From assembly GCA_017994695.1 (NCBI GenBank), contig JAGOKF010000037.1:1-35421 (forward strand): DNA of 35,421 nt, written 5' to 3'. This document shows, piece after piece, positions 1 to 35,421 of the stretch. The notes beneath the pieces are model-generated. The model had not been told where the DNA came from. It saw only the letters and a program-made list of their open reading frames with translations, and searched no databases. Within the stretch, counting starts at the first letter, position 1. The number at the start of each line of letters is the position of its first letter. The position numbers and the translations under genes were made by a program. The stretch comes from Myxococcota bacterium. Lineage in GTDB: Bacteria > Myxococcota_A > UBA9042 > DTJE01.

Positions 1-759
1 GAGGTCGTTGGCGTCCCCCACCCCCTTGTCATCGGCCCGGCGGAGGTCGATCTCCGCCACCTCGGCCGCCGGGCGATCGGCGGGCCCCTCGGCGAGCACC
101 TCGCCGTCGGGGCCGATGATGCGGCTGCGGCCGATGAACGACACGGTCCTGCCCCCGGCCTCCTCGGCGCCCACGCGGTCGCAGGTGATCGAGAAGACCC
201 GGTTCTCCAGCGCCCGGGTGACCATCGCCTCCGGGGCGTGGGGCAGCACCAGGTTGGAGGGATGGGCGATCACCTGGGCCCCGGCCAGGGCCATCGTCCG
301 GGCCGCCTCCGGGAACCGCCAGTCGAAGCAGATCATCACTCCGACCCGGGCCCCGGCCAGGTCCAGCACCGGGAAGGGGAGGTCGCCGGGCGTTGCCCAG
401 CCCTTCTCGGTCCCGAAGAGGTGGGCCTTGCGGTAGCGGCCCCGGAGGCCCGAGGCGTCCACCGCCACCGCGCTGTTGTACAGGCAACCCGAGGGATCCC
501 GTTCCAGCACCCCGGCCACCAGGGCGCAACGGAACCGGCGGGCCCAGTCGATCAGCGCAACGGTGGTCGGCCCCTCGGGGATCCCCTCCGCCGCCTGGTC
601 CGCCTGCCTCCGGTCCGGGAAGAGATACCCCGACGCGAACAGTTCCGGGAGCACCCAGAGGTCCGCGGTGGGAGCCCCTCTCAGCAGGCCCTCCGCCTCC
701 CGGAGATTCCGTTCCCGCTGCAGGCGCACCGGACTGGTCTGTAGGAAGCCGACCCGCAT
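1..759 (-). CDS. Nitrilase-superfamily carbon-nitrogen hydrolase, 3' end cut by window edge
   Basis: Reading the minus strand from the ATG at 759 gives 253 codons without a stop up to base 1, so the C-terminus lies outside the window. The protein begins MRVGFLQTSP and shows the nitrilase catalytic triad: Glu39 in LPELF, Lys111 in YRKAHLF and Cys144 in VMICFDWRFPE. Family members are cytoplasmic amidases or C-N hydrolases of about 260-280 residues, so only a short tail is probably missing. The spacing of the triad and the CFDWRFPE signature fit a small-amide hydrolase (omega-amidase or N-carbamoyl type) better than a true nitrilase, but the substrate cannot be named. It is divergent from the acyl-CoA mutase gene, with a 172-base gap in which I see no convincing promoter or operator. 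Confidence 0.9.
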   Translation of the reverse strand, partial: MRVGFLQTSPVRLQRERNLREAEGLLRGAPTADLWVLPELFASGYLFPDRRQADQAAEGIPEGPTTVALIDWARRFRCALVAGVLERDPSGCLYNSAVAVDASGLRGRYRKAHLFGTEKGWATPGDLPFPVLDLAGARVGVMICFDWRFPEAARTMALAGAQVIAHPSNLVLPHAPEAMVTRALENRVFSITCDRVGAEEAGGRTVSFIGRSRIIGPDGEVLAEGPADRPAAEVAEIDLRRADDKGVGDANDL

Positions 760-931
760 CGCCGATCCGTCCTGGCGGTGCCAGCAGACGATAGCACATC
801 CCCCGGCCGGATCGACCTCTACCTGGCCAGAATCCGGCGTCGGAAGCCCTGGAGGGCCCGGGAAAGCCTTCCTGTTGGGGCCTGGATCGGGAACCCCGGG
901 GCGGTTGACGGCCCCGGCGGGCTCCTGCATC

Positions 932-3900
932 ATGGGTGCCATGGGTCCGGATTCACCAGCCGTCCCCCCCCCGGCGCGTCCCGTCCGGGTGGTCACCGCG
1001 ACGAGCCTCTTCGACGGCCACGACGCGGCCATCCAGCTGGTTCGGCGCCTGCTCCAGTCCTCCGGGGCCGAGGTGATCCACCTGGGCCACGACCGGTCCG
1101 CCGAAGAGGTCGCCGAGGCGGCCCTCCAGGAGGACGCCGACGCGGTGGCCGTCTCGTCCTACCAGGGCGGCCACATGGAGTTCTTCCCGTTCCTGGTCCG
1201 GTGCCTCCGGGACCTGGGGGCTTCCCACGTGAAGGTCTTCGCCGGCGGCGGGGGCACCATCACCGCGGAGGAGGCCCGGGAACTGGTCCGCCAGGGGGTC
1301 GCCGCGGTCTACTCCGTGGAGGACGGGCGCCGCCTGGGTCCCCGGGGCATGATCGAGGACCTGCTCGGACGGTGCCAGCCCCTGGTGGACCGCCGGGACC
1401 TCCCGCTGTCCCCGCTTCCCGACGCGGCCGATCCCGGGAGCGTGGCCCGGGCGATCTCCTGCATCGAGCACCTGCACGAGGCGAGGGACCCCCGACTGGA
1501 CTCCGTGCGGCAAACGATCCAGGAAACCCCCGGGCCCCGGCCTCCCGTGCTGGGCCTGACGGGCACCGGGGGCGCCGGCAAGTCGTCGCTGCTGGACGAA
1601 CTGCTGATCCGGCTCGGACACCATTTCCCGGACCGGCGGGTCGCCGTGCTGGCGGTGGATCCCAGCCGGCGACGGTCCGGAGGCGCCCTGCTGGGCGACC
1701 GGCTGCGCTTCACCACGGCGCGCCTGCCCCGGGTCTTCGTCCGCTCCCTGGCCACCCGCCGGGCCCACCTGGCCACCGCCGAGGAGGTGCCGGACCTCCT
1801 CCGGTTGCTCCAGGCGGCCCGCTACGACCTGGTGGTGCTGGAGACCGCCGGCATCGGCCAGGGGTCCTCGGAGGTGGTGGACCTCTGCGACCTGTCGCTC
1901 TACGTGATGACCCCCGACTTCGGGGCGCCCTCGCAACTGGAAAAGATCGACATGCTGGACCTGGCGGACCTGGTGGCGCTGAACAAGGCCGACCACCGGG
2001 GGGCCCGGGACGTCCTCCGGGAGGTGCGCCGACAGGTCCGGCGCAACCGGAAGGCCTTCGATCTCCCCGAGGAGGCCCTGCCGGTCTTCGCCACCCAGGC
2101 GAGCCGCTTCGGGGACGACGGGGTGGACGCCCTCTTCGGGGCCCTCTGCGACCTCCTCCAGCGGAAGACCGGCCGGGACTGGTCCCCGGGGGCCCCTCCC
2201 CCGAAACCGGTCTTCGTCCCCGTCGGCGTGCCTCCGGAACGCGAACGCTACCTGTCGGAGATCGCCGCCACCTGTCGCCGATGGCGATCCGTCGTCGAGG
2301 AACAGGCCGCCCAGGCCGCCCGGGCCGACGGCATCCGCCGGGCCCTCCTGGACCTGGGCCAGGACCCCGAGGGCCCCGACGACGACTCCGCCCCGGCGGA
2401 CCCGGCGATCCGGACTCTCCGGCAGCGCTACCACGAGGCGATGTCCCGCCTGCGGCCCGACCTCCGGCAGTCCCTCGAGGACTTCGACCAGGAGTCCCGG
2501 CGCTACCGCCAGGACGAGGTCGCCTACCGGGTCCGGGACCAGGAGGTCCGGGTGCCTGCCACCTCCCGGACCCTCTCGGGCACCGTGATCCCCAAGGTGG
2601 TCTGGCCCCGGACGAGGGACTGGGGGGAGCGGGTGCGGTTTTTAGGCCTCGTGAACGTCCCGGGCCGGTTCCCGTTCACCCAGGGTGCCTTCCCCTTCAA
2701 GCGCACCTCCGAGAACCCCACCCGGATGTTCGCGGGGGAAGGGATCGCCGAGCGGACCAACCGCCGCTTCCACTTCCTGAGCCGGGGGCAGCCGGCGGTG
2801 CGCCTGTCCACGGCTTTCGACAGCCCGACCCTCTACGGGGAGGACCCCGATCCCCGGCCGGACATCCTGGGCAAGGTGGGCAACTCGGGAGTCTCCGTCG
2901 CGACACCCGACGACGCCCGGCGCCTCTACTCGGGATTCGATCTGCTGGCGCCGACGACCAGCGTGTCGATGACCATCAACGGCCCGGCGCCGATGATGCT
3001 GGCCTTCTTCTTCCGCGCCGCCATCGACCAGGCCGTCGAGCGGCACCTCCGGGACCGGGGCCGCCTGGAGGAGGCCCGGCAGGCGGCACGCCGCCGCTTC
3101 GGGGACGATCCGCCGGGCTACCGGGGGGACCTCCCCGAGGGCCACGACGGATCGGGCCTCGCCCTGCTGGGCACCCGGGCCGAGGACCTGCTGGAACCGG
3201 CCGAACTGGCCGAGATCCGCTCCCGGGTGATCCGCCAGGTCCGGGGGACGGTCCAGGCGGACATCCTGAAGGAGGACCAGGCCCAGAACACCTGCATCTT
3301 CCGCACCGACTTCGCCCTGCGCCTGATGGGGGACATCCAGCAGTTCTTCCTCCGGGAGCAGGTCCGGAACTTCTACTCCGTCAGCATCAGCGGCTACCAC
3401 ATCGCCGAGGCCGGGGCGAACCCCGTCACCCAGTTGGCCTTCACGCTGGCCAACGGCTTCACCTACCTGGAGGCCTGGAGGGCCCGGGGCATGGCCGTGG
3501 ACGACTTCGCGCCCAACCTGTCGTTCTTCTTCAGCAACGGCATGGAGGCCGAGTACGCCGTGATCGGTCGGGTCGCCCGGCGGATCTGGGCGGTGGCCCT
3601 CCGGGACCTCTACGGCGCCGGGGAACGGGCCCAGCAGCTGAAGTACCACATCCAGACCTCGGGGCGATCGCTCCATGCCCAGGAGGCGGCCTTCAACGAC
3701 ATCCGAACGACCCTCCAGGCGCTGTACGCGGTCTTCGACAACTGCCAGAGCCTCCACACGAACGCCTACGACGAGGCGATCACCACCCCGACCGAGGAGT
3801 CGGTCCGCAGGGCCCTGGCCATCCAGTGGATCCTCCAGAAGGAGTTCGGTGCCGGGCGCAACGAGAACCCCTGGCAGGGATCGGACTTCGTGGAGTGGCT

Positions 3901-4345
3901 GACGGACCAGGTCGAGGAGGCCGTGCTCCAGGAATTCGACCGGCTCTCGGAACGGGGCGGCGTGCTCGGTGCGATGGAGACCCGGTACCAGCGCAACCGC
4001 ATCCAGGACGAAAGCCTGGAATACGAGGAACGGAAGCACTCGGGCGAACTGCCCATCGTGGGCGTCAACACCTTCGTGGACCCCCGGGGCGACGGATCGG
4101 TCCCGGCCGTCCCGGCGCTGGTCCGGGCCTCCCCCGGGGAGCAGCAGGCCCAGGTGGACCAGGTGCGACGGTTCCAGCGGGCCTGGGCCCCCGAGGCCAC
4201 GGCGGCCCTGGACCGGCTCCGACAGGACGCCCTGGCGGGCCGCAACCTCTTCGACGCCCTGATGGAAGCCGCCGGTTGCTGCACGCTGGGCCAGATGACC
4301 CAGGCTCTCTACCAGGCAGGGGGACGCTACCGGCGCAACCTGTGA
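932..4345 (+). CDS. icmF: Fused isobutyryl-CoA mutase (IcmF)
   Basis: A 1,137-residue fusion, close to the usual ~1,090-1,100. Domain order: an N-terminal B12-binding domain (DGHDAA with His30 as the expected cobalt ligand; SSYQGGH; GGGG), a MeaB-like G3E GTPase chaperone with P-loop GTGGAGKSS near 211-219, a linker, and a mutase barrel. The barrel carries FPFKR (about 587-591) and AQNTCIF with Gln785. In methylmalonyl-CoA mutase the matching positions are the Tyr and Arg that bind the substrate carboxylate. Phe and Gln are the IcmF state, so interconversion of isobutyryl-CoA and n-butyryl-CoA is expected, with adenosylcobalamin. The start is uncertain: ATG 932 and ATG 941 are both in frame and neither has a strong ribosome site. 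The open frame runs further upstream, but that part has no family similarity. The next gene follows after 25 bases. Confidence 0.95.
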   Translation: MGAMGPDSPAVPPPARPVRVVTATSLFDGHDAAIQLVRRLLQSSGAEVIHLGHDRSAEEVAEAALQEDADAVAVSSYQGGHMEFFPFLVRCLRDLGASHVKVFAGGGGTITAEEARELVRQGVAAVYSVEDGRRLGPRGMIEDLLGRCQPLVDRRDLPLSPLPDAADPGSVARAISCIEHLHEARDPRLDSVRQTIQETPGPRPPVLGLTGTGGAGKSSLLDELLIRLGHHFPDRRVAVLAVDPSRRRSGGALLGDRLRFTTARLPRVFVRSLATRRAHLATAEEVPDLLRLLQAARYDLVVLETAGIGQGSSEVVDLCDLSLYVMTPDFGAPSQLEKIDMLDLADLVALNKADHRGARDVLREVRRQVRRNRKAFDLPEEALPVFATQASRFGDDGVDALFGALCDLLQRKTGRDWSPGAPPPKPVFVPVGVPPERERYLSEIAATCRRWRSVVEEQAAQAARADGIRRALLDLGQDPEGPDDDSAPADPAIRTLRQRYHEAMSRLRPDLRQSLEDFDQESRRYRQDEVAYRVRDQEVRVPATSRTLSGTVIPKVVWPRTRDWGERVRFLGLVNVPGRFPFTQGAFPFKRTSENPTRMFAGEGIAERTNRRFHFLSRGQPAVRLSTAFDSPTLYGEDPDPRPDILGKVGNSGVSVATPDDARRLYSGFDLLAPTTSVSMTINGPAPMMLAFFFRAAIDQAVERHLRDRGRLEEARQAARRRFGDDPPGYRGDLPEGHDGSGLALLGTRAEDLLEPAELAEIRSRVIRQVRGTVQADILKEDQAQNTCIFRTDFALRLMGDIQQFFLREQVRNFYSVSISGYHIAEAGANPVTQLAFTLANGFTYLEAWRARGMAVDDFAPNLSFFFSNGMEAEYAVIGRVARRIWAVALRDLYGAGERAQQLKYHIQTSGRSLHAQEAAFNDIRTTLQALYAVFDNCQSLHTNAYDEAITTPTEESVRRALAIQWILQKEFGAGRNENPWQGSDFVEWLTDQVEEAVLQEFDRLSERGGVLGAMETRYQRNRIQDESLEYEERKHSGELPIVGVNTFVDPRGDGSVPAVPALVRASPGEQQAQVDQVRRFQRAWAPEATAALDRLRQDALAGRNLFDALMEAAGCCTLGQMTQALYQAGGRYRRNL

Positions 4346-4370
4346 CGCCCGTCTCCCGGGAGGTGCCGCC

Positions 4371-5237
4371 ATGCAGGAGGTCGGATCGTTCCTGTGGACC
4401 GTGCTGGGAAGGACGGCCGTCCAGCTGCTGCTGCTCCTCGGCCCGGCCATCGCCATCGGGATCGCCATGCACGCCCTGGCCGTGTTCACGGCACGCCACG
4501 CCGTGCGGGTGGTGGGCCGGAAGGTCTGGCACTACGGGTTCGCGATGCTCGGGACGCTGGTCCACGAACTGGGCCACGCGATGCTGTGCCCCCTCTTTGG
4601 CCACCGCATCACCCGCTTCCGGCCCTTCACCACCGACCCCTCCGCCCCGGTCCAAGGATCCGTGGAACACGCCTACAACCCGGCGAACCCCTGGGCCCAG
4701 GCCGGCAACTTCTTCATCGCCGTGGGCCCCCTGTTGTCGGGGTCCGCGGCGATCTACCTGCTGGCCCGGATGCTGCTGCCGTCGGCCTCCTTCGAGGCCC
4801 TTCCCCAGATCGACCCCTCCCAGGGGCAGGGGCTGGGCGGGTCCCTGCTGGCCCTGGCCCGACAGGCGCTCGCCGTGGTGCTGGGCACCCTGTCCTCCCT
4901 GTTCCGGTTGGACCACCTGGGCCGCTGGACCTTCTGGCTGTTCCTGTTCCTGTCCTTCAGCATCTCCACCGGGGTGCACCTCAGCACCGCCGATCTCCGG
5001 GGCGCCTGGAAGGGGCTCCTGGTGCTGGTCCTGGCGCTGCTGCTGCTGAACCTGCTGCTGGGACTCTTCCTGGACCCGACGGCGCAGGTGGTGGGCCTGC
5101 TGGGGCCGGGCCTGGGCGTGCTGCTGGGGGTGATGGTCTTCGCCCTGACGCTGCTGGCCCTTGCGGCCCTGTGGTTCCGGGCCATCTCGGGCCTGAGGGA
5201 CCTGCTGGTGCGCCCCTCCGGGAAGGAATCGGCGTAG
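4371..5237 (+). CDS. Polytopic membrane protein with HExxH motif (M50-like putative metalloprotease)
   Basis: A 288-residue, strongly hydrophobic protein with several predicted membrane segments: two near the N-terminus (about 15-60), one around the motif, and at least three after residue 110. LVHELGHAMLCPLFGH contains HExxH, the zinc-binding signature of membrane-embedded site-2-type proteases. A later GNFFIAVGPLLSG segment recalls the glycine/asparagine-rich membrane helix of that family. I could not identify a certain third metal ligand, so catalysis is not established. GGGAGGT sits eight bases before the ATG. The 25-base gap after icmF suggests co-transcription, but no functional link to the mutase is evident. 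Confidence 0.75.
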   Translation: MQEVGSFLWTVLGRTAVQLLLLLGPAIAIGIAMHALAVFTARHAVRVVGRKVWHYGFAMLGTLVHELGHAMLCPLFGHRITRFRPFTTDPSAPVQGSVEHAYNPANPWAQAGNFFIAVGPLLSGSAAIYLLARMLLPSASFEALPQIDPSQGQGLGGSLLALARQALAVVLGTLSSLFRLDHLGRWTFWLFLFLSFSISTGVHLSTADLRGAWKGLLVLVLALLLLNLLLGLFLDPTAQVVGLLGPGLGVLLGVMVFALTLLALAALWFRAISGLRDLLVRPSGKESA

Positions 5238-5265
5238 CATCGATCCCGCACCGCGACGTCTCCGG

Positions 5266-5285
5266 GGCCGGCCGGGTGGCCGGCC
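5266..5285. terminator. GC hairpin between convergent genes
   Basis: GGCCGGCC at 5266-5273 and 5278-5285 form a perfect 8-bp stem around a four-base loop, in the 66-base gap between two converging genes. There is no T-run on either side, so it may act as a weak or factor-dependent terminator in both directions; this is inferred from position. Confidence 0.4.
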
Positions 5286-5303
5286 GCCCCGCTCCCGCCC
5301 GGG

Positions 5304-5729
5304 TCAGGCCACCGCGGCCTTCCGCTTCTCGACGCCCGCCAGGATCCGCTCGATGGTCTCGACCAGCCGGTCGAACTTCACCGGTTTCTCCAGCAGTGCG
5401 TCGGCGGGCCACTCGTTGCCCAGCACGAACTGGAAGGCGTCCATCCGGTCGGACAGGTGTTCCTGGAAGGACGACAGGATGATCACCGGCAGGCCCTTCC
5501 ACTCGGCGTCCTCCCTCAACCGGTAGGCCAGCTGGAACCCCTCGGTGTCGTGGTCCATCATGACGTCCAGGACCAGCAGGTCCGGCCGAAAGTCCCGAAT
5601 CTTCGCGATCCCCTCGGTTCCGTTCCGCGCCCCCTCGGCGTCGAAGCCCCGGGCCCGCAGCAGGGCCGTCGTGGACTGCACCAGGTCCTCGTCGTCGTCG
5701 ATCACCAGGATCCGTCTCCGGTTGGCCAT
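5304..5729 (-). CDS. Single-domain response regulator (receiver only)
   Basis: A 141-residue CheY-like receiver with no output domain. The acidic pocket is IDDDED (11-15), the phospho-acceptor is Asp55 in LLVLDVMMDHDTEGF, and the conserved lysine is in LLEKPVKF. The ATG at 5729 is preferred over one seven codons upstream because GAGGAGG precedes it at normal spacing. The segment between the fourth strand and the KP motif is longer than in a standard receiver and contains the string WPADALLEKP. The receiver at 13012 has almost the same feature (WVPADAVLPKP), so the two are likely paralogues. A perfect Rex-type operator lies 74-91 bases upstream of the start, so expression should follow the NADH/NAD+ ratio. 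Partner kinase and target are unknown; the hydrogenase-linked kinases nearby are obvious candidates. Confidence 0.92.
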   Translation of the reverse strand: MANRRRILVIDDDEDLVQSTTALLRARGFDAEGARNGTEGIAKIRDFRPDLLVLDVMMDHDTEGFQLAYRLREDAEWKGLPVIILSSFQEHLSDRMDAFQFVLGNEWPADALLEKPVKFDRLVETIERILAGVEKRKAAVA

Positions 5730-5802
5730 GGCTCCCTCCTCGTCGGGCATCGCCCGATCTTCCGCACCCCGCCGTCCGCGCCCGCATCCGGCGGCCCTTC
5801 AA

Positions 5803-5820
5803 CTGTGAATAGTTTCACAG
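5803..5820. promoter_or_regulatory. Rex operator upstream of the receiver gene
   Basis: CTGTGAATAGTTTCACAG is an 18-bp palindrome with perfect seven-base arms (CTGTGAA/TTCACAG) around four bases. It matches the established Rex-box pattern TTGTGAAnnnnTTCACAA except for the outermost pair. It lies between rex and the minus-strand receiver gene, where it would control that gene's own promoter. Confidence 0.85.
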
Positions 5821-5828
5821 CATGGGGC

Positions 5829-5853
5829 AAAAAAAGGGATTTCCCGGGACCCC
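5829..5853 (-). terminator. Possible intrinsic terminator of rex
   Basis: Read on the minus strand, the sequence immediately after the rex stop carries a short GC-rich stem candidate (GAGGG or GGG pairing with CCC) followed directly by seven T residues (A-run at 5829-5835 on the plus strand). The stem is weak, but a T7 tract is rare in this GC-rich sequence. If it works, it separates rex from the Rex-controlled receiver gene downstream. Confidence 0.4.
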
Positions 5854-6507
5854 TCATTCCCTCTCCCGGCTCAGGAACGACAGCATCTCCAGTTTGGCCG
5901 AGATGTCCACGTCCTCGACGTGCACTCCCTCCGGCGCGACGATGCGCCGCGGGACGAAGTTCAGGATCGATCGGACCCCCGCTCGGACCAGCCGGTCCAC
6001 CACGTCCTCGACGCCGACCGGACCGCAGGCCAGCACCGCGATGCGCGCCCCGTGGGACGGCAGGACCGCCTCGATCTCCTCGACGGCATGGCAGCGGCGT
6101 CCCGCGTACACCCGCCCCGCCTTCTCCGGGTCGTTGTCGAACACCACCCCGATCCGGAACCCCCGGTCCTCGAAGCCCCGGTAGGTCAGCAGCGTCCGTC
6201 CCAGGTTGCCGAGCCCCACGAGGGCGACGGCCTGAGGCCGGTCCGTGCCCAGCAGGCGTCCGATGGTCACGGACAGGCCGTGCACCTCGTACCCGCGACT
6301 GACGGACCCGAACGAACCGAAGATGGACAGGTCCCGGCGCAACTGGGCGGGGTGGACCCCGGCCAGGGCGGCCAGCCGGTGCGAGAAGACGGTCTCCACG
6401 CCCTCGGCCTGCAGGGCGGCCAGCACCTTCCGGTAGATCGTCAGGCGCTCGATGGTCTGCCGCGGCACGCGGGTCGCCGATCGCGCCTTGTCCGACCGGG
6501 GAGCCAT
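5854..6507 (-). CDS. rex: Redox-sensing transcriptional repressor Rex
   Basis: A 217-residue protein of typical Rex length. The N-terminal winged helix contains VHPAQLRRDLSIFG (51-64), the DNA-recognition region, followed by FGSVSRGYEV. The C-terminal Rossmann domain carries GLGNLG (98-103) and VVFDNDPEKAG for NAD(H) binding. Rex proteins bind their operators when NADH is low and release them when NADH rises. The ATG at 6507 is chosen because a GGAGGAGGGA site precedes it; upstream in-frame ATGs lack this and add non-conserved sequence. The gene is transcribed away from the hydrogenase operon across a shared 184-base region holding two Rex-type sites, so it probably regulates itself and the hydrogenase. 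Confidence 0.96.
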   Translation of the reverse strand: MAPRSDKARSATRVPRQTIERLTIYRKVLAALQAEGVETVFSHRLAALAGVHPAQLRRDLSIFGSFGSVSRGYEVHGLSVTIGRLLGTDRPQAVALVGLGNLGRTLLTYRGFEDRGFRIGVVFDNDPEKAGRVYAGRRCHAVEEIEAVLPSHGARIAVLACGPVGVEDVVDRLVRAGVRSILNFVPRRIVAPEGVHVEDVDISAKLEMLSFLSRERE

Positions 6508-6545
6508 TCCCTCCTCCGATCCCGGCTCCCGCCGGGCCATCCATG

Positions 6546-6563
6546 CTGTTACTACTTTCACAC
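6546..6563. promoter_or_regulatory. Degenerate Rex operator over the rex promoter
   Basis: CTGTTACTACTTTCACAC keeps the same 7-4-7 spacing as the two perfect sites. It matches five of seven bases in the left arm and six of seven in the right. It overlaps the proposed -10 region of rex, which would fit weaker autoregulation. The lower match makes it less certain than the other two. Confidence 0.55.
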
Positions 6564-6578
6564 CAGGCATGCTGTCAA
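6550..6578 (-). promoter_or_regulatory. Proposed rex promoter
   Basis: On the minus strand a perfect TTGACA (-35) occupies 6578-6573. The -10 position 17-18 bases downstream reads GTAGTA or TAGTAA, a poor match. The start codon is about 45 bases further on. The perfect -35 and the overlapping Rex-like site support the call. Confidence 0.5.
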
Positions 6579-6609
6579 GAGGGAATTTGCGTCCACTGAA
6601 TTTTCCACC

Positions 6610-6638
6610 TTGACAGACGGCGGGTTTGAATGCATGCT
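6610..6638 (+). promoter_or_regulatory. Proposed promoter of the hydrogenase operon
   Basis: A perfect TTGACA lies at 6610-6615. CATGCT at 6633-6638 follows after a 17-base spacer and could serve as a weak -10, with TG just upstream. The Rex operator at 6648-6665 would fall on the first transcribed bases, a position suited to repression. Confidence 0.5.
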
Positions 6639-6647
6639 TGCTGCTGG

Positions 6648-6665
6648 CTGTGAAATAGTTCACAG
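6648..6665. promoter_or_regulatory. Rex operator of the hydrogenase operon
   Basis: CTGTGAAATAGTTCACAG has perfect seven-base inverted arms around ATAG, the same architecture as the site at 5803. It ends 26 bases before the preferred start of the first hydrogenase gene. [FeFe]-hydrogenase genes are known Rex targets in several anaerobes, so this is a strong prediction. Confidence 0.9.
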
Positions 6666-6691
6666 TCAGCGTGAAGCGACGGGAGGCCAGG

Positions 6692-7159
6692 GTGGAAAGC
6701 CGAATCGACGAGATCCTGGGACGTCATCCCAAGGCCGGGCGGGACGCGCTGATCCCGATCCTGCAGGAGATCCAGGAGGAGGAGGGCTACCTGTCCCGCG
6801 AGGCGATCCGGCGGGTCGCCCGCCACCTCTCCCTTCCGCCCAGCAAGGTGTTCGGGGTCGCGACGTTCTACAACCAGTTCCGCTTCCAGCGGCGCGGCAC
6901 CTACCACGTCCAGGTCTGCCGGGGGACCGCCTGCCACGTCCGCGGATCGGCCGCGGTGCTGGACGCCCTCCGGCGGGCCCTGAAGATCGAACCCGGGGAG
7001 ACCACCCGGGACGGGATGTTCAGCCTGGAGGTCGTCGCCTGCATCGGCGCCTGCGGGCTGGCGCCCGTCATCGCGATCAACGGGGAATTCCACGCGGGCG
7101 TCACCCCCGACAAGGTCAACGCCATCCTGAATTCCTGCAAGCGGAGGACCGCGGCATGA
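6692..7159 (+). CDS. hydC: HydC: NuoE-like [2Fe-2S] subunit of NAD-dependent [FeFe]-hydrogenase
   Basis: A 155-residue thioredoxin-like ferredoxin of the complex I 24-kDa (NuoE) family. The N-terminal helical part (ESRIDEILGRHP...) is followed by the [2Fe-2S] ligands in CRGTAC and CIGAC. GTG at 6692 is preferred over GTG at 6671: GGGAGG lies five bases before it, whereas the upstream GTG sits only six bases after the Rex operator and has no ribosome site. The subunit passes electrons within the soluble HydABC complex. The gene overlaps hydB by ATGA, which indicates translational coupling. Confidence 0.93.
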   Translation: MESRIDEILGRHPKAGRDALIPILQEIQEEEGYLSREAIRRVARHLSLPPSKVFGVATFYNQFRFQRRGTYHVQVCRGTACHVRGSAAVLDALRRALKIEPGETTRDGMFSLEVVACIGACGLAPVIAINGEFHAGVTPDKVNAILNSCKRRTAA

Positions 7160-9129
7160 ACACCCATCGAGACCCCTTTCGGCCCGAGGATCTGCCCCGG
7201 GCGGAACTCCTGGCCCTTCTGGCCGGCGGCGGGCCGGGCCCCGGGGACCCCGGGCGGCAGCGCCTCGAGGACGCGATGCGGCGCCTTCGTCGCGAAGACG
7301 TCCCGCGGCCGACGATCTTCGTCGGGACGGGAACCTGCGGCCTGGGCGCCGGGGCGGGACGGACACTGGAGCGGCTGCGGGCGCTGCTGGGCGAGCAGGC
7401 CATCGATGCCGACGTGGTCGAGGTGGGCTGCATCGGCCTGTGCTCCTTCGAGCCGATGGTGGACGTCCAGCTCCCCGGCCGCCCCCGGCTGTCCTTCGGC
7501 AAGGTGGGCCCCAGGGACGTCGAGGCGGTGGTCCTGGGCGCCTTGGCCGGGCAGGTCGCCGCGGACCGCGTGCTGTACCAGTTCCGCGGCGACGGCCTCG
7601 ACCCCTGGGAAGGCGTGATGTTCCAGGACGAGCACCCGTTCTTCGCCCCCCAGAAGCGGTGGGTCCTGAAGAACTGCGGCATCATCGACCCCTCCCGCAT
7701 CGACGAGTACCTGGCCCGTGGGGGATACGCGGCCTTCGCCCGCACGATTCGGAGCCTCACGCCCCCCGAGCTCTGCGACCTGGTCGAACGGTCGGGCCTC
7801 CGCGGGCGGGGCGGAGGGGGCTTCCCGACGGGCACCAAGTGGAAGGCCGCGCTGCAGTCCCAGGGCGACCGGAAGTACCTGGTGTGCAACGCCGACGAGG
7901 GCGACCCCGGGGCGTTCATGGACCGCGCCGTCGTCGAGGGCGACCCCCACCGGCTGCTGGAGGGCATGGCGATCGCCGCCTACGCCATCGGGGCATCGAA
8001 GGCCTACGTCTACATCCGGGCCGAGTACCCCCTGGCGGTGGCGCGGCTGCACGAGGCGATCCGCCAGGCCAGGTCCTGGGGCTTCCTGGGCCGGGACATC
8101 CTGGGGAGCGGCGTGGACCTGGAGATCGCCGTCAAGCAGGGCGCCGGGGCCTTCGTCTGCGGCGAGGAGACCGCCCTGCTGCACAGCATCGAGGGGCGCC
8201 GGGGCATGCCGCGGCCGCGGCCCCCGTACCCGGCCGTGTCCGGCCTGTGGGGAAAGCCGACGGTGATCAACAACGTCGAGACCCTGGCCAACCTGCCCGG
8301 ACTGCTGGACCTCGGGGCCGAGGGATTCGCGGCCGTCGGCACCCCGGGCAGCAAGGGCACCAAGGTCTTCGCGCTGTCGGGCAAGGTGGTCCGCACGGGC
8401 CTGGTGGAGGTCCCGATGGGCACGACGCTGCGGCAGATCGTGTTCGACGTGGGAGGGGGGGTCCCCGACGGACGGGCCTTCAAGGCGGTCCAGATCGGAG
8501 GCCCCTCGGGAGGCTGCATCCCCGACTCCGAGATGGACACGGAGATCGACTACGAGTCGCTGAAGAAGGTCGGCGCGATGATGGGGTCCGGCGGCCTGGT
8601 CGTGATGGACGAGACCACCTGCATGGTGGACCTGGCCAAGTACTTCATGGACTTCATCCAGCGGGAATCCTGCGGGAAATGCATCCCCTGCCGGGAGGGC
8701 ACCCGGCGCATGCTGGAGATCCTGCAACGGATCACCCGCAGCCGGCGCGACGAGAAGGAACACGAGGCGCTGGCCCGCTTCCAGGGGGTCATGTACCTGG
8801 AGCGGCTGGCGGGGGTCATCCAGGACACGTCGCTCTGCGGGCTGGGCCAGTCGGCGCCGAACCCGGTCCTGTCCACCCTGCGATGGTTCCGGGAGGAGTA
8901 CGAGGAGCACGTGTTCGAGCGGAAGTGCCGGGCCGGGGCGTGCACCGGGTTGCTGACCTTCTCCATCGATCCCGAGACCTGCAACGGCTGCGGGCTCTGC
9001 GCCCGGTCCTGTCCGGCGGGAGCGATCCTGGGCGCGCCCCGGTCGCCGCACTACATCGTGCCGGACAAGTGCATCGCCTGCGGCCAGTGCCGGACCGAGT
9101 GCCGGCACCACGCGGTGAAGGTGGCGTGA
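7156..9129 (+). CDS. hydB: HydB: NuoF-like NADH/FMN subunit of bifurcating [FeFe]-hydrogenase
   Basis: 657 residues. An N-terminal thioredoxin-like [2Fe-2S] region carries GTGTCG and VGCIGLC. The NuoF core follows with the glycine-rich NADH/FMN loop GRGGGGFPTGTKW (217-229) and the [4Fe-4S] ligands Cys506, Cys509, Cys512 and Cys561. Two more [4Fe-4S] motifs close the protein: Cys609/612/615/619 and Cys639/642/645/649. This layout, longer than NuoF, is that of HydB in trimeric electron-bifurcating hydrogenases, where NADH and reduced ferredoxin are oxidised together to make H2, or the reverse. A bifurcating role is inferred from the subunit set and architecture. The start is the ATG overlapping the hydC stop. 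Confidence 0.93.
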   Translation: MNTHRDPFRPEDLPRAELLALLAGGGPGPGDPGRQRLEDAMRRLRREDVPRPTIFVGTGTCGLGAGAGRTLERLRALLGEQAIDADVVEVGCIGLCSFEPMVDVQLPGRPRLSFGKVGPRDVEAVVLGALAGQVAADRVLYQFRGDGLDPWEGVMFQDEHPFFAPQKRWVLKNCGIIDPSRIDEYLARGGYAAFARTIRSLTPPELCDLVERSGLRGRGGGGFPTGTKWKAALQSQGDRKYLVCNADEGDPGAFMDRAVVEGDPHRLLEGMAIAAYAIGASKAYVYIRAEYPLAVARLHEAIRQARSWGFLGRDILGSGVDLEIAVKQGAGAFVCGEETALLHSIEGRRGMPRPRPPYPAVSGLWGKPTVINNVETLANLPGLLDLGAEGFAAVGTPGSKGTKVFALSGKVVRTGLVEVPMGTTLRQIVFDVGGGVPDGRAFKAVQIGGPSGGCIPDSEMDTEIDYESLKKVGAMMGSGGLVVMDETTCMVDLAKYFMDFIQRESCGKCIPCREGTRRMLEILQRITRSRRDEKEHEALARFQGVMYLERLAGVIQDTSLCGLGQSAPNPVLSTLRWFREEYEEHVFERKCRAGACTGLLTFSIDPETCNGCGLCARSCPAGAILGAPRSPHYIVPDKCIACGQCRTECRHHAVKVA

Positions 9130-9187
9130 CGGCTGTGCCCGCGGGCGGATCCGGATCCGCCGGGGCGGCACCGAAGGGAGGTTCCAG

Positions 9188-10906
9188 ATGACCATCACGG
9201 TCAACGACAGGGAGATCGAGGCGAAGCCCGGCGAGATGCTGCTGGCCGCCATGCAGCGTGCCGGCATCCGGGTCCCCACCCTCTGCGCGATGGAGGGACT
9301 GCTGCCCACCGGCGCCTGCCGGATGTGCGTGGTCGAGGTCGAGGGGATGCGCGGCCTGGTGCCGTCCTGCGCCTTCCCGGTCCGCGAGGGCATGAAGGTG
9401 CAGACGCACTCCCAGCGGGCGGTCCGGGCACGCAAGACCATCGTCGAACTGCTGCTGGCGAACCACCCGGACGACTGCCTCTACTGCAGCCGCAACGGCA
9501 ACTGCCGGCTCCAGGACCTCGCCGGCGAACTGGGCGTCCGGCAGCGCCGCTACCAGGGGGATCGCCTGCGGCAGCGGCTGGACATGTCCTCTCCGTCCAT
9601 CGTGCGCGACCCGGAGAAGTGCATCCTGTGCGGCAAGTGCGTGCGCGTGTGCGAGGAGATCCAGTCGGTCGCGGCCATCGACTTCGTCGGGCGGGGATCG
9701 AGGACGCAGGTGGCCCCGGCCTTCCATGCGGGCCTGAACGTGTCCTCCTGCGTGGACTGCGGCCAGTGCATCCTGGCGTGTCCCACCGGGGCCCTGGCCG
9801 AGCAGAGCCACTTCAAGGACGTGTTCGACGCCATCCGGGACCCCGGGAAGGTGGTCGTGGTGCAGCACGCGCCGGCGGTGTCGGTGACCATCGGGGAGAT
9901 GTTCGGGACGCGACCCGGGGTGGACGTCGCGGGAGTGCTGAACGCGGCATTGCGCCGCCTGGGCTTCGACTACGTGTTCGACACCTCGTTCGCGGCCGAC
10001 CTGACCGTCCTGGAGGAGGCGAACGAACTGGTCCACCGGATCCGGGACGGCGGCGCTCTGCCGCTGGTGACCTCGTGCTGCCCGGCATGGGTGGACTTCG
10101 CCGAGCAGGAGTTCCCGGACCTGCTGCCGCACCTGTCGTCCTGCAAGAGCCCCCAGCAGATGCTGGGCGCGGTGCTGAAGTCCTGCTTCGCGAAGCGGCT
10201 GAACGTGGCCCCCGGGGACCTGTTCGTGGTGTCGGTGATGCCGTGCACGGCCAAGAAGTTCGAGGCGTCCTCCCCCGAACGCCGCCATGGCGGCCTGCCG
10301 GACGTGGACGCCGTGCTGACCACCCGGGAACTGGCCCGCATCATCCGGATGCGGGGCCTGGACCTGCGGGACATGGCGGCGGAACCGCCGGACACCCCCT
10401 TCGGCGAGCGATCCTCGGCGGGGAAGATGTTCGGCGCGTCGGGCGGCGTGCTGGAGGCGGCCCTCCGGACCGCGCACTTCCTGCTGACGGGGAATGAGAT
10501 GGAGGCGTCGAAGGCGAGGGAGATCCGCGGCCTGCAGGGCGTCAAGGAGGCCCGCGTCCGGATCGGCGGGACGAGCCTGGGCGTGGCCGCCGTGTCGGGA
10601 CTCGGGAACGCCCGGCGGCTGATGCAGGAGGTGCGGGAGGGCCGGCGGGACCTGGCCATGATCGAGGTGATGGCCTGTCCAGGGGGCTGCGTGAACGGCG
10701 GCGGCCAGCCCATCGGCGCGGACCTCGAGGCGGTGCGGGCCCGCATGAAGGCGCTCTACGACATCGACCGCGACTCGAGCCTCCGGGCCTCCCACGCCAA
10801 TGCGCTGGTGCAGCGGCTGTACGACGAGGAACTCGGCGCGCCGGGCAGTGAGCGGGCCCACGAACTGCTGCACACGGGGTACCGGCCGCGCCAGGCGGAG
10901 GTTTGA
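9188..10906 (+). CDS. hydA: HydA: catalytic [FeFe]-hydrogenase subunit
   Basis: 572 residues. Electron-relay clusters in order: plant-type [2Fe-2S] (Cys33, 44, 47, 61), a His-Cys [4Fe-4S] site (His93, Cys97, 100, 106), and two [4Fe-4S] clusters (Cys145/148/151/155 and Cys188/191/194/198). The H-domain has all three canonical signatures: TSCCPAW (295-301, with the proton-relay second Cys at 298), MPCTAKKFE from 351, and MACPGGC from 495 followed by VNGGGQP. This is a complete group A (M3-type) enzyme. It lacks the C-terminal [2Fe-2S] extension of the Thermotoga HydA. GGGAGG precedes the ATG. The maturases HydE, HydF and HydG needed for the H-cluster must be encoded elsewhere. Confidence 0.97.
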   Translation: MTITVNDREIEAKPGEMLLAAMQRAGIRVPTLCAMEGLLPTGACRMCVVEVEGMRGLVPSCAFPVREGMKVQTHSQRAVRARKTIVELLLANHPDDCLYCSRNGNCRLQDLAGELGVRQRRYQGDRLRQRLDMSSPSIVRDPEKCILCGKCVRVCEEIQSVAAIDFVGRGSRTQVAPAFHAGLNVSSCVDCGQCILACPTGALAEQSHFKDVFDAIRDPGKVVVVQHAPAVSVTIGEMFGTRPGVDVAGVLNAALRRLGFDYVFDTSFAADLTVLEEANELVHRIRDGGALPLVTSCCPAWVDFAEQEFPDLLPHLSSCKSPQQMLGAVLKSCFAKRLNVAPGDLFVVSVMPCTAKKFEASSPERRHGGLPDVDAVLTTRELARIIRMRGLDLRDMAAEPPDTPFGERSSAGKMFGASGGVLEAALRTAHFLLTGNEMEASKAREIRGLQGVKEARVRIGGTSLGVAAVSGLGNARRLMQEVREGRRDLAMIEVMACPGGCVNGGGQPIGADLEAVRARMKALYDIDRDSSLRASHANALVQRLYDEELGAPGSERAHELLHTGYRPRQAEV

Positions 10907-10961
10907 CCCGGATCGGCCCGTTCCTCGATACTGGGACGAACGGTTCACCGGGAGGAGCGAC

Positions 10962-12965
10962 GTGACGGGCACGCTGGCGAAGCCTCTGGTCACCACGATC
11001 CGTGAGCGCTGCCGGGTCTGCTACGGGTGCGTCCGGGAGTGCCCCGCGAAGGCAATCCGGATCCGCGGGGGGCAGGCGGAGGTCATGCCCGACCGGTGCA
11101 TCGGCTGCGGCAACTGCGTGCAGGTGTGCAGCCAGAAGGCCAAGCAGGTCCGGGACAGTCTCCCCGAGGTCGAGGCGATCCTGTCAGAGGGCAGGCCGGT
11201 CTCGATCCTGGTGGCTCCCTCGTTCCCGGCGGAGTTCTGGGAGGTTCCCTGGCGGCGGTTCGTCGGCATGCTGCGAGCGGCGGGGTTCACCTACGTCCAC
11301 GAGGTGGCCTTCGGCGCCGACCTGGTGTCGGACCGCTACCGGAGGCTGCTGGACGGCGCCGCCGGGCGCAAGTACGTGGCCACGACCTGTCCGGCCCTGG
11401 TCGAGTACGTCCAGCGCTACTTCCCGCACCTGGTCGGGTCCCTGGCACCGATCGTGTCGCCGATGGTGGCGACGGCCCGGGTGGTCCGGCGCCTCCACGG
11501 GGACGGCGTGCCCTCGGTGTTCGCCGGGCCGTGCATCGCGAAGAAGGCGGAAACCGAGACCTTCGCCCGGGGCGAGGTGGCCGCGGCGCTGACGTTCGCC
11601 GAGCTGCGGGACCTGCTGGCGCGGCGCGGGGTGCGGCCGGAGAACGCGGCGGATTCCGATTTCGATCCGCCCCACGGCGGCATCGGGGGGCTGTACGCGA
11701 TCAGCGGCGGGTTGCTGAAGGCCTCCGAGGTGGACAGCGACCTGGTGGATGCCGAGGGAGTGGCCGCCGACGGGCACCAGCGCTTCGTGGAGGCCGTGAA
11801 GGAGTTCGAGGCGGGGGCGATCCCGGCGGCGCTGCTGGAGGTGCTGGCCTGCCAGGGATGCGTGATGGGACCCGGCATGACCACCCGGGTGCCCCGGTTC
11901 ACCCGGCAGGCCGCCGTGGCCCGGTACGTGAAGGACCGGGCGCGGGCCCTGGACGACTCGGCATGGCGCTCCGCGATGCAGCGGTACGACGGACTGGACC
12001 TGTCGAGGGGGTTCATGCCCGACGACCGCCGGCTTCCCGGTCCCACCCGGGAGGAGGTTCTGTCGATCCTCTCCCGCATGGGCAAGGAACGCCCCGAGGA
12101 CGAGTTGAACTGCGGTGCGTGCGGGTACGCGACCTGCGTCGAGCACGCGATCGCGATCCACCAGGGCCTGGCCGAGAGCGAGATGTGCCTGCCGTGGACG
12201 ATCGACCGGCTCCGGACCACGGTGACGGAACTCCACGAATCGCATCGGCAACTGGCCAGCACCCAGGACGCGCTGGTCCATGCCGAGAAACTCGCCAGCA
12301 TGGGGCAGCTGGCGGCGGGCATCGCCCACGAGGTGAACAACCCCCTGGGCGTCGTGCTGATGTACGCCCACCTGCTGGCCGACGAAGCGCCGAAGGATTC
12401 CCAGTTGCACGCGGACCTGAAACTGATCGCGGAGCAGGCCGATCGGTGCAAGCGGATCGTGTCGGGCCTTCTGAACTTCGCCCGGCAGAACCAGGTGAAC
12501 CTCCAGCCGGTGAACGTGCGGGATTTGGTGGACGCGGCCCTGCGGGGCATCCGGCGGCCCGAGGGCGTCCAGGTCCGCGTCGAACACGCCTCGGTCGATC
12601 CCGTGGCGGAACTGGACCGCGACCAGGTGCTCCAGGTGCTGACCAACGTGATGGTGAACGCCATCGAGGCGATGCCCGACGGCGGCACGCTGACGGTGCG
12701 GACGGGTGGCGACGAGGAACGGGTGGTGTTCGAGGTGGCCGACACGGGCACGGGGATCCGGCCCGAGCACATGGGGAAGATCTTCACGCCGTTCTTCACG
12801 ACGAAGCCCATGGGGCGCGGGACGGGCCTCGGCCTCGCGGTGTCCTACGGCATCGTGAAGATGCACCGGGGCGAGATCTCGGCGACCTCGAACGCGGACC
12901 CGGCCGCGGGCCCGACCGGGACGACCTTCACGATCCGGATGCCCCGGCGCGGGCCCGCCGACTGA
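10962..12965 (+). CDS. Sensory [FeFe]-hydrogenase fused to a histidine kinase
   Basis: 667 residues. Domains: a two-[4Fe-4S] ferredoxin (Cys17/20/23/27 and 46/49/52/56); a hydrogenase H-domain with altered loops (ATTCPALVEY with Cys143, GPCIAKKAE with Cys191, LACQGCVMGPG with Cys297 and 300); an RnfB-type Fe-S domain (Cys384, 387, 392, 409); and a histidine kinase with His456 in AHEVNNPLG plus the ATP-binding boxes DTGTGI and GTGLGL. The four cysteines expected to hold the H-cluster are present. The proton-relay Cys of TSCCP and the CxxxC of loop 3 are not. This matches the sensory (group C-like) [FeFe]-hydrogenases, thought to report H2 or redox state rather than turn over H2 quickly. The GTG start has GGGAGGAG before it. 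It is cytoplasmic, with no membrane segment seen. Confidence 0.93.
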   Translation: MTGTLAKPLVTTIRERCRVCYGCVRECPAKAIRIRGGQAEVMPDRCIGCGNCVQVCSQKAKQVRDSLPEVEAILSEGRPVSILVAPSFPAEFWEVPWRRFVGMLRAAGFTYVHEVAFGADLVSDRYRRLLDGAAGRKYVATTCPALVEYVQRYFPHLVGSLAPIVSPMVATARVVRRLHGDGVPSVFAGPCIAKKAETETFARGEVAAALTFAELRDLLARRGVRPENAADSDFDPPHGGIGGLYAISGGLLKASEVDSDLVDAEGVAADGHQRFVEAVKEFEAGAIPAALLEVLACQGCVMGPGMTTRVPRFTRQAAVARYVKDRARALDDSAWRSAMQRYDGLDLSRGFMPDDRRLPGPTREEVLSILSRMGKERPEDELNCGACGYATCVEHAIAIHQGLAESEMCLPWTIDRLRTTVTELHESHRQLASTQDALVHAEKLASMGQLAAGIAHEVNNPLGVVLMYAHLLADEAPKDSQLHADLKLIAEQADRCKRIVSGLLNFARQNQVNLQPVNVRDLVDAALRGIRRPEGVQVRVEHASVDPVAELDRDQVLQVLTNVMVNAIEAMPDGGTLTVRTGGDEERVVFEVADTGTGIRPEHMGKIFTPFFTTKPMGRGTGLGLAVSYGIVKMHRGEISATSNADPAAGPTGTTFTIRMPRRGPAD

Positions 12966-13011
12966 CTGTGCGGCGGGGAATCGTGCCTCGCCGCGACGCG
13001 GAGGAACTGCG

Positions 13012-13404
13012 ATGCCTGCAAGAACGATCCTGCTGGTGGACGACGACCCCGACTTCCTGGAACAGACTGCGGTCCGACTGCAGTCCGACGGCTTCGAGGT
13101 GGTGACGGCCGACAGCCAGGCCCAGGGGGAGGCGGTGCTGGCCGGGGGAACCCGGTTCGACCTGGCGATCCTGGACCTGATGATGGAGCACCCCGATTCC
13201 GGTTTCGTGCTGGGACACCGGGTGCGGAAGACCCGTCCCGGGACGCCGATCCTCCTGGTGACCGGGGTGACCGGAGAGACGGGCCTGGAGTTCGACGCGG
13301 CCACCGTCGAGGAGCGGCGCTGGGTTCCCGCCGACGCCGTGCTGCCGAAACCGGTGCGCTACGAGCAGTTGAAGTCCGAGGTGGACCGGCTGCTGGCCGG
13401 GTGA
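13012..13404 (+). CDS. Single-domain response regulator in the hydrogenase operon
   Basis: 130 residues, receiver only. The acidic pocket is VDDDPD (9-14), the phospho-acceptor is Asp55 in ILDLMMEHPDSGF, and the conserved lysine is in VLPKPVRY. A GGAGGAA site precedes the ATG. It lies 46 bases after the hydrogenase-kinase gene and 76 bases before the receiver-kinase hybrid, so it is the likely first phosphate acceptor from that kinase. It shares an LDxMMxH motif and a W-PADA-L-KP segment with the receiver at 5304-5729. No DNA-binding or enzymatic output domain is attached. Confidence 0.92.
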   Translation: MPARTILLVDDDPDFLEQTAVRLQSDGFEVVTADSQAQGEAVLAGGTRFDLAILDLMMEHPDSGFVLGHRVRKTRPGTPILLVTGVTGETGLEFDAATVEERRWVPADAVLPKPVRYEQLKSEVDRLLAG

Positions 13405-13480
13405 CCGAGAGCCCGCCAGCCTTTGGGGCGGTTCCAACCGCCGGATGGCTGGCCGGGTTCCTTCGCCGAGGAGGAGGCCC

Positions 13481-14605
13481 ATGGACACCCTGCGCGTGCT
13501 GGTCGTGGACGACGAGGCCGGGATCCGCATGGCGGTCGAGCGCGCCCTCCGGACCTTCACGATCCGGCTGCCCGACGTGGGGGCCGAGTTCGGACTGACC
13601 TTCCAGGAGGCCGCCTCGGGCGAGGAGGCCCTGGAGGCCATCCGGCAGTCCGCGCCGGACATCCTGCTGCTGGACTACAAGATGCCCGGCATCTCGGGCC
13701 TGGACCTGATGGACCGCCTCCGGGCCGACGGGATCGACATCCTGACCATCGTCATCACCGCCTACGCGTCCCTGGAGACGGCCGTCGCGGCCACCAAGCG
13801 CGGCGGCTTCGACTTCCTGGCCAAGCCCTTCGCGCCGGACGAACTGAAGTCCGTGCTGTTCAAGGCGGCCAAGCACCTGGTCGTCCAGCGAGAGGCGCGG
13901 CGGCTGGCCGAGGAGCGCAAGCGCGTCCGGTTCGAACTGCTGTCGGTGGTCGCCCACGAGATGAAGGCGCCGACCGCGGCCATCGAGAACTACCTGCGCA
14001 TGATGCAGGACCGCGTGCTGGGCGAGGATCTGTCCGCCTACGACCGCCCGATCTCCCGGGCGATCGCACGCCTGGAGGGCATGCGGAAACTGGTCACGGA
14101 CCTGCTGGACCTGACCCGCATCGAGTCGGGGAGCAAGGCGCGCAACGTCGTGGACCTGGACGTCCGCGAGGTGGCCGCCGCGGCTGTCGAGAATGCCCGC
14201 GAACTGGCGACGGACCAGGGCATCTCGGTCGAACTGGCCCCGGGCCCCGCGGTCCCGATGCGGGCCGACCGCGGGGAGATCGAACTGATCCTGAACAACC
14301 TGCTGTCCAACGCGGTCAAGTACAACCGGGACCACGGCCGTGTGGACGTGTCCGTCGCCCGGCAGGACGGGGCCGTCGTGCTGACGGTCCGGGACACGGG
14401 CATCGGCATGACCGCCGAGGAGTGCGGCCGCCTGTTCGGGGAGTTCGTGCGGATCAAGAACGAGAAGACCCGCTTCATCGAGGGCAGCGGCCTGGGCCTG
14501 TCGATCGTCCGGAAACTGGTCCACCTCTACGGTGGCGAGGTGACCGTGGCCAGCACCCCGGACGTGGGCTCCACGTTCACCGTCACGCTGCCCGTTCCCG
14601 GGTAG
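13481..14605 (+). CDS. Receiver-histidine kinase hybrid
   Basis: 374 residues. An N-terminal receiver (VVDDE at 8-12, Asp65 in LLLDYKMPG, KPF lysine) has a roughly ten-residue insertion (around LPDVGAEFG) between the first helix and second strand. A dimerisation domain follows with His159 in VVAHEMKAP, then an HATPase domain with N-box NNLLSNAVKYN, DTGIGM and GSGLGLSIV. Such proteins read the phosphorylation state of their receiver and control their own kinase. The chosen ATG has GAGGAGGAGG upstream; an in-frame ATG 12 codons earlier lacks this. It is cytoplasmic, with no sensory domain besides the receiver, so it probably acts downstream of the hydrogenase-kinase in a phosphorelay. Its own target is not in the window. 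Confidence 0.92.
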   Translation: MDTLRVLVVDDEAGIRMAVERALRTFTIRLPDVGAEFGLTFQEAASGEEALEAIRQSAPDILLLDYKMPGISGLDLMDRLRADGIDILTIVITAYASLETAVAATKRGGFDFLAKPFAPDELKSVLFKAAKHLVVQREARRLAEERKRVRFELLSVVAHEMKAPTAAIENYLRMMQDRVLGEDLSAYDRPISRAIARLEGMRKLVTDLLDLTRIESGSKARNVVDLDVREVAAAAVENARELATDQGISVELAPGPAVPMRADRGEIELILNNLLSNAVKYNRDHGRVDVSVARQDGAVVLTVRDTGIGMTAEECGRLFGEFVRIKNEKTRFIEGSGLGLSIVRKLVHLYGGEVTVASTPDVGSTFTVTLPVPG

Positions 14606-14642
14606 GCCCCGCCCAGAGGCACCCCGACCTTGCACGGGGCCT
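14604..14642 (+). terminator. Hairpin at the end of the hydrogenase/signalling run
   Basis: AGGCCCCG (14604-14611) and CGGGGCCT (14635-14642) form a perfect 8-bp stem around a 23-base loop, starting within the stop codon of the receiver-kinase gene. No T-run follows, so termination is inferred only from position. The rest of the 236-base gap before the next gene shows nothing I can name. Confidence 0.35.
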
Positions 14643-14841
14643 CCTCCCTCCCGGTCCGGCCATCGGCAGCGGGTCCCGATCTCAGGGAAAGCCGCCCCCG
14701 ATGCGACGGGAATCCTCTTGGTCCGACCGGATCGGTCCAGGATTTTTCGACAAGCGGTCGGGCCGGAAATGCCGGATCTTGTTTGCATCGAGAGCCCCGC
14801 CGAAAGGCACGGGTGGTGACGAGACTCCTGGGAGGCCCCCG

Positions 14842-17800
14842 ATGAACCGTCGACTGTGGTCCCTGGTTCCCCTGCTGGCCGCGGCCTTCTCCTGCGGGGA
14901 CGCCTCGCAGGACGCCGCATCGGAACGCATCGGCCCCGAGGGAGGGACGCTGGTCCTTCCGGGCGGCGGACGGCTGACGGTGCCCCCCGGGGCGCTGTCC
15001 CGGCCCACCGAACTGCGGGCCCGGACATCGGACGCCCCGGCGAACGCCGGTTTCTCGGCCGCCGGTCCCTTCCACCGGTTCGACCCCGAGGGGTTGACCT
15101 TCGCGATCCCGGCAGAACTGGCCGTGCCGTTCCAGGCCGCCGGGGTCCCGGCCGGGCGCCTGGGAATCGCCTGGAGCACCGACGGCTCGACCTGGGAACG
15201 GCTCTCCTCCTCCCTGGACCCCGCGACCGGGGAGATCCGGGCGTCGATCCGGCATTTCTCGCTGGGCGGACCCGCCGCCTGGGATGCCGAGGCCCCGGTC
15301 TGCTGCGACCTGCCGGACGCGGATCCCGTCGAGACGACCACCGGGGCCTGCACCGAGGAAGGGGGCGAGATCCTGGGAGGCCCCGAGGTCTGCCGGAAGG
15401 TCTGCTGCACCGTCGATCGTCCCGCCGGAACCGAGGTCTCGGTGACCGCCCGGGGCGCCTGCGACCGGATCGCCGCGGAGAATCCGATGCTGGCCGTCGA
15501 CGCGGACCCGGACACGGACGCCTGCACGACCTGCTGCGCCGATGACTGGACGAAGAAGAAGGTCTCCCTGTGCCGCCGCACGAGCCCCTTCGTCCAGGAC
15601 TGCGATCCGGCCTGCTGCGAGATCGGGGGGATGACGAGGATCCTCCCGGCCGGGCGGTGCGCCGCCGAGGGCGGCACCCAGTCGGGCCCTCCCGAGACCT
15701 GCTCGGTCTGCTGCGCCGACGATTGGGCCGTGAAGGCGACGGGCGAGTGCCAGCGGCAGGCCTCAAGTCCGGACCTGTGCGAGCCGGCCTGCTGCCGCAT
15801 GGGGGCGGACCTGGACGTGTACCGGAAGGGCGACTGCATGGACGAGGGAGGCACCGCGGTGGGCGGGCCCGAGGCCTGCCAGCCGGTCTGCTGCGAGGAC
15901 CTGGACGGGGAGGTCGCGGTGCGCAAGAAGGCGGACTGCGACGCATGGAAGGCCGCCCACCCGGGCCACTCGGTCGTCGAGCGTTCCGACCCCGAGGCGT
16001 GCGACGCCTGCTGTCCCGACGACTGGACGATCAAGCACGCGAGCGAGTGCCGCCAGCCGGCCCTCTTCGGCTCCGAGTGCGACCCGGTGTGCTGCCACGT
16101 CGAGGGCCTTCTTCCGACCCCGGAACCCCAGGGGCGGTGCCGGATCAAGGAAGGGCAGGCCGGATCGGAGCCGGCGACCGAGTGCGGGTGTCGGGACGAA
16201 GCCGAGTGCCGGGCCCTGGACGCGGACCCGGCGGACTGCATGTCCTGGCGATGCGAGGACTTCCGCTGCGTGCCCGCGGTGGAAATCGACGGCAAGCCCT
16301 GCGAGGACGGCGATCCCTGCACCCGCACCGACGAGTGCCAGGACGGCACCTGCCGCGGCCAGGCGGTCCTCTGCCTGGAGCCGCCGGGCCTGGCCGATTG
16401 CTTCGAGGGATCCTGCGACCGGACCTCCGGCGAGTGCACCTACCGCCTTCGCGGCGGCGCCGCCTGCGGCCGGGACCCGGATTGTCCGGAGGGCCATGCC
16501 TGCGAGGCCTGCCAGTGCCGGTTCGTCTGCACGGCCGACGAACAGTGCCCCGACGAGGACCCCGGGGACTGCCGGGTGCCCGACTGCGACTACGGCCGGT
16601 GCCGGATGGTCCCTGCCGACCCCGAGTCCCCGTGCGACGACGGCGACGACTGCACCGGCCAGGACCGCTGCGTCGCCGGAGGCCTCTGCCAGGGAACGCC
16701 CTACCCGGAGGGCCAGTGTCCGGTCTGCTGCGCGGCGACCTGGACGGTGACCGAGCAGCGCCTGTGCCCCGACCCCCTCGACCGGCGGCGCGTCCGGGAC
16801 TGCGACACCGCCTGCTGCCGCCAGGGGTCCGGGGTGGTCTTCGTCCCCGAGGGACGCTGCTGGGACGAGGGCGGCGAGGCGATCCCCATGGCCGAGTGTC
16901 CGGCCTGCCTCGAGGACGAGCAGTGCTGGGAGAAGGACCCGAATCCCCGGGACTGCATGACGCTGTGGTGCGTGGACTCCCAGTGCGTGCCCGGTCCCGA
17001 GGGGCGCAACAAGTCCTGCGACGACGGCGATCCATGCACCGTCCAGGACGAGTGCGACGGCCGGGGGACATGCGCCGGCCAGACCGTGACCTGCGACGCA
17101 TCGCCCTTCCACCCGGCCTGCCAGGAGGGGCCGGGGTTCTGCCGGGAGGGACGGTGCGTGTACCAATCGAAGGTCCCCGGCACGCCCTGCGGGTCTTCCG
17201 ACCCCTGCTTCGCCGACCTCTGCGATGCCGACGGATCCTGCGTGAGCACCTTCCGGTGCCCGAGCCTGCCGGAACCCTGCGCGGTCCCGATCTGCCTGGG
17301 GTCCCCGGGCTACGGGCAGTCCTGCGGGTTCGACTACTCGGCCTGCCCGGAGGTCTGCTGCGACCGGGGCGGACGGGACTACGAGATGGTCCCTCTGGAT
17401 CGCTGCACGCCTCCGGCAACCGGGTCCATCGTCGGCGTGGACAGCGCCTGCGAGCGGGTCTGCTGCCAGGAGGGTCCGGAGGAGTGGCGGATGCGCACCC
17501 AGGGGAAATGCCTGGCCACCGGGGGCACCCCCACCGTGACGGACTTCTGCCAGCAGGTGTGCTGCAGCCTGCCGGAGGGATTCCTGGACGTCCCCCTGGG
17601 GCAGTGCTGGCTGCACGACGGGAACGTGATGCCGGACGCCACCCTCTGCGACGAGGTCTGCTGCGAGGACCGAAACGGGTTCGAAACGACCAGCCGGGCC
17701 GAGTGCCTGTTGGCGCGCGGCACCATCCTGGAGGTCGCGACCCCCTGCGAACCGGTCTGCTGCATCGACGGGCAGCAGGCGACCCTCGTGGCTCGGGGCA

Positions 17801-18990
17801 TGTGCAACCCACCGGCCCAGGCCCACGACGATCCCTTCCCGTGCCTTCCCGGGTGCTGCAACGTCCAGGGGGACGACTTCCGGGTGATGGCCAGGGGCGT
17901 CTGCACGAACCTCGGGGGCCAGATCGTCGCCGATGCCCAGTGCGAACCGGTCTGCTGCCGCCTCGGGGAGGAGACCGAGGGCCGGACGGCCGGGGCCTGC
18001 CAGGTCCTGGGCGGCATGCCCGATCCCTCCCGGGTCCTCTGCGACGGGACCTGCTGTGAGGAGCCCCGGAATGCCTGCCTGAAGGCCGCCTGCGTGAACG
18101 GATCGTGCGCGGAGGTGATCCGGGACGGGGCGACCTGCGCCCGGCACCAGGACTGCGGACCCGGAGAGGCATGCTCCTTCCAGTGCGGCTGCGTGCCGCG
18201 CCTGGGTCCCGGCACCTCCCCGGGCCAGGAGGCCGTCAACCCCGTCGACGGAGCCCCGGTGGTGTGGGTGCCCGCCGGCCCGTTCCTGGCCGGGCTCACC
18301 GATGCCCAGGGACAGGTCCTCTGGGAGTGGTACTGGCAACCGGGCATGAACGGTCCCCAGGTGGAGATCACGCTCACGGAGGGCTTCTGGATCTACCAGC
18401 ACGAGGTCACTGTGGAACGCTACCGGAGGTTCACCGAGATCTCCGGGGCCGAAATGCCCCAGACCCCTCCCTGGGGATGGCTGGACCAGGGACCCATCCA
18501 CAACGGAGTCCCCTGGTACTGGGCAAACGAGTACGCCCTTCGGGCCGGCGGCGAACTTCCGACGAACGCCCAGTGGGAGAAGGCCGCCCGGGGAACCGAC
18601 GGCCGGGCCTTCCCCTGGGGGGAAGCCTACGCCCCCGGGCTGGCGGCCGACTGGTCCGCGGGCCGGGTGGGACCCCCGAACATCGGCCCGGCCCCGGTGG
18701 GCTCCTTCCCCCAGGATCGCAGTCCCTACGGCATGTTGGACGCGGCCGGCAACGTGACGGAATGGATGCGGGACGCGTCGCCGGCCCCGGGGGACGACTA
18801 CTCGGACGTCGCCCCCGTGGACCCCGTGGGCCAGGTGGGGGGCAACAGCCTCTATTGCCGGGGCGGGGACTGGGTCACCTACTCGCCGACCGGGGTGTCG
18901 GGCACCCCTGCCCGCTACTCCACCGGCGTCTGGGCCCAGGGACCCACGAACCTCGGCTTCCGCTGCGTGATCGTGCCGGAACCCCGGTAG
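14842..18990 (+). CDS. Giant exported Cys-rich protein: ZU5-like domain, double-Cys repeats, FGE-like domain
   Basis: 1,382 residues. The N-terminus MNRRLWSLVPLLAAAFSCGD looks like a lipoprotein or secretion signal; the lipobox AFSC is not ideal. Residues ~30-150 resemble a ZU5-type domain (GPEGGTL, VPPGALS, PEGLTFAIP). From about 153 to 1075 the chain is a long run of Cys-Cys doublets (19 counted) mixed with three DGDxC-type repeats (for example CEDGDPCTRTDEC). Residues ~1133-1382 resemble the formylglycine-generating-enzyme/sulfatase-modifying fold (VWVPAGPF, LPTNAQWEKAARG, AFPWGE, GNVTEW, RGGDW, LGFRC). GGGAGG precedes the ATG. Many disulfides are expected, so an extracytoplasmic location is likely. 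The function is unknown; a surface or adhesive role is only a guess. Confidence 0.88.
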   Translation: MNRRLWSLVPLLAAAFSCGDASQDAASERIGPEGGTLVLPGGGRLTVPPGALSRPTELRARTSDAPANAGFSAAGPFHRFDPEGLTFAIPAELAVPFQAAGVPAGRLGIAWSTDGSTWERLSSSLDPATGEIRASIRHFSLGGPAAWDAEAPVCCDLPDADPVETTTGACTEEGGEILGGPEVCRKVCCTVDRPAGTEVSVTARGACDRIAAENPMLAVDADPDTDACTTCCADDWTKKKVSLCRRTSPFVQDCDPACCEIGGMTRILPAGRCAAEGGTQSGPPETCSVCCADDWAVKATGECQRQASSPDLCEPACCRMGADLDVYRKGDCMDEGGTAVGGPEACQPVCCEDLDGEVAVRKKADCDAWKAAHPGHSVVERSDPEACDACCPDDWTIKHASECRQPALFGSECDPVCCHVEGLLPTPEPQGRCRIKEGQAGSEPATECGCRDEAECRALDADPADCMSWRCEDFRCVPAVEIDGKPCEDGDPCTRTDECQDGTCRGQAVLCLEPPGLADCFEGSCDRTSGECTYRLRGGAACGRDPDCPEGHACEACQCRFVCTADEQCPDEDPGDCRVPDCDYGRCRMVPADPESPCDDGDDCTGQDRCVAGGLCQGTPYPEGQCPVCCAATWTVTEQRLCPDPLDRRRVRDCDTACCRQGSGVVFVPEGRCWDEGGEAIPMAECPACLEDEQCWEKDPNPRDCMTLWCVDSQCVPGPEGRNKSCDDGDPCTVQDECDGRGTCAGQTVTCDASPFHPACQEGPGFCREGRCVYQSKVPGTPCGSSDPCFADLCDADGSCVSTFRCPSLPEPCAVPICLGSPGYGQSCGFDYSACPEVCCDRGGRDYEMVPLDRCTPPATGSIVGVDSACERVCCQEGPEEWRMRTQGKCLATGGTPTVTDFCQQVCCSLPEGFLDVPLGQCWLHDGNVMPDATLCDEVCCEDRNGFETTSRAECLLARGTILEVATPCEPVCCIDGQQATLVARGMCNPPAQAHDDPFPCLPGCCNVQGDDFRVMARGVCTNLGGQIVADAQCEPVCCRLGEETEGRTAGACQVLGGMPDPSRVLCDGTCCEEPRNACLKAACVNGSCAEVIRDGATCARHQDCGPGEACSFQCGCVPRLGPGTSPGQEAVNPVDGAPVVWVPAGPFLAGLTDAQGQVLWEWYWQPGMNGPQVEITLTEGFWIYQHEVTVERYRRFTEISGAEMPQTPPWGWLDQGPIHNGVPWYWANEYALRAGGELPTNAQWEKAARGTDGRAFPWGEAYAPGLAADWSAGRVGPPNIGPAPVGSFPQDRSPYGMLDAAGNVTEWMRDASPAPGDDYSDVAPVDPVGQVGGNSLYCRGGDWVTYSPTGVSGTPARYSTGVWAQGPTNLGFRCVIVPEPR
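15298..18060 (+). repeat. Tandem double-cysteine repeat region inside the giant protein
   Basis: Nineteen Cys-Cys doublets recur at about 30-60-residue intervals except where the DGDxC-type repeats intervene, most often as xxVCC or xPACC. A frequent unit reads: CC, about 10-15 residues, GxC, then EGG or similar, then a further Cys and the next VCC. Four units begin CC followed by ADDW, PDDW or AATW (near 15540, 15717, 16018 and 16735). The repeats are diverged at DNA level apart from the recurring GTCTGCTGC, which indicates old duplication rather than recent slippage. Confidence 0.8.
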
Positions 18991-19132
18991 CGATCCCCCC
19001 GGAAATCGCCGCCGTCCCGCCGCTCCGCCTGCCCGCGCGCGGCGGTCCCGTCTTCCCCTTCGACCCGGCCTTCCGGCCCCGTGCCGGACCTCCCCGGTTG
19101 CGAGAACCTTGCCCCTTCCCTACCATCGGCCC

Positions 19133-20149
19133 ATGAATCGCCATGCCCCGACGGTCCGGTTCGCCCCTCCGCGGCTGATGGACACCGTCCTGGCCATCGA
19201 GGAGTCGCTGGAACACCCCTGGTCCGTCCGGGAAATGGCCTGCCGGGCGGGCCTGTCTCCCTCGCGCTTCCACCAGGTGTTCCTGGAAGGCGTGGGGGAA
19301 TCGCCGATGCAGTACCTCGTGCGCCTGCGACTGGAGCGGGCCGCCGTGCACCTGGTCTACTCGGACTGGACCGTCACCGAAATCGGGATCGTGGCCGGGT
19401 TCGGCAGCCATTCCGGCTTCACCCATGCCTTCTGCGCCCGCTACGGGATCCCCCCCGCCGCCTTCCGGCATCGGGCCGAGGCCCGGTCCCGGTTCCTCCA
19501 GGGCTACCATGGCCGAACCGCCCGGAACGGAGCGGCGCCATCGCCCAGCCCCCTCCCCATGCCGAAGGACCTGAAGGTGTCCCCCTGCCCGGGATTCCGC
19601 ATCGCGTTCCTTCGCCAGTGGGGCTTCGAGACCGGCATCCCCGCGGCCTGGGGCCGGCTGGCGACATGGGCGGCTCGGCGGGGAATCGACGCGTCGGGTT
19701 TCACGCTGGCGGGATGCCACTACGACGACCTGCGGTTCACGAGCCGCCATCACTGGCGCTACGACGCGGGCCTCCTCGTGGGAACGGACTTCGATCCCCG
19801 GGGCGAGGTCTCGGTCCGGGACGTCCCGGCAGGACTGGTGGCGACGCTGCCCTACGAGGGCCCTCCGGGAGGGCTGGCGGCGGCCTGGGCTCGATTCGCG
19901 GGGGACTGGCTGCCTCGAAGCGGCTTCCAGCCAAGGACCCTCTTCGCCTGCGACCTGATCCCCGGATCGCTGCTGGCGCCGGCCGATGGCGACCCCGCGC
20001 CCCCTCGCCCGTCGAGGGTCCGATGCTCCCTGTGCATCCCCCTGGCGTCCCAGGAGGCGGGGCCGGTCCCGGGATGGGCGGCCGGCCCGATCGACTCAGC
20101 CACGGCCGGGGACCCTTTCCCGGACGATCCGTTGCGGGGCGACGCCTAG
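19133..20149 (+). CDS. AraC-family regulator with GyrI-like effector domain
   Basis: 338 residues. Residues ~15-115 hold two helix-turn-helix motifs of the AraC/XylS type (MACRAGLSPSRFHQVF and IGIVAGFGSHSGFTHAFC followed by YGIPPAAFR). Residues ~150-330 resemble the GyrI/AraC effector-binding fold, which accepts small hydrophobic or cationic ligands in relatives such as Rob. The ATG at 19133 is preferred over an in-frame TTG eight codons earlier; neither has a strong ribosome site. It converges on the envelope gene cluster, and its stop overlaps the stop of the lipoprotein gene on the other strand. Its target and ligand are unknown. Confidence 0.88.
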   Translation: MNRHAPTVRFAPPRLMDTVLAIEESLEHPWSVREMACRAGLSPSRFHQVFLEGVGESPMQYLVRLRLERAAVHLVYSDWTVTEIGIVAGFGSHSGFTHAFCARYGIPPAAFRHRAEARSRFLQGYHGRTARNGAAPSPSPLPMPKDLKVSPCPGFRIAFLRQWGFETGIPAAWGRLATWAARRGIDASGFTLAGCHYDDLRFTSRHHWRYDAGLLVGTDFDPRGEVSVRDVPAGLVATLPYEGPPGGLAAAWARFAGDWLPRSGFQPRTLFACDLIPGSLLAPADGDPAPPRPSRVRCSLCIPLASQEAGPVPGWAAGPIDSATAGDPFPDDPLRGDA

Positions 20150-21741
20150 TCGCAGCCCAGGAAGATCGGGGCCACCGACCCCGCCTGGGGCCAGCCGTCC
20201 GGCGTGCAGTCGCCGTCCAGGTCCACGGGCCGCTCCCGGGTGTCGTGGAGGTACCGGGGACAGGCCGCCGGGGCCGGGTCCGTCTCCCAGAGATTCACGC
20301 CGCCGCACCCGCCGTTCGACGGCAGCAGCTGGTTGGCCTTGTCCTTGTTCGTCGCCTCGTCGCCGAAGACGTCCCGGCGCACCACCAGCCCGTCCCCGTT
20401 CACGTCCACCAGTTCCAGCAGGCGCTGGTTGCCGGGCCACTCCTCGCTGTCGGTCCACCCCTGCCCCGGCAGTCCGTAGGTGAACTTGTAGCCGATCCGG
20501 ACGCCGATCCCGTGGGGGGAATCCTCCAGGGGAATCGCGGGCAGGTCCGCCACGAAGGTCCAGATCCCGTCGCCCCGCACGGAGTCCCCCTGGGTCCCGT
20601 CGTCCACCATCTCCCGGAGATTCGGCACCCAGTTGCCCAGGGCCGCGTTGGCCTCGTCCACCTGCTGCTGGGTCAGGCAGAAGGGCGGGTTGGCTCCCGA
20701 TCCGCAGACCGGCGTCGTCTTGTGGATCCCCCCCGTCAGGTACACCCGCTTCCCGCTGCCCTCCCGGGCCCACTTGAACCGGTCCACCGCCGTGCAGTTG
20801 CCGTCGCGGCCCCCCGCCCGGAAGTCCGCCTGGAACACCACCCGGATCCGGTCGGTCGCCGGCTGGGGGACCACGGTCACCCGCCCGGCGGCGGCACGCA
20901 GCAGCGCCGCGAAGGCGCACTTCTGGTCCCCGGGCGTCGGGGGCACCGACGGATCGGCGCCTCCGCATCCCGTCGGGGGAACGGGCAACTGGGCCGCGAA
21001 GGCCTGGAGGAAGCCGTCGTCCGCCAGCCCCTCGATGCCGGCCCCCGGGCCCAGGGCGCCCGCGAAGGGATACCGGCCCTCCCGGCCGGCCAGGGCCAGC
21101 CATCCCCGGACCAGGCCGACGAAGGCCGTCACCTCCGGGTCGTTGCCCTGGTACCGGGCCACGAACTCCTCGACCTGGTCCCCGAGGACGCAGGAGAACG
21201 AAGCGAGCCCCCCTCCCGCATCGAGTCCCTTCCCCAGCAGGGCCAGCGTGGCCGCCGTGGTGATCTCCCCCAGGGGCGGCAGGACCGCCGGCGGGGCCGC
21301 CTCCCGGCACTCGGGCGGCAGAGCGTCGTGGAACGCCTTGCAGTTCTCTCCCGTCAGGCAGGCCACCACCCGCTCGGGGCAGACCACCGACCGCTGCCTC
21401 GGCACCGACGGGATCACCCCGAAGGCCTGGCCGCTCTCCCAGCGGGCCTCGACCCGGAGGCCCGAGAAGGCCGTGTTGCCCGGGAAGGCCAGCCGGAAGG
21501 CCCCGGGGGACTGCTCGCCCACCTGGAGCCCCTCCAGCACCTCGCCCCCGGCGAAGACCCGCACCTGGGCTCCCGCCGGGGCTCCCTCCACCGTCGCCAG
21601 CACCAGGTTGTCCGCCACCGGGGGCAGTTCCCGGCTCCGGTCCTGCATCGCCCAGTTGACGATGGTCCCGTCCAGGCAACCCGTCAGCCCGGCCAGCAGC
21701 AGCAGGCCCCCCGCCGGCCACCTCGGTCGATTCCCCGTCAC
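20146..21741 (-). CDS. Exported lipoprotein, last gene of the envelope cluster
   Basis: 531 residues. The N-terminus has a hydrophobic stretch ending in the lipobox LTGC, so it is probably a membrane-anchored lipoprotein. The middle is alanine/proline-rich with scattered cysteines (possible disulfides). The segment DDGTQGDSVRGDGIWTF resembles the 'choice-of-anchor X' type of extracellular domain. DVNGDGLVVRRD and DLDGDCTPDG look like EF-hand/dockerin-type calcium loops. The GTG start overlaps the stop of the upstream barrel gene by GTGA, a clear sign of coupling, so it likely works with the barrel. The function is unknown. Confidence 0.82.
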   Translation of the reverse strand: MTGNRPRWPAGGLLLLAGLTGCLDGTIVNWAMQDRSRELPPVADNLVLATVEGAPAGAQVRVFAGGEVLEGLQVGEQSPGAFRLAFPGNTAFSGLRVEARWESGQAFGVIPSVPRQRSVVCPERVVACLTGENCKAFHDALPPECREAAPPAVLPPLGEITTAATLALLGKGLDAGGGLASFSCVLGDQVEEFVARYQGNDPEVTAFVGLVRGWLALAGREGRYPFAGALGPGAGIEGLADDGFLQAFAAQLPVPPTGCGGADPSVPPTPGDQKCAFAALLRAAAGRVTVVPQPATDRIRVVFQADFRAGGRDGNCTAVDRFKWAREGSGKRVYLTGGIHKTTPVCGSGANPPFCLTQQQVDEANAALGNWVPNLREMVDDGTQGDSVRGDGIWTFVADLPAIPLEDSPHGIGVRIGYKFTYGLPGQGWTDSEEWPGNQRLLELVDVNGDGLVVRRDVFGDEATNKDKANQLLPSNGGCGGVNLWETDPAPAACPRYLHDTRERPVDLDGDCTPDGWPQAGSVAPIFLGCD

Positions 21742-23726
21742 CAGGCCACCTCCATCGTCGCCTTGGACCGGACCACCAGCCAGTGCTGGTTCTCGTCCAC
21801 CGGCCGCCTCCACTGGTACTTGTCCAGGAACTCGAGCCGGTAGCCCAGCTTCAGCCCCTCGTACTCGTAGGTCAGGCCCACGTGGGCCTTCCACTTCCGG
21901 GTCCGGTCGTCGTTGTACCCGATCACCGACAGCGCCCGGCGCCCCGTCTCGTCGGTCAGCAGGGTCCCCTTGCGGCCCTTCTCCCACCAGTGGTCGTACT
22001 GGACGCCCACCTCGCCCCGGAGCCCGTCCGCCAGGCCCATGGCCAGCCGCGCCCGGACCTGGACCTGCTGTCCCAGGTAGTCGTCCTGGGCGGTCAGGTG
22101 GCTCCGCCAGTCCCGGTCCCACAGGTACTTCCCCTTCAGGCCCAGCTCGACGCCCTTGTAGGCGTCGAAGATGGTCCGGAGGTGCAGCACCCCGATCCCC
22201 GTCAGGCGGTCCTGGTTGCGCCGGAAGACGCTCCGGGGATCCCGTCCCCGGTCGGTGGTGTTCGCGTAGTCGTAGAGGTCCGTGTCCGTGAAGCCGTCAC
22301 TGTGCAGGAAGTCGGGATAGACCCGGTCCACGTCGCGGTTCTGGGCGTTCTGGTTGTAGGTCAGCACCGTCCCCTCGCCCGAGACCTCCACCGTGCCCCC
22401 GGCGAACGACGCCGCGTAGGAGGGCACCACCGTCGCCCCGTGCCACCCGATGCACGACTCCACGAAGGCCTCGTCGAAGTCGATGAACTCGTTGGCCAGG
22501 TTCAGCGTCGGCAACTGCCCTCCCTCGATGAACCCCTCGGTCAGCAGCACGTCGGCCTCCCGCCGGGACCCGAAGATGGCGTTGACGTGCTGGCCGATGT
22601 GGAAGTACTCGACCTTCACCGCCAGCCCGAAGGCCGTCTGGAACTCCCCTCGGAGTCGGAAGGCCCAGTCGTCGGCGCTCCGGAAGGCGTCCCCGTAGGT
22701 GCTCCGGAAGACCACAGGGGAGACGCCCTGGTTCAACTGCACCCCGTTGGCGGTCAGTTTCGGGTCGATCCCCTGCATCGACAGCACCACCAGCCCGTTC
22801 AGGGAAAGCCACGACAGCGGGTCCGCCTGGACCTCCAGCGTCGTGACGCTGTTCCAGAAGCGGCTGAAGGTGTCCACCGCGTGGTCCTTCTGGCACCCCA
22901 CGATCGGGTTGCCCAGGTCGTCCTTGCAGGTGGCATAGGCGGAACCCACCGCGTCGGGGTCCGTCCGGTCCACCTCCACGTCGTTGGTCAGCGTGCTGAT
23001 CAGCGTGAAGGAACCCCAATCCGGCGCCACGGCCAGTTTCGCCGCGTAGGCCCAGTCCCGGCTCCAGAAGGGGTTGGACAGCATCGGGTCCCCGATCCCC
23101 GTGGACCACCAGGGTCCCACCCACAGTTTCGGCATCGCGATCATGGCCAGGTCGTAGGACACGAGCCCCTGCTTCACGATGCCGTTCAGGAAGATCCCCT
23201 TGCCGTTGTCCCGGTCGATGTAGCGGACCTTGCCGATGGTCCAGGGATTGAACATCCCCAGGTCCGACGACCCCCAGGTCAGCGTGTGGGTCCACCAGGA
23301 GGGCGTCGGGATCTGCAGGCGGACCCAGGTCCCCCGCAACTTGATGTAGGACGCGTGGTTCATCCCCAGGGACTCCCCGGAGGTGTTGGCTCCCGCCGGA
23401 TTGAAATCCCCGTTCTCCCACCAGTCCTGCCACAGTTCCCCGAAGCGGCTCTGGAGCCGGGCATAGGCCGACACGTACTTGCTGACCCGCCCGAAGACCT
23501 TCAGTTCGAACTCCGTGCCGACCCCGTTGTCCCCGCTGATGTTGTCGGTCCAGAAGGGGTTGCCGTAGGACACGAGCCCCTGGCGGTCGTTGTTCCGGTA
23601 GAGGTACTTGGTGTAGAGCCTCCCGGCCAGGTCGAAGTTCACCAGGTCCGCCCGGGCCGGCAGGGCGCCCCCTGCCAGCAGCGCCAGGCAACAGGCACCC
23701 AGGATCCCTCGCCGCCGCCAAGCCAT
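21738..23726 (-). CDS. Large outer-membrane beta-barrel protein of unknown function
   Basis: 662 residues. The signal peptide ends near LPARA. The mature chain is rich in alternating aromatic/hydrophobic strands (for example YTKYLYRNN, GTEFELKVFGRVSKYVSAYARL, WKAHVGLTYEYEGLKLGYRLEFL) and Trp, and ends in ...MEVAW, an aromatic C-terminal residue typical of outer-membrane barrels. I do not recognise a characterised family. A GGGAGG site precedes the ATG. It lies 12 bases after the glucodextranase-C-like gene and overlaps the following lipoprotein gene, so the three form one operon. A channel or export role is an inference from fold and setting. Confidence 0.82.
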   Translation of the reverse strand: MAWRRRGILGACCLALLAGGALPARADLVNFDLAGRLYTKYLYRNNDRQGLVSYGNPFWTDNISGDNGVGTEFELKVFGRVSKYVSAYARLQSRFGELWQDWWENGDFNPAGANTSGESLGMNHASYIKLRGTWVRLQIPTPSWWTHTLTWGSSDLGMFNPWTIGKVRYIDRDNGKGIFLNGIVKQGLVSYDLAMIAMPKLWVGPWWSTGIGDPMLSNPFWSRDWAYAAKLAVAPDWGSFTLISTLTNDVEVDRTDPDAVGSAYATCKDDLGNPIVGCQKDHAVDTFSRFWNSVTTLEVQADPLSWLSLNGLVVLSMQGIDPKLTANGVQLNQGVSPVVFRSTYGDAFRSADDWAFRLRGEFQTAFGLAVKVEYFHIGQHVNAIFGSRREADVLLTEGFIEGGQLPTLNLANEFIDFDEAFVESCIGWHGATVVPSYAASFAGGTVEVSGEGTVLTYNQNAQNRDVDRVYPDFLHSDGFTDTDLYDYANTTDRGRDPRSVFRRNQDRLTGIGVLHLRTIFDAYKGVELGLKGKYLWDRDWRSHLTAQDDYLGQQVQVRARLAMGLADGLRGEVGVQYDHWWEKGRKGTLLTDETGRRALSVIGYNDDRTRKWKAHVGLTYEYEGLKLGYRLEFLDKYQWRRPVDENQHWLVVRSKATMEVAW

Positions 23727-23738
23727 CGGTGCCTCCCG

Positions 23739-24563
23739 TCAGGGGTAGATCATCGGGAGTTCCACCAGGGGGCTCCCCTCGGGGTTCGCCGCGTCGCACT
23801 GGTACTTCAGGACCTGGTGCTGGGTCGCCGCCTCGTCCGCGCCGCCCTTCCCCGGGGCCACCAGCAGGTCGATCACGTGGGGGTCGCAGTCCCAGTCCGA
23901 CCCGCCCCCGAACCGGTGCGCCCCGGCGATCTCGTTCACCTTCCGGGTCAGCAGGTCCCGGGAGGACGGGTATCCCTCGTTGGACTGCACCACCACACCG
24001 TACCCCCACCCGGCCGGCGGTCCGCCCAGGTCCTTCAGGGGCACCGTCGCGACCACCGTCCTTCCCTGGACCCGGACCGACTTCGGGATCACCACCCCGG
24101 CCTTCAGGGCCCCGGCCTTGGTCGCCACCTCCGACTCCAGGCGCTGGCGACCCTGGGGACTGATCAGCACGACCTTCTCCCAGGCCGATTCCGGGCGGAA
24201 CCGGGCGTTGATCCCCGGCAGGGCGTCCCGGAAGCCGCTCCCGGCCTTGTGATCCTGGTCGATGTACACCTGCACGAACTGCAGCGAGAAGCCGTTCCCC
24301 GGAGGCGACCAGGACTTGCTGTCCCAGGGGTCCCCGATCCGGGTCCGGAACTCCACCGTGATCACCGCGTCGGCCCCCTTCACCTCCAGCGAGAATCCCG
24401 TCAGGTCGAAGGACCCGGGGGCATAGACGGAATCGGTGGGATAGACGTAGGTCCCTGGCCCGTCGTCATCCCCGCTGGGGTCCTTGAAGGAGACCGACTG
24501 CGCCATCGCCGCGCCGGCCTGGCACCACACCAACCCGAAGGCGATCCACCGGAACCTGCCCAT
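23739..24563 (-). CDS. Exported protein resembling the glucodextranase C-terminal binding module
   Basis: 274 residues with a signal peptide (MGRFRWIAFGLVW...GAAMAQ). The mature N-terminus FKDPSGDDDGPGTYVYPTD, followed by PGSFDLTGFSLEV, strongly recalls the sugar/surface-layer-binding module at the C-terminus of glucodextranase and related S-layer-associated proteins. Here the module makes up nearly the whole protein and no catalytic domain is present. The ATG at 24563 has GGGAGGGG five bases before it. It is the likely partner of the barrel encoded 12 bases downstream. The 75-base gap to the FadL-like gene upstream contains a small GGGGC-GAA-GCCCC hairpin (24589-24601) without a T-run. Binding of a polysaccharide is plausible but unproven. 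Confidence 0.78.
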   Translation of the reverse strand: MGRFRWIAFGLVWCQAGAAMAQSVSFKDPSGDDDGPGTYVYPTDSVYAPGSFDLTGFSLEVKGADAVITVEFRTRIGDPWDSKSWSPPGNGFSLQFVQVYIDQDHKAGSGFRDALPGINARFRPESAWEKVVLISPQGRQRLESEVATKAGALKAGVVIPKSVRVQGRTVVATVPLKDLGGPPAGWGYGVVVQSNEGYPSSRDLLTRKVNEIAGAHRFGGGSDWDCDPHVIDLLVAPGKGGADEAATQHQVLKYQCDAANPEGSPLVELPMIYP

Positions 24564-24638
24564 CGAACCCCTCCCTCTTGCAGCCAACGGGGCGAAGCCC
24601 CCCTCAAGGATACGGGAGTCCTCGGGACCCGCAACCCC

Positions 24639-26153
24639 TCAGCGTCCGGCCACGGGCCGCCCGTGGACCAGTTCTTCCCACAGGATCGTGAGTCCCAGGG
24701 AGATGACGTCGAAGGAGGAGCGGTAGCGGCCCTCGTTGACCGGGTACCCGTTCCGGACGTTCCCCTCGAAGTCCAGCAACTGCTGGTACACCCGCCCCTC
24801 TCCGGCCTCCACGGTCCGGGACAACTGGAAGACGTGCCCGTAGGAGATGCCCACCTCGATCCCCCGCCAGGCCCCCCGGACCCCGAACCCGAGTCCAAAC
24901 CGGTCCCAGGAAGGCAGGTCGATGGCCGTGTAGGCCTTCGGCTGGGCCCCGCTCTCCCACCAGCCCCCCAGGCTGACCCAGAGGTGCCGGGGCAGGGCGT
25001 TCCAGGTGCCGCCCAGGCGCAGGCTGTGGGTGTCCTTCAGGTTCCGGGGCAGTTCCAGGGACTTCAGCAGCAGGGAGGTGCCGAAGGCCTCGACCTCCTG
25101 CTGGTCGAAGCGGATCCGGAAGGCGTCCTGTACCGACCACTGTTCCCAGGCATAGTCCAGTTCGACGTCGAAGACCTCCCGGTCCCCCTGGGGCCAGACG
25201 AACCGCAGCGCCGCCCGCAGGTCCACCGGGTAGTCGAAGGAGAGCCGCCCGGGGACCTTCACCGGGGCCGACCGGGCATAGATCGAGTTCTGGGTGCCGG
25301 AAATCGTCAGGTCCCCTTTCGCCCGGACGGGGATCGGGGCCACCCGGGCGGCCATCGCCAGTTCCAGCTGCGGCAGCGGCCGCACCCAGAAACCCGCGAT
25401 GCCCGACACGCCGGCCCAGTCGGCGACGTCCAGGTCCACCCGCAGGTCGTTCAGGTTCTTGGCGGGGTCGTTCTGGTTCACCGCCGCGGCCGGACCGACG
25501 ATGTCCACGCTGTATCGCACCCAGGGCACCGTGACGTACTGGAGCGTGATGCCGACCCCGAACCACTGCTGGTACTTGTAGGCTGCCGACAGGGACACGA
25601 AGGCGAGCATCGCGTCCAGGTCGGTCACCGAGTACCGGGAGGCCGAGACCGCGGGCTCGGTCTGGCCCGAGGCCGGAGCGGTGTTCGGGTAGGACACCTT
25701 GCCAAAGGCCGCCGGCCCCGACAGGCCCAGCCCGAAGGCCCAGTCCTTCAGGCCGAAGTCGCTGGTCAGACCCAGGCTGATCCCCATTGGGAAGAAGCCC
25801 TGCTGCTGGTGGATGACCGGGAAGGACACCTCCCCGGTGCCGTTGTTGTAGGCCGGGTCCGGGTCGCAGGGGTCCTGGGAGGGCCCTCCCTTGCACCGCC
25901 GGGCCGGCAGGCGTTCGAAGGACAGCGACAGGTCCGACAGGGTGTGGTTGTACATCAGCCGGGTGCCCCGCATCCGGGCCAGCGCCGCCGGATTCCACCA
26001 GATCGCCGACGGGTCGTCGGCCCCGGCGGTGAAGGCCCCGCCCCGCCCCAGGGCATGGACCCCCTGGGGTCCGTACTCGAAGCCCGCCGCCAGCGCCCCG
26101 GAGGGGCATGCCAGGAGGCCCAGAAACCACAGCAACGCCGCGTTTCGTTTCAT
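24639..26153 (-). CDS. FadL/OmpP1-type outer-membrane transport protein
   Basis: 504 residues. The signal peptide ends ...SGALA, followed directly by AGFEYGPQGVHALGRGGAFTAGADDPSAIWWNPAALA; parts of this (GRGGAF, ADDPSAIWWNPA) form the hallmark N-terminus of FadL/TodX barrels, which take up fatty acids or other hydrophobic compounds. Later strands are typical amphipathic barrel segments. The length is close to other FadL-family members. GGAGCGGG precedes the ATG. Its place ahead of three other envelope genes suggests a shared transcript, although the 75-base gap leaves room for a separate promoter. The substrate cannot be predicted. Confidence 0.88.
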   Translation of the reverse strand: MKRNAALLWFLGLLACPSGALAAGFEYGPQGVHALGRGGAFTAGADDPSAIWWNPAALARMRGTRLMYNHTLSDLSLSFERLPARRCKGGPSQDPCDPDPAYNNGTGEVSFPVIHQQQGFFPMGISLGLTSDFGLKDWAFGLGLSGPAAFGKVSYPNTAPASGQTEPAVSASRYSVTDLDAMLAFVSLSAAYKYQQWFGVGITLQYVTVPWVRYSVDIVGPAAAVNQNDPAKNLNDLRVDLDVADWAGVSGIAGFWVRPLPQLELAMAARVAPIPVRAKGDLTISGTQNSIYARSAPVKVPGRLSFDYPVDLRAALRFVWPQGDREVFDVELDYAWEQWSVQDAFRIRFDQQEVEAFGTSLLLKSLELPRNLKDTHSLRLGGTWNALPRHLWVSLGGWWESGAQPKAYTAIDLPSWDRFGLGFGVRGAWRGIEVGISYGHVFQLSRTVEAGEGRVYQQLLDFEGNVRNGYPVNEGRYRSSFDVISLGLTILWEELVHGRPVAGR

Positions 26154-26390
26154 TCCCGCTCCTGATCTGCAAGAGTTCCCCGACGCAGCCCGAACCTATC
26201 ACAGCGGCGCCGACCCCGACAACGCGGAATTCCGGGAACGAATCGTCCCCAACCCGGAATCCTCGCGCCCTGCCGAACGGTCCACAGGGAGCGGGACATC
26301 GGGACCCCCGTCCGCTGCCGGAAAATCCTGTGCGTCCCTCCCGGGTTTCGGCTATTCTCGCCTCCGTCTCTTTGCAACAGGTGACCCTCC
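26154..26390. other. Divergent intergenic region
   Basis: 237 bases between the FadL-like gene (minus) and the lipoprotein gene (plus). TATTCT at 26353-26358 is a possible -10 for the plus-strand gene, without a good -35. I see no clear operator, repeat or RNA structure. Confidence 0.3.
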
Positions 26391-27368
26391 ATGAGAAGCG
26401 TGTTCCTCGCGTTCGCAACCCTGGCTCTCCTGCTGGCCTCCGCCTGCGGAGGCGACGATTCCTCCGGGACGGACACGGGAATCCAGGACCCCGGAACCCC
26501 CGATCCGGGAACCCCGGACCCCGGAACCCAGGACCCGGGAACCACCGTCGAGTGCCTCCCCTGTCTGCAGCCGGGCCTGGCGCTCCGGTTCACCCGCCTG
26601 GACGTCCAGGAGCCCTCGGAGCCCCTGGGCCTCCCGGAGTTCCTGAACGCCATCTGGGCCCCGGACATCACGGCGAGCCGCCTGAACATCGCCCTCCGGG
26701 TCGAGTCGGTGGAGGAGATCGAGTACCAGGGGCAGCAGGTCCGGAAACTGACCGTCACCGCCGGGTCCGCCTGGCATGACCTGACGGTGGATGACGTGCT
26801 GCCGGTGAACGGCGGGAAGACCCCGACCCAGTACTACTTCCTCTCGGACGCCGTGAGCCAGTTCCAGATCGTGGTGAAGCCCGACTGCACCTTCGAGTCC
26901 CTGGCGGGGGCCTCCCTGGTCTTCCACCCCGGCCCGATGGACCACGCCCTGATCTGCTCCGACGGCTACCCCGAGATGGGCCTCGGATCGGATCGCATCC
27001 CGATGGCCCGCCTCTTCGCCCGGGGCCGCTTCAACGACCAGTGCGAGATCCCCTCGGGCTACCTGGAGGGGTGCATCGCCCAGCAGGCCGCCTGCCGGAT
27101 CTGCAGTTTCGGCCCCGCCCCCGACTACTCCCTCTGGAAGCGGGAACCGAATCCCAATGCCGCAGGGACCCCCTGTTCGGCCTCCTACTGCGAGAAGTAC
27201 TGCGCGAAGAACGTCTGGGTGAACTTCGGGGCCTTCGTGGAGGGCCTCGGGGTCCCCCTGCAGTGCGACTTCGACGGCCCCGAGCAGAACGGCGACGCGA
27301 TGAACGGCTACCTGATCGCCGGGGAGTGGTCGGCGTCGAAGGCCCCCTTTGCCTCAGGGGCCCAGTAG
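26391..27368 (+). CDS. Putative lipoprotein with DPGTP-repeat linker
   Basis: 325 residues. MRSVFLAFATLALLLASACG has a clear lipobox (SAC). A low-complexity linker with four DPGT-type units follows (about residues 32-48) and would hold the folded part away from the membrane. The remainder has paired cysteines, including ECLPCL and CSASYCEKYC, suggesting an extracytoplasmic, disulfide-bonded domain; I do not recognise it. The last 15 bases overlap the convergent permease gene. AGGTGA lies just before the ATG. Function unknown. Confidence 0.85.
   Translation: MRSVFLAFATLALLLASACGGDDSSGTDTGIQDPGTPDPGTPDPGTQDPGTTVECLPCLQPGLALRFTRLDVQEPSEPLGLPEFLNAIWAPDITASRLNIALRVESVEEIEYQGQQVRKLTVTAGSAWHDLTVDDVLPVNGGKTPTQYYFLSDAVSQFQIVVKPDCTFESLAGASLVFHPGPMDHALICSDGYPEMGLGSDRIPMARLFARGRFNDQCEIPSGYLEGCIAQQAACRICSFGPAPDYSLWKREPNPNAAGTPCSASYCEKYCAKNVWVNFGAFVEGLGVPLQCDFDGPEQNGDAMNGYLIAGEWSASKAPFASGAQ
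26482..26546 (+). repeat. Short tandem coding repeat (DPGTP linker)
   Basis: About four near-copies of a 15-base unit of the form GGAACCCCNGAYCCC, coding for PGTPD. It is a low-complexity protein linker prone to copy-number change by slippage. Confidence 0.7.
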
Positions 27369-28781
27369 CCCCCGGCCCCGCCGGAACCACCGGTAGAACG
27401 GGATCCCGATCGCCACCAGCAGCCCCCCCAGCAGCGCGTTCCGGGTGTTCTCCCGGAAGGAGAGCGCAACGTAGATCGCCGAGAAGATCGCGAAACAGGC
27501 CGGGACCCAGGGATACCCGGGCACCCGGTAGGGACGGGGCACCTCGGGGCGCCGGACCCGCAGCACGATCACCGCGGCCGCCAGCAGGCCGTAGAAGGCC
27601 CAGGACACCACCACCATCATGTCGGTGATCTGGTCGAAGGTGCCCGAGAAGACCAGCACCGAGGACCAGGCCCACTGGACCCACAGGGCCACGTGAGGGG
27701 TCCCCCGCCGGGGATGCACCGCGTCGAGCCCCTTCCAGAGCAGCCCGTCCCGGGACATCGCCCAGTACACCCTCGCCGACACCAGGGAGGTGCCATGAAG
27801 CGCCCCGAAGGTGCTCAGCACCACCGCGAGGGACACCAGGGCCGCCCCGAAGGGCAGCACCCGGGCGACCGCGTCGGCGGCCACCAGCGTCGAGGACCGG
27901 ACCTCCTCCAGGGGCAGCAGGGCGAAGTAGGCCCAGTTGACCCCCAGGTAGCCCAGCGTGACCAGGCCCATGCCCAGCACCAGCGCCCGAGGAAAGTCCC
28001 GGGAGGGGCGGCGCATCTCCGACCCGACGTAGGTGACGTTGATCCAGCCGTCGTAGGCCCAGAAGGCCCCCGAGAGGGCCAGCGTCAGGGCCGCCAGCAG
28101 CGGCATCGGCCCCGCGACGGCCGGATGGATCGCCTCCGGCAGCACGGGCCCATCGAAGGATCCGGAACGGGCCCCGGCGACGCCGACCGCCACGATGCCC
28201 GCCAGGATCGCCAGTTTCACCCACAGGAAGGCATCCTGGACCCGGGCTCCCAGGCGGACTCCCTGGACGTTCATCGCGGTGACCGCCAGCAGGGCCCCGA
28301 CCGCGACGATCTTGGTCCCGAGGTCCCGCAGAGGGTACAGGTCCACGACCCCCCACAGCGTGGTGCCCCAGGCGGCCAGTTCCGGGGACGGATCCCCCCA
28401 TCCGACGAAGGGCCGCAGGTACTCGGCGCAGATGTAGGCGATGGAGGCCAGCGTCCCGGTCTGGATCACCGAGAGCACCGACCAGCCGTAGAGGAACCCC
28501 GTGAAGGGCCCGAAGGCCCGGCCCAGGTGCCCGTAGAGCCCCCCGGCGTCGGGGAAGGTGGCCGCCAGTTCCGCCGCGGAAAGGGCCCCGAGGAAGGATA
28601 GCCCCGCCGCCAGCAGCCAGACCAGCAGCACCAGCGTCGGGGACGGCAGGGACTGGGCCATCGGGGCGGCCTTCTTGAAGATCCCCGACCCGACCACGGA
28701 TCCCACGACCAGGGCCGTGGCGGTCCAGGCACCGATGTGCCGGACCAGGTCCCTGCGGGAATGGGCGGGCGATCCCTCCAC
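27354..28781 (-). CDS. APC-superfamily amino-acid permease
   Basis: 475 residues with about twelve membrane segments. The first contains VGSVVGSGIFKKAAP, the GSGIF unwound-helix signature of APC/LAT transporters that contacts substrate. AFWAYDGWINVTYVGSEMRRPSRDFPRAL is the conserved sixth-helix region and following loop. PYRVPGYPWVPA near the C-terminus is typical of the LAT subfamily (antiporters or uniporters of neutral or cationic amino acids). The substrate cannot be fixed from sequence. The start is GTG with a GGGGGA site upstream. The gene converges on and overlaps the lipoprotein gene by 15 bases, and lies 34 bases downstream of the HAD phosphatase gene. Confidence 0.92.
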   Translation of the reverse strand: MEGSPAHSRRDLVRHIGAWTATALVVGSVVGSGIFKKAAPMAQSLPSPTLVLLVWLLAAGLSFLGALSAAELAATFPDAGGLYGHLGRAFGPFTGFLYGWSVLSVIQTGTLASIAYICAEYLRPFVGWGDPSPELAAWGTTLWGVVDLYPLRDLGTKIVAVGALLAVTAMNVQGVRLGARVQDAFLWVKLAILAGIVAVGVAGARSGSFDGPVLPEAIHPAVAGPMPLLAALTLALSGAFWAYDGWINVTYVGSEMRRPSRDFPRALVLGMGLVTLGYLGVNWAYFALLPLEEVRSSTLVAADAVARVLPFGAALVSLAVVLSTFGALHGTSLVSARVYWAMSRDGLLWKGLDAVHPRRGTPHVALWVQWAWSSVLVFSGTFDQITDMMVVVSWAFYGLLAAAVIVLRVRRPEVPRPYRVPGYPWVPACFAIFSAIYVALSFRENTRNALLGGLLVAIGIPFYRWFRRGRGLLGP

Positions 28782-28815
28782 GCGTCCCCCTGGCCGCCGT
28801 CGCCCGCCTCCCGGG

Positions 28816-29544
28816 TCACTCGGACCCGGAACTCCCGGGCCACCGGGCCCCCTCGATCGAAACGCCTTCGACCATCATGCGGACCAGGTCCCGGGAGGTC
28901 ATCCCGCAGAAGTCCCGGACCCGCCGGTCGGCCAGCGCCGCCTGCTCCGGCAGCGTGTAGTCGTTCTCCACCGCCAGGACCCGCATGCCGGCCGCCTTGC
29001 CCGCCAGGATCCCGGCGTGGGCATCCTCCACCACCAGGCACCGTTCCGGGGGAAGGTCCAGGTCCCGGGCCGCCGCCAGGAAGATCTCCGGGTCCGGCTT
29101 GTACCGGGACACGTCGTCGCCGGTCTTCACCACGTCGAAGAACTCGGCCAGGGCCGTCACCCGGAGGACCCGCCGGACGTAGCGCCCCGGGGAGGACGAG
29201 GCAACGGCGCAGCGCAGGTCCGCGATGCGACAGGACTCCAGGATCTCCCGGGCCCCGGGGATCAGCATCACCCCCTCCTCCTCCACCATCCGGCAGACCC
29301 GGTCCATGCGGCGCTCCACCAGCACCTCCGGGGGATCCGGCAGGCCGAACCGCCGGCAGTAGAACTGCATGTTCTCCAGGGCGGACCTCCCCGGGATGCG
29401 GCTTCGCTCCTCGGGGGTCATCTCGTCGAGGCTTCTCCCCAGAGGGGCGAGCAGGGCCTCGGTGGCCCGGTGGTAGAGGTGCTCGGACTGCACCAGGGTG
29501 CCGTCCAGATCGAAGAGGATGCCGTAGGGTTTCCTGCCGCTCAT
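28816..29544 (-). CDS. HAD-superfamily phosphatase, beta-phosphoglucomutase-like
   Basis: 242 residues. Motif I is FDLDGTL with the nucleophile Asp12 and acid/base Asp14. A helical cap follows (about 20-90, subclass IA). Motif II is VASSS, motif III the lysine of KPDPEIF, and motif IV VVEDAHAGI. The order and cap type fit the beta-phosphoglucomutase/phosphonatase group of HAD hydrolases, which act on small sugar phosphates and similar compounds; the substrate is not predictable. The ATG has only a weak ribosome site. It is followed after 34 bases by the permease gene, so the two may be co-transcribed. Confidence 0.92.
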   Translation of the reverse strand: MSGRKPYGILFDLDGTLVQSEHLYHRATEALLAPLGRSLDEMTPEERSRIPGRSALENMQFYCRRFGLPDPPEVLVERRMDRVCRMVEEEGVMLIPGAREILESCRIADLRCAVASSSPGRYVRRVLRVTALAEFFDVVKTGDDVSRYKPDPEIFLAAARDLDLPPERCLVVEDAHAGILAGKAAGMRVLAVENDYTLPEQAALADRRVRDFCGMTSRDLVRMMVEGVSIEGARWPGSSGSE

Positions 29545-29698
29545 GACCCGGAGGCCTATTTCGGCCCGAAGCGGCCGTCAAACCGCCCGCGATGCCGAAC
29601 CCCTTGAACCCCGGGAGGACCTGTGGTAGATGGTGGCGTTTCCGGGTCTCGAAGGGCCCCCCTTCGCCCGGCCTCCAGGACGCAGGAGGACCTCGCCG

Positions 29699-31042
29699 AT
29701 GCAGCGACGCGGACCGGTGCTCTACCTCCGACCCACCCTCTCCTCCCGGCGGAGGCGCCAGGCGCCCTGGCTGGTATCGGGCTTCCTGGTGGCGATCGTC
29801 GCCGTGAACTGGCTGGTCTTCTTCGGGGGAACGCCCGATCCGGCGGGCCCCTCTCTGGAGGACCGCCTGTCCACCCCGGTCGCGGTGCCGGAGATCGCCC
29901 CCCCCGAGAACCCCGTTCCCGGAACCCCGGAGTCCCGCAGGGTGGAGGGCAGCCTGAACCGGGGAGAGTCCCCGACCCAGTTGCTGGTCCGCCTGGGAGC
30001 CACCCCCCAGAGCGCCCGGGAGGCCCTGTCCCAGGCCGCCCGGGAAGTGGACATGCGGGTGATGCGGGTCGGCCAGCGGATGGCCGCCGACCTGGACCCC
30101 CGGGGGCAGGTCCTGTCGCTCCAGGTGTTCCTGGACGTGCTGACCACCGTCGAGGTCCGGCAATCCGGGAACGGGGAATGGGAGGTGGCCCGCCGGGAGG
30201 CTCCGGTGGACCGGGAAATCGTCCAGGTCGCCTGCCTGATCGACGGGAATCTCTACGACAGCCTGCAGCAGTGCGGCCTGGACCAGCAGGCCATCGGACC
30301 GCGGGTGGCGGACCTCCTCTCTGGCCAGGTCGACTTCTTCAGCGAGGTCCGTCGCGGGGACGTCCTGCGTCTGCGCATCCAGAAGGAGAGTTCCGGGGGC
30401 CAGTTCCTGCGGTACGGCAGGGTCGAGTCCCTGCTCTACGAGGGCCGGGTCGTCACGGCGGGGGTCTTCTCCCGGGTCGGGGCCGACGGCAGCGTCGCCT
30501 ACTACGACGCCGACGGGGTCCCGGTGGAGCGGCCGTTCCTCCGGGCGCCCCTGAAATACACCCGGGTGTCCTCCCAGTACTCTCTGCGCCGCCTCCACCC
30601 GATCCTGAAGACCTACCGCCCCCACAAGGCGATGGACTACGCCGCCCCGACCGGAACCCCGGTCCAGGCCGTGGGAGATGGCCGGGTGGTGTTCCTGGGC
30701 CGCCGGGGCGCGGCGGGCAACACGGTCGTGATCCAGCACGATCACGGCCTCCAGACCTATTACGCCCACCTGTCCTCGTTCGCGAAGGGCCTGAAGGTCG
30801 GGGATGTCGTCCGGCAGCAGCAGTTGATCGGCGCCGTGGGGTCCTCCGGCCGGTCGACCGGGCCCCATCTCCACTTCGCGGTGGCCCGGAACGGGGCGTT
30901 CATCGATCCCCGGATTCTCCGGGAGATCCGGGGCAATCCCCTGCCCGAGGCCGACCGGGAGGAATTCCGGACCGAGGTCGCGAGTCAGGTGGCGCTGTTG
31001 AAGGCCCTTCCGATCCAGACCGTCGATCGCAGGCGCTTCTGA
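29699..31042 (+). CDS. Membrane-anchored M23 peptidoglycan endopeptidase (MepM-like)
   Basis: 447 residues. A basic N-terminus (SSRRRRQ) precedes one membrane segment (about 23-42), so the rest is periplasmic. A LysM/OapA-like region (about 85-250) precedes the LytM catalytic domain. The zinc ligands are His309 and Asp313 in PHKAMDYAAPTGTPV and His392 in PHLHFAV, with His390 as catalytic partner; all are intact. Such enzymes cut peptide cross-links of peptidoglycan to allow wall growth. The ATG at 29699 is preceded by AGGAGGA; an in-frame upstream start would add 23 unrelated residues. It converges on the following gene across 136 bases without an obvious terminator. Confidence 0.93.
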   Translation: MQRRGPVLYLRPTLSSRRRRQAPWLVSGFLVAIVAVNWLVFFGGTPDPAGPSLEDRLSTPVAVPEIAPPENPVPGTPESRRVEGSLNRGESPTQLLVRLGATPQSAREALSQAAREVDMRVMRVGQRMAADLDPRGQVLSLQVFLDVLTTVEVRQSGNGEWEVARREAPVDREIVQVACLIDGNLYDSLQQCGLDQQAIGPRVADLLSGQVDFFSEVRRGDVLRLRIQKESSGGQFLRYGRVESLLYEGRVVTAGVFSRVGADGSVAYYDADGVPVERPFLRAPLKYTRVSSQYSLRRLHPILKTYRPHKAMDYAAPTGTPVQAVGDGRVVFLGRRGAAGNTVVIQHDHGLQTYYAHLSSFAKGLKVGDVVRQQQLIGAVGSSGRSTGPHLHFAVARNGAFIDPRILREIRGNPLPEADREEFRTEVASQVALLKALPIQTVDRRRF

Positions 31043-31178
31043 TCGGGGGTTCCCCGGACCCATTCCGGACCGGCGACCACCCCGGGTCTCCCGACAGGAA
31101 GGAAGTTCCCGCGGACGCTCCGTCCCCGATCCCCCGGAGGCCGCGTCGCCGGCCAGGACATCGGCGCGCAGGAGAGAA

Positions 31179-32876
31179 TCAGAACCCCGCTACGGCCCGG
31201 ACACGGACGGCGCCGGCGGTCCGGGGAGAGACCCCGTCGCCGGGGCGGTCCAGCCCGTCCAGCGGGAACAGCACGGCCCCGTCGGCCCGAAGCGAGAAGT
31301 GGCGGCCCATCCGGAGGCCGAGGTCCAGCCCTCCCTCGATGCCCAGGGGGCGCTTGCCGCCCGGAGTCCCCTCGGGAATGGACGCGAAGGCCATCAGCAG
31401 GGACACCCCGCCGTCCAGCGCCCACTCCCCCGACTTCCAGAAGGTCCGATTCCAGCCGGGCTTGAAGTAGAAGGCGTTGGTGACGGACCCGATCACCTCC
31501 CGGAACAGCAGATGGTCCACCCGGTAGTCCCGGTTGAAGACGAAGTGGTGGATGGTCCGGGTCCGGAAGAGGCTCGGATGCTCCCGGTTCCAGCACCCGG
31601 ACCCCGAGGCCGCCAGCAGGCCCTGGTCCAGCACCCCGAAGGCCCCCAGCGTGTTGCCCCCCGTCGCCAGTCCCGCCCAGAGGAAGACCCGGTCGGGCCC
31701 CGTCTGCACCTCGGCCTCCAGGGCCGCCCCGAAGGACAGGAACTCCTTCCGGGAACGGCTGTCCTGGGGGCTGCTGACCACGTGGTCCACGTGTCCCCAG
31801 GTCATCGCCACCTCGGCCTCGACGCGCAGCGACAGGTCGGGCCGGGGACGCATCCGGAACTTCCCCCACACGCTCGGCGTCCAGAAGAAGGCCCCCCGGG
31901 GGACGATCACCGCGGCGTCGTAGGAGGACGGGGCCGAGGTGCCCGAGGAGGTCGAGGGGGTCGTGGCCGAGAGGTCCGAGGAGGTCTTCTGCTGGGTGAT
32001 GGCGTTGTAGATCCCCCAGTCATAGACCGGCCGGCCCGCCTCGAAGTCCCCGGCCTTCTTCCGTCGCTCCTCGGGGCGCACCGGACTCGAGTCCACCCCG
32101 AAGACCCAGCGATAGACGTCGTCGGTCTGGTCCATGTCGTAGGGCAGCGCGGCGTACCCGTAGGGGGAGTCCGACGTCAGGCCCTCCCCGGGGAACTCCA
32201 GGCCGAACCGCAGCCAGGTCACCCCCAGGTTCACCTTGCCAAAGACCCCGTCCACGTAGTCCCCGAAGTCCGAGTCCGGGTCCCGCCCCCCGCTCCGGAC
32301 GATCCCGAGCCCGAAGTGCTCGGGCATCCGCCCGCCCGACAGATGGACCAGGTGGAAGAGCATCACCTCGGCCCAGACCGCCTGGATCCGGAGGGAGTCC
32401 CGGAAGGAGGAGAAGGCCGCCGACGGGGCCCGCTGCCCCCGGGCAAAGGTGGACAGGGGAGCCGCCGCCTGGTCCACGTCCGGCGTGGACCCCAGGACCA
32501 CGTTGTCCAGCAGGTCCACCACGGCGTGGACCGACGCGATCTCGGCCACCCGGATCACCGGTTCCCATCGGAGCCTCAGATCCGCCGACGACACGGCATC
32601 CCGGACGGACCGGTAGGACCGCTGGCGGGGCAGCACGGTGCTGGAGGACGGGACGCATCCCGGGTCCACCGAGGTGTCCGGGGGGATCCCCAGGTCGCCC
32701 TGAAGGAAGGTGTTGAACCGCAGGCGGAAGGCCCCGCGGTTCTCCACCGTGACCAGGGGGTGCAACCGCAGGGTCAGGTCCGTCTGCTCCTCGGGGTCCG
32801 AGGACTCCTCTGCCCGGAGAGGGGTCGCGGCCAGGCAGACCAGGATCCAGGAACCGGCCAGATACCTTCGGATCAC
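31179..32876 (-). CDS. Outer-membrane beta-barrel protein, TIGR04551-like
   Basis: 565 residues with a signal peptide ending ATPLRA. The mature protein has repeated amphipathic strands (FRLRFNTFLQGDLG, LGVTWLRFGLEF, LSLRVEAEVAMTWG, HFSLRADGAVLF) and ends in ...RVRAVAGF; the final Phe is typical of outer-membrane barrels. HLSGGRMPEHFGLGI and WNREHPSLFRTRTIHHFVFNRDYRVDHLLFRE look like the large myxobacterial barrel family named TIGR04551, from memory and not checked. A Ser/Thr-rich stretch (SATTPSTSSGTSAPSS) is probably an exposed loop. The start is GTG. Function unknown. Confidence 0.8.
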   Translation of the reverse strand: MIRRYLAGSWILVCLAATPLRAEESSDPEEQTDLTLRLHPLVTVENRGAFRLRFNTFLQGDLGIPPDTSVDPGCVPSSSTVLPRQRSYRSVRDAVSSADLRLRWEPVIRVAEIASVHAVVDLLDNVVLGSTPDVDQAAAPLSTFARGQRAPSAAFSSFRDSLRIQAVWAEVMLFHLVHLSGGRMPEHFGLGIVRSGGRDPDSDFGDYVDGVFGKVNLGVTWLRFGLEFPGEGLTSDSPYGYAALPYDMDQTDDVYRWVFGVDSSPVRPEERRKKAGDFEAGRPVYDWGIYNAITQQKTSSDLSATTPSTSSGTSAPSSYDAAVIVPRGAFFWTPSVWGKFRMRPRPDLSLRVEAEVAMTWGHVDHVVSSPQDSRSRKEFLSFGAALEAEVQTGPDRVFLWAGLATGGNTLGAFGVLDQGLLAASGSGCWNREHPSLFRTRTIHHFVFNRDYRVDHLLFREVIGSVTNAFYFKPGWNRTFWKSGEWALDGGVSLLMAFASIPEGTPGGKRPLGIEGGLDLGLRMGRHFSLRADGAVLFPLDGLDRPGDGVSPRTAGAVRVRAVAGF

Positions 32877-33030
32877 GGCGATCCCACCCTTCCCCGGGGC
32901 GGCGCCATGCTACGGTGGAACCCCCGGGAAGTCAACGAATGCCGCTCCCGGCGGCCGGGGGTTCCGACGGCGATCCTCCCCGGGGATCGGGCCTTCGCCG
33001 GATTGGCATCCCGGAGGAGGCTTCGATACC

Positions 33031-33038
33031 ATGAGGCC

Positions 33039-33042
<4 letters not shown>
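33031..33042 (+). other. Possible three-codon leader overlapping the next start
   Basis: ATG AGG CCG TGA begins 10 bases after a strong GGAGGAGG (33013-33020). Its stop overlaps the GTG start of the surface-protein gene as GTGA. The surface gene itself has no ribosome site at normal distance (18 bases), so translation might reach it by re-initiation. It could also be chance. Confidence 0.3.
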
Positions 33043-34610
<1,568 letters not shown>

Positions 34611-34680
34611 CACGGAAGCCCCGACCCTTCCCTTCGGGGCCGATCCTGCGACAATGGACCGGGCAGCAAGGCAGGAACCC

Positions 34681-35232
34681 ATGGCCTCCCGATTCTTCCG
34701 ATCCCGGGACGCCCGGCGGGCCCACCGGATCGCCCGGGCGCCGGGCCGGTCCCGGCTGATCCGGGCCCTCCGGGCCGGTCCGGCCACCCACCGCGTCGCC
34801 GTTGCCCTGGCCACGGCGGGCGGGATCGGCTTCCTTCCCTGGGGCGGGGCCCTGGGGGCCGTCGCCGGGGCCCTGGGGGCCTGGGCCCTTCCACCCGACT
34901 CGGGAATCTCCTGGCTGGCCCTGGCTGCCGTGGTCCTCGCGGGCACCCTGGCGACCCGGGTCGCCATCGGGGTGGCCGGGGTGGAGGACCCGGGGGAGTG
35001 CGTGGTGGACGAGGTGGCCGGCGGCTGGCTGGCCTGCCTCGCCTCGGGCCTGAAGGGTCCGTGGCTGGCCCTTCCGGCGATCCTCTTCGTGATCCTGGAC
35101 ACCGTGAAACCCTGGCCCGCCAACGTCCTCGAGGATCGCCCCGGCGCGGTCGGCGTGATGGCCGACGATCTCGCGGCCGGGGCCTGGGCGGCCCTGATCG
35201 CCCGGATCCTCGGCGTCCTGCTGCCCGGGTAG
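34681..35232 (+). CDS. pgpA: Phosphatidylglycerophosphatase A
   Basis: 183 residues, an inner-membrane enzyme that removes the phosphate of phosphatidylglycerophosphate to give phosphatidylglycerol. Family signatures are present: GIGFLPWGGALGAVAG near the first membrane segment, DPGECVVDEVAGGWLA, ILDTVKPWPANVLED, and GVMADDLAAGAWAAL with the paired aspartates. It is a little longer than the usual 150-170 residues because of a basic N-terminal extension. ATG at 34681 has AGGAA before it; an in-frame ATG at 34654 would add nine residues. It follows the surface-protein gene by 70 bases. Confidence 0.93.
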   Translation: MASRFFRSRDARRAHRIARAPGRSRLIRALRAGPATHRVAVALATAGGIGFLPWGGALGAVAGALGAWALPPDSGISWLALAAVVLAGTLATRVAIGVAGVEDPGECVVDEVAGGWLACLASGLKGPWLALPAILFVILDTVKPWPANVLEDRPGAVGVMADDLAAGAWAALIARILGVLLPG

Positions 35233-35248
35233 CCCCGGACCCCGGTGT

Positions 35249-35274
35249 TGCCTGGAATCCTGCAATTCCAGGCA
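35249..35274 (+). terminator. Perfect hairpin downstream of pgpA
   Basis: TGCCTGGAAT and ATTCCAGGCA form a perfect 10-bp stem around CCTGCA, 16 bases after the pgpA stop. No T-run follows directly. A terminator is the simplest reading. Confidence 0.45.
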
Positions 35275-35294
35275 TCTTCGCCCGGACGGCCCTT

Positions 35295-35421
35295 TGACCT
35301 GCACCCGGTTTTTTTGGACACGGACTTGGGGTAATGACTCCGAGGAAGGAGGTTCAAGGAGATGGGGAACAGGGCAAGGGATGAGCGGAGCGAGGACCGG
35401 GATAATCAGCCGGGGGCAAGG
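35295..35421 (+). mobile_element. Possible left end of an IS3-like insertion sequence (partial)
   Basis: From 35295 the sequence reads TGACCTGCACCCGG, then a T-run, then GGACACGGACTTGGGG. This is reminiscent of terminal repeats of some IS3-family elements (TGACCTG...TTTTGGACAC), from memory. An ATG at 35362, with AAGGAG immediately before it and AAGGAGG about ten bases upstream, opens a frame that runs to the window edge (20 codons, beginning MGNRARDERSEDRDNQ). The T-rich start, the promoter-like TTGACC and the change of composition fit a mobile element, but too little is visible to name the transposase. Confidence 0.4.

Follow-up and report, generated by a model that had tools for sequence, protein, structure and literature searches.

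The hydrogenase and sensor genes of the window (the whole 35,421-nucleotide stretch of Myxococcota DNA analyzed here) belong to a gene cluster whose two halves separate in related genomes: the receiver-kinase hybrid RRHK follows the hydrogenase-kinase fusion HydS-HK, and the receiver-only protein RR1 follows the hydrogenase HydABC. Because the RR1 gene stays with the hydrogenase genes even when the kinase genes have moved away, this arrangement of genes suggests that the signal acts on HydABC itself rather than on DNA. Our tentative reading, plausible but short of probable, is that the cluster encodes a dedicated two-component phosphorelay for an NAD-linked [FeFe] hydrogenase, in which RR1 acts on HydABC by protein contact and Rex controls transcription. 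HydABC is probably a bifurcating enzyme.

The features of the region are listed in Table 1. Pfam searches confirmed the coordinates and domains given in the earlier note, i.e., a fusion kinase, a receiver-only protein and a receiver-kinase protein behind hydCBA. The gaps between the hydA, HydS-HK, RR1 and RRHK genes are 55, 46, and 40 bp and all of these genes lie on one strand, so HydS-HK, RR1, and RRHK are likely to be in one operon with hydCBA (6671-10906). Pfam and NCBIfam searches detected no output domain in HydS-HK, RR1, or RRHK, and no cognate response regulator with a DNA-binding output linked to them in the window gene set. The earlier statement that the set contains no output domain was thus borne out, and most relatives also carry no linked output-domain response regulator.

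Table 1. Hydrogenase, sensor and regulator features of the region (window positions).
Feature	Position	Strand	Description
RR0	5304..5750	-	second receiver-only protein, RR1 superfamily; behind Rex
Rex-like palindrome CTGTGAATAGTTTCACAG	5803..5820	+	before RR0
Rex repressor	5854..6663 (ORF limits; true start probably near 6505)	-	identified by Pfam and NCBIfam
Rex-like palindrome CTGTGAAATAGTTCACAG	6648..6665	+	before hydC; footprint also in relatives
HydC	6671..7159	+	NuoE-like [2Fe-2S] subunit
HydB	7156..9129 (start approximate)	+	NuoF-like; two C-terminal [4Fe-4S] motifs and GGPSG
HydA	9188..10906	+	group A [FeFe]-hydrogenase catalytic subunit; NCBIfam group A6 model over cut-off
HydS-HK	10962..12965	+	667 aa; 2x[4Fe-4S], Fe_hyd_lg_C (1.8e-37), FeS PF04060, HisKA, HATPase_c (Pfam)
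RR1	13012..13404	+	130 aa; Response_reg only (Pfam); phospho-site Asp55, altered beta4-beta5 segment
RRHK	13445..14605	+	386 aa, likely start ATG 13481; N-terminal Response_reg (Asp77), HisKA (His171), HATPase_c

Loci from Myxococcota, Planctomycetota, Acidobacteriota, Bacteroidota, Neomarinimicrobiota, and further groups share the order hydC-hydB-hydA-HydS_HK-RR1-RRHK, which is far more than chance would give. Many phyla have full-length relatives of HydS-HK (49-74% identity) with identical gene order, and RR1 is usually encoded between HydS-HK and RRHK. The search for conserved extra genes proposed in the earlier note, done by clustering, gave no general gene with an output domain. The clusters at downstream positions comprised only maturase-like genes (HydE recognized by its start sequence; HydG/HydF likewise, by start sequence alone), Rex, an NtrC restricted to certain lineages and, at a few loci, a TM1266-like protein.

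RR1, called at >140 bits in the locus counts, was found at 62 of 64 HydS-HK loci adjacent to HydA vs. 0 of 9 loci without HydA, and RRHK was present in 8 of the latter 9. In four of the genomes that have HydS-HK apart from hydA, RR1 lies directly behind the distant hydA; two of the four have no kinase gene near. RR1 overlaps hydA by 1 bp with no kinase near in G006 C78, follows it by 35 bp in G007 C131 (HydS-HK about 12 kb upstream), and directly follows it in G008 C16 and G004 C16, with HydS-HK elsewhere. RR1-family genes also stand beside HydABC in loci that have neither HydS-HK nor RRHK (L121, L122, and L087). The four best RR1-like receivers in the window's genome are RR1 and RR0 in the window and one at each of its two other hydrogenase loci, where kinases are present (C143) or absent (C144). 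In a comparison of 141 genomes from the phylum, a [FeFe] domain lies within 6 kb of 23 of the 30 strong RR1-family members, vs. 0 of 45 weaker receivers checked. This count is partly circular, as hydrogenase-linked receivers were used to build the family model. A FlpD/Vhu-type [NiFe] operon contains two further RR1-family members, and a Hox-like [NiFe] operon contains a weaker relative (100 bits); members in G143 and G045 have no linked hydrogenase. That RR1 tracks HydABC lends support to the earlier idea of a signal ending in a protein-protein contact, perhaps with the hydrogenase; we infer both this contact and the H2 signal. Co-travel has its limit in that linked genes need not touch, and RR1 could serve a partner encoded elsewhere.

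The receiver pocket of RR1 (D10-D12, D55, and K113) is conserved, as are D22-23, D77, and K127 of the RRHK receiver and His171 of the RRHK kinase. The beta4-to-alpha5 region is the usual output face of receivers, and the conserved residues specific to RR1 (T90, G91, F94, W104, A107, and R116) are all in this region. RR1 might instead be no output but exert FixT-like feedback on HydS-HK or RRHK, which it would inhibit or drain. Direct inhibition of the own sensor kinase by a single-domain receiver has a precedent in FixT, and the usual location of RR1 between the two kinase genes would suit such a role; yet the RR1 family is retained beside HydABC at the three loci devoid of both kinases, and HydS-HK/RRHK pairs without HydABC have no RR1 beside them. 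FixT of Caulobacter (PMC7078487) resembles RR1 as a single-domain receiver without an output domain beside a gas/redox-sensing kinase, but it binds Fe-S by four Cys and inhibits its kinase, whereas RR1 follows the enzyme and not the kinase. The translated RR1 sequence has zero Cys, so the four-Cys Fe-S motif is absent. We consider a FixT-like role quite improbable.

Partial correlation of distance matrices reached 0.48 for the HydS kinase and the RRHK receiver (0.56 for HydA-HydC, for comparison). The values for RR1 were weak with HydA (0.10) and the RRHK receiver (0.18), no partial correlation with the HydS kinase was found in these matrices (0.01), and mirror-tree choice of the RR1 partner was dropped because the correlations were too weak. 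Interface mutual information was also weak: of four pairs, only HydS-HK/RRHK receiver beat random column sets (P 0.006), and none of the RR1 pairs did. Partner prediction by DHp-receiver interface covariation was dropped as well, since the almost invariant DHp helix left it little power. A HydA fragment in frame with RR1 (L123) was rejected as a Rosetta-stone fusion; it is likely an assembly or remnant artefact because the contig holds repeated partial RR1 copies.

In the homologue alignment, the HydS-HK cysteines of the two N-terminal [4Fe-4S] clusters (Cys 17, 20, 23, 27, 46, 49, 52, and 56) are kept in 77-81 of 81 sequences, those of the C-terminal Cx2Cx4Cx16C cluster (Cys384-387-392-409) in 81 of 81, and Cys143, 191, 297, and 300 of the H-domain are invariant. 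The modeled fold matches active [FeFe] hydrogenases. The phospho-His456 and the ATP-binding boxes are present and conserved, and the kinase domain most closely resembles those of AtoS and ZraS, with ZraS as the best solved-structure match. Pfam detected no PAS domain between the C-terminal cluster and the kinase, and the predicted structure has one continuous helix (410-475) running from Cys409 past His456; for these two reasons HydS-HK is not strictly an M2f member. By domain content, a fused histidine kinase with conserved motifs would place it in HydDB group C1, the histidine-kinase-linked group C [FeFe] hydrogenases, which HydDB marks as putative.

The P3 motif is altered: it reads CxGC in 79 of 80 homologues vs. 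CPGGC in HydA, and only 57 of 81 sequences have Cys at the canonical first P3 ligand position (296), where the HydS-HK of the window has Ala. The four invariant H-domain cysteines speak for H2 sensing, but because of the altered P3 motif this step is less certain than stated in the earlier note. HydS-HK might be an Fe-S redox sensor rather than a hydrogen sensor, with an H-domain devoid of the 2Fe subcluster, and this would be compatible with any reading of the output. The P3 changes point in this direction, as does the report that P1-P3 are hardly found in group C1 proteins of Hydrogenedentota (PMC11406978). We regard it as rather unlikely; against it stand the invariant H-domain cysteines, the matching fold, the maturase genes downstream of the operon in many relatives, and the H-cluster bound by related HydS proteins of Thermotoga and Thermoanaerobacter.

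A serious alternative, although in our judgment an unlikely one, would have an unlinked DNA-binding response regulator as the end point of the relay, most likely one of the NtrC (sigma-54) type, and RR1 as a phosphate sink or relay intermediate. The nearest kinases, AtoS and ZraS, have NtrC-type partners. Five planctomycete loci (L015, L019, L024, L039, and L072) have, divergent from hydC, an NtrC-type regulator in the usual position of Rex, in L019, L039, and L072 without a kinase beside it. In L033, HydS-HK is immediately preceded by an NtrC/HK pair. The earlier note had named an adjacent conserved output-domain regulator just outside homologous clusters as evidence against its proposal; such a regulator is present in these five loci and near L033 and L064, and absent in most relatives. 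The remaining scorable clusters have Rex instead of an NtrC-type regulator, the regulator is accompanied by its own kinase gene in L015, L024, L033, and L064, and the retention of RR1 beside HydABC without kinases would be left unexplained. The regulatory [NiFe] hydrogenase system HoxBC-HoxJ-HoxA likewise joins a hydrogenase-like H2 sensor to a histidine kinase, but it is of an unrelated hydrogenase type, with a separate kinase protein and with HoxA as an NtrC-type regulator with a DNA-binding output. The sensor of this kind from Ralstonia is the subject of PMC5665086.

Only 1 of 100 shuffles yielded two Rex-like palindromes as the window does. Among relatives, 32 of 46 loci have a Rex-like site ahead of the operon (0.9 expected), and a linked Rex, present in 38 of 44 scorable clusters, is the rule. 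With a rex gene and a palindrome at the operon, the window appears to hold a Rex regulon. The Rex-controlled receiver mentioned in the earlier note is RR0, which has its own Rex-like palindrome; the arrangement of RR0 behind Rex is repeated in G041 (L129). Rex itself has no receiver domain. RR1 or RR0 could act on Rex and couple H2 sensing to the NADH-controlled promoter, a reading to which the linkage of Rex, the Rex-like sites ahead of most operons and the position of RR0 would lend themselves. We find this very unlikely: RR1 is kept without an adjacent Rex in L011, L015, L019, L024, L072, L121, and L122, and NADH sensing alone accounts for Rex.

In the phosphorelay that we favor, H2 or the redox state would alter the H-domain and the C-terminal cluster of HydS-HK, and Cys409 would relay the change along the continuous helix to His456. 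The phosphoryl group would pass to the RRHK receiver (Asp77) and reach RR1 (Asp55), directly or via the RRHK kinase. As the output, RR1 would touch HydABC directly with its conserved beta4-beta5 segment and in this way alter the activity, assembly, or electron routing of the enzyme. Rex would set transcription by NADH/NAD+, so that H2 would act quickly at the enzyme and NADH slowly at the promoter, each through its own branch.

Parts of the system are already known, namely the sensor fusion beside HydABC and the control by Rex. Sensory [FeFe] hydrogenases of HydDB groups C1/C3, along with TmHydS and TamHydS (PMC5037454, PMC10055695, PMC8163306), share with HydS-HK the N-terminal 2x[4Fe-4S], an H-domain without the proton-transfer Cys299, the C-terminal Cx2Cx4Cx16C cluster (motif from PMC8163306), and a gene beside a group A hydrogenase; HydS-HK differs in the direct fusion of its kinase by a helix without PAS and in the CxxC spacing of P3. 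BfuT of the sub-type V BfuABC in Hydrogenedentota, Calditrichota, and Bacteroidota is likewise a HydS with a kinase domain beside HydABC genes (PMC11406978), a likeness that rests on gene order and the published description (L033 is from a genome named in that work). Bacteroidota sub-type V clusters have a second HydS upstream; the terms "response regulator" and "receiver" have no matches in the text and the second kinase is not mentioned (PMC11406978). In Caldithrix abyssi, a Rex gene also heads the HydABC operon (Cabys_3675-3679, Rex site cTGTGAATCAATTCACAt), which the accessible part of that publication describes as a Rex-controlled hydrogenase only, with no signaling role discussed (PMC5317091). 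The label "undescribed system" in the earlier note was too strong, because kinase-linked group C hydrogenases, BfuT, and Rex control have been published. No published account of the receivers, or of how they are coupled to the enzyme, was found in the accessible literature.

The route by which [FeFe] sensory hydrogenases transmit their signal is stated as an open question in the field (PMC8163306, PMC10055695, PMC13104023). The sensor, the second kinase, and the receiver form one widespread unit, with the receiver tied to the enzyme. It is possible, though somewhat doubtful, that RR1 belongs to a family of receiver-only proteins that serve NAD-linked hydrogenases, both [FeFe] HydABC and [NiFe], as accessory subunits switched by phosphorylation; such subunits would be fed by hydrogenase-like sensor kinases and would gate electron flow post-translationally. 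If phosphorylated RR1 binds HydABC and changes its rates, a two-component receiver would gate a hydrogenase directly, and such gating would be relevant to the H2 balance in anaerobic communities.

Gene order, strands and gaps in the window were re-derived, and the coordinates of the earlier note proved correct (table below). Pfam and NCBIfam assigned receiver, HisKA and HATPase domains to the set formed by HydS-HK (hydrogenase-like sensor fused to a histidine kinase), RR1 (receiver only) and RRHK (receiver plus histidine kinase), and found no output domain there, which bears out the absence first read from the sequence. NCBIfam places HydA in group A6 (NADH-dependent). HydB, however, contains GGPSG and two C-terminal [4Fe-4S] motifs, features that under published criteria (PMC7311640) suggest a bifurcating enzyme. 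Directly 3' of the operon, positions 14842-18990 encode a long cysteine-rich protein with a C-terminal formylglycine-generating-enzyme-like domain.

Genes and sites of the hydrogenase and relay region in the window
Feature	Position	Strand	Remark
RR0	5304-5750	-	receiver only, RR1 superfamily; divergent unit with Rex
Rex-like palindrome	5803-5820		sequence match
Rex	5854-6663	-	divergent unit with RR0
Rex-like palindrome	6648-6665		sequence match
hydC	from 6671	+	first of hydCBA
HydB gene	7156-9129	+	between hydC and hydA
hydA	9188-10906	+	upstream of HydS-HK
HydS-HK	10962-12965	+	55-bp gap after hydA
RR1	13012-13404	+	46-bp gap after HydS-HK
RRHK	13445-14605	+	40-bp gap after RR1

A scan of the genome collection gave 80 full-length HydS-HK relatives (tblastn list identities 49-74%) in Myxococcota, Planctomycetota, Acidobacteriota, Latescibacterota, Neomarinimicrobiota, Bacteroidota, Elusimicrobiota, Hydrogenedentota, Actinomycetota and others. 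By our own gene calling, the order Rex-hydC-hydB-hydA-HydS_HK-RR1-RRHK recurs in most of them, as the earlier note had proposed to check, and hydrogenase maturase-like genes come next; RR1 sometimes lies between hydA and HydS-HK, and Rex lies behind RRHK in Bacteroidota. Of 46 loci, 32 have a Rex-like site ahead of the first gene, versus 0.9 expected from mononucleotide shuffles. Second HydS proteins lacking a kinase domain are divergent from Bacteroidota clusters (L074 2382-4268, L076 2312-4165, L082 2373-4223, minus strand), those of L076 and L082 having lost the first cysteine of the P3 motif (YHSGC, YHGGC). Two planctomycete loci encode a receiver fused to a glycine-cleavage-H-like domain (L072 1273-2826, near HdrC-like genes; L039 3850-5421).

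RR1 tracks HydABC, and RRHK tracks HydS-HK. Of the 64 loci where HydA adjoins HydS-HK, 62 carry RR1 (>140 bits); the other two (L070, L085) have a less closely related member of the family at that position. Where HydA does not adjoin, RR1 was missing in all nine loci and RRHK was there in eight. For HydS-HK without neighbouring HydA, RR1 was then sought genome-wide. The best family member lies directly behind hydA elsewhere in four genomes, followed by RRHK in G004 and G008 and with no kinase gene nearby (hydC-hydB-hydA-RR1) in G006 and G007; G001 has a normal HydA-HydS-RR1 cluster on a different contig. No clear RR1 was found in G002, G003 and G009 (best 34-47 bits), whose HydA is only more distant (~50% identity or less). 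In L123 (2429-4368), incomplete copies of RR1 stand in tandem and a piece of HydA shares a reading frame with RR1, probably an assembly artefact or a remnant.

The genome from which the window comes contains three [FeFe] loci. Contig C143 (L086, 1746-11352) carries a second full set of HydABC, HydS-HK, receiver and PAS-containing receiver-kinase; its HydB ends in a GltD-like FAD/NAD domain, and the next gene encodes a Ser/Thr protein kinase. On C144 (L087, 6077-10121) an RR1-type receiver directly precedes a hydC-hydB-hydA set that belongs to a different class, and the stretch covered showed no gene for a histidine kinase. A survey of 141 genomes from the phylum gave 30 family members scoring 115 bits or more, and 23 of these have an [FeFe] domain no more than 6 kb away; among weaker receivers checked it was 0 of 45. 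The count of 23 is partly circular, since hydrogenase-linked receivers had served to train the model. Of the seven exceptions, the neighbourhoods of five (all but G046 C4 and G070 C38) were covered: two share an operon with FlpD/MvhD and a [NiFe] hydrogenase of Vhu-like type (L114 6537-6950, by Pfam; L120 5843-6253, by matching protein starts), and three (G143 once, G045 twice) have no linked hydrogenase. A Hox-like [NiFe] operon in G088 ends with a weaker member (100 bits, L118 5738-6118); the same receiver type thus accompanies an unrelated hydrogenase class. Group C1/C3 sensors and BfuT beside BfuABC are already known, as is Rex control. No account of the receivers, of their link with the enzyme or of their occurrence in [NiFe] operons turned up in the open literature searched (weak evidence, with subscription papers outside the scope).

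RR1 can probably be phosphorylated, since D10-D12, D55 and K113 are conserved. Outside this site, the tight family shows conservation of at least 95% at T90, G91, F94, W104, A107 and R116. T90-A107 lies between beta4 and beta5 in the predicted model (pLDDT 92.7; 66 in block 91-100), a segment longer than that of typical receivers. A fold search with the model gave ordinary receivers only, and no curated family fits RR1 above its cut-off. In HydS-HK, no PAS domain was found, and among solved structures the closest folds are those of [FeFe] hydrogenases and of ZraS, a kinase. In the predicted model (mean pLDDT 88), a single helix runs from 410, beside ligand Cys409, to 475, past His456 (block means 49-84 around His456, where the helix is less certain). 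Every cluster cysteine is conserved, among them those of Cx2Cx4Cx16C, the group C/D signature (PMC8163306). P3 is CxGC in 79 of 80, not the CPGGC of HydA; Cys297 and Cys300 are invariant, and at 296, where the first ligand canonically stands, Cys occurs in 57 of 81. H2 is a putative signal, conditional on binding of the 2Fe subcluster.

Distance-matrix partial correlation between the HydS kinase and the RRHK receiver was 0.48, close to HydA-HydC (0.56), and that between the RRHK kinase and HydB was 0.34; no strong partner for RR1 was found by this measure, and interface covariation among the relay proteins is weak. These values are hints, not proof, that HydS-HK signals to RRHK.

Rex lacks a receiver domain; it is linked in 38 of the 44 clusters that could be scored. 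A linked regulator with an output domain, which the earlier note took as counting against its reading, does occur in some loci: an NtrC type is divergent from hydC in L015, L019, L024, L039 and L072 and lies near L033 and L064, without being a conserved part of the cluster. These regulators carry their own DNA-binding domain, and two of the five divergent ones have their own kinase alongside. An unlinked NtrC-type regulator as the output ranks second, as a less likely but serious alternative. Because RR1 follows the enzyme, we tentatively favour direct action on HydABC as the most likely output; in some lineages the output may be transcriptional, through a component that is not conserved.
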